A stretch of 64,000 bases of DNA from Campylobacterota bacterium (GTDB taxonomy: Bacteria; Campylobacterota; Campylobacteria; Campylobacterales; Sulfurimonadaceae): NCBI GenBank assembly GCA_040752835.1, contig JBFMGG010000006.1, positions 186,001-250,000 of the forward strand, in the 5' to 3' direction. Under the pieces are notes generated by a model, which saw only the letters and a program-made list of their open reading frames with translations, searched no databases and was not told where the DNA came from. Position numbers and translations under genes: made by a program. Within the stretch, counting starts at the first letter, position 1, and the number at the start of each line of letters is the position of its first letter. Shown here piece by piece: positions 1 through 64,000 of this stretch.

Positions 1-282
1 CGGATGAGCATCATGGCCCTCTTCGGCGCCCCGGTGTGGCTCCGTTCGGCGGTGTTGTTCCGCCTGGCCATCGTCGATGCGATTATCGCGACGATCATCA
101 TGTGTCTGGCGTTTTTCGTCATCGACCAGTACGGCTGGATGGACCAGCTGCTGCGCACCGTCGGCATCAGCATCCAGCTGTTCGATTTCGTCAACGACGC
201 CGTCCGCTCGCTCGCCATCGCGCTGGGCGTCTCGATCGTACTGACCCTGACGATCGTCATCGGGCACGACGAAGAGGAATAG
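1..282 (+). CDS. ftsX: FtsX-like cell division ABC transporter permease (C-terminal part)
   Basis: Reading frame 1 is open from the first base of the window to a TAG at 280-282, so this is the 3' end of a gene that starts upstream. The 93 visible residues contain two hydrophobic segments (roughly residues 14-40 and 69-86) around a short polar loop, as in the last two membrane helices of FtsX. The start reads like the FtsX coupling region (RMSIMALFGAPVWLRSAV). FtsX works with the ATPase FtsE at the division site to control peptidoglycan hydrolysis. The next gene begins on the base after the stop and encodes an EnvC-like protein, the usual periplasmic partner of FtsX, which supports the call. 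Confidence 0.8.
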   Translation, partial: RMSIMALFGAPVWLRSAVLFRLAIVDAIIATIIMCLAFFVIDQYGWMDQLLRTVGISIQLFDFVNDAVRSLAIALGVSIVLTLTIVIGHDEEE

Positions 283-1497
283 ATGAAGTTCTTCGCCTCT
301 CTCCTCGCTTCGTCACTGTTGTACGCTTCGCTCGATGCCGCCGCAATCGACGACAAGATCCACAATACCTCCAAAAAACTGAGCCAGACGAAACAGACCT
401 ATTCGACGCTCAACGCCAAGCTCAACGAAACGGCGCAGAAGATCATCAAGCAAAAGCAGGTCGTCACCGTCCAGCAGCAGCATCTCAATACCCTCGTCGA
501 AGAGCTCAAGTCCAAAGAGACGATCTACAACACCAACAAAATGACCCTGCGTCAGCTCGAAGCCCAGCAGAACATGCTGATCAAAACCCAAAACGAGATC
601 GAACAGCGGCTCGTGTTCGCCCTGGCGCGCAACACCTCGATCTCGCTGCTCATCAACGACGACCGGGCCAAAGAAGCCGATGCGATCATCACCGAAGAGG
701 CGCTCAAACTCCACCTCAAACAGATCAATGCCGAAATCAAGGAGCTCAACACCCTCTTTGCGATGAACGCCGAGCGGATCGCGGGGCTCTCGTCGCAGAC
801 GACCGTACTCAAACAGTCCATCGCGGTGATCGACCGCCAGAAAAACACCGTTCTGGAGACGAAAAAAGAGACCGAAAAAGCGATCGCCCTCCTCGAAAAA
901 GAGAAACAAGACTACGTCAAATCGCTCAACCGGATCCTCAAACAGCAGCGCTCGCTCCAAAATACCCTCGCGAGCCTCAACATCATCAAGCGCGAATCGC
1001 TACGGCCCAAAAAAGTCGCCGCCAAGCAGCCTCTCCAAAAACCGGGTTCCAAGCCGGTCCCGGCCGACGTCAAACAGGCGGTCGCCGAATATCGCCCCTC
1101 GAACGTCTCTTCCTATTCGGGGGAACGGACGATCGCTCCGCTCGATGGCTACGTGGTCACGAAACGCTTCGGCCCCTACACCGATCCGATCTACGGGATC
1201 AAAATCTTTAACGAATCGGTCTCGCTGCGCCCGACCGAGAGCGACGCAAAAGTCAAAGCGGTTTTCAACGGCAAGGTGATCCTCGCCAAACCCACCGCGA
1301 TGCTCGACAACGTCGTCATTATCGAACACGACAACGGCTTACATACGATCTATGCGCACCTGGACAAAATCGCCCCCACCGTCGAAGTAGGTAAACGCCT
1401 CCGGCAGGGAGCGGTCATCGGCCGAGTCGCCCGCGAGCTGATGTTTCAGGTAACCCAGCGTAACGCCCACATCAACCCGCTCGAAGTGATACGATAA
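283..1497 (+). CDS. EnvC-like murein hydrolase activator with a degenerate LytM (M23) domain
   Basis: 404 residues. An N-terminal signal peptide (about residues 1-21) is followed by a long coiled coil rich in K, Q, E and L (about 25-250) and a C-terminal LytM/M23 domain (about 275-404). In active M23 enzymes zinc is held by an HxGID motif and a late HLHFE-type motif. Here the corresponding places read IYGIK and LMFQV, so the three zinc ligands appear to be replaced, while the YAHL motif remains. This fits EnvC-type proteins, which activate amidases and do not cut peptidoglycan themselves. The start codon abuts the ftsX stop, so the two are almost certainly co-transcribed and act as an FtsEX-EnvC complex in the periplasm. 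Confidence 0.85.
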   Translation: MKFFASLLASSLLYASLDAAAIDDKIHNTSKKLSQTKQTYSTLNAKLNETAQKIIKQKQVVTVQQQHLNTLVEELKSKETIYNTNKMTLRQLEAQQNMLIKTQNEIEQRLVFALARNTSISLLINDDRAKEADAIITEEALKLHLKQINAEIKELNTLFAMNAERIAGLSSQTTVLKQSIAVIDRQKNTVLETKKETEKAIALLEKEKQDYVKSLNRILKQQRSLQNTLASLNIIKRESLRPKKVAAKQPLQKPGSKPVPADVKQAVAEYRPSNVSSYSGERTIAPLDGYVVTKRFGPYTDPIYGIKIFNESVSLRPTESDAKVKAVFNGKVILAKPTAMLDNVVIIEHDNGLHTIYAHLDKIAPTVEVGKRLRQGAVIGRVARELMFQVTQRNAHINPLEVIR

Positions 1498-1500
1498 ATT

Positions 1501-2217
1501 TTAAAACGGCCAGACGGCGTGGACGAGCTTGCTCCCCCATCCCTGATTGACCGAACGGTCGATATCGCCCTGGTTGACGTACATGATTTTCGCATCCGAG
1601 ATTTTCGCCGAATTGATCTGGTTGTTCTGGTCGATGTCGTAGGGACGGATCACGCCGCTGAGTTGCATGATCTGTTTTTCGCTGTCCACCATGATTTCGC
1701 GGCGGCCGGTGATGAAATAGTTGCCGTTGGCCATCACTTTCACGATCCGCGCTGACACGGTGGTCGTAAACGACGCGTCTTTCGTCGCCGTTCCCGAACC
1801 GGCGTAATCGGAATTCGATCCCGCGCTGAAACCGATGTTGGCGAGCCCGTTGAGCTTGTTGACCGCCGAATTGACCGCCGAATTCTGCCCCGTAGAGGTG
1901 AATAGGCCGCCGTTGAGACCGAGCGTATCGGCTTCGGTGAGCGCCTTGCTGGCGGTGTTGGAGCTTTTGACCGTTTCGGAGATGACCACGGTCACGATGT
2001 CGTTGACGTGCATCGCCTTGTGGTCCGAAAAGAGCGGACTGTCCCCCTGCCCGAACAGGCTTCCGCGCGAGGCGAACGCACTCTCTTCTTCGCGCGAGGG
2101 CATCTCTTCGACGTATTTGGGAGGCTGAAAGTCCATCTCCGGATCGGTAAGGCGTGCGGTACAGCCGCCGAGCAGCACTGCGGCAGAGAGGATGGAGAGG
2201 TAAAGTGGTGCGCGCAT
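1501..2217 (-). CDS. flgH: Flagellar L-ring protein FlgH
   Basis: 238 residues, the normal size for FlgH. The N-terminus is a lipoprotein signal peptide with lipobox LLGGC (Cys 19), which predicts an outer-membrane lipoprotein. The body has the family pattern GSLFGQG..PLFSDHKAMHVNDIVTV near residues 52-80, and a C-terminal part with ITGRREIMVDSEKQIMQLSG and VRPYDID-type text. FlgH forms the L-ring around the flagellar rod in the outer membrane. The gene is convergent with the EnvC-like gene (3-base gap) and stands alone rather than in a flagellar operon, which is common in Campylobacterota. Confidence 0.95.
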   Translation of the reverse strand: MRAPLYLSILSAAVLLGGCTARLTDPEMDFQPPKYVEEMPSREEESAFASRGSLFGQGDSPLFSDHKAMHVNDIVTVVISETVKSSNTASKALTEADTLGLNGGLFTSTGQNSAVNSAVNKLNGLANIGFSAGSNSDYAGSGTATKDASFTTTVSARIVKVMANGNYFITGRREIMVDSEKQIMQLSGVIRPYDIDQNNQINSAKISDAKIMYVNQGDIDRSVNQGWGSKLVHAVWPF

Positions 2218-2241
2218 TCAGGTATCCCGGTCTAATTTGGC

Positions 2242-2247
2242 TATAAT
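2242..2247 (+). promoter_or_regulatory. -10 element of the yqeY promoter
   Basis: TTTGGCTATAAT ends at 2247, 27 bases before the yqeY start, followed by a Shine-Dalgarno AAGGAA at 2265-2270. The same TTTGGCTATAAT string occurs before rrf2 (10297-10302), matching the extended -10 style of Campylobacterota sigma70 promoters. Confidence 0.6.
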
Positions 2248-2274
2248 TAAGCAAAAAGAGTTCCAAGGAAATCC

Positions 2275-2718
2275 ATGAGCCTCAAAGAGCAGATTAACAA
2301 CGATATCAAAACCGCCATGAAAGAAAAAGACAACGCGCGCCGCGACGCGCTGCGTCTCCTGTCCAGCGCGCTCAAGCAGATCGAAGTCGACGAACGCAAA
2401 GAACTCAGCGACGACGACGTCATCAAAATCATCCAAAAACAGGTCAAACAGCGCAACGAAGCGATGAGCCAGTACCGCGAAGCGGGGCGCGAGGACCTTT
2501 ACGAAAAAGAGGCTGCCGAAGCGGCAATTTTCGAAACCTATCTCCCCAAACAGCTCTCCGACGAGGAGCTGGAAACCGCACTGCGTTCCATCATCGCCGA
2601 AGTGGGGGCCGCTTCGATGAAAGAGATCGGCAAGGTGATGGGAGCCGCTTCCAAAACCCTGGGCGCCCAGGCCGACGGCAAACGCATCAACGAGTGTGCC
2701 AAAAAAATCCTCACATAA
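2275..2718 (+). CDS. yqeY: GatB/YqeY domain protein
   Basis: 147 residues, the typical length of stand-alone YqeY proteins. The N-terminal half is a helical bundle beginning SLKEQINNDIKTAMKEKD; the C-terminal half carries the conserved FETYLPKQLSDEELE and a GKVMGAASKTLGAQADGK-type segment seen across the family. The fold is shared with the tail domain of the GatB subunit of glutamyl-tRNA amidotransferase, which binds tRNA; the function of the free form is not firmly known. It has its own promoter and SD, diverges from flgH, and is convergent with the signalling gene downstream. Confidence 0.9.
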   Translation: MSLKEQINNDIKTAMKEKDNARRDALRLLSSALKQIEVDERKELSDDDVIKIIQKQVKQRNEAMSQYREAGREDLYEKEAAEAAIFETYLPKQLSDEELETALRSIIAEVGAASMKEIGKVMGAASKTLGAQADGKRINECAKKILT

Positions 2719-2731
2719 CCCCTTCTTTGCC

Positions 2732-2750
2732 GGGAGTCACACAGACTCCC
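2732..2750. terminator. GC-rich hairpin between convergent genes
   Basis: GGGAGTC (2732-2738) and GACTCCC (2744-2750) form a 7-bp stem with a 5-base loop in the 50 bases between the 3' ends of yqeY and the GGDEF/EAL gene. There is no strong T-tract on either strand, so termination is plausible but weakly supported. Confidence 0.4.
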
Positions 2751-2769
2751 CGCCCTCTTCCTCGAGCGT

Positions 2770-4788
2770 TTAGATCGGCTTGGGATAGCCGTAGTAATAC
2801 CCCTGCGCGTAGTCGACCCCGATCTCGCGGAGCACCTCGAGGGTCTCTTCGTCCTCGACGTATTCGGCGATCGTTTTCTTGCCGAACTCCTGCGCGATCT
2901 GGTTGATGTGCTTGACGAAAATGCGGTCTTTCTCGTTGACCGTGATGTTCTTGACGAATTCGCCGTCGATTTTGACGTACTCGGCATCGAAATATTTAAG
3001 ATAGACGAATGACGAGAATCCCGATCCGAAGTCGTCCAGGGCGAAATTGATCCCCTCGTTTTTCATCCCTTCGATGATCTCGATAAGCCCTTTGACGTTG
3101 TGGATCGCTTCCCGTTCGAGAATCTCGATGGTCACGCCGTGCTTTTTCTTTTTGGGATCGTTGCCGTAATGGCTTTTGATCTGTTCGATGTAATTGCCGT
3201 GAAAGAGGCTGTTGGTCGAAAGGTTAAAGAAAAACTCGATGTCCCACAGCTTTTTCTCTTCCCGCGCCGCAAGCCCTTTGCTGAGGACAATATTATCGAT
3301 TTTGCACGCCATCCCGAGGCTTTCGGCCACTTCGATGAACTGTCCCGCCGCCATCACCCGTTCGCCGTCGCGGATGCGGGCGAGCACTTCGTACCCGAAG
3401 AGTTTGTTCGTCTTGACGTTGTAGATGGGCTGAACGTACGGCTCGACCCGCCCTTCGTCGATCGCGCGGCGGAGGAATTCCCCTTTTTTCTGAATCTCGG
3501 CCGCCATCTCCTGATCGGTCTGGTCGGCGCGGGCGATCGTGTTTTTCCCCGCCCGTTTGGCCTTGTACATCGCCAGATCCGACCCCGTCAGCAGCGCTTC
3601 GATGTTTTCCCCCTGCTCTGGGTACTCGGCGACCCCGAAACTCGCCGTCAGCTTGATCTGGTCGTACATCAGTGAAATGGGCGAATTCTCCAGGCTCGAG
3701 CGGAGTTTTTCGACGACGACGTACCCCTTCTCGTACGGTGTTTCGGGGAGGATGACGGCAAACTCGTCCCCCCCGATCCGGGCGAGAATGTCGGCATTGC
3801 GGAGATTGCTCCCCAGAATTTCGGTCACCTCTTTGAGGACGACGTCCCCCGCCGCGTGCCCGTAAGTATCGTTGATGTATTTGAAGTTGTCCAGATCGAT
3901 CATCAATACCGAAAATTTGTGGCGGTGGCGGTCGGAACGTTTAATCTCGTAGGAGAGGAACTCTTCGAATTTGCGGCGGTTGTAAAGCCCCGTGAGGTAG
4001 TCGCGGTCCGAGAGGTGCTGAAGCTTTTCGTAATAGTCCTGGATCGAATCGAGCATTTTGTTGACGTAGCTCTCGATATTTTTCACCTCGAGGATTTTCG
4101 TTTTGAGGGTTACCCGTTTGCCCATGTCGTTTTGGTGGATGATGTCCTGAATCATCCCGATAAACTGCTTCAGGGGCTGAACCAGCAGCGAATTGAGGCG
4201 GAAATAGAGGATGGCGAAAATCAGGACCGTGAAAATAACGAAAAAGATGATGAACGAATTGACCATCGTCGTCAGGGAGATTTTGAGGTTGGCGACCGGG
4301 AAACGGACGTCGATGACACCGTTGATGTCCCCGATTTTGGCGTTGCTATGGCAGCTGAGGCACTCTTGCTTGACGACGATGGGGTAGAGGTAGCGGATCT
4401 CGTCGTCGCCGGTAAGGATCTCTTCGCCTTTCATCGCCTTCATGACCATCGGATCGTGCTCCCTGGCCTGTTTGTCGTGTTCTCGGTCTCCGAACAGCTC
4501 GGCGACGATCGGGCTTCGGTAGGCGTTGATCCGCATGTCGGGTTCGACGTCGTTGAGGCGGACGATGATCGCGTCGAGTTCCTCTTTGCTCCACCCTTTT
4601 TCCATCGCCGAATAGAGCGCTTCGAACGCCATCCGGCTCGTTTTGCGGGCATCGACCCGGGCGAGGTCGTCAATTGCCCGCTGCTTGATGAAAATACCGT
4701 ATACGAACGCTACCGCCAGACTCGCCAAAAGTGAAAGTATGACCGTCTTTGCGATCAGCCGTTTATAGGTCGTATACCGTTTCGTCAC
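2770..4788 (-). CDS. Haem-c sensor (DUF3365/Tll0287-like) GGDEF-EAL protein
   Basis: 672 residues. Transmembrane helix at about 12-34, periplasmic region about 35-175 with a CLSCH haem-c motif at 143-147, second helix about 177-197, then a HAMP-like linker, GGDEF domain and EAL domain. The cyclase signature is intact (GGDEF 339-343) with an RxxD product-inhibition site (R330, D333) five residues before it. The EAL domain reads EVLAR at 467-471, and has DDFGSG (585-590), KIDG (606-609) and a late QGYYYG, so the metal and catalytic residues look complete. It may make or break c-di-GMP in response to redox state or a haem ligand such as NO. The ligand is inferred, not shown. Monocistronic, with a -10 at 4822-4827 and SD AGGAAG. 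Confidence 0.88.
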   Translation of the reverse strand: MTKRYTTYKRLIAKTVILSLLASLAVAFVYGIFIKQRAIDDLARVDARKTSRMAFEALYSAMEKGWSKEELDAIIVRLNDVEPDMRINAYRSPIVAELFGDREHDKQAREHDPMVMKAMKGEEILTGDDEIRYLYPIVVKQECLSCHSNAKIGDINGVIDVRFPVANLKISLTTMVNSFIIFFVIFTVLIFAILYFRLNSLLVQPLKQFIGMIQDIIHQNDMGKRVTLKTKILEVKNIESYVNKMLDSIQDYYEKLQHLSDRDYLTGLYNRRKFEEFLSYEIKRSDRHRHKFSVLMIDLDNFKYINDTYGHAAGDVVLKEVTEILGSNLRNADILARIGGDEFAVILPETPYEKGYVVVEKLRSSLENSPISLMYDQIKLTASFGVAEYPEQGENIEALLTGSDLAMYKAKRAGKNTIARADQTDQEMAAEIQKKGEFLRRAIDEGRVEPYVQPIYNVKTNKLFGYEVLARIRDGERVMAAGQFIEVAESLGMACKIDNIVLSKGLAAREEKKLWDIEFFFNLSTNSLFHGNYIEQIKSHYGNDPKKKKHGVTIEILEREAIHNVKGLIEIIEGMKNEGINFALDDFGSGFSSFVYLKYFDAEYVKIDGEFVKNITVNEKDRIFVKHINQIAQEFGKKTIAEYVEDEETLEVLREIGVDYAQGYYYGYPKPI

Positions 4789-4821
4789 TGCTGCTTCCTA
4801 CCGATTTTATGGGTTTTTCTT

Positions 4822-4827
4822 ATTATA
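4822..4827 (-). promoter_or_regulatory. -10 element upstream of the haem-GGDEF-EAL gene
   Basis: ATTATA on the plus strand reads TATAAT on the minus strand, 33 bases before the start at 4788. The flanking inverted repeat at 4848-4875 lies directly upstream, where a regulator could act. Confidence 0.5.
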
Positions 4828-4847
4828 TCGGCAGGATACTTAAATCA

Positions 4848-4875
4848 ACAATATAATTTTTTCTTTTTATATTGT
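4848..4875. repeat. 9-bp perfect inverted repeat, AT-rich
   Basis: ACAATATAA (4848-4856) pairs with TTATATTGT (4867-4875) across a 10-base loop. It lies between the end of trpC and the promoter of the haem-GGDEF-EAL gene. It could be an operator of that promoter or a weak end of the trpC transcript. Confidence 0.5.
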
Positions 4876-4893
4876 CGCGATGCGGGGGCCGGA

Positions 4894-5679
4894 TCAGCCG
4901 TTTTTGAGGGTTCGCAACGCCGTTTCGACGTCGTCCTGGCGCATCAGGGATTCGCCGACGAGGAAAGCGTCCACCCCCGCTTTGTTCAGATCTTCGAGCT
5001 GTCCGTGTTCGTAGATGCCGCTTTCGGCGACGATGATTTTGCCGTTGGGGATCAACGGGATGAGATCGTAGGAGAGGTTCATGTTCATCTCGAACGTCTG
5101 AAGGTTGCGGTGGTTGATCCCGATGATGTCGGCCCCCGCATAGATCGCCTTGGTCAGTTCGGCTTTGTCGTGGATCTCGACGAGCGCTTCCATCCCCAGA
5201 TGGCGGGTATAGGCCAGCAGCTCTTTGAGCTCGCTTTTGGAGAGCGCCGCGGCGATCAGCAACACGAAGTCGGCACCGTAGACGAGCGCTTCGAGCAGCT
5301 GGTATTTCGAAACGATGAAATCTTTGCGCAGCAGCGGAATGCTGACGTAGCGGCGGATCTCGGCGAGATAGTCGAGGCTGCCCTGAAAAAAGTGGGGTTC
5401 GGTCAGAACCGAAATGGCATTCGCCCCGCCGCGCTCATACGCCTGCGCAATCGCGAGGGGATCGAAATCTTCACGGATCACCCCTTTGGACGGGCTGGCC
5501 TTTTTCACTTCCGAGATGATCCGGTAGGGTTCCTCGGGGGTCGAGGTGAGAAAGGCGCGGACGTCGCGGGGTGCGCGGGCGTTGAACGCGAGCGATCTCC
5601 CCAGCCACTCCATGCTGAAAGCGGCCTCACGTTCCTTGAGGTCCTCTTTGGTTTTTCGGATGATGTCATCTAAAATCAT
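4894..5679 (-). CDS. trpC: Indole-3-glycerol phosphate synthase
   Basis: 261 residues, single-domain TrpC with a (beta/alpha)8 barrel. Recognisable segments are [18 protein letters not shown] with the catalytic Lys, [24 protein letters not shown] and [12 protein letters not shown]. It converts carboxyphenylaminodeoxyribulose phosphate to indole-3-glycerol phosphate in tryptophan synthesis. It is the last gene of a minus-strand run with unrelated genes, and its start overlaps the end of the TPR gene by 4 bases (ATGA). trpC is therefore not in a trp operon here, which is usual in Campylobacterota. Confidence 0.96.
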
Positions 5680-6941
5680 TTCGTTTTCTCCTTGGGTTTA
5701 CACGCTTCAATCGCTTTGAGGTGGTCGCGCACCTCCTGCTCGTCGGTGCCGATCATCGATTCGACCTGTTTGATCAACCGGAGCGCTTCGGCGCATTCGC
5801 CCCGTTTGTAGTGGCCCCACGCCAGCGAATCGATGTAAAACGGCGAATCGGGCTGTTTTTCGAGGGCGCGGCGGACGTATCCCATCCCTTCGCTGACATT
5901 GACGTCGTGGTCGATCATCAGGTAGCCGAGGTAATTGAGATACAGCGGCTCTTCGATATCGTCGGCCGCTTTTTTGAGTTTGGCGACGACGTCGGCGACG
6001 AGTACCGGATCGTTGCGGTCGGCGGACCCCTCGTAGCGGTAGACCGCGCTCTGGGCTAGGTAGAGCGGATTGTCCTGCTCTTCGTAGAGGGTCATCGCCA
6101 GGACGGAGGCCTTGTCGAACGCTCTGGCCTGTACGTAGAGGTCCAGCAGCATCGAGTCGTTCAGATGCGATTTTTCGAGTAACGCCGTCATTTTGGCGTA
6201 ATCTTTCAAAAAGAGGTGGATTTTCAGCGCCTCTTCGGCGGACGCGGTGTCGCCGAACCCATCGTAGGTCTGCTCGTACATCGCCGCGGCATCGGCCAGC
6301 GCTCCGCCGTCGGCATAAAAGCTTGCCAGACGCTTGCCGATCACGACGCTGCTGCCCTGCGTTCCGATGTGCTCTTTGAGAAATTGTACCGCTTCGGTTT
6401 TGCGCCCCAGATGGGCGTATTCGATCAGGGCGATCCTCTCGGCGGTATTGTGGTCAAATCCCATCGCGTACGCTTTTTTCAACGCCCCAAGCGCCCCTTC
6501 GTAATCGGCGAGTTTCAGCCGTGCCTCGGCATACAGCAGATGATCTGGGGCTTTGGGACTGTTCTGGGTCAGGAGAAACGCTTTTTGCGAAGCCTGGGCG
6601 AAATCGCCCCCTTTGAGGAGCGCGATCACTTCGAACCGTTTGAGGATTTCGTCGTTCGGGGATTTGGCCAGGGCTTCGGAGGTCATTTTCGCCAGTGATT
6701 TGGTGTCGTTGGCGTGTTCGAGCATCTTGAGCGACTGATAGAGGTACTCGGACTTTGAGGTCTTTTTGTGGAGTTCGGCGAAAAAAGCCGACGCACGGTG
6801 GTATTTGTGCCGTACCTGCGCATCGAGGGCGTAGAGGGCGAAGGTGTCTTCAAACGTGTTGATCTGGATCGCGGGCTTGGGCACGGCAGCCGAATGGGCG
6901 AGCGCGGCCCCCAGCAAAAGGGCGAGAAGCGTTTTAGTCAT
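5676..6941 (-). CDS. Secreted tetratricopeptide-repeat protein
   Basis: 421 residues. A signal peptide ([19 protein letters not shown]) is followed by an almost fully alpha-helical sequence with TPR-like periodicity, for example paired helices ending in [20 protein letters not shown] and a late [21 protein letters not shown] segment typical of TPR units. TPR proteins are scaffolds for protein contacts; no enzymatic domain is visible. It would act in the periplasm. Its start overlaps the YkgJ gene by 8 bases and its stop overlaps trpC by 4, so all are translated from one message. The specific partner cannot be told from sequence. Confidence 0.8.
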
Positions 6942-7314
6942 GGATGATCCCCGGGCATTCGGCTTTGAGCTCGTCGATGCGGTGGCGGAAATAATCCCAG
7001 AACGGAAACGTCCGGCACTGCAGCGGTCTGGCTTCGTATATGCTACACCCGTTTCGTGAACGGCTGAAAAACACGCAGTCGAACGAGCCGTTCACCTTGA
7101 CCTCTTTGAGCGAATAGCGATACCCCTCTTTACGCAGGTAGGTACGGCGGAACTCCCCTTCTTCCATCTCCAGCAGCGCAGCGATCGCGGCGATCTCGGT
7201 CACCGAGACGAAAATATTGCCGCTCTCTCCCGTGCAGCAGTTCCCCCCGCACGAAGCGCAGGCGGAAGGGTCGAACGCGTAACAGAAACCTTCGCGGGTC
7301 ATTAAATCGGACAT
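6934..7314 (-). CDS. YkgJ-family cysteine cluster protein
   Basis: 126 residues with the family pattern CASCGGNCC near residues 18-26, then FDCVFFSRSRNGCSIYEARPLQCRTFPFW around residues 79-107 and a last Cys at CPGI. This spacing of cysteines defines the YkgJ (UPF0153, CxxCxxCC) family, thought to bind zinc or an iron-sulphur cluster; the reaction is unknown. It overlaps the methyltransferase gene upstream by 13 bases and the TPR gene downstream by 8. A second in-frame ATG at 7302 is a possible alternative start. Confidence 0.88.
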   Translation of the reverse strand: MSDLMTREGFCYAFDPSACASCGGNCCTGESGNIFVSVTEIAAIAALLEMEEGEFRRTYLRKEGYRYSLKEVKVNGSFDCVFFSRSRNGCSIYEARPLQCRTFPFWDYFRHRIDELKAECPGIIHD

Positions 7315-7997
7315 TTGATACTGTGCGCCTTTGCTTTATCGTAAATTGCCTGCACCGCAGGAGAATATTCCTCTCCCTCGAACGTAATCAGGGGAGGCAG
7401 CACGTTCAGAAGCGACCGGCTGTTTTTTTTCAGATGGAACATCACCAGTGTACTGGGGCGATCGCTTTTGGAATGGACGAATTGTACATCAACGACTCTT
7501 AATCCTGAACTCTCGCACGCACTGCACAGCTGAACAAACTGACGCGCGTCGTAACAGATCGCCGCCTCGCCGTGCGATTTGAGCAATTTCGAGATTTTCG
7601 CGATAAACGGCTCGATGGGGAGATGAACGTTGTAGCGGGCCTGATGGAGCATCGGATGGAGACTGCGCGACACCCCTTCATGATAAAACGGCGGGTTCGA
7701 GACGATCCAGTCGTAACTGCCGTGCGGGCCGTGTTCGAGAAAATCCCCCTCGTGCAGCGTGTAGCCGATACCGTTGATCTGCGCGTTTCGGCGTGCGAAT
7801 TGGGCGTAAATCTCCTGTTTTTCGACCGCTTCGAGTTCGATCCGGGGAAAATCGCGCGCGCTGAGCAGCCCGACGATCCCGCAACCCGCCCCGACATCGA
7901 GCATCCGCCCTTTGGGAGCGAACCGGGAAATGAACCCGTACAGCAGAATCGAATCGCTGTTGTAGCAATACCCTTCGTCGGGCTGATAAAGGAGCAT
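7302..7997 (-). CDS. TrmN6-like tRNA/RNA (adenine-N6) methyltransferase
   Basis: 231 residues with a Rossmann SAM-binding domain: LDVGAGCGIVGLL (motif I, about residues 34-46) and DWIVSNPPFYHEG (motif IV, NPPF, about 96-108). NPPF marks N6-adenine or N5-glutamine methylation. The N-terminal QPDEGYCYNSDSILLYGF matches the TrmN6/YfiC group, which methylates A37 of tRNA1(Val). This is the first gene of the trmN - ykgJ - TPR - trpC run. The exact RNA target is inferred from family resemblance only. Confidence 0.8.
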   Translation of the reverse strand: MLLYQPDEGYCYNSDSILLYGFISRFAPKGRMLDVGAGCGIVGLLSARDFPRIELEAVEKQEIYAQFARRNAQINGIGYTLHEGDFLEHGPHGSYDWIVSNPPFYHEGVSRSLHPMLHQARYNVHLPIEPFIAKISKLLKSHGEAAICYDARQFVQLCSACESSGLRVVDVQFVHSKSDRPSTLVMFHLKKNSRSLLNVLPPLITFEGEEYSPAVQAIYDKAKAHSIKCPI

Positions 7998-8028
7998 TAG
8001 AGCCTCGCTGATGTATTATTATGGCGAA

Positions 8029-8034
8029 ATTATA
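8029..8034 (-). promoter_or_regulatory. -10 element of the trmN-trpC operon
   Basis: ATTATA on the plus strand (TATAAT on minus) lies 32 bases before the trmN-like start, in the gap shared with divergent kdsB. A plus-strand TATTAT at 8014-8019 is a candidate kdsB -10. If that is correct, transcription starts near 8026 and excludes the ATG at 8021 as the kdsB start. Confidence 0.5.
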
Positions 8035-8056
8035 CCTTTTATACAGGCTGACCGTC

Positions 8057-8776
8057 ATGATTATCATCCCCGCCCGTCTCGCTTCCACCCGATTCCCCGA
8101 AAAAGTGCTCGCCGACATCGGAGGTTTGCCGATGGTCGTCCGCACCGCCAAACGCGTTGAGCATATCGACCGCGTCGTCGTCGCGTGCGACGACGAGAAA
8201 ATCCTCGAACTCTGTGCGGCGCACGGCATCGAAGCCCGCCTCACTTCGACGACCCACAAAAGCGGTACCGACCGCATCAACGAATGCGCCCAGATCCTCG
8301 ACATCCCGAACGAGGAGCTTATCATCAACGTCCAGGCCGACGAGCCGTTTATCGAAACCGAAGTGCTCGAACGGCTCTACGAACGGCTCAATGCCCTAAA
8401 AGCCGCAGGCGAGCCCTTCGTGATGGCCAGCTGCTACAACGCCATCAACACCGAAACCGCGCAGGACCCCAACCTCGTCAAAGTGATCACCGACGTTCAC
8501 CACAACGCGATCTATTTCTCCCGCAGCCCGATCCCTTTCAACCGCAGCGGCGAAGCCTCCTACTTCGGCCACATCGGGATTTACGGGTTTACGAAAAAGA
8601 GCCTGCACGATTTCTGCGCCCTCGGCGAAGCGCCGCTCGAGGACATCGAAAAACTCGAACAGCTCCGCGCCCTCTACCACGGCAAGAAAATCTCGATGGT
8701 CAAGGTAGAGAGCACCGGGTTCGGGATCGATACGGTAGAGGATCTGGAACGGGCGAAAAAGATTTTCGGATTATAA
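8057..8776 (+). CDS. kdsB: 3-deoxy-manno-octulosonate cytidylyltransferase (CMP-KDO synthetase)
   Basis: 239 residues. It begins MIIIPARLASTRFPEKVLADIGG, the nucleotide-binding start shared by KdsB enzymes, followed by VVVACDDEKI, HKSGTDRINE and NVQADEPFI, all family hallmarks. It activates KDO with CTP for lipid A - inner core synthesis in the cytoplasm. An in-frame ATG at 8021 would add 12 residues, but family proteins start at the MIIIPAR position and the earlier ATG probably lies upstream of the transcript. Monocistronic, divergent from the trmN operon. Confidence 0.96.
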   Translation: MIIIPARLASTRFPEKVLADIGGLPMVVRTAKRVEHIDRVVVACDDEKILELCAAHGIEARLTSTTHKSGTDRINECAQILDIPNEELIINVQADEPFIETEVLERLYERLNALKAAGEPFVMASCYNAINTETAQDPNLVKVITDVHHNAIYFSRSPIPFNRSGEASYFGHIGIYGFTKKSLHDFCALGEAPLEDIEKLEQLRALYHGKKISMVKVESTGFGIDTVEDLERAKKIFGL

Positions 8777-8792
8777 GAATCCGTTTTAGCAC

Positions 8793-8825
8793 TGCTACGT
8801 TTTTGCTACGGATGGGGCGTACAAT
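8793..8825 (+). promoter_or_regulatory. Activator-type promoter: two TGCTACG half-sites and a -10
   Basis: TGCTACG at 8793-8799 and again at 8804-8810 (11-base period), then 9 bases, then TACAAT at 8820-8825. The acetate operon promoter (51612-51644, minus strand) has the same half-site twice, the same 4-base gap and the same 9-base distance to its -10. The 11-base period and position over -35 are typical of OmpR/PhoB-type response regulators bound as tandem dimers. Confidence 0.7.
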
Positions 8826-8855
8826 GGTTGCACCGATATTTTTCAAGGAGCTGCC

Positions 8856-9197
8856 ATGTCTCTCATCGAAATCTTCACCGACTACGTCCTCAACCGAAAA
8901 AATCTCAAAGAATACGTCGAAGTACGTAAAACGATCAACGAACGCGGCGAATTCAACGACACGAAACTGATCCGCGCGCAGGAGAATCTCGAACGGCTCA
9001 AAGCCGAAGCACCCGAGATCTACGAGGGGATGTACGAAACGCTGGCCAAGATCTACGCCCGCAATGCGGGGCTGACGATCGAATACCCCATCGAATTTAT
9101 TCGCCAGATTCTACGGATGTACCGCGGACACGAAACCCCCGCACAGGTTTACGAAGAGTACAAACGGGTGCTCGAACACTACCACCACGACGTATAA
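8856..9197 (+). CDS. Conserved-looking small protein of unknown function
   Basis: 113 residues, no signal peptide and no membrane segment. The sequence is strongly helical and charged (MSLIEIFTDYVLNRKNLKEY at the start, then ERGEFNDTKLIRAQENLERL) and ends EHYHHDV. I do not recognise a family. It is preceded by a good Shine-Dalgarno (AAGGAG) and by a promoter with two TGCTACG half-sites shared with the acetate uptake operon at 51.6 kb, so it is probably a real gene that responds to the same regulator. Codon use and base composition match the surrounding core genes. Confidence 0.75.
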   Translation: MSLIEIFTDYVLNRKNLKEYVEVRKTINERGEFNDTKLIRAQENLERLKAEAPEIYEGMYETLAKIYARNAGLTIEYPIEFIRQILRMYRGHETPAQVYEEYKRVLEHYHHDV

Positions 9198-9229
9198 TTC
9201 GCTTCCCCCATTGTGGCGGGAATGTCAAA

Positions 9230-9709
9230 TCATTTAGAGGCCGTTTCAAACCGTTCTTTGATCTTCTTTTCCAAATCGGGTTTCAGCATCATGGCCCACT
9301 GTGCACTGATTTTCATGGCGTCAACAGCCAAAACGGGCATTTTATCAATCAGCTTTTTTCCCGAGGGCGTATCATAAAACCGATTGATCTCTTTGATGTC
9401 TTCCAGCTCAAAATGGTTGGAATACATTACGACTATCATTTCTTCAAATTCGGGAAACCTTTCGGTATAGACCGCTTTGATATCTTCCAGCATCCCCATT
9501 GCCAAATTCGGTGTCATCTTCACACCTTTAGCCTGAGTATCTTTAATCATTTGATGCCCCAACAAATCGATGATTTTAGACGAAGATTCGAGAACTTTCG
9601 CCGTCGTAAGCAATTTCTTGATCTCAGCACGTTTTTCAGGATTAACGTCATCCGCAAAAATTGAAATCGAAAGAGAGACCATGATGGCAAACATAACAAC
9701 CAATCGCAT
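9230..9709 (-). CDS. DUF2059-type secreted protein
   Basis: 159 residues with a signal peptide (MRLVVMFAIMVSLSISIFA). The mature part matches the DUF2059 pattern: an N-terminal EIKKLL helix, then an ERFPEFEEMIVVMYSNHFELEDI segment and the FYDTPSGKKLIDKMP motif (about residues 118-132) that is the family signature. Function is unknown; the protein should be periplasmic. Monocistronic, with TATAAT on the minus strand at 9740-9745. Its base composition is lower in GC than its neighbours. Confidence 0.82.
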   Translation of the reverse strand: MRLVVMFAIMVSLSISIFADDVNPEKRAEIKKLLTTAKVLESSSKIIDLLGHQMIKDTQAKGVKMTPNLAMGMLEDIKAVYTERFPEFEEMIVVMYSNHFELEDIKEINRFYDTPSGKKLIDKMPVLAVDAMKISAQWAMMLKPDLEKKIKERFETASK

Positions 9710-9739
9710 TTTTTTCCTTTGTCAATTCAGTGTGAGAAA

Positions 9740-9745
9740 ATTATA
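9740..9745 (-). promoter_or_regulatory. -10 element of the DUF2059 gene
   Basis: TATAAT on the minus strand within GGTATAATTTTC, 30 bases before the start at 9709. The rpsO -10 has the same TCAGGTATAATT context. Confidence 0.55.
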
Positions 9746-9860
9746 CCTGAATGGGAAATGGGATTTATTGTTAAATTTCAAGGACGAAAAAAGTGCTTTA
9801 CACGATCGGAGATGAACGCCTGAAGGTATCGGATATGGAAACGTTAAAAGGAAAGTAGTT

Positions 9861-9890
9861 AAAAAAAGAGTTCCCCCGAAAAATCGGGAG
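9861..9890 (-). terminator. Rho-independent terminator of rpsO
   Basis: On the minus strand, CTCCCGA TTTTT CGGGGGA forms a GC-rich hairpin about 10 bases past the rpsO stop and is followed by ACTCTTTTTTT. Stem and T-run are in the right order for rpsO only. Confidence 0.8.
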
Positions 9891-9901
9891 AAAATATCAA
9901 T

Positions 9902-10177
9902 TTAGATATTGTCGCGGATACCGAGTTCTGCGATAACTTTGTTGTAGCTCTCTTTGTTTGTGCGTTTGAGGTAACGCATCAAACGGCGGCGCTGACCGAC
10001 AAGTTTCAAAAGACCAAGACGTGAAGAGTGGTCTTTTTTGAATGTTTTAAGGTGCTCTGTCAAGTTGTTGATGCGAGTCGTCAACAAAGCGATTTGTACT
10101 TCGCTCGAACCCGTGTCGCCTTCTTTTTTCTGGAACTGAGTGATAATCTGCGCTTTTTTCGCCGTATCCAAAGCCAT
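9902..10177 (-). CDS. rpsO: 30S ribosomal protein S15
   Basis: 91 residues starting [16 protein letters not shown] and containing the S15 core [38 protein letters not shown]. It binds 16S rRNA early in 30S assembly. The frame stays open upstream to 10495, but the ATG at 10177 has a strong Shine-Dalgarno (AGGAGG, 10183-10188) and gives the normal length. Divergent from rrf2, with its own terminator. Confidence 0.98.
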
Positions 10178-10239
10178 AATAGCCTCCTGATGGGTATAAA
10201 TATTACCTGTAATGGACGTTTCCTTACAAGCAGGGTCGG

Positions 10240-10245
10240 AATTAT
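10240..10245 (-). promoter_or_regulatory. -10 element of rpsO
   Basis: TATAAT on the minus strand, 63 bases before the rpsO start, leaving a leader of about 55 bases. S15 leaders often serve autoregulation, but I could not recognise a specific fold here. Confidence 0.5.
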
Positions 10246-10296
10246 ACCTGATTTTTCCCCTTTTTGCGGCAAAAACATCCTCTAATAATTTTTGGC

Positions 10297-10302
10297 TATA
10301 AT
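10297..10302 (+). promoter_or_regulatory. -10 element of rrf2-flhA
   Basis: TTTTTGGCTATAAT ends at 10302, 32 bases before the rrf2 start, with SD GAGGAA nearby. It has the same extended form as the yqeY promoter. Confidence 0.6.
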
Positions 10303-10334
10303 ACCCCTCAAATAGATGCGGAGGAACTTCCCGG

Positions 10335-10739
10335 ATGCTGATGACCCGTGCCAGTGAATATGCCCTTCTTTCGCTCATCGTGCTGGCCAAAGCGCAACGG
10401 GCGCTCGACGCCGACACCCTCTCGCGGGAGCTGGACATTTCGAAAAGTTTTCTGGCCAAGATCCTCCAATCACTCGCCCGCAAAGGGATTCTCAACTCCT
10501 ACAAAGGGGTCAACGGGGGATTCGAACTCGCCCGTGCGTGCGCCGACATCACCGTTCTTGAAGTCATGGAAGCGGCCGAGGGGAAAAGCCCCGCCGTGTT
10601 CAGCTGTTCCCCTTCCGCCGACGACTGCCCTTCGAACAAGGCAACCACCTGTTCGCTGTGGCCGTTCCTCAACCGCCTCCAAAACAAAGTCGACGGCTTC
10701 CTGGGGACCCTGACCCTCGAAGCGATCCTGGAAGAGTAA
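10335..10739 (+). CDS. Rrf2-family transcriptional regulator upstream of flhA
   Basis: 134 residues. An N-terminal winged helix (residues about 1-60: [16 protein letters not shown], then [16 protein letters not shown]) is followed by the family turn [10 protein letters not shown]. Three cysteines lie in [18 protein letters not shown], with spacings C-x6-C-x7-C, where IscR and NsrR bind an iron-sulphur cluster. It is therefore a candidate redox or NO sensor. The same rpsO - rrf2 - flhA order occurs in Campylobacter, as I recall it, so this is an old neighbourhood. It ends 3 bases before flhA. Confidence 0.9.
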
Positions 10740-10742
10740 TCC

Positions 10743-12905
10743 TTGGCAAAAGCGAAAAACAAGACTCCCGACGTCAAAAGCGTCCTCTCGACCCTCTTTG
10801 CCTCACGCGACCTTTCCGTCGTCTTTTTCGTCATGGCGATCCTGGCGATCATCATCGTCCCGCTCCCCAGCGGGGTTCTCGACCTGCTGCTCGCCGTCGT
10901 CATCGCGATGTCGGTACTGATTTTGCTGATCTCGCTCTACATCCCCAAACCGACTGATCTGACGACTTTTCCGACCCTGTTGCTGATCATCACCCTCTTT
11001 CGCCTCGCCCTGAACATCGCGACGACGCGGATGATCCTCAGCCACGGTCACGAGGGTCCCGAAGCGGTCAGTGACATCATCACCAGTTTCGGTAATTTCG
11101 TCGTCGGCGGGAACTACGTCATCGGGATCATTATCTTCTGTATCCTCGTACTGATCAACTTTATGGTCATCACCAAAGGTTCGGGGCGCGTCGCCGAAGT
11201 CGCAGCCCGCTTCACCCTCGATGCGATGCCCGGTAAACAGATGGCGATCGACGCCGACCTCAACAGCGGCCTGATCGACGAAGCCGAAGCCAAACGCCGC
11301 CGTGCCGAGATCTTGCAGGATGCCAACTTTTACGGGGCGATGGACGGTTCGAGCAAGTTTATCAAAGGGGATGCGGTCGCGGGGATCATCATCACCCTCA
11401 TCAACATCATCGGCGGCTTCCTGATCGGAATTTTCCAGTTCGATCTCGACGTCGCCTCCAGCGCCGAAACCTATACCCTCCTCACCATCGGTGACGGTCT
11501 GGTGTCGCAGGTCCCCGCGCTGATCATCTCGACCGCGACGGGTATCATGATCACCCGTGCTTCGAACGACGAGGGGAATTTCGCCGAAGGCAGCATCAAG
11601 CAGCTCATGGGGAATGCCCGCGTCATGATCATCGTCGGATTCATCATGCTGGTGTTCGCCGCCGTTCCGGGGCTTCCGACCCTCTCGCTCGGTTTTGTCG
11701 GGATCATCTTTGCCGCGTTGGGCTATGCGCTGCACAAATACGAAAAAGGGGAACTCGTCCTCACCACCGCTCCGGCCAAAAAACCGGGTGCCGCCGCCGA
11801 TGAAGAGGGAGCTCCCACAGCACCGCGCAAAAAGACCAACGAAGAGATCGCCAAAGAAGAGGAGGCGGCCCTCGAAGACATCCTCAAAATCGAGATGCTC
11901 GAGCTCACCCTGGGCTACCAGCTCATCCGCCTCGCCGACAGTGCGCAGGGAGGGGACCTGCTCGAGCGGATCCGCTCGATGCGGCGGAAAATCGCCTCGG
12001 ATTTCGGCTTTTTGATGCCGCAGGTCCGGATCCGCGACAACCTCCACCTCAAACCCAACCAGTACGAGATCCTCCTCAAAGGGGTCAACATCGGCGACGG
12101 CATCATCCAGCCCGACCGGTTTCTCGCGATGGACAGCGGGATGGCCGTAGGGGAGATCAAAGGGGAACCGACCAAAGAGCCCGCCTTCGGTCTCGACGCC
12201 CTGTGGATCGCTCCCGAGCTCAAAGAAGACGCGATCATCAACGGCTATACCGTCGTCGATCCCGCAACGGTCATTTCGACCCACATGAGCGAACTGATCA
12301 AAAAATACGCCGAAGAGCTCCTCACCCGCCAGGAGACCCAGGCGCTCATCGACAAGATCAAAAACGACTACCCGGTCGTCATCGACGATCTTCTCAAAGT
12401 GGCGAACATCGGCCTTATCCAGCGGGTTTTCAAAGCGCTGTTGCATGAGCGTGTACCGCTGAAAGACATGATCACGATCCTCGAAACGATTGCCGACGTC
12501 TGCGAGTACACGAAAAACGTCGAAATCATCACCGAACACGTCCGCTCCAAACTCTCGCGGATCATCACCCAGCAGTACGCGGGGTCGGACGGCATCATCC
12601 GGTTGCTCACCTTCGATACGATGAGCGAGCAGAAAATGCTCGAAAAAACGACCGAACGCGACGGCGTGCGCCAGCTGCTCCTCAACGTGGGCGAGATCAA
12701 CAACCTCATCCAGGCCACGAGCGCCAAGGCGACCGAACTGCTCCAAAAAGGGATCTCGCCGATCATCATCATCGTCGATCCCAAGCTCCGCCGTCCGCTA
12801 GCCGAGATTTACGAGCGGTTCAGCCTCGACATCATCACCCTCTCCCACGCCGAAATCGACTCGAACGCGAAATTCGAAGTCCTCGGTTCCATTTCGATGG
12901 AATGA
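10743..12905 (+). CDS. flhA: Flagellar type III export protein FlhA
   Basis: 720 residues, full length. The N-terminal half has eight predicted membrane helices with the strongly conserved FHIPEP signature region LLITLFRLALNIATTRMIL and AEVAARFTLDAMPGKQMAID. The C-terminal half is the cytoplasmic domain that docks chaperone-substrate complexes. The translation starts from TTG at 10743, 3 bases after the rrf2 stop, with the GAAGAG of the rrf2 end as a weak SD. FlhA forms the nonameric export gate of the flagellar secretion apparatus. It sits apart from other flagellar genes, as in relatives. Confidence 0.97.
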   Translation: MAKAKNKTPDVKSVLSTLFASRDLSVVFFVMAILAIIIVPLPSGVLDLLLAVVIAMSVLILLISLYIPKPTDLTTFPTLLLIITLFRLALNIATTRMILSHGHEGPEAVSDIITSFGNFVVGGNYVIGIIIFCILVLINFMVITKGSGRVAEVAARFTLDAMPGKQMAIDADLNSGLIDEAEAKRRRAEILQDANFYGAMDGSSKFIKGDAVAGIIITLINIIGGFLIGIFQFDLDVASSAETYTLLTIGDGLVSQVPALIISTATGIMITRASNDEGNFAEGSIKQLMGNARVMIIVGFIMLVFAAVPGLPTLSLGFVGIIFAALGYALHKYEKGELVLTTAPAKKPGAAADEEGAPTAPRKKTNEEIAKEEEAALEDILKIEMLELTLGYQLIRLADSAQGGDLLERIRSMRRKIASDFGFLMPQVRIRDNLHLKPNQYEILLKGVNIGDGIIQPDRFLAMDSGMAVGEIKGEPTKEPAFGLDALWIAPELKEDAIINGYTVVDPATVISTHMSELIKKYAEELLTRQETQALIDKIKNDYPVVIDDLLKVANIGLIQRVFKALLHERVPLKDMITILETIADVCEYTKNVEIITEHVRSKLSRIITQQYAGSDGIIRLLTFDTMSEQKMLEKTTERDGVRQLLLNVGEINNLIQATSAKATELLQKGISPIIIIVDPKLRRPLAEIYERFSLDIITLSHAEIDSNAKFEVLGSISME

Positions 12906-12942
12906 CGGCACCGACACAGACTTACAGCAAGGAACCCATTGA

Positions 12943-14019
12943 ATGACTAAAACTTTTCACCACCTTTCCCACATCGATCTGGACGGCTACAGCTGCCAGC
13001 TCGTGATGGCACAGACACCGCACACGATGATCAGCTACAACGCCAACTACGGCGCGGAGGTGATGGACCGCCTCGAAGAGATCATCGAAAGCCTCAAAAA
13101 AAACAAGCAGGAAGCGACGATCCTGATCACCGACCTCAACCTCTATCCCGAAGAAGCCAAATGGCTCAATAATGAGGTAAACCGCCTCAACGACAACGGT
13201 TGGAACGTGACAATTACCCTCCTCGATCATCACGGCAGCGGAAAAGAGACGGCGGCGCAGTACCCGTGGTATTTTCTCGACACCGAGCGGTGCGCCACGA
13301 AAATCACCTACGACTACGCGTGCGAACACTACGGCCTCGAGCGTGGCGGCTGGCTCGAAGCTTTCGTCAGCGTCGTCAACGCCGTCGATCTGTGGAAACA
13401 GAACGAAGAGGCCGATTTCGAATACGGCAAGGTGTGCATGCGCCTCATCTCCGAAGCGCGTGAACTGAGCCGCGTCATGTTCGCCGCCGAAGACCGCGTC
13501 TACAAACTCGCCCTCCTGGAACAGGCCGCGCTGATGCGCGAGTTGCCAAACGCCCCCATCGTCCTGGACGAAGCGCTCCACAAAATGAAAAAAGAGTTTT
13601 TCAAAGACGGCGTCGACAACACCCTCGACAACCTCTCGACCAAATACATCGTGGCGTTGCTGGGGACCAAGCGTTCCGTCATGACGATCTATTACAAAGG
13701 GTGGCGCGGATTTTTGAGCTACGGCCTCGGGAATACGTCGATCATCGGGAACGGCTTTTTGACCGAATATCCCGATTACGATTTTATCGTCGACGTCGGG
13801 ACACGCGGTACAATGAGCCTGCGTGGCCACAACCGTGTCGACGTCGCCGCGATGGCGGGCGAATGGGTCGGCGGCGGCGGACACCCCAACGCGGCGGGCG
13901 GACGTATTCAGGGGTTCAAGGAACAGTTCCGCTACGACAAAGTGAAGCTCCAAATGGAAGACATGCTCGCCCACAAAGAGGCGATGCCCGGAAAACTCCC
14001 CCATAAAACCGAAGAATAA
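12943..14019 (+). CDS. DHH-family phosphoesterase
   Basis: 358 residues. The metal site motifs are HLSHIDLDGYSCQ (residues 6-18), ITDLNLYPEE (about 65-74) and the eponymous LLDHHGSGKE (about 94-103); the C-terminal DHHA1 part has GGGHPNAAGG (about 304-313). Families with this layout cleave small phosphodiesters such as nanoRNA, pAp or c-di-AMP. Which substrate applies is not visible. It follows flhA by 37 bases and overlaps the next gene by one base (TAATG), so it is co-translated with the ABC-F protein. Confidence 0.88.
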   Translation: MTKTFHHLSHIDLDGYSCQLVMAQTPHTMISYNANYGAEVMDRLEEIIESLKKNKQEATILITDLNLYPEEAKWLNNEVNRLNDNGWNVTITLLDHHGSGKETAAQYPWYFLDTERCATKITYDYACEHYGLERGGWLEAFVSVVNAVDLWKQNEEADFEYGKVCMRLISEARELSRVMFAAEDRVYKLALLEQAALMRELPNAPIVLDEALHKMKKEFFKDGVDNTLDNLSTKYIVALLGTKRSVMTIYYKGWRGFLSYGLGNTSIIGNGFLTEYPDYDFIVDVGTRGTMSLRGHNRVDVAAMAGEWVGGGGHPNAAGGRIQGFKEQFRYDKVKLQMEDMLAHKEAMPGKLPHKTEE

Positions 14020-15851
14020 TGATCCAAATCAACAGCCTTACCAAAAGCTACGGAGAGCGCGTCCTTTTCGACAACCTCTCGCTCCGCCTCAACGCCGGAG
14101 ACAAAGTCGGTTTCGTCGGGCGTAACGGGACGGGAAAATCGACGCTGTTTAAAATCATCCTCGGCGAAGAGCCGTATGACAGCGGTGAAGTAATCATCCC
14201 TAAAAATTACCGCATCGGGGCACTCCGGCAGCACCTGCATTTCACCCACAAAACGGTACGTGAGGAGTGCGCGTCGGCGCTGAGTCCCGAGATCGCACAC
14301 GAAGTCTATCGCGTCGAAAAAATCCTCTTCGGACTTGGGTTTACGCAGGAAGATCTGGACAAAGACCCGCTCAGTTTCTCGGGGGGATACCAGATCCGCC
14401 TCAACCTCGTCAAGCTCCTCGTCACCGAACCGAACCTGCTGCTGCTGGACGAACCGACCAACTACCTCGACATCGTCTCATTACGCTGGCTGGCATCCTT
14501 TATCCGCAGTTTTGAGGGGGAAGTGATCCTCATCACCCACGACCGCGATTTCATGGACTCCGTCACGACCCACACGATGGGACTGCGCCGCCGAAACATC
14601 AGCATCGTCCGGGGTGGTACCCGCAAATACTACGACTTGATGGATCAGGAAGACGAACTCTACCTCAAGACCAAAGCCAACCACGACAAAAAGCGCGCCG
14701 AGCTCGAAGACTTCGTCGCCCGCAACAAAGCCCGCGCTTCGACCGCCACGCAGGCACAGTCGAAACAAAAAGAGCTCGACAAAATGGGGATCATGGAGGA
14801 TCCGGAGGGAGAGAAGAGCCTCGCGTTCAGCTTCAGCTACGCCCCCACCCCCGCCAAACTCGTCATGCAGGCCAAAAACCTCTCGTTCGGCTACACCGAA
14901 AACGAACCCCTCTTCCGCGACCTCTCGTTCGCCCTCGAAAAAGGAAAACGGCTCGCGATCATCGGGAAAAACGGCAAGGGGAAATCAACGCTGCTCAACT
15001 GCCTCGCGGGACTCCTCACCCCCAGCGGCGAGATCACCTTCCACCCCTCCACCGCCATCGCCCATTTCGGCCAGACGAACATCGACCGCCTCGATAAAAA
15101 CCGAACGGTCTCCGAAGAGATCCAAAGCGCCGATGGGAGCATGAACAACGTCCGCATCCGCTCGATCTGCGGGACGATGATGTTCAGCGGCGACGACGCC
15201 GATAAAAAAATCTCCGTCCTCTCCGGCGGGGAGCGCAGCCGCGTCATGCTCGGTAAAATCATCGCCACCCCCGCCAACCTCCTCTTCCTCGATGAGCCGA
15301 CCAACCACCTCGACATGTACTCGATCGACGCCCTCACCGACGCGATCCGAAAATTCGAAGGCTCCGTCGTCCTCGTCACCCACTCGGAGATGATGCTCCG
15401 CGCCCTCGCCGACGCCCTCATCATTTTCCGCGAAGGAAACGCAGAGTTTTTTGATGGAACGTATGATGAGTTTTTGGAAAAAATCGGATGGGACGAAGAG
15501 ATTTCCGATGCCCCCAAACCGGCCAAAGCGACCCCGAACACGAACAAAAAAGAGTCCAAGCAGCAGCGCGCCGCCCTCGTGCAGGAGCGCTCCCGCCTCC
15601 TCAGCCCGCTGAAAAAAGAGGCCGAGAAGTGCGAAAATGCAATCATGCAGCTCGAAGAGAAACTCAAAGCCTCCCATGAACTCCTCACCACCTATTCCAA
15701 CCAGGGGGAAACCTCCAAGCTCCTCGACCTCTCCAAACAAGTCGGCGACGATGAGAAAAAAATCGAAGAGCTCTTCGAGAAACTCGAAATCGCTCATGAA
15801 GAGATCACCCGTATCGAAGCCGAATACGAGGCGAAACTTGCCGAGCTCTAA
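14019..15851 (+). CDS. ABC-F family ATP-binding protein
   Basis: 610 residues with two ABC domains and no membrane segment. First Walker A GRNGTGKST (about residue 35), signature SGGYQIRL and Walker B LLLDEPTNYLD; second Walker A GKNGKGKST, signature SGGERSR and LFLDEPTNHLD. Between them is a charged linker (about 205-260, KTKANHDKKRAELEDFVARN), and the C-terminus is a coiled coil with many E and K. This is the ABC-F plan (Uup, EttA, YheS), whose members act on ribosomes. The C-terminal coil is most like Uup/YheS. The start overlaps the DHH gene by 1 base. Confidence 0.93.
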   Translation: MIQINSLTKSYGERVLFDNLSLRLNAGDKVGFVGRNGTGKSTLFKIILGEEPYDSGEVIIPKNYRIGALRQHLHFTHKTVREECASALSPEIAHEVYRVEKILFGLGFTQEDLDKDPLSFSGGYQIRLNLVKLLVTEPNLLLLDEPTNYLDIVSLRWLASFIRSFEGEVILITHDRDFMDSVTTHTMGLRRRNISIVRGGTRKYYDLMDQEDELYLKTKANHDKKRAELEDFVARNKARASTATQAQSKQKELDKMGIMEDPEGEKSLAFSFSYAPTPAKLVMQAKNLSFGYTENEPLFRDLSFALEKGKRLAIIGKNGKGKSTLLNCLAGLLTPSGEITFHPSTAIAHFGQTNIDRLDKNRTVSEEIQSADGSMNNVRIRSICGTMMFSGDDADKKISVLSGGERSRVMLGKIIATPANLLFLDEPTNHLDMYSIDALTDAIRKFEGSVVLVTHSEMMLRALADALIIFREGNAEFFDGTYDEFLEKIGWDEEISDAPKPAKATPNTNKKESKQQRAALVQERSRLLSPLKKEAEKCENAIMQLEEKLKASHELLTTYSNQGETSKLLDLSKQVGDDEKKIEELFEKLEIAHEEITRIEAEYEAKLAEL

Positions 15852-16545
15852 AACCCGCCTCGACAAACTCCTAAGCTCACTGGGGTATTGCAGCCGCAAA
15901 GAGGTTGCATCCCTCCTCCGTGAGGAGATTATCACCCACACCGATAACCTCTATCTCAAAAGCGATACCAAAGTTGCTCATGAAGATATCCTCTTCGAGG
16001 GCGAGCCTCTCGATCCGCCGCAGGGTATCGTTATCTTGATGCATAAACCGCTGGGGTATGTATGCTCTCACGACGACGGAGAAGGACGCCTCGTTTACGA
16101 TCTCCTCCCAGAGCGGTGGCGCAGACGCGATCCAAAAATCTCCACCGTCGGACGGCTGGACAAAGAGACAAGCGGATTATTGTTGCTCACCGATGATGGC
16201 GCACTGCTCCACCGCCTCACTTCACCGAAACACAAAGTGTCAAAGATATACGAAGCGGCATTGGATCGACCGCTGCGAGGAGATGAAGCAGAGATTTTCG
16301 CTTCGGGGACGCTGATGCTTAACGGTGAAAAGACCCCGTGCCTACCCGCACAACTCGAAGTGATTGATCCGACCCATGTGAGGCTCGAAATCGTCGAGGG
16401 GCGATACCATCAGGTACGGCGTATGTTCGCGGCGGTAGGGAATCATGTCACCGCTCTGCACCGTTCGACGTTCGGGGATTTGACGCTAGGGGATTTAGAG
16501 GTAGGGGAATATCAACTTCTTGACCCCCAAAATGCACTATTTTAA
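15838..16545 (+). CDS. rsuA: RsuA-family rRNA pseudouridine synthase
   Basis: 235 residues from a TTG at 15838. An S4 RNA-binding domain (SKTRLDKLLSSLGYCSRKEV, residues 3-22) is followed by the synthase domain with the catalytic motif GRLDKETSGLLLLTDDG and the late GRYHQVRRMFAAVGNHV of the RsuA/RluB group. The frame is open further upstream but the extra part is out-of-frame ABC-F sequence; TTG 15838 has a GAGG SD 6 bases away and overlaps the ABC-F end by 14 bases. RsuA makes pseudouridine 516 in 16S rRNA. Exact target inferred. Confidence 0.88.
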   Translation: MPSSKTRLDKLLSSLGYCSRKEVASLLREEIITHTDNLYLKSDTKVAHEDILFEGEPLDPPQGIVILMHKPLGYVCSHDDGEGRLVYDLLPERWRRRDPKISTVGRLDKETSGLLLLTDDGALLHRLTSPKHKVSKIYEAALDRPLRGDEAEIFASGTLMLNGEKTPCLPAQLEVIDPTHVRLEIVEGRYHQVRRMFAAVGNHVTALHRSTFGDLTLGDLEVGEYQLLDPQNALF

Positions 16546-17063
16546 TTATTTAATTTAGATTCGTTAATTCTTTTTTCTAGTGTTGCAAAAATATATTTTT
16601 CTGCTTGAATTTCCGTGTCAATAAAGCCAACATCTTTTCTCATTGCAAGAATCACATTAGCATATAATTTTTTTTGTATGTCTTGTGGTATTGTTCCAGG
16701 AGATGAAGTATTTTGAATTTGATATTCTAAAAATATATTTAAATTTTCAAGCACTTGATCTGGTGCCCATAACCATGCTGATGAGTAGGCTTCATAAAAT
16801 TTCACTTTTTGTTCATCTGAAACGCCATGCCCAGAAATAAAAATTCGCAGTGAACTTACAATTTGTTCATAAATCAATCTTCTTTTTTCAAGAATTTTTT
16901 CTTCTTTAGATAAAGATGCTTTTACATTTTCAACTTTTTTTGTTATTTCTTCAATATCTTCTTTTGTTGCAGCATTTTTACCCTTTTCCGAAAAGTACGC
17001 AGGCAAAAATTTATTCAAGATGAAACTTACTATTATTGCTGCAAAAAAAGTTAACCAATCCAT
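16542..17063 (-). CDS. Unknown membrane-anchored coiled-coil protein in an AT-rich island
   Basis: 173 residues. One N-terminal membrane helix (MDWLTFFAAIIVSFILNKFL) is followed by KGKNAATKEDIEEITKKVEN, a segment I have seen in many uncharacterised bacterial proteins, and a coiled coil to about residue 70. The rest is helical with an aromatic patch (FYEAYSSAWLWAPDQVLENL). No enzymatic motif is visible. Its DNA is strikingly AT-rich (17 of 60 bases are G or C in 16561-16620) compared with core genes here, which points to recent transfer. It ends convergently, overlapping rsuA by 4 bases, and has a good SD (AAGGA). It neighbours two toxin-antitoxin modules, so a phage-defence or addiction role is possible but unproven. 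Confidence 0.7.
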   Translation of the reverse strand: MDWLTFFAAIIVSFILNKFLPAYFSEKGKNAATKEDIEEITKKVENVKASLSKEEKILEKRRLIYEQIVSSLRIFISGHGVSDEQKVKFYEAYSSAWLWAPDQVLENLNIFLEYQIQNTSSPGTIPQDIQKKLYANVILAMRKDVGFIDTEIQAEKYIFATLEKRINESKLNN

Positions 17064-17096
17064 ACTAATTCCTTCTATTTATTTCTTATTCACGTT

Positions 17097-17109
17097 CTCC
17101 TCGTTGGAG
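17097..17109. repeat. Small palindrome sharing sequence with the REP-like element at 22.75 kb
   Basis: CTCC-TCGTT-GGAG forms a short hairpin just past the higA stop. The ten bases TCCTCGTTGG (17098-17107) also occur in the palindrome at 22749-22771. It may be a decayed copy of the same element; the match is short. Confidence 0.3.
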
Positions 17110-17111
17110 TA

Positions 17112-17405
17112 CTATGAAGCTTTAAGCGGCGTAATCTGAATATGCAATCCCAACGATTTTACCACTTTGGCAATCGTATCAAAACGGGGTTTTGACCCGG
17201 GGGCAAATGTTTTATAGAGGCTCTCTCGTCCTAATCCGCTCTCTTGTGCGATTTGACTCATACCGCGAGCTTTGGCGATATGACCGATAGCACGGATCAG
17301 TTCATCGGTATCACCCTCTTCGAGGACTTGCGTGAGGTATTCGGCAATCGCCTCTTCGCTGTCTAAATACTGTGTCATATCAAATGGAGTCAATTGTGTT
17401 TCCAT
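17112..17405 (-). CDS. higA: HigA-type antitoxin (probable addiction module antidote protein)
   Basis: 97 residues. An N-terminal arm with FDMTQYLDSEEAIAEYLTQV, then a Cro/CI-type helix-turn-helix (about residues 45-80: IAKARGMSQIAQESGLGRES, LYKTFAPGSKPRFDTIAKVV). This is the antidote family paired with RelE/HigB-like toxins in the toxin-first order. It should neutralise the toxin by binding and repress the promoter at 17705-17733. It starts 2 bases after the toxin stop, so the pair is translationally coupled. Confidence 0.9.
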   Translation of the reverse strand: METQLTPFDMTQYLDSEEAIAEYLTQVLEEGDTDELIRAIGHIAKARGMSQIAQESGLGRESLYKTFAPGSKPRFDTIAKVVKSLGLHIQITPLKAS

Positions 17406-17407
17406 CG

Positions 17408-17698
17408 TTATATCTCCTTTGCCATCTCTATGGCTTTTTCAATATCGCGTTGCTGAGTCGATTTATCACCGCCAACAAGCAAAATAATCAATTCATTCCC
17501 GCGCATCGTGTAATAAAGCCGATAACCCGGTCCCATATCGACACGCATTTCAAATACACTTTCACCAACGCTTTTCACATCCCCAAGATTCCCGATTTGA
17601 GCACGTTCCAAACGTCGGGCGATTGCGATGCGGGCACGCATATCTTTGAGTTTGATGAGCCATTGCGAAAATCTATGGGTTTGCTGAATGGTATACAT
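17408..17698 (-). CDS. higB: RelE/HigB-like toxin (putative addiction module killer protein)
   Basis: 96 residues from the ATG at 17698: MYTIQQTHRFSQWLIKLKD, then ARIAIARRLERAQIGNLGDV, MGPGYRLYYTMRGNELIILL and GGDKSTQQRDIEKAIEMAKE. This is the HigB-like subgroup of the RelE superfamily, ribosome-dependent mRNA interferases. The frame is open to an ATG at 17725, but that codon lies inside the promoter spacer and cannot be transcribed from it. With the -10 at 17705-17710 the predicted transcript begins at about the ATG itself, so the message may be leaderless. Confidence 0.88.
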   Translation of the reverse strand: MYTIQQTHRFSQWLIKLKDMRARIAIARRLERAQIGNLGDVKSVGESVFEMRVDMGPGYRLYYTMRGNELIILLVGGDKSTQQRDIEKAIEMAKEI

Positions 17699-17704
17699 GG
17701 ACAA

Positions 17705-17733
17705 ATTGTATCCATTTAGATACATGGTGTCAA
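17705..17733 (-). promoter_or_regulatory. higBA promoter with overlapping palindromic operator
   Basis: On the minus strand TTGACA (17733-17728), a 17-base spacer and TACAAT (17710-17705) form a near-consensus sigma70 promoter. The spacer and -10 are overlapped by a perfect inverted repeat, TGTATC (17707-17712) and GATACA (17719-17724) with 6 bases between, a likely HigA operator. A fully matched -35 is unusual for Campylobacterota promoters. Confidence 0.75.
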
Positions 17734-17808
17734 TAGGTCAAATAATTTTTTTGAAGTAGCGGTAATAACGATTCATCATACACTTTTAAATCCTATACGA
17801 TCAAGCTC

Positions 17809-17842
17809 CTGTTTTGACAAAAACAGCGATGCGGGATATAAT
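17809..17842 (+). promoter_or_regulatory. Consensus promoter and inverted repeat for mntA-hepT
   Basis: TTGACA (17814-17819), exactly 17 bases, TATAAT (17837-17842): a perfect textbook sigma70 promoter. A 7-bp inverted repeat CTGTTTT (17809-17815) / AAAACAG (17820-17826) straddles the -35 and may be an operator. SD AAGGAG at 17857-17862 is 6 bases from the ATG at 17869. Confidence 0.8.
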
Positions 17843-17868
17843 TTAGTATCATAAAAAAGGAGTTTAGG

Positions 17869-18165
17869 ATGCACTGTACCAAACAAACCATTCTCAACTA
17901 CCTTGCAACACATATCCAGGAATTTCAAATCAAGTACGGCGTAGAGCGCATCGGTTTATTCGGAAGCTATGCGAGAGATGAAGCAACCGATGATAGCGAT
18001 ATCGATCTGTACGTTCACACTACCAAAAAAACCCTTTCTGCCGTTGCGGGGTTATGGAATCAGATTGAGCGCGACTTAAACAAGAAAGTCGATCTCATCA
18101 CGGCTCACAATCGAATGCGTCCGGGACTAAAACATTCCATCGAGAGCGAAGTAGTCTATGGATAA
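17869..18165 (+). CDS. mntA: MntA-type nucleotidyltransferase antitoxin
   Basis: 98 residues, a minimal nucleotidyltransferase. The motif GSYARDEATDDSDID (about residues 33-47) is exactly GS-x10-DxD, the metal- and NTP-binding pattern of MNT proteins. In characterised HEPN/MNT (type VII) pairs this enzyme adds AMP units to a tyrosine of the toxin and silences it. The gene overlaps the HEPN gene by 8 bases (18158-18165), consistent with a coupled toxin-antitoxin operon. Confidence 0.93.
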   Translation: MHCTKQTILNYLATHIQEFQIKYGVERIGLFGSYARDEATDDSDIDLYVHTTKKTLSAVAGLWNQIERDLNKKVDLITAHNRMRPGLKHSIESEVVYG

Positions 18166-18553
18166 AAAAGACGCTAAAGAGCTTCTTGAATTTGTAATTG
18201 AGAGCATACAAGTCGTCAAAAAGAGGATGAAATCGGTTCAATCTATCGATGATCTTTTAGACACCGAAGAGGGACAAGAAAAACTCGACTCCATCTTGAT
18301 GCGTATGCAGGCAATCGGCGAAGCCATCAAAAATTTAGACAAAAGGTATTCCGATCTTTTGAATAACGAAAAAGATTCTTCTTATTGGAGCGAAATAATC
18401 AAAATGCGTGAGATGATTTCTCACCATTATCTCAATATCGATGCCGAAATCGTTTTTAATACGATTCGAAGCGGTGAACTCGATGAACTCAAATCACATA
18501 TAGATCATATAATTCAGCGGGAGTTGTTTTCATCGCAGAAAAGTATTTTTTGA
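18158..18553 (+). CDS. hepT: HepT-type HEPN ribonuclease toxin
   Basis: 131 residues, all helical, DUF86/HEPN. It carries REMISHHY, which fits the RX4HXY motif precisely: Arg and His form the RNase site and the Tyr is the residue AMPylated by MntA in the characterised system. All active residues are present, so the toxin should be functional. Overlap with mntA, a shared promoter at 17809-17842 and AT-rich composition make it part of the accessory island. Convergent with the copper ATPase gene, 36 bases apart. Confidence 0.92.
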   Translation: MDKKDAKELLEFVIESIQVVKKRMKSVQSIDDLLDTEEGQEKLDSILMRMQAIGEAIKNLDKRYSDLLNNEKDSSYWSEIIKMREMISHHYLNIDAEIVFNTIRSGELDELKSHIDHIIQRELFSSQKSIF

Positions 18554-18589
18554 AGATATGTTTGAAAAAATCTCCGCATATTAACCTTT

Positions 18590-20887
18590 TTACAACTTTT
18601 CTCCCCTCAACCTCAGCGCATTCGCAATCACCGACACCGAGCTGAAACTCATCGCGGCCGCCGCGATCATGGGGGAAAGGAGCAGCCCGAAATAGGGATA
18701 GAGGACCCCCGCCGCGATCGGTATCCCCGCGGTGTTGTAGACGAAGGCGAAAAAGAGGTTTTGGCGGATGTTACGCATCGTGGCGCGGCTGAGGCGGCGG
18801 GCGCGGACGATGCCGCGAAGGTCGCCCCGCACGAGCGTGATTCCCGCACTCTCCATCGCGACGTCGGTCCCCGTTCCCATCGCGATCCCCACATGGGCCT
18901 GCGCGAGGGCGGGGGCGTCGTTGATCCCGTCTCCGGCCATCGCGACGATGCGCCCCTCGCGCTGAAGCTCTGCGATAATACGCGCCTTGTCCTGCGGAAG
19001 CACTTCGGCTTCCACCCTCTCGATCTGCAATCTTGCGGCGACCGCTTCGGCCGTGATGCGGCTGTCCCCGCTGAGCATCACGATCCGTATTCCCTCGGCG
19101 TACAACGCCGCGATCGCTTCGGGGGTGTTCTCCTTGATCGGATCGGCGACGCCGACCAGCCCCGCGGCCTGCGCATCCATCGCGACAAACATCACGCTCT
19201 GCCCCTCCTGCCGCAGGCGATCCGCCGCTGCGGCCCAATCCAGCGGATCGATCCCCAGCCGTTCCAGCAGCCTGAGGTTCCCAACTGCCACGCTGCGCCC
19301 CTGCACGCTCCCGACGACCCCCTCCCCCGTAACCGATTCGAAACGCTCGGGCGCTGTGAGTTCCATCCCCCGTGCCTGCGCCCCCCGCACCACCGCTTCG
19401 GCGAGGGGGTGTTCGCTGGAGCGCTCCAGCGAGGCCGCCAGACGCAAAACGTCTTGCTTGTCCAGCCCTTCCCGGACGATGAGGGTCATCAGCTGCGGCT
19501 TCCCCTCGGTGAGGGTCCCCGTTTTGTCGATGACGAGGGTATCGACCTTTTCCATCATCTCGAGGGCTTCGGCGTTTTTGATCAGCACGCCGTGGGTAGC
19601 CCCCTTCCCGGTCCCCACCATGATCGATATGGGCGTCGCCAGCCCCAGCGCGCAGGGGCACGCGATGATGAGGACCGCCACCGCATTGATCACCGCGTAC
19701 GCGAGCGAGGGTTCCGGCCCCCACAGATACCAGACGACGAACGCCGCGAGCGCGGTGACGACGACGGCGGGGACGAAATACCCCGCCACGGCATCGGCCA
19801 CGTTCTGGATCGGGGCGCGGGAACGCTGCGCCTGCGACACCATCGCGACGATCTGGGAGAGGAGCGTGTCGGCTCCGACCTTTTCGGCCCGCAGGATGAA
19901 ACTGCCGTTGCCGTTGAGGGTCGCGCCGATCACTCGCTCTCCTGCTTTTTTGGAAACGGGGATCGGCTCGCCGCTCACCATCGACTCGTCGACGTAGCTC
20001 TCCCCCTCCTCCACGATACCGTCCACGGGTATCTTCTCGCCGGGGCGGACGCGCAGACGGTCTCCACGCTGCACCATCCGCAGATCGATCTCCTCTTCGC
20101 TCCCGTCAGGACGGACGATCCGGGCCGTCGTCGGTGCCAGAGCGAGCAGCAGCCGGATCGCCTCGTTGGTGCGGCTGCGGGCGCGCGCTTCGAGCAGCTG
20201 CCCCAGCAGCACCAGCGCCGTGATCACCGCCGCGGCTTCGAAATAGACGGGTACCACCCCATGCATCGTCATGTGCGGGGGAAAGATGCCGGGAAAGATC
20301 ACCGCTACGGCGCTGTAAATCCATGCCGTACCGATCCCCATAGCGATGAGGGTGAACATGTTGAAATTGCGGGTGCGGAGCGACGCGAGAGCACGGGTAA
20401 AGAAACTCCACCCGCCCCACCATACGACGAGCGCCGAGAGAATCAGTTCACCCCACTGGCGGAGTTTCGGATCGATGATAGTCACGAACACTTCGGGCCA
20501 CATCTCCGATCCCATCGCGCTGATGAACACCACGCACGCCAGCGCAGCGCTCACCCACAGACGGCGCGTCAGATCGTCTGTCTCGTCGTTCCCCTCCGCG
20601 AGGCTCGCTTCTTTGGGTTCGAGTGCCATGCCGCATTTGGGACACGTTCCGGGCCCTTCCTGCTCGATTTCGGGATGCATGGGGCAGGTATAGATCGCAC
20701 GGTCGATCGTGCAGCTGTTATCGGGACAGGCGGTGGGGTGTGGAGAACTGTGCAGATAGTTTTCGGGATACTCGGTGAATTTCATGCGGCATGATTCGGA
20801 GCAAAAATAGTAATGCGCTCCGTCCGCTTCGGCTTGATAGGGGGTGGAATCAGAAACTTCCATCCCGCAGACGATGTCTTTTGGCAT
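18590..20887 (-). CDS. copA: Copper-type P1B heavy-metal ATPase with YHS and zinc-ribbon-like metal domains
   Basis: 765 residues. The N-terminus is not the usual HMA domain: a YHS domain (residues 1-48, DIVCGMEV and [12 protein letters not shown]) is followed by a heavy-metal-binding [22 protein letters not shown] (about 69-90). Then come eight membrane helices with the CPC motif in [13 protein letters not shown], the phosphorylation site [17 protein letters not shown], and [13 protein letters not shown] in the seventh helix and MSFSS in the eighth match Cu(I) pumps. It should export copper from the cytoplasm. Monocistronic, with TACAAT at 20949-20944 on the minus strand. Confidence 0.92.
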
Positions 20888-20920
20888 CTTTTCCCCCTTG
20901 AACCAATTCGGAAAACTTAT

Positions 20921-20983
20921 AACATACGCCTCTCGCTCTTACTATTGTAGCACTTTTGCGCGACGCTATACGAACCGTATGTT
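20921..20983. promoter_or_regulatory. Paired AACATACG sites around the copA promoter
   Basis: AACATACG (20921-20928) and its exact complement CGTATGTT (20976-20983) flank the copA -10 (minus-strand TACAAT, 20949-20944). The upstream arm is part of a further small palindrome, ATACG-AAC-CGTAT (20968-20980). Sites on both sides of a promoter are a common repressor or sensor layout. The upstream arm also lies about 10 bases before the -10 of the divergent rluA-like gene. Confidence 0.45.
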
Positions 20984-20991
20984 AATGTCGG

Positions 20992-20997
20992 TACAAT
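20992..20997 (+). promoter_or_regulatory. -10 element of the rluA-like/ogt/ybhB-like run
   Basis: TACAAT in CGGTACAATTAG, 31 bases before the TTG start at 21029. Confidence 0.45.
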
Positions 20998-21028
20998 TAG
21001 AGATACCATTTTCGGAGCGAAAACCCGT

Positions 21029-21715
21029 TTGGAAACGCATCGTCATGCCATCCGCATTGTCCAAGATCACGACCGTTTCGTCGTCGCACTCAAGCCTGCG
21101 GGAGCCAATTTCCACTCCGAAGAGGAGGCCGGATTCGTCGTACAGCTCTCCGAACAGCTCGGACAGCCTCTCTACAGCGTCCACCGCCTCGACAAGATGA
21201 CCTCAGGGCTGCTGATCCTTGCCAAAACCCCCGAAGCGGCGGCGGAGTTCACCCGCATGTTCGAAAACCGTGAAGTCGAGAAATACTATCTCGCCATCAG
21301 CCTGCGCAAACCGAAAAAAAAACAGGGGTGGATCAAGGGGGACATGACCAAGGCGCGGCGCGGGGACTACAAGCTCCTATCGACGATGGAGAACCCCGCG
21401 ATCACCCAGTTCGTCAGTGCATCACTTCGTCCCAACGAGCGGGCGTTTCTCATCAAACCCCACACCGGAAAGACCCACCAGATCCGCGTCGCCCTCAAAG
21501 CGATCGGAAGCCCGATTGCGGGAGACGAGCGCTATGCGCAGGCCGATGAAGCGCGCAAAGAGGATCGGGGCTATCTGCACGCCTATGCGCTGCGGTTTGG
21601 CTTCGGCGGGGAATCGTTTGCATTGGTCCTTCCGCCCGAGGAGGGGGAACGGTTCACAAGTACGGCGATGACAGCGCAATTAGAAAATTGGAGCGAACCG
21701 TGGACATGCTTCTGA
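21029..21715 (+). CDS. RluA-family RNA pseudouridine synthase
   Basis: 228 residues from a TTG at 21029 (no better ATG upstream of the first conserved residues; GGAG at 21014-21017). The catalytic motif is HRLDKMTSGLLILAKTPEA (about residues 49-67, Asp in RLD), with a late GKTHQIRVALKAIGSPIAGDERYA. There is no S4 domain, as in the short RluA-like subgroup TIGR01621. The RNA target is unknown. It overlaps the downstream ogt gene by 16 bases. Confidence 0.88.
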   Translation: METHRHAIRIVQDHDRFVVALKPAGANFHSEEEAGFVVQLSEQLGQPLYSVHRLDKMTSGLLILAKTPEAAAEFTRMFENREVEKYYLAISLRKPKKKQGWIKGDMTKARRGDYKLLSTMENPAITQFVSASLRPNERAFLIKPHTGKTHQIRVALKAIGSPIAGDERYAQADEARKEDRGYLHAYALRFGFGGESFALVLPPEEGERFTSTAMTAQLENWSEPWTCF

Positions 21716-22173
21716 GCCGATCGATCGACACGCCGCTGGGAATGATGCTGGCCCGAGCCGACACGCAGGCGATCGTCTCCCTCGATTTCACCAGCGAGGC
21801 GGCAGTTATGCCAAATTCCGATCATCCCCTGCTGCTGCGCCTCGAACAAGAGCTGAGAGAGTATTTCGAAGGGAAGCGGAAGGAGTTTACCCTCCCCCTC
21901 GCTCCACAGGGAACCCTGTTCCAGAAAGCGGTCTGGGAGACCTTGTCAACCATCCCCTATGGGGAAACCCTCTCCTACGCGCAGGAAGCCGAGCGCTTCG
22001 GCAATCCCAGAGCCGTCCGCGCCGTGGCAAACGCCAACGGCCGCAACCCGATCAGCATCCTCATCCCCTGCCACCGCGTCATCGCCACCGGGGGCGGGCT
22101 CGGCGGATATACGGGCGGGGTGGAGAAAAAAGCGTTTCTCCTTGCGCTGGAGCAACGGCAAAAATCACGGTAA
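21700..22173 (+). CDS. ogt: Methylated-DNA--protein-cysteine methyltransferase
   Basis: 157 residues from a GTG at 21700. The active site PCHRVI with its acceptor cysteine, preceded by VANANGRNPISILI and by the DNA-binding helix segment GETLSYAQEAERFGNPRAVR, is that of Ogt/AdaB repair proteins. It removes alkyl groups from O6-alkylguanine. Start choice: GGAG (21690-21693) lies 6 bases before GTG 21700, a better distance than to the ATG at 21706 or the TTG at 21688. It overlaps the rluA-like gene. Confidence 0.93.
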   Translation: MDMLLSRSIDTPLGMMLARADTQAIVSLDFTSEAAVMPNSDHPLLLRLEQELREYFEGKRKEFTLPLAPQGTLFQKAVWETLSTIPYGETLSYAQEAERFGNPRAVRAVANANGRNPISILIPCHRVIATGGGLGGYTGGVEKKAFLLALEQRQKSR

Positions 22174-22201
22174 AATACGCCAAACCCTACAAGGAGCACC
22201 C

Positions 22202-22738
22202 ATGCGCCTCTCCACCCTTTTCGCCGGCTTGCTGCTCGCGGCATCCCTCGATGCGGGGGAATTCACCCTTCGCAGCCACGATCTTGCCGGTCAGCTCACG
22301 ATGAAACAGGTCTATTCTGGCTTCGGATGCACCGGCTCGAACATCTCCCCCGAACTCCACTGGAGCGACGCCCCCAAGGGGACCAAGAGCTTTGCGGTGA
22401 CCGTTTACGATCCCGACGCCCCGACGGGGAGCGGATGGTGGCACTGGGTCGTCTTCAACATCTCCGCTTCGGTGACCTCCCTTCCTGCCGACTTTGGCAA
22501 CACGGCCAAAAAACAGCCCCTCTCCGCCGTGCAGAGCATCACCGATTTCGGGAAAACGGGTTTCGGCGGCGCCTGCCCGCCCATCGGTGACCGTCCCCAC
22601 CGCTATTTTTTCACGGTCCATGCGCTGAACGTCGATCATCTGGATCTGGACGAAAAAGCCTCCCCCGCCCTCGTGGGGTACATGCTGACGATGCACACGA
22701 TCGCCAAATCGACCCTCGTGTCGTACTACGGGCGCTGA
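22202..22738 (+). CDS. YbhB/YbcL-type (PEBP) secreted protein
   Basis: 178 residues from ATG 22202, which has SD AAGGAG and opens a signal peptide (MRLSTLFAGLLLAASLDA). The PEBP-like core has ISPELHWSDAPKGTKSFAVT, YDPDAPTGSGWWHWVVFNI and GGACPPIGDRPHRYFFTVHA, the ligand-pocket motifs of the family. The bacterial members are called Raf-kinase-inhibitor-like; their role is unknown. Open frame continues upstream within ogt but lacks homology there. Probably co-transcribed with ogt. Confidence 0.92.
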   Translation: MRLSTLFAGLLLAASLDAGEFTLRSHDLAGQLTMKQVYSGFGCTGSNISPELHWSDAPKGTKSFAVTVYDPDAPTGSGWWHWVVFNISASVTSLPADFGNTAKKQPLSAVQSITDFGKTGFGGACPPIGDRPHRYFFTVHALNVDHLDLDEKASPALVGYMLTMHTIAKSTLVSYYGR

Positions 22739-22748
22739 ACGGTTTCTC

Positions 22749-22772
22749 GTTCCCAACGTCCTCGTTGGGAAT
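22749..22772. repeat. REP-like palindrome
   Basis: TTCCCAACG (22750-22758), loop TCCT, CGTTGGGAA (22763-22771): a perfect 9-bp stem in the gap after the ybhB-like gene. Related hairpins of the GTTCCCA..TGGGAAC type are dispersed repeats in many proteobacterial genomes. Without a T-run it is more REP-like than terminator-like. Confidence 0.55.
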
Positions 22773-22855
22773 CAGCCTGATTTATACCATCCAGACACTC
22801 ACTATTATCCATCACACGATACACTTTCGATGATTATTTGACAAAGGTTTATGCT

Positions 22856-23614
22856 ATGACCCAAATTTTGATTGTTATTGCCGTCGCGCTCATCATCTAT
22901 CTCCTCACCCGCAACGTCAAAATCGAAACGCACACCTATTCGCGCAGCCAATTTGCGGGATTTAAACTCACCAAAGAATCATTAGCCTACAGCGAACTGG
23001 GGCTCTTTACCGCATTGTGCGCCAAAGTTGCCAAAGCGGACGGCAAAGTCGATGGGCTCGAAGCTGAACTCATCGGCAATATGTTCAACGACATCAGCTC
23101 CCTCTTCCCCGATCCCGTAAAGACCAAAGCGCTTCTCAAAGAGATATTCAACGAAGAGAAAGATGCTCCTCATAACCTCGACCGGGTCGCACAGGCTCTT
23201 TATGACGTACTGCGGAATGACCCCCACAAACGCCAGAAGATGATGGAGTTTTTGGTCAATCTCACCTACATCGACGGTACGCTGAGTCAAAGCGAAGAGG
23301 AGATGGTACGCCGTATCGGATACTATATGGGCTTTAGTGAAGCGGACATCGCATCGATGATGGAGCGGTTCGGTTCATTTCATCGCCATAGCATCAAAGA
23401 GAGTTCCGTCGATCAAGCCTATACGCTATTGGGGATCAGTGCCCAAGCCGGCAATGACGAAGTAAAAAAAGCGTACCGGGCACTCGTACGTGAATACCAC
23501 CCCGATCTTATCAAATCTCAAGGGGCATCGGATGATTACCTCAAAGAAGCGACCGAAAAAGTTCAAGAGATCAACGCCGCCTATGAGATGATCAAAAAAA
23601 CACGGGGGATGTAA
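22856..23614 (+). CDS. DjlA-like TerB/DnaJ-domain membrane protein
   Basis: 252 residues from ATG 22856 (SD AAAGG at 22843-22847). One N-terminal membrane helix (TQILIVIAVALIIYLLT) is followed by a TerB-like helical domain (about 45-170, with AKVAKADGKVDGLEAELI) and a C-terminal J domain (about 185-250) beginning DQAYTLLGI and carrying the diagnostic HPD in YRALVREYHPDLI. This is the layout of DjlA, a membrane co-chaperone of DnaK. The gene ends on the base before the stop of the EamA gene on the other strand. Confidence 0.88.
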   Translation: MTQILIVIAVALIIYLLTRNVKIETHTYSRSQFAGFKLTKESLAYSELGLFTALCAKVAKADGKVDGLEAELIGNMFNDISSLFPDPVKTKALLKEIFNEEKDAPHNLDRVAQALYDVLRNDPHKRQKMMEFLVNLTYIDGTLSQSEEEMVRRIGYYMGFSEADIASMMERFGSFHRHSIKESSVDQAYTLLGISAQAGNDEVKKAYRALVREYHPDLIKSQGASDDYLKEATEKVQEINAAYEMIKKTRGM

Positions 23615-24496
23615 TCAGCCCTTTCGTCGGGCGTTGAATACCACGACCGCCGCAAACGCCAGCGCACATCCGATGATCGTCGAAAGTTCTATCGTCTCAC
23701 CGTATACGATCATACTGGATACAATCGCCCCGATGGGAACGATAAACATGAACACCCCCGTTCGGTGCGCTCCCACCTTCCCCGCCGAAGCAAAAAACAA
23801 AGCGGTGCTGAGCGTTCCGGGGAAAATGCCGATAAAGAGGATCGTCCACCAGAACGTCATGTCGTATTTTGAAAACGCAAACGGTTCATGCGGCATTGCG
23901 AACAAAAGGTTCGTGCTCATCGCGACGCCGAACACCACCGTCGTGTAGAGCATCGGGGTGACGTGCCTGGAAGCTTTTTGCGATACGATCGTCACCAGTG
24001 CCCATACAACTGCCGCCGCCGCGAAATAGATGTTTTCAAGTTCCAAAAATGCCCATCCCTGAGTCGGGACTTTGAGGAGAACCAAAGCACCTACCGATCC
24101 CAGGGCGAGTGCCAAAATCTCTTTGGCCGACACCCCAAGCCCCAGCAATGCAATCGAGAGAGCGTAGGTGATGATCGGCGACGTCGAGGTCACCAGCGTC
24201 CCGCCGTATCCCGCCTGACCGTGCAGCAGCCCCGCAAAGAAAAAGTAGTTGAACACCGACGTCAGCAACCCCGCGACGATCATGTAGATTACCCCCCTCC
24301 GATCCGACCGCAGAGGCGATCTCATGATCCATATCAGGGGAACGATCGATGCGAACGAAACGGCATAGCGCCAGAACGCCGCCACTTCGGCATTGGAATG
24401 CAGCGCAGCGACCTTTCCCGCCGTCCACGCCACACCCCACAGCAGCATGGCGACGATCATTCCGGTGAAATAGAGGGCTTGGGGGTGATGTTTCAT
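23615..24496 (-). CDS. EamA/DMT-family transporter (first copy)
   Basis: 293 residues with ten predicted membrane helices in two EamA repeats. It opens with the second-line motif MLLWGVAWTAGKVAALHS and has the family texts FWRYAVSFASIVPLIW and GGTLVTSTSPIITYALSIALLG. DMT transporters export metabolites, often amino acids; the substrate is unknown. Single gene, divergent from the pirin gene. A second EamA protein with similar layout lies at 28480-29355. Confidence 0.9.
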   Translation of the reverse strand: MKHHPQALYFTGMIVAMLLWGVAWTAGKVAALHSNAEVAAFWRYAVSFASIVPLIWIMRSPLRSDRRGVIYMIVAGLLTSVFNYFFFAGLLHGQAGYGGTLVTSTSPIITYALSIALLGLGVSAKEILALALGSVGALVLLKVPTQGWAFLELENIYFAAAAVVWALVTIVSQKASRHVTPMLYTTVVFGVAMSTNLLFAMPHEPFAFSKYDMTFWWTILFIGIFPGTLSTALFFASAGKVGAHRTGVFMFIVPIGAIVSSMIVYGETIELSTIIGCALAFAAVVVFNARRKG

Positions 24497-24619
24497 GGCG
24501 TGATTGTGCTGTGTTTTGGCTTTGAAGGGAATGAATCGGACGAACCGCTAAACGGTAGCCCTTGACATTGTTACCCATTCGTATTAAGTTAGCATATAGC
24601 GCAGTTAAAGGAGAAAAAA

Positions 24620-25327
24620 ATGTCACAGATCATTCACCGTTCACGCGAACGCGGCATTGCCGAACACGGATGGTTGCACAGCCGGTTCAGCTTTTCGTTT
24701 GCCGAGTATCATAACCCGAATCGAATGGGATTCGGAGCGTTGCGTGTCATCAACGACGACGTTATCGAAGCGGGGATGGGATTTCCGATGCACCCCCACA
24801 AAAACATGGAGATCGTCTCCATCGTGACCAGGGGCGCTCTCGAGCACCGTGATTCGGAAGGAAATCGGGGGGTAATCGAGGCGGGACAGATCCAGTACAT
24901 GAGTGCGGGATCGGGTGTATTTCATTCGGAATATGCAACACCCCAAGCCGATGCTCACCTCTTTCAAATCTGGATCCATCCCTCCCGAAAAGGGGGGGCG
25001 CCTCTGTACGACAACCGCGATTTCAGCGACATCGACCAATCCAACCGCTGGGCGGTACTCGTCTCCGGCGACGGAAAGGAAAATTCTATTCGAATACGCC
25101 AGAATGCCGCGATCTATTCGACCGGGCTCGATGCGAACCGGGACATCGCCGTCCCAAAAGTCCAACCCGGCCACGGACGATTGCTTCTCGTCATCGAAGG
25201 AAGTGTCACGATCGCCGGCCATGTTCTCGAAGCCAGAGACGAAATACAAATCACCGACGAAGAGGAGTACATTCTGAGGGCACTGAGCCCGGCCAAAGTT
25301 TTACTGTTTGACGTGTCCATGCACTGA
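24620..25327 (+). CDS. Pirin-family protein (YhhW/YhaK-like)
   Basis: 235 residues, bicupin. The N-terminal cupin has the metal ligands in GFPMHPHKNMEIVSIVTRG (H-x-H) with LEHRDSEG and SAGSGVFHSEY completing the H, H, H, E set (about residues 57-105). The C-terminal cupin has lost them, as in other pirins. Some members oxidise quercetin; the natural role is uncertain. Good SD (AAAGGAG). Diverges from the EamA gene and precedes the methyltransferase by about 50 bases. Confidence 0.92.
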   Translation: MSQIIHRSRERGIAEHGWLHSRFSFSFAEYHNPNRMGFGALRVINDDVIEAGMGFPMHPHKNMEIVSIVTRGALEHRDSEGNRGVIEAGQIQYMSAGSGVFHSEYATPQADAHLFQIWIHPSRKGGAPLYDNRDFSDIDQSNRWAVLVSGDGKENSIRIRQNAAIYSTGLDANRDIAVPKVQPGHGRLLLVIEGSVTIAGHVLEARDEIQITDEEEYILRALSPAKVLLFDVSMH

Positions 25328-25345
25328 CGTCGAGATGCGTTATGA

Positions 25346-25351
25346 TACAAT
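25346..25351 (+). promoter_or_regulatory. -10 element of the SAM methyltransferase gene
   Basis: TATGATACAAT (extended -10, hexamer TACAAT) 28 bases before the chosen start at 25380, just past the pirin stop. Confidence 0.5.
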
Positions 25352-25379
25352 CGCGGCAGCGTTTGGCAAGGAGAGAAGT

Positions 25380-26318
25380 ATGCTGCGATCGTTTACGACC
25401 GAACCCATGAGCGCGATTCTCGCGTGGGCCCAAAAATCGCTTGAGCAAACCGATACGTTCTCGTTTGAGGTCCTCAACCCCGACGTTGCACGGGGGTACT
25501 ACGCGGGGGAAAGCGTCACGATCGGAGAGACGGAGTATCTCTACCGTTCCTACAAAGCCTGGAACGATCTGGCCGAGCTTCTCTTCTGCCGTCTGCTGAC
25601 CCCCGAAAAAATCACCGAACATACCGTCCGGCTGACGTTGGAGAAAATCGACCGAAGTGATTCGTTCCACCACTCGTGTGAAAAAGAGGAAAAATACGGC
25701 ACCGCATCCGAATTTTCCCGTATCCGGAAAAACGAAGAACCGGCATTCCTCTTCGCGTACCTGCGCGCCCTGCACAGCGTCAGGACGGGAGAGAAAAAAC
25801 GGATTCTGAACCTGGGGATCAACACGGGGGACGAGTTCGATCTGATCCGACGCATCCTCCCGGATGAGATCTACCGGGAAATCGAACTTGTCGGAGTCGA
25901 CCATTCCGAAAGCGCGATCGCCCTCGCCCGACAGCGGTTTGATGAAGGAAATGCGGCGTTTTACGTCCACGACATCAACCATCTGGAGACGCTTGCGGTG
26001 GGACGATTCGACCTCATCGTCTCGATCGGTACCCTCCAAAGCCCCGGCATCGATTTCAAGCCGCTCTTTATGCAACTGGTGCAGGAGTATCTGACCCCGC
26101 AGGGGGCGATGATACTTGGCTTTCCCAATTGCCGGTGGATGGACGGAGAGATGATTTATGGCGCGAAGGCCCCCAATTACCCCTATTCGGAACTCTCGCT
26201 CGTCATCAAGGACATCCATTACTGCAAAAAATACCTGCAACAAAAAAAGTTCCGCGTCACCGTAACCGGAAGAGACTACCTGTTTCTCACCGCCACGCGT
26301 ATCCAAACGGCGCATTAA
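25380..26318 (+). CDS. Class I SAM-dependent methyltransferase
   Basis: 312 residues from ATG 25380, which has SD AAGGAGA at 25368-25374; in-frame starts at 25335 and 25308 lack a site and lie before or in the promoter. The Rossmann core is in the second half: RILNLGINTGDEFDLI (motif I), IELVGVDHSESAIALARQRF (motif II) and FDLIVSIGTLQSPG (motif IV). The first 120 residues are a helical domain I do not recognise. The substrate is unknown. It may form a pair with the lytic transglycosylase gene downstream, but that gene has its own -10. Confidence 0.82.
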   Translation: MLRSFTTEPMSAILAWAQKSLEQTDTFSFEVLNPDVARGYYAGESVTIGETEYLYRSYKAWNDLAELLFCRLLTPEKITEHTVRLTLEKIDRSDSFHHSCEKEEKYGTASEFSRIRKNEEPAFLFAYLRALHSVRTGEKKRILNLGINTGDEFDLIRRILPDEIYREIELVGVDHSESAIALARQRFDEGNAAFYVHDINHLETLAVGRFDLIVSIGTLQSPGIDFKPLFMQLVQEYLTPQGAMILGFPNCRWMDGEMIYGAKAPNYPYSELSLVIKDIHYCKKYLQQKKFRVTVTGRDYLFLTATRIQTAH

Positions 26319-26339
26319 CCGTGTAAACGGCGAATATGC

Positions 26340-26345
26340 TACAAT
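26340..26345 (+). promoter_or_regulatory. -10 element of the lytic transglycosylase gene
   Basis: TATGCTACAAT (hexamer TACAAT) 6 bases before the ATG at 26352. The distance leaves almost no leader, so this transcript may also be leaderless unless the true -10 is elsewhere. Confidence 0.35.
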
Positions 26346-26351
26346 AAATCC

Positions 26352-26999
26352 ATGATACGTTATTTATTTTTATTATCGCTTGTCGTACTGCTACCGTTGG
26401 GAGCGGCAGCGATACCCGCCGACAAAATCGACGCGTCGCTCGCGGCACTGGGAAGTGAGGAGCGGCTTTCCGATTCGAAAACCCTCGCTCTTCTGCTGGA
26501 GCGGTATTCCCCTTCCGTTTCGATTCTCCACCGCCGCCACCGTACTACTGCCGCCGAACACCGCGCAATTGAAGAAGCGTTTGCCGAAGCGGGCATTCCC
26601 CCCTTTTTCTCGCTGATCCCCTACTGCGAATCGAAATTCGATCCCGACGCACGCGGATACGGAACCGCCGGATTGTGGCAGTTCACCCGCCAGAGCGCCC
26701 GCAATTTCGGCCTGAACGTCCAGAAAGGGAACGATGAACGTCTCAACGCGCAACGCTCGACCGAAGCCGCGATACGCTACATCAAAAGCCTCAAACGTCA
26801 GTTCGGAAGCTGGTATCTGGCCGATTTCGCCTACGGAATGGGCGAGGGAAAACTGCAACAGCTGATCCGCCGTAACGGGAGCAAAAAGCTTTCCGTACTG
26901 CTCAAAGATCCCCACTTCCCCTCGGGGACCAAAGCCCATTTTGCCAAAACGCTGCTGCTGCAGGCACGGATCGCCGCGGCAAAAGAAGAAAAAGAATAA
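26352..26999 (+). CDS. Secreted lytic transglycosylase (SLT domain)
   Basis: 215 residues. Signal peptide (MIRYLFLLSLVVLLPLGAAA) followed by an SLT domain: the catalytic Glu in FFSLIPYCESKFDPDARGYG, then GTAGLWQFTRQSARNFGL, and the YIKSLKRQFGSWYLADFAYG helix with its AYG motif (about residues 80-165). It resembles the catalytic part of MltD without LysM repeats. It cleaves peptidoglycan glycan strands in the periplasm. Confidence 0.92.
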   Translation: MIRYLFLLSLVVLLPLGAAAIPADKIDASLAALGSEERLSDSKTLALLLERYSPSVSILHRRHRTTAAEHRAIEEAFAEAGIPPFFSLIPYCESKFDPDARGYGTAGLWQFTRQSARNFGLNVQKGNDERLNAQRSTEAAIRYIKSLKRQFGSWYLADFAYGMGEGKLQQLIRRNGSKKLSVLLKDPHFPSGTKAHFAKTLLLQARIAAAKEEKE

Positions 27000-27010
27000 A
27001 CGCGATGCCG

Positions 27011-27028
27011 CCTCTCTCGAAAGAGAGG
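27011..27028. terminator. Hairpin between convergent genes
   Basis: CCTCTCT (27011-27017), loop CGAA, AGAGAGG (27022-27028) lies between the transglycosylase and the outer membrane protein gene, which converge. A CGAA tetraloop is stable, but no T-run follows on either strand. Confidence 0.4.
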
Positions 27029-27047
27029 AGACGGTAGAGAGGAAAGA

Positions 27048-27611
27048 TTAGAAGCGGTAGCCGATTTTGACCTGCGCGCGGTAGTTGTCGAGGTCTTCTT
27101 TATAGGTGTTCGTAAGCTCGGCTTTCTGCGTCCACTGGTAGCGGATATCCGCCCCCGTATAGATTTCGCGGCTGATGTTGTATTTGAGCCCCGTCCCGGC
27201 CTGAAGGGTAAAAACCGTATCGCTTTTGTCCATATCCGAGAAAATCACGCCGAATCCCGGACCGAATCCCCACTCGACACCGTTGCGGAGTGTAATCAGG
27301 TAATAGGGGTTGAACTCGAGGTTGGTCATCGACAACCCGTCGCTGTTAAAGCGGTTCAGCATGATCTGCTGACGGAGGTTGTCCCAGGGAAGGGTAAAGA
27401 CGGGGCAATCCAGAGAGATTTCGATCCCTGCCGTCTGACCTGCGGCCGAAACGTTTTTAAGATTCATGTACCCCGCGCTCACGCCTACCTGGATATTCGG
27501 GCAAAAACCCGCATCAAGAATCGGAAGGGCTTTAAATTCCCCTGCCGACGCATGCGCGCCGATCAGAAGGGATGCCGCGAGGGCAGTTTTGGCCAAAGTT
27601 GTCAGTCTCAT
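27048..27611 (-). CDS. Outer membrane beta-barrel protein
   Basis: 187 residues from ATG 27611 (SD AGGAG; the frame is open 11 codons further). Signal peptide (RLTTLAKTALAASLLIGAHA) followed by alternating strands with aromatic girdle residues and a C-terminal VKIGYRF ending in Phe, the signal for outer-membrane barrel insertion. About eight strands fit the length, as in small OmpA/OmpW-like barrels. No specific function is visible. Confidence 0.78.
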   Translation of the reverse strand: MRLTTLAKTALAASLLIGAHASAGEFKALPILDAGFCPNIQVGVSAGYMNLKNVSAAGQTAGIEISLDCPVFTLPWDNLRQQIMLNRFNSDGLSMTNLEFNPYYLITLRNGVEWGFGPGFGVIFSDMDKSDTVFTLQAGTGLKYNISREIYTGADIRYQWTQKAELTNTYKEDLDNYRAQVKIGYRF

Positions 27612-27643
27612 TCTCACTCCTGTATAGTCGATTGGAAGAGACA

Positions 27644-27649
27644 AGTATA
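27644..27649 (-). promoter_or_regulatory. -10 element of the outer membrane protein gene
   Basis: AGTATA on plus (TATACT on minus), 32 bases before the start at 27611. Confidence 0.45.
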
Positions 27650-27690
27650 GCGCAGTTCGGATAAAATGTGATAGATATGTGATGGGAAAT

Positions 27691-27702
27691 CCCCGTACGG
27701 GG
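27691..27702. terminator. CCCCGTACGGGG palindrome downstream of yebC
   Basis: A perfect 12-base palindrome 11 bases past the yebC stop. On the minus strand it is followed by ATTTCCC. It may end the yebC transcript, though a hairpin would need to open the central GTAC as loop. Confidence 0.4.
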
Positions 27703-27712
27703 AGAGAAGCGC

Positions 27713-28420
27713 TTAGCCGATGTTCGTGTAAACGGCCTGGACGTCGTCGTCCTCTTCGATACGGTCGATCAGCTTTTCGATATCGACCATCTGTTCGTCG
27801 GTGAATTCCACCGTCGTGTTTGGAATACGTTCCAATGCCGCTTTGGAAGGGGCGATATCGAGCTCTTCGAGTGCCGCCGAAAGGGTTCCGAACGCGGTGT
27901 AATCACCCGTTACGCTCACTTCGCCTTCATCCTCTTCAAGCTCTTCAAGCCCCGCATCGATCAGCGCCATTTCCAGCTCTTCAAGGTCCATCTCGGGTTT
28001 GGGGAAGCTGAACACCGCTTTGCGGCTGAACATGAACTCCAGCGCGCCGTTGTTGAGCATCTCCCCTTTGGCTTTAGAAAAGTAGCTGCGGATGTTTCCG
28101 ACGGTACGGGTGTTGTTATCGGTCGCGCATTCGACGAAGATGAGAACGCCGTGCGGCCCTTTCCCCTCGATGTTCACCTCGATAATGTTGGCCGCGTCTT
28201 TACCGAACGCCCGTTTGATCGCCGCTTCGATGTTGTCTTTGGGCATATTCTGCGCTTTCGCCGTCAAGATCGCCGTACGAAGCTTGGGATTCATTTCGGG
28301 ATCGGCACCCCCCTCTTTGGCCGCCATCGTAATGATTTTGCCCAGTTTCGGGAAAACTCTCGACATATTTCCCCAGCGTTTCATTTTGGCCGCTTTGCGG
28401 TATTCAAACGCTCTTCCCAT
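27713..28420 (-). CDS. yebC: YebC/PmpR-family regulator or translation factor
   Basis: 235 residues, full family length. It starts [20 protein letters not shown], then [20 protein letters not shown] and [17 protein letters not shown], all highly conserved in YebC proteins, and ends with the acidic [16 protein letters not shown] segment. Members have been described as transcription regulators and more recently as factors that help ribosomes through proline runs. TATAAT on the minus strand at 28465-28460. Confidence 0.95.
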
Positions 28421-28459
28421 GCGGTATGCTCCTCTGTGTGATCTGTAAAAATTGGTCGA

Positions 28460-28465
28460 ATTATA
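28460..28465 (-). promoter_or_regulatory. -10 element of yebC
   Basis: ATTATA on plus (TATAAT on minus), 39 bases before the yebC start. Confidence 0.5.
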
Positions 28466-28479
28466 GCCGTTTTAGCCGA

Positions 28480-29355
28480 TTATGACAACCGCCTCCGGGC
28501 TGAAAAATTGATCAGATAGACCGCCGCCATGCTGATCGCTCCGCCGATCAGCAGCGACGTCGAGGGAATTTCATCCAGGAGAAGATAACTGCTCGCCAGC
28601 GCGCAGACGGGAACGAGAAACATATACGAACTCGCCCTCCCCGAACCCATCTTGCCCGAAGCGACAAAATAGATCGTGGATGCGACCGTCTGTCCCAGTA
28701 CGGAGAGATAGATCAACGCTCCCCAGAACCGTGCATCCTGCTCGAAAACCGAGCCGATGCCGTGAGGATAAGCGACGAAAAACATCCCTGCCGTCGCGAT
28801 CAGCCCCAGTAAAAACGTATAATGGATCGGATCGAGATGGAGGTGGGAACGCTGCGCGGCAAGGGTGAGGACCGCCCACACCGCAGCGCACCCGACGAAG
28901 ACGAGGTTCCCTCCATGCAGCAGCACTTCGCCCTCCCACACCTGCACCATGACCGCTCCGCCGATCAAACCGATGACCAGGCCAGCGATGTGGCGGCGGG
29001 TCGGTTTCATTCCCAGTACGGCTACGGCGATCAGAACCGTCAGCACGGGACTGAGCGTCGTGATGACGACGCCCCCTGCCCCCGCGCTGCCGACATAGAC
29101 GCCGTAAAAAGACAACGCCATGAAAAGGGCATTGAGCAACGCGCTGAGCGATGCCCACCCCAGTGCCTGGGCACTCAGGCGCAAGGGCTTCCGGCGCCAC
29201 CACAAAATCGGCACGAAAGCCGCAGCCATCAGAGCGAAACGCCAAAAAGTGGCCACTTCCCACGACACGCTCTGCGAAAGGATTTTGAGCGCCGGCCAGC
29301 CGCCGCCCCAGAGCATCATCGCGAGGATCATCAAAAAAGGGAGGGGAGCGTTCAT
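28480..29355 (-). CDS. EamA/DMT-family transporter (second copy)
   Basis: 291 residues with ten predicted helices in two EamA repeats. It opens MNAPLPFLMILAMMLWGGGW and has TFWRFALMAAAFVPILWW and GAGGVVITTLSPVLTVLIAV, closely parallel to the EamA protein at 23615-24496 (VAAFWRYAVSFASIVPLIW, GGTLVTSTSPIITYALSI). The two are probably paralogues with related substrates. Its stop lies 59 bases from yebC and it is preceded by the ATPase gene on the same strand (31-base gap). Confidence 0.9.
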   Translation of the reverse strand: MNAPLPFLMILAMMLWGGGWPALKILSQSVSWEVATFWRFALMAAAFVPILWWRRKPLRLSAQALGWASLSALLNALFMALSFYGVYVGSAGAGGVVITTLSPVLTVLIAVAVLGMKPTRRHIAGLVIGLIGGAVMVQVWEGEVLLHGGNLVFVGCAAVWAVLTLAAQRSHLHLDPIHYTFLLGLIATAGMFFVAYPHGIGSVFEQDARFWGALIYLSVLGQTVASTIYFVASGKMGSGRASSYMFLVPVCALASSYLLLDEIPSTSLLIGGAISMAAVYLINFSARRRLS

Positions 29356-29386
29356 AAAAAGGGTGTCCTAACCGCGCAAAAGCGGG

Positions 29387-30109
29387 TTAGAGGTCGATGT
29401 GGACGATATCGCTTTGGATATTGTTGAACAGGAGCGAGCGGTTGTCGACGCGGTGCTGGTAGAGGAACGTATGGGGTTTCATGTTCCGAAGGACGGTCGT
29501 ATTGTAATAATAGGCGTTCGAACAGCGTCCGATAAAGAGGAACGAAAAGAGGAGTTTGATACGGGGATTTTCGAAAATCTCGCTGGGCTGCGCGAGGAAA
29601 GTGAGGCCGAATTTTTTGAGGTTTACCAGATCGAAGATGTAGAAAATAAAATCTTCGAATTTCGCGTGGAACCCTTCGACGTTGGCGATATCCTGCATGA
29701 AATAGTAATAGTTGTCGAGAAGCTCGCGTTTTTGCATCATCCGTGAGAGCTTACTCTTGATGTCGCGCTTGCTGGCAAAATACGAGGGGTTGACGGCCAT
29801 GTAGATGTTTTTGCGTTCACCGATCGCGGCATCGACGGCGGCATCAAACGCATCGCTTTCGTCAAAGCGCATGTAGTGGAATTCACTGCCGTGTTTGAAA
29901 CGCTCTTCGATCTGGTCGATTTCCGGATCGGAAAAGTCGAGGTAAAGGGTCGGGATACCGTTGTCGATGACGAATTCGCGGATTTTGTTGGCCAGATGGG
30001 TTTTCCCCGAACCCGGTTCAGCCAGGATCAGCGTGTTTTCACGCAAGACGCGGTCGTGCAGTTCAAGGTTGGCAATCGAGTTTTTAAATTTTCCGATTTT
30101 TCGTTTCAT
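29387..30109 (-). CDS. Orphan P-loop ATPase
   Basis: 240 residues. Walker A is in LILAEPGSGKTHLANKI (about residues 27-43), and a TLYLDFSDPEID segment follows. The DFSDPE and the C-terminal FIGRCSNAYYYNTTVLRN resemble the HerA/FtsK side of P-loop proteins rather than ABC or AAA proteins, but I could not assign a family. No membrane segment. It has its own -10 (30138-30133, minus strand) and lies next to yaeQ and an EamA gene without obvious functional link. Confidence 0.65.
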   Translation of the reverse strand: MKRKIGKFKNSIANLELHDRVLRENTLILAEPGSGKTHLANKIREFVIDNGIPTLYLDFSDPEIDQIEERFKHGSEFHYMRFDESDAFDAAVDAAIGERKNIYMAVNPSYFASKRDIKSKLSRMMQKRELLDNYYYFMQDIANVEGFHAKFEDFIFYIFDLVNLKKFGLTFLAQPSEIFENPRIKLLFSFLFIGRCSNAYYYNTTVLRNMKPHTFLYQHRVDNRSLLFNNIQSDIVHIDL

Positions 30110-30132
30110 GGTCGTATCCGGTGGATGAAATA

Positions 30133-30138
30133 ATTATA
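30133..30138 (-). promoter_or_regulatory. -10 element of the P-loop ATPase gene
   Basis: ATTATA on plus (TATAAT on minus), 23 bases before the start at 30109. Confidence 0.45.
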
Positions 30139-30195
30139 AAAGCGAGTATAGCCAAATAAAGATAAATGGCCCGAATCGGGGAGGCACGGCTGCGC

Positions 30196-30723
30196 CTATT
30201 GCCACCGCTCTTGCGTTATCGTAACATCCCCCGCATCCGAATGAAGACTCATTTCGCCGTCGCTGACCGTAGCGGAAAGACGCATCGAGCGGCCGTAGAG
30301 TTTTTCGATCTCCCCGGCGTCGAGATGGATGATTTGCAGATTCCTGAACCGCGCGAACGTACTCCCGTTTTGACGCCACCACGCACTCGCGGCCTTGGCG
30401 TTATAGGTGTAGACGATGACCTTCTCGCTCCGTCCGCACGCTTTGCGCAGCCGCTTCTCGTCCACCTGCCCCAGATCGATCCACAGTTGTATGTCCCCGC
30501 CGTAATCCTTCTCCCACAAATCGGGTTCGTCTTCCCCCCCGATCCCCTTGGTGATTACCAGACGCTCGGTTGCGTTGAAGGCGAAAGCGACGAGACGCAT
30601 CATCAGCCGTTCGTCGGTCTCGGAAGGGTGCTGCGCAATCGTGAGATCGTGCGTTTCGTAGTAGTTGCGGTCCATATCGGCGATGTTGAGCTGGACTTTG
30701 CAGATGGTCGAACCGGCGGCCAT
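30196..30723 (-). CDS. yaeQ: YaeQ-family protein
   Basis: 175 residues, the usual size. Family text is clear: CKVQLNIADMDRNYYETHDL, IAQHPSETDERLMMRLVAFA, GEDEPDLWEKDYGGDIQLWI and VDEKRLRKACGRSEKVIVYT. YaeQ has a fold related to PD-(D/E)XK nucleases, but its function is unsettled. SD AAGGAG. Divergent from narK. Confidence 0.94.
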   Translation of the reverse strand: MAAGSTICKVQLNIADMDRNYYETHDLTIAQHPSETDERLMMRLVAFAFNATERLVITKGIGGEDEPDLWEKDYGGDIQLWIDLGQVDEKRLRKACGRSEKVIVYTYNAKAASAWWRQNGSTFARFRNLQIIHLDAGEIEKLYGRSMRLSATVSDGEMSLHSDAGDVTITQERWQ

Positions 30724-30831
30724 AGGTACTCCTTGGATAAAACGGAACTATGGCATAACGGGGCTTAGAAGACCTCGCTTCACGGAAAAATGTGATCGAT
30801 TCGTATAATTGCGACAAACTGTTTAAATATT

Positions 30832-30873
30832 AATCATAAAACTGATTTTATTATCAAAAACAATCTCTATACT
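30832..30873 (+). promoter_or_regulatory. narK promoter region
   Basis: Candidate -10 TATACT at 30868-30873, 33 bases before the narK ATG, with an inverted repeat AATCA-N6-TGATT (30832-30847) about 20 bases upstream. From the -10 onward the text CTATACTTTTAAGACTTAAA resembles the nrtA and cobA promoters. AT-rich throughout. Confidence 0.5.
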
Positions 30874-30906
30874 TTTAAGACTTAAAAATCCGAAAAGGAG
30901 CTTTCG

Positions 30907-32184
30907 ATGAAATTCGCTGATTTTAAAAAGGAAGGACACTGGCCGACGCTGCTCGCCGCCTTTCTCTATTTCGACTTTAGTTTCATGATGTGGACGATGT
31001 TGGGGCCATTGGCCACCGAGATCAACGAATCACTCACCTCTCGCGGTTTTGCCATGAACGACGACCAGACGGCGACACTCCTCGCCGTTCCGGTACTGGC
31101 GGGGGCGATTTTACGACTAGTGCTAGGAATTTTCGTCGATAAATTCGGACCCAAAAAAACCGCGTTGGTATCACAGATGATCGTTATCGCTACCCTCTTT
31201 TATGGGTATTTGAATGCCGAAACAATCAGTTATGATGAGTTGTTGTTCGTCGCTTTGGGTCTGGGATTCGCAGGTGCGTCATTCGCCGTTGCCCTCCCCC
31301 AAGCGGGACAATGGTACCCTCCCCGTCTGCAGGGAACGGTTCTGGGGATCGCGGGTGCGGGCAACATCGGTGTCGTCATCGACTTTTTGTTCGCTCCGAA
31401 AATCGCCGAAATCTGGGGGTGGCCGTCAGTCTTTCTCGTCGGCGGAGTACTATCGTTCATCGTCCTCATCGCCTATGTGTTCATGGCCAAAGACGCTCCC
31501 TCATCGGTGTATAAAGCCAACCCGAAAAAATTGGGGGACTATCTGAAACTCATGCGCGATCGCGATACGTGGTGGTTCAACCTCTTTTATGCCGTCAGTT
31601 TCGGAGGATTTATCGGCTTCGCCAACTACATGAAAGTCTATCTGATGAATACCTATGAACCGGAGATGAGCGCATTCGGTCTGAATGTGATGGACGAGGG
31701 GAACGTCAAAGTGATCGCCGGCTATTTCGGAGCGCTCTGTATCTTTGCCGGTGCGTTGCTTCGTCCGGTGGGCGGTGCCGTTGCCGATAAAATGGGGGGG
31801 GTTAAATCGCTTTATGTGTTTTACGGTAGTATCATCGTATTGGCGTTCGTCAGTGCTTTTGTCAGCCTGCCGTTTTGGGCAGCGATTGTGGTGATGTTTC
31901 TCATCATGGCGAATCTGGGGATGGCGAACGGTTCCGTGTTCCAGCTCGTCCCTCAGCGTTTCGGCAAAGACATCGGTGTCATGACGGGTCTGATCGGGAT
32001 GGCAGGCGGTTTGGGCGGAACGGCGCTCATCAAAACGTTCGGATGGTCACAGGGAGCGTATGAGGGCTATACCGCCGGATTTATCATCTTTGCGGTGATG
32101 ACCATGGTGGCTATTAGCGGAATCAGTCTGGTGAAAACACGATGGCGCACCACATGGGGCGCGGTGTCAGGAGCAAGAATCTAA
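30907..32184 (+). CDS. narK: NarK-type nitrate/nitrite transporter (MFS)
   Basis: 425 residues, twelve predicted helices. Both nitrate-signature regions are recognisable: GTVLGIAGAGNIGVVIDFLF in the first half and GVMTGLIGMAGGLGGTALIK in the second, plus GQWYPPRLQ. NarK proteins move nitrate in and/or nitrite out across the inner membrane. Strong SD AAAAGGAG. The kinase gene follows after 2 bases and the Rrf2 gene after that, so all three are probably one operon at the front of the assimilation cluster. Confidence 0.95.
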   Translation: MKFADFKKEGHWPTLLAAFLYFDFSFMMWTMLGPLATEINESLTSRGFAMNDDQTATLLAVPVLAGAILRLVLGIFVDKFGPKKTALVSQMIVIATLFYGYLNAETISYDELLFVALGLGFAGASFAVALPQAGQWYPPRLQGTVLGIAGAGNIGVVIDFLFAPKIAEIWGWPSVFLVGGVLSFIVLIAYVFMAKDAPSSVYKANPKKLGDYLKLMRDRDTWWFNLFYAVSFGGFIGFANYMKVYLMNTYEPEMSAFGLNVMDEGNVKVIAGYFGALCIFAGALLRPVGGAVADKMGGVKSLYVFYGSIIVLAFVSAFVSLPFWAAIVVMFLIMANLGMANGSVFQLVPQRFGKDIGVMTGLIGMAGGLGGTALIKTFGWSQGAYEGYTAGFIIFAVMTMVAISGISLVKTRWRTTWGAVSGARI

Positions 32185-32186
32185 CC

Positions 32187-33824
32187 ATGTTGAAACTTCA
32201 CGCTTCCGAATTCATCCTCCCCAAAGACGCCACCACAGGCGATGATGCCTGCGGATACGGCATCATCGATAATACGCTGATGGTGAGCGTATTGTGCGAC
32301 GGGGTCGGAAGTGCCGCACGCGGGGGAACCGCTGCGAGGCAATGCGTCAAATTTTTCCTCGATCAGTTCAAAAACCGTCCCCGTGCGTGGGATATCCCCA
32401 AAACGATGGAGGTTTTTACCCGCCACATCAACAGCCTCCTGTTCAAAGAATCGATGACCCAATACGGAAAAATCGAGCTCCTCACGACACTCTGCCTCGC
32501 CATTATCGAGGGGGAAAATCTCTATACCCTCAATCTGGGTGACTCGCGCATCTATCTCCTCAAAAAGAACGGTGAGTTTATCCAGCTAAGCGATGATCAC
32601 ACCATGGATGAGGAATACCTCTCCCATGTCCTCACCTCTGCCTGCGGTCTGAGCGAAAACATCGATCCGGCTATCCGAACGACAACGATCGAGGCGGGGG
32701 ATACGCTGGTGCTGTGCAGTGACGGCGTTTACACTCTTCTGGAAGAATCCGATTTTAGAGATCTGATCCAAAAGGGGCTGGGAGCCAGCACCATCATCCA
32801 CAATGCCGCCCAAACCAGCGAACCGAAAAATCGGGATGACATGGCGTTGCAACTTTTTCGTATCGAGAGCCTCGATCCTCTCCACGCTATGAAAAACTCC
32901 CCTTTGCCGATCCCTAAAACGCTTGATGAAGGGCAAATCATCGACGGTTATACCCTCATATCACCGATGATGGAACATCGCCGTATTTGGAAAGTGCTCA
33001 AAGACTCGGAAATGTATGTGATGAAATTCCCCCTCAACGATGATGAAGACTCCCTCGATGCCTTTGTCCGCGAAGCGTGGTACGCCAAACAGATCAGCCA
33101 CAAAGCGTTCCCTCATGCATGGGTGCCGGAACATCGAAGTATGCGCTATTATCTGATGGAACGGGTGGAGGGGATAAATCTCAAAGAGTATCTCAAAAAT
33201 CGTACCCTTTCGGTCGATAACGCAATCGAACTGGGAAAATTTCTCCACCGCGCCGAAGCCCATCTCCTCCATTTGGGTCTCGTACACGGCGATATCAAGC
33301 CCGATAATATCCTCGTCTATCAACGAGACGGCGAAGCGGGAGTCCACTATAAAATGGTCGATTTCGGTTCCGTCGTCGAGATTTTTTCGCAGAACTCCCG
33401 TGCGGGAACCCCCACCTACATCGCGCCGGAACGCTTCAGCGGCAGTGTTATCAACGAATCAAGCGAAATTTTCTCGATCGGAGTCACCCTCTATTGGGCG
33501 CTTACGGCACATTTTCCTTACGGAGAGATCGAACCTTTCCAGAATCCTACATTTAAAACTCCAAAACGCCCCTCCAAGCTCAACAGCAATATCCCGTTGT
33601 GGCTCGATTCGGTGATTATGCGCTCTATCGCTATCTCACCCGATCAGCGCTATCGCCATTATTCCGAACTGTTCTACGATCTGAAAGATCCCCAAAAAGT
33701 CAAACCCTATTTCAGTTCCTCCACACCGCTTATCGAGCGTTCTCCGGTGACTTTTTATAAAATCGGATTTATAATTCTGTTAATGTTAGAGATTATCACC
33801 TTTTATCTCTACGTCACCAAATAA
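32187..33824 (+). CDS. PP2C phosphatase - Ser/Thr kinase fusion with C-terminal membrane anchor
   Basis: 545 residues. Residues 1-235 are a PP2C phosphatase with the metal-binding aspartates in GDDACGYG, VLCDGVGSAARGG, LGDSRIYLL and LVLCSDGVY, then NRDDMAL. Residues about 250-515 are a Hanks-type kinase with the catalytic HGDIKPDN (H367, D369), DFGS and a GTPTYIAPE activation end. A single C-terminal helix (FIILLMLEIITFYLYVTK) should anchor it in the membrane with both enzymes in the cytosol. Similar fusions sit in nitrate-assimilation operons of other proteobacteria, as I recall, but the substrate is not known. The start at 32187 follows narK by 2 bases; a longer frame upstream is inside narK. 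Confidence 0.9.
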   Translation: MLKLHASEFILPKDATTGDDACGYGIIDNTLMVSVLCDGVGSAARGGTAARQCVKFFLDQFKNRPRAWDIPKTMEVFTRHINSLLFKESMTQYGKIELLTTLCLAIIEGENLYTLNLGDSRIYLLKKNGEFIQLSDDHTMDEEYLSHVLTSACGLSENIDPAIRTTTIEAGDTLVLCSDGVYTLLEESDFRDLIQKGLGASTIIHNAAQTSEPKNRDDMALQLFRIESLDPLHAMKNSPLPIPKTLDEGQIIDGYTLISPMMEHRRIWKVLKDSEMYVMKFPLNDDEDSLDAFVREAWYAKQISHKAFPHAWVPEHRSMRYYLMERVEGINLKEYLKNRTLSVDNAIELGKFLHRAEAHLLHLGLVHGDIKPDNILVYQRDGEAGVHYKMVDFGSVVEIFSQNSRAGTPTYIAPERFSGSVINESSEIFSIGVTLYWALTAHFPYGEIEPFQNPTFKTPKRPSKLNSNIPLWLDSVIMRSIAISPDQRYRHYSELFYDLKDPQKVKPYFSSSTPLIERSPVTFYKIGFIILLMLEIITFYLYVTK

Positions 33825-33834
33825 AAGGTTTTCA

Positions 33835-34260
33835 ATGCTCTCTTCCGCCTGCCAAGATACGATCCGTGCCGCCGTATGGCTCTCTACGAAAGAAAAAGGG
33901 GAATTTCATCGTATTCAAGTGATCAGTGAAGCATTGGATTTGCCGTTTCATTTTTTGGCAAAATCACTTCAAAAGCTGGTTCATGCGGGGATTTTGATCT
34001 CACAACGCGGAGCCGCTGGGGGGGTAACCCTCGCCAAAGAAGCTTCCGATATCACCCTCATCTCCATTATCGAAGCGGTGGACGGTACCGTCTTTTTTGA
34101 TAACTGTGTACTGGGGATCGGAGAGTGCGAAGCCGAAAAGCCGTGCGCGCTTCATGCCCAATGGGACGTTTGGCGCCAGGAGATGCTGGAAATGTACAGT
34201 GCGATGCGCCTCTCGGAAATCACCGACGACGTACTGCTGCGAAAAGTCAAACGGATATAA
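33835..34260 (+). CDS. Rrf2-family regulator of the nitrate cluster
   Basis: 141 residues. The N-terminal winged helix (IRAAVWLSTKEKGEFHRIQV, HFLAKSLQKLVHAGILISQR) ends in GAAGGVTLAKEA as in IscR/NsrR. Three cysteines follow in DNCVLGIGECEAEKPCALH with spacing C-x7-C-x5-C, the cluster-binding pattern. Located between the kinase gene and nrtA, it is the obvious local regulator, and the shared promoter text at narK, nrtA and cobA would be its candidate sites. Binding and ligand are inferred. Confidence 0.9.
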   Translation: MLSSACQDTIRAAVWLSTKEKGEFHRIQVISEALDLPFHFLAKSLQKLVHAGILISQRGAAGGVTLAKEASDITLISIIEAVDGTVFFDNCVLGIGECEAEKPCALHAQWDVWRQEMLEMYSAMRLSEITDDVLLRKVKRI

Positions 34261-34302
34261 CTCTCCTACTGTTTTTCCAAAACATTTAAACATACAATAA
34301 AT

Positions 34303-34356
34303 TGATTATTTTTTAATCATTTTATTGTTTCTATTTCGGACTTTTTACTCTACAAT
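34303..34356 (+). promoter_or_regulatory. nrtA promoter region
   Basis: Candidate -10 TACAAT (34351-34356), 36 bases before the nrtA ATG. Upstream is an inverted repeat TGATTA (34303-34308) / TAATCA (34314-34319). Just downstream lies AGAC-AAAATA-GTCT (34363-34376), a second inverted repeat near the transcription start. Related text occurs at narK and cobA. Confidence 0.55.
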
Positions 34357-34392
34357 TATTTCAGACAAAATAGTCTTAATATGGAGTGTCTC

Positions 34393-35775
34393 ATGAATAC
34401 CTTGAATGTTTTAGGGAAAAGTGCATTAATGTTGTCAATGGCTGCGGTGATGGCTATCGCTGCTCCGGAGAAAAAAGAGGTTAAAATCGGCTTCATCGCT
34501 CTCACTGACTGTGCACCGATCGTCATCGCCAAAGAAAAAGGTTTTTTTGCCAAACAGGGCCTTAATGTAGACGTCGTCAAAGAAGGCGGCGGATGGGCCG
34601 GTATCCAGCAAAAAGTGATCAGCGGTGAGTACGATTACTCTCATGCGCTTGCAGGCATGCCGCTGGCGGCATCCGTCGGGATCAGCGGAAATACGCCGAT
34701 GTATGCCCTCCTCTCTTTGGACTATAACGGCAATGCGATCACGTTTGGCAACAAAGTGATCGATGAAATGGAGAAATACGGCCTGGATACCGTCAAACGC
34801 CCGGTCAGCTCGGCATCACTCAAAAAACTGATCGATGCGAAACGGGCCGCCGAGGGGGCAAAATACAAGCCGCTCGAGTTCGGTATGGTATTTCCGGTCT
34901 CTACCCACAACTATGAGATCCGTTACTGGATGTCAGCCAACGGAATCGATCCCGATGCCGATACAACTCTGAAAGTCGTTCCGCCGCCGCAAATGGTTGC
35001 CAACCTCCAAGCCGGCAACATTGACGGTTATTGTGTCGGTGAACCATGGAACGAGCGTGCCGTTATGGCAAACCTGGGTTCATCCCTCGTCACCAACTAC
35101 GATATCTGGAACAATAATCCCGAAAAAGTTCTGATGTCGACCAAAGCATTTGCGGATAAAAATCCAGAAACGACCCAAGCTGTCATGAGAGCGATCATCG
35201 AAGCGCAAAAATGGCTCGATGCCTCATGGAACAACCGCAAAGAAGCCTCTGCAATCCTCTCAAAAAAAGAGTATGTCAACGCTCCGAAAGATGTCATCGA
35301 CAACTCCATGACCGGAACCTTTCAGTATCTTAAAGGCAAACCGACCGAACCGAATCCGATGTTCAACGTCTTCGCCAACTACTATGCGGCATACCCGTAC
35401 TACAGCCACGGCATGTGGTTCCTGACTCAAATGGTCCGATGGGGGCAGATCACCAAGCCTATCGATATGAAAAAGACGGTCGAAGCGGTCTATCGTCCCG
35501 ATCTCTTTGCCAAAGCGGCAAAATCAGTCGGATACAGTCTCCCGCCATCCCCATGGAAAATCGATGGGAAAGATCCGTTCAACAAATTCGTTGACGGGAA
35601 AATCTTCGATCCCAACCGTGCGGTGGATTATATCTATGACAACAAAGTCAACCATGCCAAAGTGACCAAAGCCGCAATGATGAAAGCAAACAACTGGAAA
35701 GTCAAAACGGCTCAGCCGACCTACGTTTGCCCTTATGGGCCGGCGGGATGTGCCAGCCCGAAATATGTCAAATAA
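34393..35775 (+). CDS. nrtA: Nitrate ABC transporter substrate-binding protein (NrtA-like)
   Basis: 460 residues from ATG 34393, which has GGAG 6 bases upstream; the earlier ATG 34381 overlaps that SD. Signal peptide (MNTLNVLGKSALMLSMAAVMAIA), then the NrtA/CmpA fold: VKIGFIALTDCAPIVIAKEK, the WAGIQQKVISGEYDYSHALA region, STHNYEIRYWMSANGIDPD and DGYCVGEPWNERAV, all characteristic. It binds nitrate (possibly nitrite) in the periplasm and delivers it to NrtB. First gene of nrtABD. Confidence 0.95.
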   Translation: MNTLNVLGKSALMLSMAAVMAIAAPEKKEVKIGFIALTDCAPIVIAKEKGFFAKQGLNVDVVKEGGGWAGIQQKVISGEYDYSHALAGMPLAASVGISGNTPMYALLSLDYNGNAITFGNKVIDEMEKYGLDTVKRPVSSASLKKLIDAKRAAEGAKYKPLEFGMVFPVSTHNYEIRYWMSANGIDPDADTTLKVVPPPQMVANLQAGNIDGYCVGEPWNERAVMANLGSSLVTNYDIWNNNPEKVLMSTKAFADKNPETTQAVMRAIIEAQKWLDASWNNRKEASAILSKKEYVNAPKDVIDNSMTGTFQYLKGKPTEPNPMFNVFANYYAAYPYYSHGMWFLTQMVRWGQITKPIDMKKTVEAVYRPDLFAKAAKSVGYSLPPSPWKIDGKDPFNKFVDGKIFDPNRAVDYIYDNKVNHAKVTKAAMMKANNWKVKTAQPTYVCPYGPAGCASPKYVK

Positions 35776-35801
35776 AAAATAGCACTCACAAGGGATAAAC
35801 C

Positions 35802-36593
35802 ATGAATTCCAAAGCAATTGAGCTGATGAAGCGGATCGTTCTTCCGCTCATTCTACTGGCGGTCATCATCGCCGGATGGTCGGCATTGGCCAGCCAGGTC
35901 GATCAGTTCCCGACCCCGAGCGATACCTATGATGTCGCCAAAGAGGTATTCGCCGACCCGTTCTATGTCAACAACGAAGATGACAAAGGGATCGGATGGC
36001 AGGTTCTCAACTCGCTCGAGCGGGTATTTGGCGGATTTGCCTTGGCGATTCTCATCGGAGTCCCTCTGGGTCTTTTGATCGGGATGAGCGAAAACGCCTT
36101 TATTGCATTGAACCCGTATATTCAAATATTAAAACCGGTTTCCCCGCTGGCCTGGCTTCCGCTACTGCTGTTCGTCTTTAAGGACATTAACCTCACAGCG
36201 ATCAGTACGATTTTTATCACCTCGATCTGGCCGATCATCATCAATACGGCTCTGGGGGTCAGAAGCGTCAGCCTGGATTACCTAAACGTCGCGCGTGTCC
36301 TGCAGTTTTCGCCGCTCGAGAAAGTATTTCAGATCATTCTCCCCGTCGCCGTACCGTTTATCTTTACGGGGATGCGCCTCTCACTAGGCATCGCATGGCT
36401 GGTCATCGTCGCGGCGGAAATGCTCACGGGGGGAATCGGTATCGGTTTCTGGATTTGGGATGAATACAACAATCTGAACTACCACTCGATCATCATCGGG
36501 ATCGCGATCGTCGGTATCGTCGGTCTGATACTCGATTCGATCATGGGGCTGATCGCCAATTTCTTTGATTATCGCAAACGGGGAATACAATGA
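35802..36593 (+). CDS. nrtB: Nitrate ABC transporter permease
   Basis: 263 residues with about six membrane helices. The EAA-like loop for contact with the ATPase is around GVRSVSLDYLNVARVLQFSP, LEKVFQIILPVAVPFIFTGM; the N-terminal LILLAVIIAGWSALASQVDQ and the PLGLLIGMSENAFIALNPYI segment match NrtB/SsuC permeases. It overlaps the ATPase gene by 4 bases. Confidence 0.94.
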   Translation: MNSKAIELMKRIVLPLILLAVIIAGWSALASQVDQFPTPSDTYDVAKEVFADPFYVNNEDDKGIGWQVLNSLERVFGGFALAILIGVPLGLLIGMSENAFIALNPYIQILKPVSPLAWLPLLLFVFKDINLTAISTIFITSIWPIIINTALGVRSVSLDYLNVARVLQFSPLEKVFQIILPVAVPFIFTGMRLSLGIAWLVIVAAEMLTGGIGIGFWIWDEYNNLNYHSIIIGIAIVGIVGLILDSIMGLIANFFDYRKRGIQ

Positions 36594-37390
36594 GTGCAAA
36601 ACCATTTTTGAAAATCGACAACGTCGATAAAATCTTCCCTCTGGGGGGAGGAAAAGAGTATGTCGCACTGCGCAATGTACAAATCGATATCCGCGAAAAC
36701 GAGATCATCAGCATCATCGGGCACTCCGGATGCGGCAAATCGACGATTCTGAATCTCATCGCGGGTCTTGATTCGATCACCAACGGAACGATCCTTCTGG
36801 AGGGTCAGCATATTAAAGCCCCCGGACCGGAACGTGCCGTGGTGTTTCAGAACCATTCGCTTCTGCCATGGCTCACCGTCTATCAGAACATCGAAATGGC
36901 GGTCAAAAAAGTACTCGGCGATGACCTGAGCCCGCAGGAACTGCGTGAACATGTCACCAAATACGTCGACATGGTCAACCTCACCCATGCAAAAGACAAA
37001 TATCCCGGCGAGATCAGCGGCGGGATGAAACAGCGTGTCGGGATCGCCCGCGCGCTGGCGATTGAACCCAAAGTACTCCTGATGGATGAGCCTTTCGGGG
37101 CTCTGGATTCGCTCACACGGGCGAATCTTCAAGACCATCTCATGCGTATCCAGATGCAAACGGGCAATACCGTCGTCATCATCACCCACGATGTCGACGA
37201 AGCGGTGTTGCTATCCGATCGGGTCATCATGATGACCAACGGTCCCGAAGCGACGATCGGAGAAGTGCTGGAAGTGAATCTTCCCCGTCCCCGCAAACGT
37301 CTGGAGCTTCAGAACAATGCGGAATATATTCGGTGTCGCGAGGCGATCGTAGAATTTTTGTACTCGAAATTTGCCAAAGAAGACGAATGA
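36590..37390 (+). CDS. nrtD: Nitrate ABC transporter ATP-binding protein
   Basis: 266 residues, one ABC domain: Walker A GHSGCGKST, Q-loop VFQNHSLLPW, signature SGGMKQR, Walker B LLMDEPFGALD and the switch His in ITHD. The DSLTRANLQDHLM text and the lack of a fused sensor domain match NrtD rather than NrtC. It powers nitrate import with NrtA and NrtB. Overlaps nrtB by 4 bases (ATGA). Confidence 0.94.
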   Translation: MSAKPFLKIDNVDKIFPLGGGKEYVALRNVQIDIRENEIISIIGHSGCGKSTILNLIAGLDSITNGTILLEGQHIKAPGPERAVVFQNHSLLPWLTVYQNIEMAVKKVLGDDLSPQELREHVTKYVDMVNLTHAKDKYPGEISGGMKQRVGIARALAIEPKVLLMDEPFGALDSLTRANLQDHLMRIQMQTGNTVVIITHDVDEAVLLSDRVIMMTNGPEATIGEVLEVNLPRPRKRLELQNNAEYIRCREAIVEFLYSKFAKEDE

Positions 37391-37455
37391 ACCACCGTCT
37401 CTTTGATGACGAAAAGAGGCAGATAACCCAAAAACTTACCATAAGGATGAAGGAA

Positions 37456-38685
37456 ATGAAAAAATTGATGTTGTCAGCTTCGGCTGTTCTTGCTCTTGGC
37501 AGTGTATCGTCTGTCGCAATGGCGGATGAAGGGTTCAGTGTATTCAGCAATACGAAGTTTAATGGCGAAATCCGCCCGCGTTATGAAAATGTAGATGTCG
37601 ACAATTCCGGTAAAAAACAGGCTAACGCCTATACGGTACGTGCAACCATCGGTATGGAATCGACACTGTTCGGTGTTGATGGCCTTACTGTAAAAATTGA
37701 CGGAACGACTGTGCAAGAAATCGGAGGAAACAATTTCAATAGCTCCGCGAACGGCTTGAGCGGGTACGAACTGGTCAAAGATCCTGAACAGAGCCGTTTC
37801 TCACAGCTTTATCTTCAATACAAAATGGGAAATACAACGGCCAAAGCGGGTAAACAGATCGTCAACCTCGACAACCAGCGTTTTGTCGGTTCGGTCGACT
37901 GGCGACAGATGATGCAGAGCTTCGAAGCGGCGGTTCTCAGCAATACCTCGATCCCGGGATTGACATTGATCGGCGGATATGTATGGGGAGTTGATGGAAT
38001 CGGAAACACTCCGACAGCCGAAACGGATTCGGTACTGTTCAATGGTTCGTATAAGGTCAACGATACGCTCAAAATTACTGCCTATGACTACATGATTTCA
38101 TCGACGCATGATACCGTCGGTGCAGCGCTCACCGGTGTCATTCCGGCTGCAGGAGCAAAAGTTGATTATCGTGCAGAATATGCTGTTCAGGGGGATGCGT
38201 CACGCGATACCGATGGCGGTACAGTCAACGCGCAGGCTGATGCGTATTATTACAATCTTGAAGCGACTGCCACCATGAACGGAGTGATCGCAGGTGTAGG
38301 GTATGAATTCCTGAGCGGAACAAGCGGTTCAGATGGTAAAAGTGCCTTCAGCACCCCTTTGGCAACACTCCATAAATTCAACGGATGGGCGGACATATTC
38401 CTTACAACCCCTACCGGCGGATTGGTCGATACCAGCTTAACTCTGGGATATGGTGCGGCAGGGCTTGGAAAAGCGATGGTCGTGTATCACGATTTTGAAA
38501 CCGATGTTGCCATGAGTGGAAAAAGCGATCTTGGAAGCGAATGGGACATGATGTATACCAATGCGATCCCCGGTATCAAAGGGCTTAACGGGCTTATCAA
38601 AGCGGCTTATTTTAATGGTGGAGACGTTGCCGGCAAAACAGCTGATGTCCGCAAAGTCTGGCTTCAACTCGACTACAAATTCTAA
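37456..38685 (+). CDS. Outer membrane porin linked to nitrate uptake
   Basis: 409 residues from ATG 37456. A signal peptide (MKKLMLSASAVLALGSVSSVAMA) precedes a beta-strand-rich sequence with features of Campylobacterota porins: FNGEIRPRYENVDVDNSGKK, an early GKQIVNLDNQRFVGSVDWRQ (the R-Q-R type anion loop) and the final WLQLDYKF. It lies 65 bases after nrtD and probably lets nitrate through the outer membrane, though selectivity cannot be read from sequence. Confidence 0.82.
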   Translation: MKKLMLSASAVLALGSVSSVAMADEGFSVFSNTKFNGEIRPRYENVDVDNSGKKQANAYTVRATIGMESTLFGVDGLTVKIDGTTVQEIGGNNFNSSANGLSGYELVKDPEQSRFSQLYLQYKMGNTTAKAGKQIVNLDNQRFVGSVDWRQMMQSFEAAVLSNTSIPGLTLIGGYVWGVDGIGNTPTAETDSVLFNGSYKVNDTLKITAYDYMISSTHDTVGAALTGVIPAAGAKVDYRAEYAVQGDASRDTDGGTVNAQADAYYYNLEATATMNGVIAGVGYEFLSGTSGSDGKSAFSTPLATLHKFNGWADIFLTTPTGGLVDTSLTLGYGAAGLGKAMVVYHDFETDVAMSGKSDLGSEWDMMYTNAIPGIKGLNGLIKAAYFNGGDVAGKTADVRKVWLQLDYKF

Positions 38686-38693
38686 TCTTCTTT

Positions 38694-38762
38694 CCCCCTC
38701 TGTCGGGGGCAAAGACTCAAGCAGTAGTAAGAAGTTTGACCTTTTCTATCTCTACTGCTTGA
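38694..38762. repeat. Two stacked hairpins at the convergent porin/precorrin-2 dehydrogenase ends
   Basis: CCCCC (38694-38698) / GGGGG (38705-38709), then a perfect 11-bp inverted repeat TCAAGCAGTAG (38717-38727) / CTACTGCTTGA (38752-38762) with 24 bases between. The second arm contains the met8-type gene's stop codon. Neither hairpin has a clear T-run; they may end both transcripts or be cleavage sites. Confidence 0.45.
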
Positions 38763-39321
38763 CTCTTTGTACCGATGCAAAAAAGTTTTTGCACATCTCG
38801 ATGATTTTATTCTGCCGCTCTTTCCCCACCGGTTCGCTTTGACGGATAGCATGAACCCGATCGATCAAATCATGAATCCCCTCAGGGATAACCGACGTCA
38901 AAAATTTCCGCAATGCCGAGCTCACCGCCGGAGCACGTCCGGCCGTGTTGATCCCCACACACAAATCCCCCTCGACGATCAACGCCGGAAAGATAAAACT
39001 GCACAATGCCGGTGAATCGACGCAGTTGATCGGAATTTTTTTCTCGATGCAATAACGGTAAATTCTTTCTTGTTCCCCCAAATCATCCAGTGCCCCGATC
39101 ACCATGTACCGTCCCTCGCAATCGCCGATCTCGTAGGGGCGTTCGATGATCGTGAGGGGATAACCGAGAATACGTATCTCCTCATGAACCTCTGGAGCGA
39201 TAACGGTTAGCTTGGGGGCAAACTTCGCCAACTGCTCAATTTTACGTAAAGCGACTTCCCCCGCTCCGATCACCAAACAATCCTGATCTTTGAGATCGAC
39301 GAACATCGGAAACAGTGCCAT
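38752..39321 (-). CDS. Precorrin-2 dehydrogenase (CysG N-terminal / Met8-like)
   Basis: 189 residues. The NAD-binding start MALFPMFVDLKDQDCLVIGA, GEVALRKIEQLAKFAPKLTV and INCVDSPALCSFIFPALIVE, GINTAGRAPAVSSALRKFL are the Met8/CysG-B pattern. It oxidises precorrin-2 to sirohydrochlorin (and in some members inserts iron) for siroheme, the cofactor of the nitrite reductase encoded nearby. Divergent from the methyltransferase gene cobA, 121 bases apart. Confidence 0.92.
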   Translation of the reverse strand: MALFPMFVDLKDQDCLVIGAGEVALRKIEQLAKFAPKLTVIAPEVHEEIRILGYPLTIIERPYEIGDCEGRYMVIGALDDLGEQERIYRYCIEKKIPINCVDSPALCSFIFPALIVEGDLCVGINTAGRAPAVSSALRKFLTSVIPEGIHDLIDRVHAIRQSEPVGKERQNKIIEMCKNFFASVQRVKQ

Positions 39322-39342
39322 TCCAAATCCTTTGCAATTAAC

Positions 39343-39396
39343 TGATTAAAAATTAACCAAAAATTTGTTTTTCTTATCGCCATTTTACACTAAACT
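39343..39396 (+). promoter_or_regulatory. cobA-nirA-nasA promoter region
   Basis: Candidate -10 TAAACT at 39391-39396 in CACTAAACTTTTTAAAGAT, which matches the narK (CTATACTTTTAAGACT) and nrtA promoters downstream of the -10. Upstream lies TGATTA (39343-39348) with a partner TTAACC. A GTCT-N7-AGAC repeat follows at 39413-39427. The same gap holds the met8-type promoter on the minus strand. Confidence 0.5.
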
Positions 39397-39442
39397 TTTT
39401 AAAGATAAAAAAGTCTGAATAAAAGACGGCAAGGAAATCATT

Positions 39443-40027
39443 ATGCACGGAAAACTCTTTTTAATCGGTTGCGGTCCCGGTGATGCCGATCTGCTCACCT
39501 GTAAAGCACTCAAAACCATCCAAAAACTCGACGTTGCCCTCATCGATCATCTCCTCACCCAAGAGATCATCGATCTGATCCCTGAACGTACCAAAGTGGT
39601 GTTCGTCGGCAAAGAGAAAGGAAAGCACAGCTTCCCCCAAAGCGAGATCAATGCGATGATCACCGAATATGCCCATCAGGGATACACCGTCGGACGGCTC
39701 AAATGCGGTGACCCCTATATCTTCGGGCGGGGAACCGAAGAGGCCATCTACGCCTCGCAAAACGGCATCGAAACCGAAGTGATCCCGGGTATCTCCTCGG
39801 CACTCTCAGGTCCAATGTCTGCGGGTATCGCCCCGACCGCACGGGGTGTCAGTACGGGGGTTTCGGTCGTATCGGCGCACCTCTCCGGCGATCTTATAAC
39901 CGCTGCCAAAGGGGCTCCGAAACCGGCCATTTTGGTGTTCGGCAACGTTGTCCATCTTGCACAGCTCCTCCCCTCCTACCGCTATGAATCCAAGGAGGAA
40001 CGTTATGACATCGTTACAGCAAGCTAG
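39443..40027 (+). CDS. cobA: Uroporphyrinogen-III C-methyltransferase, apparently with an in-frame internal deletion
   Basis: 194 residues, where SUMT enzymes are about 240-260. The first 150 residues are normal: MHGKLFLIGCGPGDADLLTC, then RLKCGDPYIFGRGTEEA (the SAM site) and EVIPGISSALSGP. The usual stretch of about 55-60 residues after VSVVSAHLSGD, containing a second SAM-contacting loop, is missing; text resumes at the normal C-terminal AAKGAPKPAILVFGNVVHLA. The frame is kept, so either a real deletion joined two short similar LSxDL coding stretches, or it is an assembly error. Makes precorrin-2 if active. Its 3' end overlaps nirA by 23 bases. Confidence 0.82.
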   Translation: MHGKLFLIGCGPGDADLLTCKALKTIQKLDVALIDHLLTQEIIDLIPERTKVVFVGKEKGKHSFPQSEINAMITEYAHQGYTVGRLKCGDPYIFGRGTEEAIYASQNGIETEVIPGISSALSGPMSAGIAPTARGVSTGVSVVSAHLSGDLITAAKGAPKPAILVFGNVVHLAQLLPSYRYESKEERYDIVTAS

Positions 40028-41648
40028 CGCCGCGCGCAGTGCGAAAAAACACAAGACCGAAGTAATCAAAGAGACTTTTAGCGCTCAGGAAGCCTGGAAT
40101 CGCCTTTTAGGGTATGCGAAAAGCGGCTATGCATCGATCACCGACGAAGATAAAGATTTTGTTCTCAAAAGCTTCGGTGTCTTCGACCGCCCCGCTACCC
40201 CTGAGAGGTTCATGATCCGTGTACGGATTGCGGGAGGTGCCCTCAATATCGCACAGGCGATGGCGATCGCCTACGTCGCCAAAACATTCGGAAACGATTA
40301 CATCGATCTCACTACCCGCCAGCAGATCGAACTGCGCTACATGAAGATCGAAGATATCCCCGAAGCGCTTGGGCTTTTAGAAGGGGTCGGTTTGACCAGT
40401 TACCAAACAGGGGTGGATAATTTCCGAAATATCCTGATCGATCCTCTCGACGGACTCGCCGCAGACAATCTGATATCCTGCCGTCCGATGATGGAGGAGA
40501 TCCAATCGATTTTTTTGAAAAATCCCGAATGGATCACCACCCTGCCTCGAAAATTCAACATCGGAATCAACGGATCACTCAGCAATCGTTGCAATATCTT
40601 TGGACAGGACTTTGCCCTTTCTTTGGCTGAAAAGGGGGGAGTTTACGGATTTAACCTCTATCTTGGGGGACGTGTCGGATGTTTGGCCCAAGATGCCGAT
40701 ATGTTCGTCCTCCCAACCGAAGCGGCGGAGGTATTCGAAGCGGTGGCGATCCTCTTTAAAACCTACGGATTTCGGGATAACCGCAATAAAAACCGTCTCA
40801 AATTTCTCATCGATGCGGTCGGGATGGGGGAGTTTAGAGCCGCTATCGAAGAACAATTGGGACGTTCCTTCCCCTCTTCGGGAATCGGTTTAGCCGATAA
40901 AGAGGGGGGAGACCATTATGGGAGCGTCACTCTCAACTACGGGCGAAAGGCCCTTTACGTACCCGTACCCTCGGGGGTATTTAGCGGCACCGATCTGTTT
41001 GAAGCCGCCCGTATCGCCGAAAGCCAAAACGGAGCCATCCGCCTCACAATCGAGCAAAACCTCATCCTTACGGGGATAAGAGACGAAACCGGTGCCCTCG
41101 CTTCCCCCCTCTTTATCAAATTTCCCAATCGCCCCTCACCCTATATGGCGAACCTCATCGCCTGTGCCGGAAGCGAACATTGCCCCTTTGGGGTCATCCC
41201 CGGCAAACCCGATGCTATCCGTATGGGAGAGTACCTTAGTCGTGAAGTGCCGATCGAAAATGCCAAAGTCCGTTTTTACTGGTCGGCATGCATCAAAGGG
41301 TGCGGTGTTCACGGTGCCGGAGATCTCGGATTTGTCGGATGCAAAGTGGCACGTGAGGGGAAAACCGCGCTGGGGGTCGATCTCTTTCTCGGCGGGAGTC
41401 TGACGTCCGATGAAGGTGAAGCCGAGCTGTTTCTCAAAGGGCTCCTTTTGGATGAAGCTCCCGCCTATATCGCCGAATGGATGAAACTTTACCGTGATCT
41501 TCGTATCGGTGATGAGAGTTTGGAACACTTTATCAGACGGCTTCGTCATCACTACGAGATCGGTGAAATCGCCGATCTCGTGCGCCATAACTACGCAATC
41601 ACCCATGAGGGGACAAACGGCTATCTGAGCTTGGATCGGATACGCTAA
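40005..41648 (+). CDS. nirA: Ferredoxin-dependent assimilatory nitrite reductase (NirA-like)
   Basis: 547 residues from ATG 40005, chosen for its SD AAGGAGG at 39992-39998, which lies inside cobA. Two ferredoxin-like/siroheme repeats. The four cysteines that hold the 4Fe-4S cluster and siroheme are in CAGSEHC (C-x5-C) and CIKGC (C-x3-C) in the second half. RQQIELRYMKIEDIPEALGL near residue 105 is the NirA/SIR siroheme-binding arm. It reduces nitrite to ammonia with six electrons. A sulphite reductase is the alternative, but the gene sits between SUMT and the nitrate reductase (1-base overlap with the latter). Confidence 0.92.
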   Translation: MTSLQQASAARSAKKHKTEVIKETFSAQEAWNRLLGYAKSGYASITDEDKDFVLKSFGVFDRPATPERFMIRVRIAGGALNIAQAMAIAYVAKTFGNDYIDLTTRQQIELRYMKIEDIPEALGLLEGVGLTSYQTGVDNFRNILIDPLDGLAADNLISCRPMMEEIQSIFLKNPEWITTLPRKFNIGINGSLSNRCNIFGQDFALSLAEKGGVYGFNLYLGGRVGCLAQDADMFVLPTEAAEVFEAVAILFKTYGFRDNRNKNRLKFLIDAVGMGEFRAAIEEQLGRSFPSSGIGLADKEGGDHYGSVTLNYGRKALYVPVPSGVFSGTDLFEAARIAESQNGAIRLTIEQNLILTGIRDETGALASPLFIKFPNRPSPYMANLIACAGSEHCPFGVIPGKPDAIRMGEYLSREVPIENAKVRFYWSACIKGCGVHGAGDLGFVGCKVAREGKTALGVDLFLGGSLTSDEGEAELFLKGLLLDEAPAYIAEWMKLYRDLRIGDESLEHFIRRLRHHYEIGEIADLVRHNYAITHEGTNGYLSLDRIR

Positions 41649-43672
41649 TGAGCGATTCAATCTCTACGGGATGCCCGTTTTGCGGAACGGGATGCGGCTT
41701 AAGCGTCGATTTCAGCGACAAAGGGATCAAAGTCAAAGGTGATCCTTCCAACCCCTCCACTCACGGCGATCTGTGTTTCAAACCGATTCAGATGGCCAAG
41801 GGGCTCGATGCCGGCCGCCTCACGACACCTCTATACCGCAGTGATAAATCCCAACCGTTTCAACCGATCGGATGGGATGAAGCGGTAGCGATTTTAGCCG
41901 ATCAGATTAAATCCATTCCCCCAGAAGCCCTCTATTTTTACCTCTCGGGACAGCTTCTTAGCGAAGAGAGCTATCTCTTTACCAAACTGATCAAAGGGTA
42001 TTTAGGAACCAACAACGTCGATGCGAACTCACGGCTCTGTATGGCGAGTGCCGTCGTCGCCCACAAGATGGCATTCGGAAGCGACGGAGCGGTGGGAAAT
42101 TACGCCGATATCGACGATGCCGACGTCATCCTCATCAGCGGCTCCAACCCTGCGTGGGCACACCCGATCCTCTATCGCCGTATCCTGGCACGTAAAAAAT
42201 CACATCCGCAAACCCGAATCATCGTGATCGATCCGATCCGTACCGAAACCGCCGAAAAAGCCGATCTGTGGCTGGGGCTTCGCGGCGGGAGCGACACGAT
42301 GCTCTACAACGCCTTATTATCCGAGATTCATAGACGAGGCGGGTGCGATAACGATTTCATTGCCCGCTCCTGCGAAGGGTTTGAAAAAACACTTCATTCC
42401 GCACAAACCATCCCCTTTTCCCAAGCAATCGAATCGTGCGGATTATCTATCCAAGACGCACATACTCTCGTGGATTTGTTTTGTTCGGATAAAAAAATCG
42501 TGGGGCTTTGGTGTCAGGGGTTAAACCAGGCGGTAGACGGTGTGATGCGCAACCTCGGATTCATCAACCTCTTTTTGGCTACGGGGAGGATCAATAAGGG
42601 CAAAGGGCTACCCTTCTCGCTCACCGGTCAACCCAACGCGATGGGGGGGCGTGAAGTGGGCTACCTCTCCAACGGTCTCCCCGGCTACCGCGATGTCCGC
42701 AACGCCGAGGATCGCCGATCGTGTGAACACCATTGGAATCTCCCCGCTGAAGCGATCTCATCCGAGGTAGGTCTCACCATCACCGACGCGATCGATTCGA
42801 TACTGCGTCAAGAGATACGATTGTTGTGGGTGGCCTGTACCAATCCCCTCATCACCCTCCCCGATGTTTCCAAAACCCGCTCCGCCCTTGTGGAAAACGA
42901 CCTTTTTTTAGTCGTCCAAGATTGTGTACTGAGCGAAACGGCCGCTCTTGCGAACCTCGTCCTCCCCAGTGCCGCGTGGGGTGAAAAAGAGGGGAGCATG
43001 ACCAACTCCGAACGCTTTATAAAACGGGTCAGAGCCTTTAAACCTGCTCCGAACGGTGCCAAAAGCGATTCGGATATCGTCTGTTCGGTCGCACGAGCAC
43101 TCGGATTTTCAGGCTTTGATTTTACCGATACGGCAGAGATTTACGATGAATACAAACGATTGACCCAAGGGCGGTTATGCGACCAAAGCACACAGGAGTA
43201 TGAGAGCCTCTCGTATCAGTGGGGAGGGGAACGGCTGTATGGGGAGGAAGTGTTTGCTACCGTGTCTAAAAAGGCGAAGTTTAACCCGATCGTCTCTCGC
43301 TCAACGGAACTCCAAGAGGGAGAGTTCATCCTCCTCACCGGGCGGACGAAAAAACAGTGGCATACGATGACCCGTACAGGTCATATAAACGAATTATTCC
43401 AGGGTGAAGAAGAAGCTTTCGTTCTTATGAATCCCGAAGAAGCCGCCATTCTGGGTTTGGATGAAGGAGATTATGCCCATTTGCAAAACGAATTGGGAGA
43501 GCTCAGTCTCAAGGTGCGTTTTGGAATCCTGGCGAGAAAACATCTATTTGCACCGTTCGGCTACACCGAATCACCGATCAATCGTCTGGTTCCGGTTACC
43601 AATGATCCTCTGTCGTTCCAAAGTGCTCTGAAGTCGGCAAAAGTATCCGTGTCGAAATCAACTATATTATAA
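41648..43672 (+). CDS. nasA: Assimilatory nitrate reductase catalytic subunit
   Basis: 674 residues, a molybdopterin-bis-MGD oxidoreductase. The N-terminal 4Fe-4S ligands are TGCPFCGTGCGL and a fourth Cys in GDLCFKP (C-x2-C-x3-C-x26-C). Later motifs include NNVDANSRLCMASAV, WAHPILYRRIL and INKGKGLPFSLTGQPNAMGG, near the molybdenum site. No C-terminal 2Fe-2S domain and no diaphorase subunit gene lies nearby, so ferredoxin or flavodoxin is the likely donor, as in NarB. It converts nitrate to nitrite in the cytoplasm. Starts on the A of the nirA stop (TAATG). The last gene of the cluster. Confidence 0.94.
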   Translation: MSDSISTGCPFCGTGCGLSVDFSDKGIKVKGDPSNPSTHGDLCFKPIQMAKGLDAGRLTTPLYRSDKSQPFQPIGWDEAVAILADQIKSIPPEALYFYLSGQLLSEESYLFTKLIKGYLGTNNVDANSRLCMASAVVAHKMAFGSDGAVGNYADIDDADVILISGSNPAWAHPILYRRILARKKSHPQTRIIVIDPIRTETAEKADLWLGLRGGSDTMLYNALLSEIHRRGGCDNDFIARSCEGFEKTLHSAQTIPFSQAIESCGLSIQDAHTLVDLFCSDKKIVGLWCQGLNQAVDGVMRNLGFINLFLATGRINKGKGLPFSLTGQPNAMGGREVGYLSNGLPGYRDVRNAEDRRSCEHHWNLPAEAISSEVGLTITDAIDSILRQEIRLLWVACTNPLITLPDVSKTRSALVENDLFLVVQDCVLSETAALANLVLPSAAWGEKEGSMTNSERFIKRVRAFKPAPNGAKSDSDIVCSVARALGFSGFDFTDTAEIYDEYKRLTQGRLCDQSTQEYESLSYQWGGERLYGEEVFATVSKKAKFNPIVSRSTELQEGEFILLTGRTKKQWHTMTRTGHINELFQGEEEAFVLMNPEEAAILGLDEGDYAHLQNELGELSLKVRFGILARKHLFAPFGYTESPINRLVPVTNDPLSFQSALKSAKVSVSKSTIL

Positions 43673-43718
43673 TCTTTGGAAGGCTATGGATTGATTCAAG
43701 AAGAATAAAGAAGAAATG

Positions 43719-43735
43719 TCCGGGGAACCCCCGGA
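43719..43735 (-). terminator. Terminator of the acetate operon (after acs)
   Basis: TCCGGGG / CCCCGGA (43719-43725, 43729-43735) is a 7-bp GC-rich stem 15 bases past the acs stop. On the minus strand it is followed by CATTTCTTCTTTATTC, a T-rich tail. It may also help end nasA transcripts from the other side. Confidence 0.6.
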
Positions 43736-43749
43736 ACAAGCGATAAGGA

Positions 43750-45708
43750 TTACCCTTTGACTTTCGCTTCGATCGTCGCAACGATGCTAGGATCTTCGAG
43801 CGTCGAGATATCCTGCGTGATCGCTTCGCCTTTGGCGATGGAGCGCAGGATACGGCGCATGATTTTGCCCGAACGGGTTTTCGGCAGGCCCGGAACGAAA
43901 ACGATATCGTCGCACACCGCGATGTTACCGATCTCTTTCATAATCACTTTATTGATCTCTTTGACCATTTCCATCTCTTCGCCGATGGTGTCTTCGCTTT
44001 TGAGGACGATGTAGGCGAAGATCCCTTCCCCTTTGATGTCGTGCGGTTTGCCGACGACGGCGACTTCGGCGACGTTGGGGTGTTTTTTACACGCCGCTTC
44101 GACTTCGGCCGTTCCCATACGGTGGCCCGAAACGTTGATAACGTCGTCTGTACGGCCCGTGATCGTGATGTAGCCGTCCGCATCGTAGATCGCGCCGTCA
44201 CCCGTAAAGTAAACCGCTTTGCCCTCTTTTTTGACGTCGCCGAAATACGATTTGACGAAACGCTCCGGGTCTCCCCAGATGTTGCGGATCATTGACGGCC
44301 AAGGACGTGTTACGCACATGTAGCCGCTTTCGCCAACGCCCACTTTTGCACCCGTTTGCGGATCAAGAATTTCTCCCATGATCCCCGGCAACGGCAGCGT
44401 GGCGCACGCCGGTTTGATCGGTGTCGCACCCGGGAGCGGAGAAACGATGTGCCCGCCCGTTTCGGTCTGCCAGTAGGTATCGACGATGGCGCATTTGCCG
44501 CCGCCGACCGCTTCGTAGTACCATTTCCATGCCGGCGGGTCGATCGGTTCGCCGACGGTTCCGAGGACTTTCAGGCTGGAGAGGTCGTATTTCGAAGGCT
44601 CGTCTTCACCCGTTTTGTGCAATACGCGGATTGCGGTCGGCGCGGTGTAGAACTGGTTGATTTTGTATTCTTCGACCATTTTCCACGGACGTCCGGCATC
44701 CGGATAGGTCGGAACCCCTTCGAACATCACGGTCGTCGCACCCATCGCCAGCGGTCCGTACACGATGTAGGTGTGACCGGTGATCCAGCCTACGTCCGCC
44801 GTACACCAGTAGGTGTCGTTTTCTTTGACGTCGAATACCCATTCCATCGTCATCTGCGCCCACAGGATGTATCCCGCCTGGTTGTGCTGGACCCCTTTGG
44901 GTTTGCCGGTAGAACCGGACGTATAGAGGAGGAAGAGCGGATCTTCGGCATCCATGATCTCCGCAGGACATTCGGGAGCTTGGTTTTTGATCAGTTCGTT
45001 GTACGAATAATCGCGTCCCGCCACCCAGTTGATGTCTTCGTTGTTGCGCTCGATGACGAGCACTTTCTCGACCGGAGAATTCTCGGTAATCGCCTGGTCT
45101 ACGACCGGCTTGAGCATGTAAGGCTTGTCTTTACGGTAGGCACCGTCAGCGGTGATAACCAGTTTCGCCTCGGCGTCTTCGATACGGTCTTTGAGCGCTT
45201 CGGCCGAGAAACCGCCGAATACGATCGAGTGGATCGCACCGATACGGGCACACGCCAGCATCGCGTAAGCCGCTTCGGGAATCATCGGCATATAGATGAT
45301 GACGCGGTCACCCTTTTTGACGTGGAACTCGTTTTTGAGAAGGTTGGCAAAGCGGTTGACGTTGTAGTAAAGCTCCAGATACGTAATGATCTGTTTGTCG
45401 CCGCGGTCCCCTTCGAAGATGATCGCCGCTTTGTTTTTACGGGTCGAAAGATGGCGGTCAATACACTGGTGGGCAACGTTGAGTTTTCCACCGACAAACC
45501 ATTTGTAAAACGGTGCGTTGCTCTCGTCGAGCACCTGCGTATACGGCTGGAACCAGTCGATTTTTTCGTTTGCGAAGTGTCCCCAGTACCCTTCGTAATC
45601 TTCGTTGGCCCAGTCTTGAAGTTCTTTGTACTCGCACATGTTTTTGATGCGCGCGTTTTTGGCGAACTCACGGTTGGGATGAAAAATCGGTTTTACGGTA
45701 TCGCTCAT
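43750..45708 (-). CDS. acs: Acetyl-coenzyme A synthetase
   Basis: 652 residues, the standard length. The ATP-binding [47 protein letters not shown] and the C-terminal [14 protein letters not shown] (with the acetylatable Lys) are all present. It turns acetate, ATP and CoA into acetyl-CoA. It is the last gene of the minus-strand run porin - DUF485 - actP - DUF294 - exonuclease - acs and lies 12 bases after the exonuclease. Confidence 0.97.
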
Positions 45709-45720
45709 AGCAATTGCTCC

Positions 45721-46335
45721 TTAGTTTAATTTAATGGTGTGTTGTAATTTTATGTAGACCATAGCGGTCATAATCGCATCGTTCAATGCGTTGTGTTGAC
45801 CCATCTTCGGGATGTTTAAATCGCGTAAGATTGTATCAAAGCGTAAATCAATATTTCCTTGCGGAATAAGGGCAATTTTCTTGTCAAAATATAGCCCCGA
45901 CACCTCGATCTGGCGGTTGGGGAGCGTTACCCCCAGCCACGGCTTGATCATACGGTTCATCATGGAGACGTCAAACTCCAGGTAATAGCCCACCAGCGGG
46001 CGGTTCCCCACAAATTCTAAAAACTTTTTCACCCCCTCTAACGGCTCGACGGCGTGTTCAAGATCACACGGCCTTATATGATGGATTTTAATGCTTTCGG
46101 CACTGATGGCGCGGGACGGTTTAAGAAACACCTCGAAACTCTGCGAGGTGAGAATTCTGTCCCCTTTGACTTTGACCGCGCCGATACTCAGAACTTCGTC
46201 TTTTTTCGGATTCAATCCGGTCGTTTCGGTATCGAAAACGACCGCTTCATCCCCTTCGTAGGGCTCGAAGAGCGACGCATACGCATCGTCTTTGAGCCCC
46301 CGGAGGTTCCATGAGCGTCTCAACGCCTCGAACAT
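45721..46335 (-). CDS. DnaQ-like 3'-5' exonuclease (DEDDh)
   Basis: 204 residues. The exonuclease motifs are FDTETTGLNPKKDEVLSIGA (ExoI, D and E), VGYYLEFDVSMMNRM (ExoII) and HNALNDAIMTAMV (ExoIII, H and D), the catalytic DEDDh set. It resembles the PolC-like exonucleases that sit beside DUF294/CBS genes and acetate genes in many proteobacteria. Its place in acetate metabolism is unexplained. The start overlaps the stop of the DUF294 gene by 1 base. Confidence 0.88.
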   Translation of the reverse strand: MFEALRRSWNLRGLKDDAYASLFEPYEGDEAVVFDTETTGLNPKKDEVLSIGAVKVKGDRILTSQSFEVFLKPSRAISAESIKIHHIRPCDLEHAVEPLEGVKKFLEFVGNRPLVGYYLEFDVSMMNRMIKPWLGVTLPNRQIEVSGLYFDKKIALIPQGNIDLRFDTILRDLNIPKMGQHNALNDAIMTAMVYIKLQHTIKLN

Positions 46336-48164
46336 TACACTACCATCCCCAGATGGAAGTGGTAGGTCAGGAATTTTTTGAACGTGTTAACGATTTTGAA
46401 TGCGTCTTTGAGCAGATCCCGGTCGGCTTTGCTGAGCAGTTTGGGATTGACGTAATTTTGTTCCTTGAGTACCTGCTTTTGAGAGAGCATCGTCCGCAGC
46501 CGGATCGAGAGCAGCGTATCGTAGGCTTCGATCAGTTCACTCGCGAACCGCTTGTCGAACAATCCGATGTTATTGAGTTCCTTGATCCGTTCGGTCGTAT
46601 TGGTCGTCTCGATCTTGTGCTCAAGGGCTAGGATCCGCACACCGTGGACGATCGCGAACACCCCTCCTTTTTTGATGTCGAGTTCGCTCTCATGCGCGTC
46701 GCGTCCCAGGACGAAGCCCGAAAACAGCGACAGCGGGGTCTCGAACGCCAGCGATGCCTTCGCCAGATGGGCCAGAATATCGCTGCGACCCTCGAAACGC
46801 TCGAAGAGAAAATTTTTGCACTCGGTTAAAAGCGTCTCATCACCCGCCACACAATGGGCGTCAAGAAAAATGGAAAGCGACTGGAGCGTCTCTTCGTTGA
46901 GCGTATCGGTCCATGAGGAAATCTGTTTTTTATAGCCCGAAACACTTCGGCGCCAGTAAGGGTTGCTGACCATGATGTTGCCGGCGCATTTGGGAAACCC
47001 GAGCCGGATCAGGTACTCGTTGAGCCGCTCCATGAAAGGACGGTACGCTTCTTCGTCTTCACCGTCGGCAATGATGAGGGCATTGTCCTGATCGGTGCGC
47101 AATACCTGCTCGCCGCGCCCTTCGCTTCCCATTACGACGAGCGCGCAGCGGCGCTGCATCGTCTCGGGAAGGACCATTTCGAACACTTTGCGGTACACCT
47201 TGGCGTTGAGTTCGCTCACCAGCTTGGAGACGTAGCGGACCCGCACCCCTTTGGAAGTGAGCGACCTGACCACCTGCATAAGCGAGCGTTCGATGCTTTG
47301 CAGCTCGTCGATGGAAGTGGCGCGCTCGATGGAGGCGGCAATGAGGTGGGTATGGTTGGCAAAATGGCTCAGCAGATCGAGCTGTTCGAGAATACCGACG
47401 ATTTTTCCCTCTTCGGTCACGACGAGGCGTTTAACCCCGTGCTTTGTGAACAGCAGAAGCGCGTTGAACAAAAAGTCGCTCCTCTCGATCGTAATAAGAC
47501 CGTACGTTGCGATGTCGCCGATCGGATCGGAAACGCTTTTGTCGGCCAAAAGGACTTTCTCGCGCAGGTTCGTGTCGGTGACGATCCCCATTACCCCCTC
47601 ATTGTCCACCAGAATCACTTTTGCGTTTGTCCCCGCCATCTCGGAGAGAGCGTTTCGGATCGAGGCCTGCGCACCGATAATGCAAGGGACATGGAGGTAG
47701 ATTTCATCGACACGGGCCACCATAAACGGGGTCAGCTCGTTTTGGTGCTGACGTTCTTTAAGACGCTGATGTTTGGTGATGAAATCCTGCATGAAATAGT
47801 TTTGGAACGTTTCGGCGTCTTGGAGAAGGTTGAGGAAGGATTCTTTGGGAAGGGAGTAACAGATCAGGTCTTCGGCAACGATGAAAGTGCTTTGGGTATT
47901 GCCGTATATAAGGGAGTTCGCATCGAAGCTGTCACGTTCGCCGTAGACGTTTTGGAGTTCACCGTCGATGGTTTCATTGACGATGCCTTTGATGATAATG
48001 TAAAGCGATTCGGCCCTCACCCTCGGAGCGATCAGTACCGTCTCCCTGGGATAGTAGGCAATATCCATCTGGGTCATCAGCTTTTCGATCATTCGCTCGG
48101 TAAGCAGATCAAACGGATGGATCGACATTAAAAGTGCTTTTTGGTCAAAGAGACTCAAAACCAT
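46335..48164 (-). CDS. Cyclic-nucleotide/CBS/DUF294 nucleotidyltransferase-like protein
   Basis: 609 residues. Order: a cyclic-nucleotide-binding-like domain (about 20-145, ESLYIIIKGIVNETIDGE), a pair of CBS domains (about 155-275, AKVILVDNEGVMGIVTDTNL and VKRLVVTEEGKIVGILEQLD), a DUF294 nucleotidyltransferase domain (about 300-470, ALVVMGSEGRGEQVLRTDQDNAL, with the GSEGRGEQ..TDQD site) and a DUF294 C-terminal helical part. It may sense a nucleotide and modify a target. The ATG at 48164 has its SD directly against it; a TTG two codons later (48158) has AGGAG at 5 bases, so the true start may be that one. Confidence 0.85.
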   Translation of the reverse strand: MVLSLFDQKALLMSIHPFDLLTERMIEKLMTQMDIAYYPRETVLIAPRVRAESLYIIIKGIVNETIDGELQNVYGERDSFDANSLIYGNTQSTFIVAEDLICYSLPKESFLNLLQDAETFQNYFMQDFITKHQRLKERQHQNELTPFMVARVDEIYLHVPCIIGAQASIRNALSEMAGTNAKVILVDNEGVMGIVTDTNLREKVLLADKSVSDPIGDIATYGLITIERSDFLFNALLLFTKHGVKRLVVTEEGKIVGILEQLDLLSHFANHTHLIAASIERATSIDELQSIERSLMQVVRSLTSKGVRVRYVSKLVSELNAKVYRKVFEMVLPETMQRRCALVVMGSEGRGEQVLRTDQDNALIIADGEDEEAYRPFMERLNEYLIRLGFPKCAGNIMVSNPYWRRSVSGYKKQISSWTDTLNEETLQSLSIFLDAHCVAGDETLLTECKNFLFERFEGRSDILAHLAKASLAFETPLSLFSGFVLGRDAHESELDIKKGGVFAIVHGVRILALEHKIETTNTTERIKELNNIGLFDKRFASELIEAYDTLLSIRLRTMLSQKQVLKEQNYVNPKLLSKADRDLLKDAFKIVNTFKKFLTYHFHLGMVV

Positions 48165-48189
48165 CTCCTGGAAAATTAATCAAACCCGC

Positions 48190-48205
48190 CCCCGAAAGGA
48201 CGGGG
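48190..48205 (-). terminator. Intra-operon hairpin after actP
   Basis: CCCCG (48190-48194) / CGGGG (48201-48205) lies in the 47 bases between actP and the DUF294 gene. On the minus strand it is followed by GGGCGGGTTTGATTAATTTT. It could partly terminate transcripts and lower expression of the downstream genes. Confidence 0.45.
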
Positions 48206-48211
48206 AAGGCT

Positions 48212-49879
48212 TTAGTGCTCAACGGCACCCTCAGCACCGATACCGGTCTGGCAGCGGATGTTTTGCGCTTCGAACGCTTCGTACTCTTTTTTGGCCGTAT
48301 CGCTCTTGTCGGTGATCGAGAAGAACCAGATACCGACGAACGCCGCCGTGACCGAGAACAGAGCCGGATATTTGTACGGGAAGATCGCTTCCGCGTTACC
48401 CAGTACGTCCACCCATACGGTCGGCCCGAGGATCACCAGAACCGCAGCCGTAGCCAAACCGAGCGATCCGCCGATCAGTGCACCGCGAGTGGTGAGTTTC
48501 GACCAGAACATGGAGAGGAACAGGATCGGGAAGTTCGCACTCGCCGCAATAGCGAAGGCAAGACCGACCATGAACGCGATGTTCTGGCTCTCAAACGCGA
48601 TTCCCAGGAAAATCGCAACAATCCCCAACGCAACGGTAGAGATTTTAGAAACTTTCATCTCCATAAGCCCATCCGCACGTCCTGCACGCAGAACCGAAGC
48701 ATAAAGGTCGTGTGAGATCGCCGAGGCACCTGCAAGCGTCAGACCCGATACGACCGCAAGGATCGTAGCGAACGCTACCGCCGAGATGAACCCGAGGAAG
48801 AAGTCTCCGCCAACCGCATGTGAAAGGTGGATCGCCGCCATGTTGTCGCCGCCGAGGATCGGAGCACCGCCGTCGATCGCCTGTTTTGCCACGTCAAGAT
48901 ACTGCGGGTTCTGGAAAACCATGACGATCGCACCGAAACCGATAATGAACGTCAGGATATAGAAATACCCGATGAATCCCGTCGCGTAGAACACCGATTT
49001 GCGAGCTTCTTTGGCATCGGCAACGGTGAAGAAACGCATCAGGATGTGCGGAAGACCCGCCGTACCGAACATAAGAGCGATACCCAAAGAAATGGCCGAA
49101 ATCGGATCGGAAACGAGCCCGCCCGGAGCCATAATGTCTGTTGTCCCTTTCATCTCAACCGCAGTCGCGAACAGCGATTCGAAGTTGAAGTTGTAGTGGG
49201 CCATAACGGCAACCGCCATGAACGTCGCACCTGAAAGAAGGAGGAACGCTTTAATGATCTGTACCCATGTCGTCGCCAGCATACCGCCGAACGTAACGTA
49301 GAGGATCATCAGGACGCCGACGAGAATAACCGCAACTTCGTAATCCAGACCGAACAGAAGCTGGATCAGTTTACCCGCACCGACCATCTGCGCGATCAGA
49401 TAAAGGATAACCGTCACGATCGAACCGAAAGCCGCCAAAGTACGAATAGGCGTCTGCTGCAGACGATACGACGCAACGTCCGCGAACGTGTACTTACCGA
49501 GGTTGCGAAGCTGCTCGGCGATCATGAACAGAATGATCGGCCACCCGACAAGGAACCCGATAGAGTAGATCAGACCGTCATACCCTTTGGCATAAACGAG
49601 TGCCGAAATCCCCAGGAACGATGCCGCCGACATATAGTCGCCCGCGATCGCCATACCGTTTTGAAATCCGGTGATCCCGCCGCCGGCGGTATAGAAATCT
49701 TTCGCCGTTTTGGTCCGTTTTGCGGCCCAATAGGTGATACCCAATGTAGCACCGACAAAGATCAAGAACATAATGATCGCCGACATGTTCAGCGCCTGTT
49801 TTTCCACTTCGCCGCCCAGAGCGTCGCCCGCAAAGGCATACCCTGCGGCAAGAAGGGTCAGTAACAACGTTTTCATCAT
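48212..49879 (-). CDS. actP: Cation/acetate symporter ActP
   Basis: 555 residues, a sodium:solute symporter with about 13 membrane helices after an N-terminal signal-like segment. Typical ActP text: [60 protein letters not shown] and [20 protein letters not shown]. It imports acetate with a cation. The DUF485 gene overlaps its start by 4 bases, the usual yjcH-actP pair. Confidence 0.95.
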
Positions 49880-50196
49880 TCTCCCTTTACTTTCGCTTTG
49901 ATGCGGTTCGTCGCTTCGTCGAACTCGCCGTTGGCACGTTTGACGTAGATACCCGTCAAAATGAATGCGCTGAGGATAACCCCGATCCCGACCGGGATAC
50001 CGACCGTGGTAACCGAACCTGCAGAAAGCGGAGCCCCCAAAAGTTTCGGATCAAACGCGATCACCAGGACAAACCCGAAATAGATGACGAGCATCGCGAT
50101 GGTCAGTATCCAGGCAAAACGCCCCCGTTCGCTTACCAAACGGAGATAATCAGGATCATTTTTGATCTGATCTACCAGTTCTTGTTTCATAATCAA
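49876..50196 (-). CDS. DUF485 (YjcH-like) membrane protein
   Basis: 106 residues with two membrane helices ([20 protein letters not shown] and [20 protein letters not shown]). DUF485 proteins are the constant upstream partner of ActP and may be a small subunit or assembly factor. It overlaps actP by 4 bases and follows the porin by 6. Confidence 0.93.
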
Positions 50197-50202
50197 CCTC
50201 CT

Positions 50203-51582
50203 TTAAAAGTTGTAGTTCGCGATAACGCGGTATTCGTCCCAACCCATGTTTCCGGCGGTTGTCTCTTTGTAGCCGCGCGGGAAATTGCCGCGCAGGCGCA
50301 GCTGAAGGTTTTTAACGACCTGAGGGTTGTAAATGATATCAAATCCTGCTTCGGTCGCTTTATCCGCCGATACGGCGTCCGAATACCCGTTGAGCGGATC
50401 CATGTCATATTCGACATAGAAAACGCCCGTATTAAGATTGACGCCGTAATCTTTCCAGTCGTACGACGCCGCAACTTTCCAGGCATCGGTGCCGGCCATA
50501 AACTGGTGACGCGTTACCATACCCTGGGTATACGCCGGCATTCCGCCCCACGGAGAGACCGTTCCGCCGTTGATCGCGGAAGCATCATCTTTGGTATTGT
50601 GTGAAACGGCGACCGAAACATCGCAGTTTCCGATTTTTGCTCCGACTTTCGCCGCTACGAAATCGCTTTCGATTTTGTTGAGTTCCAAAGCCGGCGATGC
50701 GTTGTTCGATCCCACATCGCGTTCGTTGATCCACTGCACCCCGACATACGGTGAAATACCGCTTGCATACGACCAGCCGTAGTTGGCTTCCGTATAAACG
50801 GCATTGAGGATGTCATGCGCATAGTAATCCCACAATTGAAGCTTGAGTCCTTTGATCCCTGTGTAAACAGCGGCCAAAACGCTCACGCCCCCGGTATTGT
50901 CGCCGATCGCATACGTACCCATGTCGACGAATTCCCCGACATAGTTTTTCGTATCGACGAGGGAATATCCCGACGTTCCGCTGAGTACTTTATCCGGTAC
51001 GCCGCCTGCACCGTTGTAAGCGCGGCCGAAAGTCCCCTGTGCGAATTTTGTCACATGTGCCGCAATCAGCGTCGTGTCTTTGAGGTCCGTATTCGTCAGA
51101 ACATACGCTTCAAACAGGTTGGGAAGCATCCGAGCATCGTCGCTGCCCGCAAGCGGCGTATCGAGTTTCTGGCGTCCGCCCTTAAATGTCGTATTACCGT
51201 TTTTGTATTGCAGATACGCTTCGCCCAGATAGGTCACCGAATCGTTGCTTTTACCCAGCAATGTCGGATCGACTTCAGGATTGTCGGCACCGCTGGAGGT
51301 GGTTTTGTCTTTCAAAAACAAACCGTTCGACGTATAAAACGCCGCACCCAGACTCACACCGTTCCATGCACCCGTCTCGTATTTCAGGTATCCGCCGACT
51401 GCGGTCGCATTACGGTGGACCGACGTGGCATTGCTGTATCCGTCGTAATCACGGTCGATGTAGAAAGCACGCAGCTGACCGCTTGCTTTCCCTTCTTTAA
51501 ACATACCCGCCAAATCATCGGCAGCCATAGCGTTGACGACCAGCGCCGACGCCAAAAGCGACAGAGATACTGTACCTCTCAT
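50203..51582 (-). CDS. OprD-like outer membrane porin of the acetate operon
   Basis: 459 residues from ATG 51582 (SD GAAGGAG; an in-frame GTG at 51588 is less well spaced). Signal peptide (MRGTVSLSLLASALVVNAMA), then an OprD-type barrel: GKASGQLRAFYIDRDYDGYS, LGEAYLQYKNGNTTFKGGRQ and a C-terminus that ends YRVIANYNF with the terminal Phe. It probably admits acetate or other small carboxylates. First gene of the acetate operon, under the two-site promoter at 51612-51644. Confidence 0.88.
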   Translation of the reverse strand: MRGTVSLSLLASALVVNAMAADDLAGMFKEGKASGQLRAFYIDRDYDGYSNATSVHRNATAVGGYLKYETGAWNGVSLGAAFYTSNGLFLKDKTTSSGADNPEVDPTLLGKSNDSVTYLGEAYLQYKNGNTTFKGGRQKLDTPLAGSDDARMLPNLFEAYVLTNTDLKDTTLIAAHVTKFAQGTFGRAYNGAGGVPDKVLSGTSGYSLVDTKNYVGEFVDMGTYAIGDNTGGVSVLAAVYTGIKGLKLQLWDYYAHDILNAVYTEANYGWSYASGISPYVGVQWINERDVGSNNASPALELNKIESDFVAAKVGAKIGNCDVSVAVSHNTKDDASAINGGTVSPWGGMPAYTQGMVTRHQFMAGTDAWKVAASYDWKDYGVNLNTGVFYVEYDMDPLNGYSDAVSADKATEAGFDIIYNPQVVKNLQLRLRGNFPRGYKETTAGNMGWDEYRVIANYNF

Positions 51583-51611
51583 TCTCACTCCTTCTTTTTT
51601 TTCACACTGTC

Positions 51612-51644
51612 ATTATGAAAACAAAACGTAGCACGAACGTAGCA
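51612..51644 (-). promoter_or_regulatory. Acetate operon promoter with two TGCTACG half-sites
   Basis: On the minus strand: TGCTACG (51644-51638), 4 bases, TGCTACG (51633-51627), 9 bases, CATAAT (51617-51612), 30 bases before the porin ATG. The longer repeat unit is TGCTACGTT with 11-base period. Layout and half-site are the same as before the unknown gene at 8856. The neighbouring response regulator is the natural candidate for binding here. Confidence 0.75.
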
Positions 51645-51715
51645 AAACAAAAAACGGAAACATTCCGAGTGAAAAACGGGAAGAAAAACAAAGTATTTGA
51701 GTAAAAATGTAACGT

Positions 51716-52378
51716 TTATGAGCGGGGAATGTCGATCATGTAACCCAAAGAGCGGATATTCTGGATGAAATCCTCTTTGAGAGATTTTTTGAGACGGCTT
51801 ACTTCCGCACGGATCGTAGCATTGTCGACGTACTCTTCATCCCATATATAGGCGCGAAACTGGTCGAAATCGACGATACGACCCCGATTTCTGGCCAAAA
51901 GATCGATAATCTGAAGCTGCCGTTTCGTCAACGGTTGTGTTACGTTTTCACACATTAAAGTTGACGTCGCGGCATCGTAACTGTAGCTTTTGGAGAGTTT
52001 GAGATGGCTTTGCGGAATGGCGCAGCTTTGCATCACCTTGTCGATTCGGAGCGAAAGCTCTTTGAGATGAAACGGTTTTTTCAGATAGTCGTAGCACCCC
52101 AGGTCGTAGGCGCGGCTGATCCCTTCGATATCCACCAGCGCGCTGATGTAGATCGCGGGTGTCCGTATTTTGAGGGCGTGAAGCTGTTCGAGCAGTTCCA
52201 GCCCGTTGATCCCCGGAACGTTGATGTCCAACACCAGAAGATCAAACGTTTCGCTTCTGAGCCTCTCCAGGGCATCGGTGCCGTCGTCAAACAGGCTGAC
52301 TCGATGTCCCAGAGAGGCCAAATACTCGTTGATCGCTTCGCTGAGCATCGCCTCGTCTTCAAGCAGAAGTATTTTCAA
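51716..52378 (-). CDS. OmpR-like response regulator
   Basis: 220 residues from a TTG at 52378 (SD AGAGG 6 bases away); the frame runs upstream to another TTG at 52408 without SD. Receiver domain: LLLEDEAML (acidic pair), LLVLDINVPGINGLELL (phospho-acceptor Asp), YISAL and YLKKPFHLKEL (Lys). The C-terminal winged helix (LTKRQLQIIDLLARNRGRIV, DNATIRAEVSRLKKSL, IRSLGYMIDI) is OmpR-type. It overlaps the histidine kinase gene by 20 bases. Proposed activator of the TGCTACG promoters at 51.6 and 8.8 kb, on position and promoter layout only. Confidence 0.9.
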   Translation of the reverse strand: MKILLLEDEAMLSEAINEYLASLGHRVSLFDDGTDALERLRSETFDLLVLDINVPGINGLELLEQLHALKIRTPAIYISALVDIEGISRAYDLGCYDYLKKPFHLKELSLRIDKVMQSCAIPQSHLKLSKSYSYDAATSTLMCENVTQPLTKRQLQIIDLLARNRGRIVDFDQFRAYIWDEEYVDNATIRAEVSRLKKSLKEDFIQNIRSLGYMIDIPRS

Positions 52379-53570
52379 TCGCAGCCTCTTTGTTAAAACG
52401 GTATTCAAAACGGGTCTTATCGTCTTCGAAACCGATCCGGATTTCGACCCCGTCCTCGTCGCAGATCGATTTGACCAGGCTCAGCCCCAGACCGAACCCG
52501 TCGCTTTTTTTTCGTTCGCGATAGTATGCCTCGAAAATCTTTTGGGCGTCATGAATTTTTTGCGAACGGCTCTGTACCCAAAAACGGCACGACAAACCGT
52601 CGCACGCGATGCCCACTTCGATCGGTTCGCCGCTTTTGCTGTAGCGGATCGCGTTGGTGATGTTGTTGTCGATCACCCGCTGGAGTTTCGTCTCGTTAAA
52701 ATGGATCCATGACTCGGGTTCGGGACGTCTGTAGCTAAAAGAATGATTTGAAAACTGGGCCACCTCATCGAAAAACTCAAGCCGTTTTTCGACGTATTCG
52801 CCTAACTCGATGGGTTTTTTGGGATAGTCGATCTGATCTTTTTTCACCAGGTAGCTCAGGTCGTCGTAAATGCTGAAGATGTTTTTGACCGCCGCTTCGA
52901 TCTTCGCCAGGTAACGGTTCCGCCCTTCGTTCATCGAGAAGAGTTCAATGTTGGCCATGATGACCGAAAGGGGAGTATGCGTTTCGTGAACGGCGTAGCG
53001 GATAAACTGCTTGTGCGATTCGAGCAGCTCCTGCGAAAACTTCTGCTCGGCTTCGAGCGCCTCGTTTTTGAGCTGCAGCGCGGCCGTTTTCCGTTTGACC
53101 CGCTCTTCGAGATCGGCGTTGAGAGTCCGGAGCGTCTCTTTTTGTTCCTGGATGGTCGACGCCATCTCGTTGGCGTACCCCGACATCCGCTTGAATTCGC
53201 TGAAATACAGTTCATCCCCGGAAATCGGCTTTGCACCGGTATGAACCGCTTCGAAAAACTTCATAAAGCGCTCCATGTCGCGTGCGATCATCGTATTGAC
53301 GATTTTGGAAATCCCGAAGATGAAACTGAACAGGATCAGCGCCAGTGTCGAGATCTCGACGATGATTTTGATCAGCCGCCCCTTGAGCGCATGGGAATCG
53401 CCCCGGATACCGAACAGCGTCGTGTCGGAAGCCAAAGCAAACTGGCGATACTCGTCATAGATGAGCAACGAAGCGAAAATAACGGTAAAAAGGAGAATGA
53501 AGACAATGGTATAGAAGTGGAGTTCACGCAGTGACAAACGGGCCAAACGACGCTGCAGCCAGGATTCCAA
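52359..53570 (-). CDS. Membrane sensor histidine kinase
   Basis: 403 residues from a TTG at 53570 (SD GGAG, 9 bases). Two membrane helices (about 18-38 and 67-90) enclose a very short periplasmic loop of about 28 residues, so it may sense a membrane or small-molecule signal. A coiled coil (about 130-185) leads to the dimerisation His in RYAVHETHTPLSVIMANIEL and a GHKL domain with the N box VIDNNITNAIRYS and GFGLGLSLVKSI. Partner of the response regulator, with which it overlaps. TATAAT on the minus strand at 53604-53599. Confidence 0.9.
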   Translation of the reverse strand: MESWLQRRLARLSLRELHFYTIVFILLFTVIFASLLIYDEYRQFALASDTTLFGIRGDSHALKGRLIKIIVEISTLALILFSFIFGISKIVNTMIARDMERFMKFFEAVHTGAKPISGDELYFSEFKRMSGYANEMASTIQEQKETLRTLNADLEERVKRKTAALQLKNEALEAEQKFSQELLESHKQFIRYAVHETHTPLSVIMANIELFSMNEGRNRYLAKIEAAVKNIFSIYDDLSYLVKKDQIDYPKKPIELGEYVEKRLEFFDEVAQFSNHSFSYRRPEPESWIHFNETKLQRVIDNNITNAIRYSKSGEPIEVGIACDGLSCRFWVQSRSQKIHDAQKIFEAYYRERKKSDGFGLGLSLVKSICDEDGVEIRIGFEDDKTRFEYRFNKEAAIENTSA

Positions 53571-53598
53571 TTATTCGTTCTCCAAATAAATTTAGGGC

Positions 53599-53604
53599 AT
53601 TATA
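53599..53604 (-). promoter_or_regulatory. -10 element of the two-component system
   Basis: ATTATA on plus (TATAAT on minus), 28 bases before the kinase start. No TGCTACG site is seen here, so the system does not appear to regulate itself by that motif. Confidence 0.45.
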
Positions 53605-53639
53605 ACCGATTCCGCTTTATTAGGTTAAGATTCTTCGAC

Positions 53640-53645
53640 TATAAT
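53640..53645 (+). promoter_or_regulatory. -10 element of the cyclophilin gene
   Basis: TATAAT in CGACTATAATTCC, 31 bases before the ATG at 53677, with SD GAAGGA. Confidence 0.55.
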
Positions 53646-53676
53646 TCCAAAAAATTCTCTGAAGGATTCGGAAACA

Positions 53677-54183
53677 ATGTTCGGACGCAAAGAACTCAAA
53701 AACTACAACGCTACTCCCGAAGAGCTCGCAAGCTACGCATGGGCCAAAATGACAACCAACAAAGGGGTTATGTGGCTCAAACTCTACAATGACGAAACCC
53801 CCAATACCGTCGCCAACTTCGCCGCACTCGTAAATGACGGGTTTTACAACGGTCTCAACTTCCACCGCGTCATCCCCGGTTTCATGGCTCAGGGCGGATG
53901 CCCCCACGGTACGGGAACGGGCGGCCCGGGATGGGCCATTCCGTGCGAAACGGCCCTTAACAAACACCGCCACGTCAAAGGTGCCCTCTCCATGGCGCAC
54001 GCCGGTCCAAACACCGGCGGAAGCCAGTTTTTCATCTGCTTCGTCAACTGCCCGCATCTGGACGGCGTACACACCGTTTTCGGCGGAATCGAAGCCGACG
54101 ACGCCGAATCGATGGCGGTACTGGACAGTATCCAGATGCGCGACACCATCGAATCGGTTGAAATTCTCGCCGCACGCGGCTAA
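53677..54183 (+). CDS. Peptidyl-prolyl cis-trans isomerase (cyclophilin)
   Basis: 168 residues, single cyclophilin domain, no signal peptide, so cytoplasmic. Active-site text: FHRVIPGFMAQGGCPHGTGT (with the catalytic Arg), SMAHAGPNTGGSQFFICFVN and LDGVHTVFGGI. It speeds proline isomerisation in folding. Start with good SD. The queH gene follows after 3 bases. Confidence 0.95.
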   Translation: MFGRKELKNYNATPEELASYAWAKMTTNKGVMWLKLYNDETPNTVANFAALVNDGFYNGLNFHRVIPGFMAQGGCPHGTGTGGPGWAIPCETALNKHRHVKGALSMAHAGPNTGGSQFFICFVNCPHLDGVHTVFGGIEADDAESMAVLDSIQMRDTIESVEILAARG

Positions 54184-54186
54184 CCG

Positions 54187-55269
54187 ATGCTCGTCCATAT
54201 CTGCTGCAGCGTCGATTCCCACTTCTTTATCGAGAAACTGCAGCAGGAATTCCCCGACGAAAAACTCGTCGGGTTCTTCTATGACCCCAATATCCATCCC
54301 TACAGTGAATACCGCCTCCGTCTCCTCGATGTCGAGCGCAGCTGTAAAAAACTGGGCATTGAGCTGATCGAAGGACCCTACGATTTCGAGAACTGGATGG
54401 ACGCCGTACGCGGCCTGGAAAACGAACCCGAGAAAGGGGCGCGATGCGAGGTATGCTTTGATAAACGGTTCGAAGTGAGCGCGCACAAAGCGCTCGAATT
54501 GGGAGAAAAGACGATGACGACCACTCTCCTCGTCAGCCCCAAAAAATCCCAGGAGCAGCTCATCCGAAGCGGTGCAGCCTTCGAAGCGTCCCACGGCGTC
54601 CGCTTCGTCGCGTTCGATTACCGCAAAAACAACGGCACCGCCGACCAGGGACGGGTCAGCCGCGAACAGCAGCTCTATCGCCAGGATTACTGCGGCTGCC
54701 TTTTCGGACTCTCCATGCAACGGGATCAGCAGCAGCGGCTCATGGACGAGATGTTCTCTCCCCTCACCCGCCAGGTTCTCCCCGCATCGATCGAAGAACG
54801 CCTTGCAATGTACGCCCGCCGGATGGAACTCGAAGCTTCCGGCATCCCCTACCGGATCGTCAAAGAGCGGTTTCTCAACTACCGTCTCCTTCGTGCATCG
54901 CTGCGGATCGGGGGAGAGGTCGTCCCCTCCCATCCCCTGTTTTATTCGACCATCAGCCGCACGACGACCGAGGGTAAAATCGACTTCGAAATGAACGGGC
55001 AGTATTTCCTCAACCGCGAAGAGGTACGCTTTATCACCCTCGACACCTTCAATGCTCTTACGTCATCCGGCTACGCAAACACGCAACGGCTTATGTTCGA
55101 CGCACCGCCGGTCGAAACCGAAATTTCGCTGCGCACGCTCCTGCTCGGAAGTCCTTACGATACGTCCGCCCTGATCGTCGTCGATTCGATCCCGACCGCC
55201 AAAGTCTCCCTTTGGCTCGAAACAAAGACATATACGGACACGCGGGAAAAACTCATAATCAATAATTAA
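54187..55269 (+). CDS. queH: Epoxyqueuosine reductase QueH
   Basis: 360 residues, longer than many QueH proteins. The N-terminal MLVHICCSVDSHFFIEKLQQ has the vicinal CC, then GARCEVCFDKRFEVSAHKAL (C-x2-C), TTLLVSPKKSQEQL and YRQDYCGCLFGLS (CxC) complete the cysteine set that holds the 4Fe-4S cluster and second metal. QueH makes queuosine in tRNA from epoxyqueuosine. The C-terminal 140 residues are an extension of unknown role. Follows the cyclophilin gene by 3 bases. Confidence 0.92.
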   Translation: MLVHICCSVDSHFFIEKLQQEFPDEKLVGFFYDPNIHPYSEYRLRLLDVERSCKKLGIELIEGPYDFENWMDAVRGLENEPEKGARCEVCFDKRFEVSAHKALELGEKTMTTTLLVSPKKSQEQLIRSGAAFEASHGVRFVAFDYRKNNGTADQGRVSREQQLYRQDYCGCLFGLSMQRDQQQRLMDEMFSPLTRQVLPASIEERLAMYARRMELEASGIPYRIVKERFLNYRLLRASLRIGGEVVPSHPLFYSTISRTTTEGKIDFEMNGQYFLNREEVRFITLDTFNALTSSGYANTQRLMFDAPPVETEISLRTLLLGSPYDTSALIVVDSIPTAKVSLWLETKTYTDTREKLIINN

Positions 55270-55320
55270 CCATTTTTGCGATAAACTAGGACGATTTTTT
55301 TACCCGAGGTATTTAACAGT

Positions 55321-55764
55321 ATGATAGATGTCGTCCAGATTCAAAAAATTTTGCCCCACCGGTTCCCCTTCCTCCTCGTCGACCGCGTCACCGACCTGAC
55401 CCCCAACGAAACTCTCGTCGGCTACAAAAACGTCACCATCGGCGAACAGATTTTCGAAGGACACTTTCCGGGCCACCCGATCTATCCGGGCGTCATGATT
55501 CTCGAAGGCATGGCTCAGGCCGGCGGTATCCTCGCATTCCAGAGCATGGACATGACCGAAGAGGAAGCGGCACAGAAAGTCGTCTACTTCATGAGTATCG
55601 ACGGAGCCAAATTCCGTTCCCCCGTCCGCCCGGGTGACCGTCTCGAATACCGCATGAGCGTTGTCAAGCACAAAGGTTCGATCTGGGTTCTCAAAGGAGA
55701 AGCCTACGTTGACGACACTCTCGTCTCCGAAGCCGAACTCAAAGCCATGATCGTAGACAAGTAG
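55321..55764 (+). CDS. fabZ: 3-hydroxyacyl-ACP dehydratase FabZ
   Basis: 147 residues. [14 protein letters not shown] and the catalytic [20 protein letters not shown] (His and Glu of the hotdog fold) identify FabZ. It dehydrates beta-hydroxyacyl-ACP in fatty acid elongation. It starts fabZ - lpxA - clpX - mreB - mreC, with lpxA 5 bases after it. Confidence 0.97.
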
Positions 55765-55769
55765 GCCTT

Positions 55770-56555
55770 ATGAGTCTGATTTCTCCACACGCCATCATCG
55801 AAGAGGGAGCCCAGATCGGTCCTGACGTCGAAATCGGCGCTTTTTGCTTCATCTCGGGCAAAGCCAAAATCGGCAGAGGGACCCGCATTGCGCAGGGTGC
55901 GTGCATCTACGGCAACACCACGATCGGTGAATACAACGAAATTTTCTCCCACGCGGTTCTGGGGTCCATTCCACAGGATCTCAAATACGCGGGCGAAGAG
56001 GTCGAACTCATCATCGGCGACCGCAACAAAATCCGGGAGTTCACCCTTTTTAACCCCGGCACCGCCGGAGGGGGCGGGAAAACCGTCGTCGGGAACGACA
56101 ACCTTTTCATGGGATACGTCCACTTGGGGCACGACGTCATCATCGGCAATCACTGCATCCTCGCCAACGCCGCGACGCTCGCCGGACACGTCGAAATGGG
56201 GAATTACGCCGTCATCGGTGGAATGACCCCCGTCCACCAGTTCGTCAAAATCGGCGATTATGCCATGATCGCGGGAGCCTCGGCCCTCTCGCAGGATGTC
56301 CCTCCCTATTGTCTGGCGGAAGGGAACCGCGCCGTTTTGCGCGGGTTGAATCTCAACGGCCTTCGCCGGCACATCGAGCGCGAGCACATCGACGCGCTGC
56401 GTGCGGCCTACCGCGAGCTGTTCGAATCGGGCAAACCGCTCCAGGAAGTCGCCGCGGCACTCGCCGAAAGCACCTCCAGCGAGTACGTCAAAAACATGTG
56501 CGCGTTTATCATCAACACCAAACGGGGTATCCCGTTTGAAAGGAAAGAGTCATGA
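55770..56555 (+). CDS. lpxA: UDP-N-acetylglucosamine acyltransferase
   Basis: 261 residues of left-handed beta-helix hexapeptide repeats ([20 protein letters not shown] and on), with [20 protein letters not shown] carrying the catalytic His and [20 protein letters not shown]. The C-terminal helical part ([20 protein letters not shown]) is LpxA-type. First step of lipid A synthesis. Overlaps clpX by 4 bases. Confidence 0.97.
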
Positions 56556-57784
56556 TCCATCGCCACTGCAGCTTCTGCGAAGCGCAAGAGAGCGACCACA
56601 ACCCGCTGATCGCCGGCAACAACGTTTACATCTGCAAAAACTGCGTTTTCTCGGCTTATAAAATCATGTTCGGCGACCATGACGAGCAAAGTAGCGAAAA
56701 AGTCGAACACATCCCGACCGAACTGCTGACTCCCAAAGAGCTCAACGCTTTCCTGGGACAGTACATCATCGGCCAGGAACGGGCGCGCAAGCTCCTCTCC
56801 GTCGCCGTTTACAACCATTACAAGCGGATTTTCAAGCACTCGGCAATCGAAGACGAAACCGAAATCGCCAAATCCAACGTCCTTTTGATCGGACCGACCG
56901 GAAGCGGCAAAACGCTGATGGCCCAGACGATCGCACGGGTGCTCAACGTCCCGATCGCGATTGCCGACGCCACGAGCCTGACCGAAGCGGGATACGTCGG
57001 CGAGGACGTCGAGAACATCCTCACCAAGCTGCTGCAGGCGGCGGAGGGCGACGTCGAGCGCGCCCAGCAGGGGATCGTTTTTATCGATGAAATCGACAAG
57101 ATTTCACGCATGAGCGAAAACCGATCGATCACCCGTGACGTATCGGGCGAAGGGGTCCAGCAGGCGCTGCTCAAAATCATCGAAGGTGCCGTCGTCAATA
57201 TCCCTCCCAAAGGGGGACGCAAACATCCCAACCAGGATTTCATCCAGATCGATACGTCGGGGATCCTTTTCATCTGCGGCGGGGCGTTTGACGGCCTGGG
57301 GCAGATCCTGGAACGCAAACAGGGGAAAAACGTCATGGGATTCGGTCAGGAAAAACGCTCCTCGGCCGATATGGACGACAGTTTCGAAAACGTCGAACCC
57401 GACGATCTGGTCAGCTACGGCCTCATCCCCGAGCTGATCGGACGTCTGCCGATCATCGCGTCGCTGAATAAAATCACCGAAGACGAGATGGTCCGCATCC
57501 TCACGGAACCCAAAAACTCGCTGGTCAAGCAGTACACCAAGCTCTTCGCCATCGACAACGTCGAGCTTTCGTTCGAACCCGACGCCCTCAAAGCGATCGC
57601 CGCAAAAGCGCTCGCACGCAAAACCGGGGCCCGGGGACTTCGCGCCATCATGGAAGAGATTATGGGCGACACCATGTACGAGCTCCCCGAATACAGCGGA
57701 TACGAGGTGCTCATTACCAAAGAGGTGGTCGAATCACAGACCCAGCCGGTTTACATCAAAAAATCGAATCAAAAAAGCGCATAG
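56552..57784 (+). CDS. clpX: ATP-dependent Clp protease ATP-binding subunit ClpX
   Basis: 410 residues. N-terminal zinc-binding domain with C-x2-C pairs in [10 protein letters not shown] and [12 protein letters not shown], then AAA+ core with Walker [50 protein letters not shown] and [17 protein letters not shown]. It unfolds substrates for ClpP. Start overlaps lpxA by 4 bases; mreB follows 8 bases later. Confidence 0.97.
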
Positions 57785-57792
57785 GACAGAGA

Positions 57793-58830
57793 ATGCTATT
57801 CAACAAACTTATCGGAATGTTTTCAAATGACCTCTCCATCGACTTGGGGACTGCTAATACGCTCGTCATTTCCAAAGGACGCGGAATCATCATCAACGAA
57901 CCCTCCGTCGTTGCGGTAAAAACCGAAAAATACGGTCAGCAAAAAGTTCTCGCCGTCGGGCGCGAAGCCAAAGAGATGGTCGGGAAAACTCCCGGGAATA
58001 TCAAAGCGATCCGTCCGATGAAAGACGGGGTCATCGCCGACTTCGACATGACCGAAAAAATGATCCGTAAATTCATCGAAAAAGCGCACGGCCGCAGCAG
58101 CCTCATCAGTCCGCGCATCATCATCTGCGTCCCTTACGGTCTGACGCAGGTCGAGCGTAAAGCGGTCCGCGAATCGGCCATGAGCGCCGGTGCACGCGAA
58201 GTGTATCTGATCGACGAACCGATGGCCGCCGCGATCGGAGCGGGGATCGACATCCGCGAACCCAAAGGGAACATCGTCGTCGACATCGGCGGAGGGACGA
58301 CCGAAATCGGCGTTATCTCGCTGGGCGGCCTCGTCCTGTGCCGCTCGATCCGTATCGCGGGAGACAAAATCGACCGCGCCATCATGGATTACGTCAAACG
58401 CAAATACAACCTCCTCATCGGTGAGCGTATTGCCGAAGACATCAAGATCAATATCGGTACGGCAATGCCGCTGCATCAGGAACTCAAAATGATCATCAAC
58501 GGCCGCGACCAGGTCGAAGGGCTTCTGACGTCGATCGAACTGACCAGCGAAGATGCCCGCGAAGCGATGCGCGAGCCGCTCAAAGAGATCCTTGAAGCGG
58601 TACGTGACGTGTTGGAGAACATGCCGCCCGATCTTGCCGGGGACATCGTCAACAACGGGGTCATCCTCACCGGCGGCGGCGCATTGATCCGCCAGCTTGA
58701 CAAATACATTTCCGAAATCATCAAAATCCCGGTATACGTCGCCGACGAGCCTCTGCTGTGCGTCGCCCGCGGTACCGGACGCGCACTCGAGGAGATCGAC
58801 CAACTCCACGAACTGTTCGATAATGAATAA
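57793..58830 (+). CDS. mreB: Rod shape-determining protein MreB
   Basis: 345 residues, actin fold: SIDLGTANTLVISKGRGIII, then ATP-binding VVDIGGGTTEIGVISLGGLV and ILTGGGALIRQLDKYISEI. MreB forms filaments that guide elongation of the rod. Followed by mreC with an 8-base overlap. Confidence 0.98.
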   Translation: MLFNKLIGMFSNDLSIDLGTANTLVISKGRGIIINEPSVVAVKTEKYGQQKVLAVGREAKEMVGKTPGNIKAIRPMKDGVIADFDMTEKMIRKFIEKAHGRSSLISPRIIICVPYGLTQVERKAVRESAMSAGAREVYLIDEPMAAAIGAGIDIREPKGNIVVDIGGGTTEIGVISLGGLVLCRSIRIAGDKIDRAIMDYVKRKYNLLIGERIAEDIKINIGTAMPLHQELKMIINGRDQVEGLLTSIELTSEDAREAMREPLKEILEAVRDVLENMPPDLAGDIVNNGVILTGGGALIRQLDKYISEIIKIPVYVADEPLLCVARGTGRALEEIDQLHELFDNE

Positions 58831-59584
58831 ACAAAAGCTGAGTCTCATTCTCCTGCTGGCCCTCGCGGTCGGCGGAGCCCTGTACTTTACCGGACTGCTC
58901 CAATCCCCGATTCTCCGCCTGACATCCGCTCTCAAACTTTCCTATCATCAAGGAACCGAAAACGTCGCGCACGCGATCGAGGAACATTTCGACCAGCAAC
59001 GCACGATTATGGACCTGCGGGAGAAAAACCGCTTTTACGAGACGGAACTCCTTTCGCTGCACCAGGTGGCGGACGAATACCAAAAACTCCTCATTGAGCA
59101 CAACAGTACGATGCAAACCGACGCAAACGTATCCCTCGTCCGCGCCCTTTCGTACGTCCGCTTCGGCGATCCGCATAAACTCTGGATCGAAATGAGCGGG
59201 TTCAATCCCCGCTCGGTCTACGGGCTTTTGTACCGGGGTTACGCGGCGGGGATCGTCGTCTCGAACAACGGACGGGCGATGGCTTTGCTCAACGGCGACG
59301 CGAAAAGCTCCTATGCCGTAAACGTCGGTGCCAACATGGCCCCCGGCATCGTCCGGGGGAACAACAGCAAGCGGCTGATCGTCGAATTCATCCCGACATG
59401 GATCCCCATCGCGGTAGGCGACGAAGTGTTGACGTCGGGTCTTGACAAAATTTTCCTTGCGGGGCTCAAAGTCGGGAAAGTCGTCTCGATTTCCAAAGCG
59501 CAAGGGTACCAGAGCGCCGTCGTCGAACCCTACTTTTACGGCAAGAATCCCGCCTATTTTCACGTCATCACGAAGGTCAGATAA
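58823..59584 (+). CDS. mreC: Rod shape-determining protein MreC
   Basis: 253 residues from ATG 58823, inside the last codons of mreB. An N-terminal membrane anchor (LSLILLLALAVGGALYFTGL) is followed by a coiled coil (about 45-90) and the beta-rich MreC core (RSVYGLLYRGYAAGIVVSNN, VGDEVLTSGLDKIFLAGLKV). Links MreB to the cell-wall enzymes. mreD is not adjacent. Confidence 0.94.
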   Translation: MNKQKLSLILLLALAVGGALYFTGLLQSPILRLTSALKLSYHQGTENVAHAIEEHFDQQRTIMDLREKNRFYETELLSLHQVADEYQKLLIEHNSTMQTDANVSLVRALSYVRFGDPHKLWIEMSGFNPRSVYGLLYRGYAAGIVVSNNGRAMALLNGDAKSSYAVNVGANMAPGIVRGNNSKRLIVEFIPTWIPIAVGDEVLTSGLDKIFLAGLKVGKVVSISKAQGYQSAVVEPYFYGKNPAYFHVITKVR

Positions 59585-59607
59585 TCCGATTTTAAGTGCC
59601 TTTGCCC

Positions 59608-59630
59608 TATAATATACAAATTTTTTGTAT
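59608..59630 (+). promoter_or_regulatory. carB promoter with an inverted repeat at the transcript start
   Basis: TATAAT (59608-59613) is followed at once by ATACAAA-TTT-TTTGTAT (59614-59630), a perfect 7-bp inverted repeat that begins one base after the -10 and so spans the likely start of transcription. It could be an operator or a 5' RNA hairpin. The SD is GAGGGG, close to the ATG at 59642. Confidence 0.55.
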
Positions 59631-59641
59631 GAGGGGTCTCA

Positions 59642-62600
59642 ATGCCAAAACGCGACGACATCAAAACGATATTACTCATCGGATCAGGCCCGATCGTCAT
59701 CGGTCAAGCCTGCGAATTCGACTATTCCGGAACACAGGCGGTTAAAACGCTCAAAGAGCTCGGATACCGCGTCGTTTTGATCAACTCCAATCCGGCAACC
59801 ATTATGACCGACCCCGAATTTGCCGACCGTACCTACATCGAACCGATCAAACCCGAAATCATCGCCGAAATCATCAAAAAAGAGAACGTCGACGCGATCC
59901 TGCCGACGATGGGAGGACAAACCGCCCTCAACGCAGCGATGCAGATGTATGAGAAAGGGATGCTCGAGGGGATCGAATTCCTCGGTGCGAACCCCGCGGC
60001 GATCAAAAAAGGAGAAGACCGCCAGGCATTCAAAGAGGCGATGATCAAAATCGGAATGGACCTCCCGATCTCCCGTTACGCCTACAACATGGATGAAGCG
60101 CTCGCGGCGGCCGAAGCGATCGGGTTCCCGATCATCATCCGCGCTTCCTACACCCTTGCGGGGGGCGGAAGCGGCGTCGCCTACAACATTGACGAATTCA
60201 AGATCCTCGCACAGCGCGGTCTGGACGAATCGCCCATCACCGAAATCCTGATCGAGGAATCGCTTCTGGGGTGGAAAGAGTACGAGATGGAGGTTATCCG
60301 CGACCGTAACGACAACTGCATCATCGTCTGTTCGATCGAAAACCTCGATCCCATGGGCGTCCACACGGGGGACTCGATCACGATCGCCCCGGCACTCACC
60401 CTCACCGACAAAGAATATCAGCGGATGCGCGACGCGAGCTTCGCGATCCTGCGTGAAATCGGCGTCGATACGGGCGGATCAAACGTCCAGTTCTCCGTCA
60501 ACCCCAAAACGGGGCGCATGATCGTCATCGAAATGAACCCCCGCGTATCGCGCTCCTCGGCGCTCGCTTCCAAAGCGACGGGCTACCCGATCGCGAAAGT
60601 CGCGACGCTGCTGGCCGTCGGGTTCACCCTTGATGAGATTACCAACGATATTACCGGCACCCCCGCGGCGTTCGAACCGGTCATCGACTACATCGTCACC
60701 AAACTTCCCCGTTTCACTTTCGAAAAATTCCCCGAAGCCGAGTCGACGCTGACGACGAGCATGAAATCGGTCGGAGAAGCAATGGCCATCGGGCGCACCT
60801 TCAAAGAGTCGGTCCAAAAAGCTCTCTGTTCTCTTGAGACCGGGCTGTGCGGCTTTGATCCGATCAGTGCCGATCCCGAATTCATCAAACACGAAATCCG
60901 CCGCCCCAACGCCGAGCGGATCCTCTACGTCGCGCAGGGCTTCCGTATGGGACTCAGCGTCGAAGAGATCTTCGAACTTTCCAAAATCGATCCATGGTTC
61001 CTGAACCAGATCGAAGAGATCGTCGCTCAGGAGGCGAACGTAACGGTTGCCACCCTCTCTGATGAAGCACAGCTTCGCCGGTTGAAAACCGAAGGTTTTT
61101 CGGACAAGATGATTGCGAAACTGATTGCCCAAAACGGCGGAAGCGCGACGGAACTCGACGTCTACAACGCCCGAAAAGCGCTTGGAATCGCTTTTGAGTA
61201 CAACGAAGTCGATACGTGTGCGGCCGAATTCGGTTCGCTGACGCCGTATCTGTATTCGACCACCAACATCACCCGCCTGGGCCTCCAGGCTCCCCGGGCA
61301 AGCGACAAGAAAAAAGTGATGATCCTCGGAGGCGGACCGAACCGCATCGGGCAGGGAATCGAATTCGACTATTGCTGCGTCCACGCCTCGTTCGCTCTCA
61401 AAGAGATGGGGATCGAGACGATCATGGTCAACTGTAATCCCGAAACCGTCTCAACCGATTACGATACCTCCGACGTCCTCTACTTCGAACCGATCGATTT
61501 TGAGCACGTCCGCTCCATCGTCGAGGCGGAACAGCCCGATGGGATCATCGTCCATTTCGGCGGTCAGACGCCGCTCAAACTCGCCAACTCTCTCCACGCC
61601 ATCGGCGCCAAAATCGCCGGAACCTCCGCTGAAGTGATCGACCTGGCGGAAAACCGCGAGAAATTCTCGGCTTTCGTCGTCGAAAAAGGGCTCAAACAGC
61701 CCGAAAACGGCCTTTCAATGACGAAAGAAGGGGCGTTTGAAATCGCCCAGCGGCTGGGCTATCCCGTCCTCGTCCGCCCTTCTTACGTTCTGGGAGGACG
61801 CGCGATGCGGATCGTCTACAACGAAGACGAGCTGCGCACCTACATGGACGTCGCCGTATCGGTCAGTAACGACTCTCCCGTTCTCGTCGACAAATTCCTC
61901 GATCAGGCGGTCGAACTCGACGTCGATGCGATCAGCGACGGTACCGAGGTCTACATCGGTTCGGTCATGCAACACATCGAAGAAGCCGGTATCCATTCGG
62001 GCGACAGCGCGTGTTCGCTTCCCCCGGTAGGACTCACCCCCGAGCTCAAAGCGCAGGTTGAAGCGCAGACCAAAACGATCGCCCTCGGACTCGGCGTCAT
62101 CGGTCTTCTCAATATCCAGTACGCGATCTATCAAAACGAAATCTACCTGATCGAAGTCAACCCGCGTGCTTCACGTACGGTTCCTTTCGTCTCCAAAGCG
62201 ACGGGAATGCCGCTGGCGAAAGTCGCGACGCGGGTCATGATGGGTGAAAAACTCCGCGACGCCCTCAAATACTACGACCATTACAACATCGTCATGGAAG
62301 AGAACGGATTGCTCAAACCGCGCCTCAAAGGGCACGTTGCGATCAAAGAGGCGGTTTTCCCGTTCAACAAACTCTACGGTGCCGACCTCGTCCTCTCTCC
62401 GGAGATGAAATCAACCGGGGAAGTCATGGGGATCAGCGCCAACTTCGGTGTCAGTTTTGCCAAAAGCCAGCTCGCGGCGGGCAATAAAATCCCGACGTCG
62501 GGCACCTGCTTTTTATCGTTCATCGACAGTGACAAGAAACACGCGCCCGAAATCGCCCGCGGCCTTCACCGGCAGGGGTTCCGACTGATCGCGACGCGTG

Positions 62601-62899
62601 GAACCCAAAAGATCATCGAAGCTGCGGGAATTCCGTGCGAAGCGGTTCTCAAAATCTCCGAAGGGCGTCCGAACATCGAAGACGTCATGAAAAACGGGGA
62701 GATCGCCCTGGCGATTAATACCTCCGACAACCAAACGGCCAAAAAAGACGCCGAGCAGATCCGTCAGATCGTCCTGCGTATGGGGATCCCCTATTTCACC
62801 ACCCTCAGCGCGGCACGCGCGGCCATCGAAGCGATGGGACACATGAGCGACGAGAGCTGGATGTCTCCCAACGCGCTTCAAGACTACCTCCGCTCGTAA
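59642..62899 (+). CDS. carB: Carbamoyl-phosphate synthase large subunit
   Basis: 1085 residues, full length. Two ATP-grasp halves: first [20 protein letters not shown] and [18 protein letters not shown], second [20 protein letters not shown] and [18 protein letters not shown], followed by an MGS-like regulatory domain (about 945-1075). It makes carbamoyl phosphate for arginine and pyrimidines with CarA, whose gene is not in the window. The next gene starts 1 base after its stop. Confidence 0.98.
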
Positions 62900-62900
62900 C

Positions 62901-63329
62901 ATGAGCGTCTATCTCGCGCAAACCGACACGACCGTCGGTTTTCTCTCCCAGAATTCCGAGCGCCTTTTTGAAGCCAAAGGGCGCGATCAGAACAAACCGT
63001 TTTTAAAAGTCTTCTGCGAGCTGCGTGTTCTCCGGGCGCAATTACGCGTTCCGCTCTTTCACCGACGGCGTGTCCGCCACGCGCGAAAAACCACTTTCAT
63101 CGTCAAAAACCAGGCGTTCCGCTACGTTACCGACGCCGAACATGCCCGGCTAATCGATCGGCACGGATGGTTTTATTCCACTTCGGCCAATGCCAGCGGG
63201 GCTTCGTTCGATCCCGATTTTTGCCGGTCGAGAGCCGACCGGATCGTCGAAGACGCACGGGGTTTAAGCGAACAGCCTTCCTCAAAAATTTACCGTTTGG
63301 GCCGCAACCGGCTCAGGCGGATACGATAA
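62901..63329 (+). CDS. Short Sua5/YciO/YrdC-like protein
   Basis: 142 residues, where TsaC/Sua5 domains have about 190-200. It keeps the beginning (MSVYLAQTDTTVGFLSQN for the usual PTDTVYGL), KGRDQNKPF (the KxR region) and the late TSANASG motif, but a middle stretch of roughly 45 residues with the PGP..T part is absent. Other Campylobacterota have such a short protein next to carB, as I recall. Whether it makes threonylcarbamoyl-AMP for t6A or only binds RNA is uncertain. Starts 1 base after carB. Confidence 0.78.
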   Translation: MSVYLAQTDTTVGFLSQNSERLFEAKGRDQNKPFLKVFCELRVLRAQLRVPLFHRRRVRHARKTTFIVKNQAFRYVTDAEHARLIDRHGWFYSTSANASGASFDPDFCRSRADRIVEDARGLSEQPSSKIYRLGRNRLRRIR

Positions 63330-63348
63330 CCATAACACAGGAGTAACC

Positions 63349-63939
63349 ATGAAACACGTATTGAATGCCAAATCCGCTTTTCTGGGCTCATTCGGGCTCA
63401 TCCTCGTCAATGCCCTCACCGGATGCCAAAGCGCTCCCGAAGAACAGAGTGCGACAGAGCAGGCGCAGGCCCAGAACAAGTTCCTCGTCGTCGAACAGCT
63501 TACCAACGGAAAATACGTCATCGTCGAAGAGATGCCGACAGAGGGACCCAGCCGCGCGATCATCCGTGAAACGGACGAAAACGGCACCGTCCACGAACGC
63601 GTCCTCACCGAAGCGGAGATGAAAACGCTGGCCGATCAGGAATACAAAAAAATGGAAGCCGGACAATCCGAGCTCAATGCCGAGCCCTCAGGCGAAGGGA
63701 TGGGGCTGGCCGGAACGATCCTCGCCGCAGCCGGGGGGGCGTTGCTTGGGAACATGATCGGAAACGCCCTGATGAATAACGCGAACGTCCGCAAACATCA
63801 GGACATGTCGAACCGTTCGGGCTATTACCGCTCGACGTCGGGCGCTGCCCCGACCTCGACCGGATCGACTCAGAAAAAAAGTTACTTCGGCAATACCGCC
63901 TCTTCGTCGACGACTTCCAGCAGCAGCTACGGAGGCTGA
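63349..63939 (+). CDS. UPF0323-family lipoprotein
   Basis: 196 residues. Signal peptide with lipobox-like ALTGC (Cys about 26), then FLVVEQLTNGKYVIVEEMPT and GPSRAIIRETDENGTV of the UPF0323 family, a glycine-rich hydrophobic stretch (GTILAAAGGALLGNMIGNAL) that resembles glycine-zipper membrane anchors, and a serine-rich tail. Function unknown; the family is nearly confined to Campylobacterota. SD AGGAG. Confidence 0.88.
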   Translation: MKHVLNAKSAFLGSFGLILVNALTGCQSAPEEQSATEQAQAQNKFLVVEQLTNGKYVIVEEMPTEGPSRAIIRETDENGTVHERVLTEAEMKTLADQEYKKMEAGQSELNAEPSGEGMGLAGTILAAAGGALLGNMIGNALMNNANVRKHQDMSNRSGYYRSTSGAAPTSTGSTQKKSYFGNTASSSTTSSSSYGG

Positions 63940-63943
63940 GGGT

Positions 63944-64000
63944 ATGGTTACACTCGAAAAAGTCACCCCCATCGACGACCGGGTCCTGGAGCAGATCGGT
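63944..64000 (+). CDS. Start of a glutathionylspermidine-synthase-like gene (partial)
   Basis: ATG 63944 with SD GGAGG at 63931-63935 opens MVTLEKVTPIDDRVLEQIG and runs off the end of the window. A glutathionylspermidine synthase-like ATP-grasp protein normally follows the UPF0323 gene in Campylobacterota, so the identity is inferred from position; 19 residues are too few to show it. Confidence 0.5.
   Translation, partial: MVTLEKVTPIDDRVLEQIG

Follow-up and report, generated by a model that had tools for sequence, protein, structure and literature searches.

What links an acetate operon to the gene of an uncharacterised 113-residue protein (P113) in a Sulfuricurvum genome? The question is raised by two promoters that carry the same direct repeat at the same distance from the -10 box, for which a sequence-only reading of this DNA had proposed a common OmpR-type activator. 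The stretch analysed, referred to as the window, comprises 64,000 nucleotides (C6:186001-250000) of the 2.13 Mb genome, which was itself scanned by pattern, and the comparison was extended to a sample of 151 genomes of the family. The features are collected in Table 1.

Table 1. Positions of the sites and genes discussed (window numbering, except for entries with a contig label).
Feature	Position	Strand	Description
Operator of promoter 1	8793..8810	+	TGCTACGTTTTTGCTACG; TGCTACG-TTTT-TGCTACG direct repeat, 11-base period, exact match
-10 box of promoter 1	8820..8825	+	TACAAT, 9 bases 3' of repeat
P113 gene	8856..9197	+	All-helical 113-residue protein, 3' of promoter 1
Acs acetyl-CoA synthetase	43750..45708	-	Pfam ACAS_N, AMP-binding, AMP-binding_C
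RNase_T-type exonuclease	45721..46335	-	Pfam PF00929
cNMP-binding/CBS/DUF294 nucleotidyltransferase-like protein	46335..48164	-	Pfam
ActP cation/acetate symporter	48212..49879	-	NCBIfam NF006903 above cut-off; Pfam SSF
DUF485 membrane protein	49876..50196	-	Pfam PF04341, E 1.6e-32
OprD-family porin	50203..51588	-	Pfam PF03573; first gene of acetate operon
-10 box of promoter 2	51612..51617	-	CATAAT, 9 bases 3' of repeat
Operator of promoter 2	51627..51644	-	TGCTACGTTCGTGCTACG; TGCTACG-TTCG-TGCTACG direct repeat; site including -10, 51644-51612
OmpR/PhoB-type response regulator	51716..52378	-	Response_reg + Trans_reg_C; recognition helix ATIRAEVSRLKK; proposed binder of both sites
Partner histidine kinase	52359..53570	-	Pfam HisKA + HATPase_c; 403 residues
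Third site	C6:174898-174866	-	TGCTACGTTTGTGCTATG, 9 bases, TATAAT; 5' of chemoreceptor gene, 11 kb outside window
Sister regulator (43-46% identical)	C7:390320-390997		Same genome, outside window
Variant sites (L201-L208)	G000: C7:386262-421221, C7:569840-569872, C4:20515-20547		Outside window

Repeat sites and the genes behind them

Both sites turned out as described in the sequence-only reading, with half-sites, 4-base gap and 9 bases to the -10 all exact at 8793-8825 on the forward strand and 51644-51612 on the reverse strand. The exact TGCTACG-N4-TGCTACG pair placed 9 bases 5' of a -10 has only these two copies in the whole window, where a first-order model predicts about 0.0001 exact pairs, and the claim that it is found nowhere else in the window also held, since no further exact or one-mismatch pair was detected there. 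The degenerate form TGCTAYR-N4-TGCTAYR gave 2 matches in the window at one mismatch against 0.05 expected, a number reached by 0 of 100 shuffles. At three mismatches, 4 pairs were counted in the window against 3.0 by chance in the shuffles; given this lack of excess, only near-perfect pairs are informative and weak matches were disregarded. The same lack of excess would agree with an accidental likeness of the two promoters, an explanation which is nevertheless refuted by the minute expectation for exact pairs, by the conservation across genera and by the empty reversed control described below.

A -35-like hexamer of the TTGACA type at a spacing of 16-18 is absent from both window promoters (promoter 1 reads CGTTTT, ACGTTT and TACGTT at these spacings), and in both the repeats overlap the -35 region. 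The 11-base period over the -35, together with a nearby regulator composed of a receiver and a Trans_reg_C domain, fits the OmpR-type activator that had been suggested. The same operator and regulator could also work by repression, or in a dual manner, with the operon derepressed on acetate, as a protein bound over the -35 region can block polymerase; however, promoters devoid of a TTGACA-like hexamer look activator-dependent, and the fixed 9 bases to the -10 are a requirement of a polymerase-touching activator, which makes repression improbable.

With one mismatch allowed, the full genome of 2.13 Mb contains three pairs, each located 9 bases before a -10, so the motif is not scattered outside promoters; all three promoters (3/3) lie on the same contig. 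The presumed two-promoter regulon has thus to be enlarged to three promoters in its own genome, the third preceding a chemoreceptor gene. The chemoreceptor has 472 residues with sCache_2 as its sensor; in the N-terminal 271 residues, the part covered by the Pfam scan, sCache_2 (PF17200, 5.6e-42) is followed by HAMP. Binding of acetate and propionate has been measured for the sCache_2 domain of PscD, whose ligands also include glycolate and pyruvate (PMC5062169).

P113 is modelled with six helices (AlphaFold2 pLDDT 90) and carries the conserved motifs RK and RGEFND, with no match in Pfam or NCBIfam and none in the PDB at E <= 0.001. Its homologues are distributed over Sulfuricurvum, Sulfurimonas and a few Arcobacteraceae. 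The site stands 5' of 41 of the 44 homologues, 17-72 bases before the start codon, and two Arcobacteraceae P113 loci are without it; the tie of this uncharacterised gene to the same site is thereby borne out, and the sequences lend good support to a control shared with acetate use. In the assembly G112, two P113 copies (L061, L062) with identical promoters are each accompanied by a KdsB-like cytidylyltransferase gene. In genus g11 (L126, L131, L134), a conserved site precedes a predicted peptide of ~40 residues (FYYRLPSLGLGW...) encoded on the strand opposite to P113 and downstream of it.

On the acetate side, the same-strand order is kinase, regulator, site, porin and the rest of the acetate operon, so that the kinase/regulator pair sits directly upstream and not, as first read, right behind the operon. 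The regulator starts with TTG at 52378, overlapping the end of the kinase gene, and consists of a receiver domain (PF00072, 2e-24) followed by a winged-helix domain (PF00486, 1.2e-12). Its assignment as a PhoB orthologue was rejected, as the TIGR02154 score of 83.6 bits is below the cut-off of 296.2. The kinase possesses two transmembrane helices with a loop of ~25 residues between them (hydropathy) and resembles intramembrane-sensing kinases; neither Pfam nor hydropathy revealed an extracytoplasmic sensor domain. Acetate as the signal is therefore unsupported by the kinase anatomy, and owing to the short loop sensing probably takes place within the membrane or in the cytoplasm. The content of the regulon, with porin, ActP, Acs and the sCache_2 receptor, points to acetate or short carboxylates.

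Conservation of the site and its link to the regulator

The strict pattern including the -10 gave sites in 64 of the 151 family genomes, far above the reversed control, and the relaxed pattern without mismatches was found in 102 of them with a reversed control of 0. The consensus derived from 85 sites is TGCTAYR-YTNN-TGCTAYR, N9, YANNAT, and the sites lie nearly all 5' of the acetate operon, P113 or a methyl-accepting chemotaxis protein (MCP) gene. A distance of 9 bases to the -10 was observed at 120 of 128 sites overall, and at 55 of 61 sites in loci that were fetched by protein alone, with the -10 not used. Such a strictly fixed distance might also be expected of a promoter element for an alternative sigma factor, but the tandem heptamer with its 11-base period and the sigma-70-like -10 speak against it, as does the fact that the motif tracks a winged-helix response regulator and its variant tracks a sister regulator (see below), and this explanation is highly improbable.

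In relatives, the acetate operon keeps its gene order, again with the kinase and regulator genes immediately 5' of it. Conservation of the motif before acetate genes, on which the earlier proposal depended, held across genera, with the site staying 5' of the porin in other genera whose proteins are mostly 40-70% identical. Where a gene of ~1 kb is located between regulator and porin, in Sulfurimonas and other genera (L210, L211, L218, L233, L241, L242), the site is still 5' of the porin, and where the regulator is encoded elsewhere in the genome (G005, G017) it remains directly before the porin; the site goes with the porin, not with the position of the regulator. In some Sulfurimonas-like genomes, an MCP gene comes after the regulator and the site precedes the MCP (L216, L239, L116).

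Further genes with a TGCTAY-type site, some with weaker half-sites, were noticed in other genera and form a candidate extended regulon. They include a 4HBT thioesterase (Pfam; L127/L133/L135/L138) and, as judged by eye, NDH-2-like oxidoreductases (L119, L121, L125), an aldehyde dehydrogenase (L122) and a DctP-like binding protein (L059). Because such genes carry the site, the signal may extend beyond acetate. In the loci read from other families of the order, both the site and an adjacent acetate operon are missing beside the regulator homologues (55-63% identical), which suggests that the regulon is confined to this family.

An orthologue of the regulator, defined as a match to the true window sequence at E <= 1e-70, is present in 101 of the 151 family genomes. 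Motif and regulator occur together in 98 genomes, neither occurs in 46 and just one in 7 (Fisher 2.6e-30, a value which overstates independence because of shared ancestry). The motif is found in 98 of the 101 genomes with the regulator and in 4 of the 50 without it, and since the latter may also lack the acetate operon, these counts may reflect linkage to the regulator or to the operon. Within single genera, where the inflation by ancestry is lessened though not removed, the corresponding values are 35/35 against 0/6 in Sulfuricurvum and 45/46 against 1/12 in Sulfurimonas. The genomes with the motif and no full regulator are G018, G023, G050 and G115 (a partial copy is present in G115), and those with the regulator but no match to the relaxed motif are G011, G017 and G071. 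That the presence of the motif follows that of the regulator agrees with the tie between the two proposed earlier. In the alignment of the acetate clade, the start of the recognition helix, TIRAE, is nearly invariant.

The same TIRAE helix is also carried by a second regulator, 58-61% identical, in several family genomes (L212, L229-L231), which leaves some room for a different OmpR-type paralogue, instead of the adjacent regulator, as the protein that binds TGCTAYR. This assignment is decidedly improbable, as a single regulator reaches E <= 1e-70 in the present genome, the motif tracks the adjacent regulator within genera, and the next paralogue (43-46%) co-occurs with a different motif. At L212, L229, L230, L231 and L235, the 58-61% regulator is encoded with a kinase and without the acetate operon or a TGCTAY site.

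Sister regulator and related boxes

The gene of the sister regulator is preceded by a variant repeat, TGCMACR-N4-TGCMACR (M = A/C, R = A/G), with the same 9-base distance to a -10. The variant repeat is also located 5' of seven more genes, including a two-mismatch match at C7:421221, which encode an HD-GYP protein, an MCP with a CZB domain, kinase- and PAS-type signalling proteins, a POTRA protein and a receiver protein. Together they would form another regulon of this genome, putatively under the sister regulator and composed mostly of signalling and taxis genes. In total, ~125 copies of the variant repeat were counted in 31 of the 151 family genomes, with a reversed control of 0, and it was present in 23 of the 25 genomes with the sister regulator against 8 of the 126 without. 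This independent pair of variant repeat and sister regulator supports such repeats as operators of these regulators. The recognition helices of the two clades, STIRSLVNR in the sister clade and NATIRAEV(S/N)R in the acetate clade, differ in two residues (AE to SL), and the correlation suggests that these positions go with base 4 of the half-site.

The TGCAACG pairs in G049, G055 and G066 were considered as members of the same regulon and rejected, for they stand beside a different receiver protein and a 7TMR-type kinase (by eye). The TGCAACG-N4-TGCAACG sites at L246, L056/L057 and L130 precede genes of Gly/Ser-rich lipoprotein-like proteins and possibly represent a third system with the same kind of box.

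Proposed mechanism, known counterparts and meaning

From the observed sites, their geometry, their conservation and their co-occurrence with the regulator, we infer with a probability of about 0.87 that the repeat is the operator of the regulator encoded at 51716-52378, which together with the adjacent kinase would activate an acetate-acquisition regulon of three promoters; binding, activation, the signal and the role of P113 belong to the inferred part. The adjacent kinase would phosphorylate the regulator, which would then bind as a head-to-tail dimer to the two half-sites one DNA turn apart, and the bound dimer would stand in for the missing -35 and recruit sigma-70 RNA polymerase, as PhoB does at the pho box. 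With the acetate operon, the sCache_2 chemoreceptor and P113 as its three targets, the logic of the regulon would be to find acetate or a short carboxylate, take it up and activate it. In the main, the sequence-only reading is supported. Going further, the kinase might read the transport activity of ActP/DUF485 in the membrane rather than acetate, with P113 as a dedicated, structurally new part of acetate assimilation or of this feedback; this extension is doubtful, and if it is true, the acetate regulon would be under flux control in Sulfuricurvum and Sulfurimonas.

Activators of the PhoB type replace the -35 contact at the promoter. The present system belongs like PhoB to the OmpR/PhoB family and has, like the pho box, a 7+4+7 direct repeat over a poor -35 with the -10 present. 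The PHO box is CTGTCAT-N4-CTGTCAT, two 7-base direct repeats with a 4-base gap (PMC3131613), and the spacing of the box to the core promoter is strict for PhoB (PMC10294691). Different from PhoB, the half-site here is TGCTAYR instead of CTGTCAT, the targets serve acetate uptake and activation instead of phosphate, and a short loop joins the two membrane helices of the kinase.

CrbS/CrbR (MxtR/ErdR) of Vibrio and Pseudomonas likewise places acs and actP under two-component control, and an MCP gene is predicted, together with hypothetical genes, to belong to its regulon (PMC5715377). However, CrbR is a LuxR-family regulator acting at an imperfect inverted repeat (ACTU), whereas an OmpR/PhoB-type regulator and a direct repeat are found here, and CrbS combines, via STAC, a kinase with an SLC5 symporter in one protein, while the present kinase has no SSF domain. 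Membership in CrbS/CrbR was rejected on the lack of a GerE domain (the regulator has only Response_reg and Trans_reg_C), of an SLC5/SSF fusion and of an inverted repeat; in Gammaproteobacteria, CrbS/CrbR fills the corresponding functional role without being the same family.

Among the OmpR-type regulators of the phylum that have been studied by experiment, the nearest one found to have repeats of this period over the -35 is PceP (TCS2) of Sulfurospirillum, an OmpR-family protein whose CTATA repeats, shown by EMSA, recur every 11 bases and overlap the -35 (PMC7755780). Its CTATA resembles the inner GCTAYR of TGCTAYR. PceP differs in its consensus, CTATW-N17-CTATW, in which the middle repeat is attributed to polymerase, in its targets, the tetrachloroethene regulon of organohalide respiration, and in its seven-helix sensor kinase.

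In the literature searched, mostly outside subscription journals, no published acetate two-component system matching the present one was found for Campylobacterota, Sulfuricurvum or Arcobacter, nor any regulator of acetate use for Sulfuricurvum or Sulfurimonas. The regulon is new and of a kind already known. Judged from the sequence comparisons, it is very probable that an OmpR-type regulator turns on the acetate-uptake operon, the chemoreceptor gene and the small-protein gene in Sulfuricurvum and Sulfurimonas. An operator and a regulon are hereby assigned to a two-component system that some two thirds of the sampled genomes of the family possess, acetate uptake is linked to a chemoreceptor, and P113, a conserved family without a Pfam entry, obtains its first functional handle. 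The two sister regulators form a natural pair in one cell, with operators differing chiefly at one half-site base, and would lend themselves to tests of how the regulons of OmpR-type regulators are kept separate.
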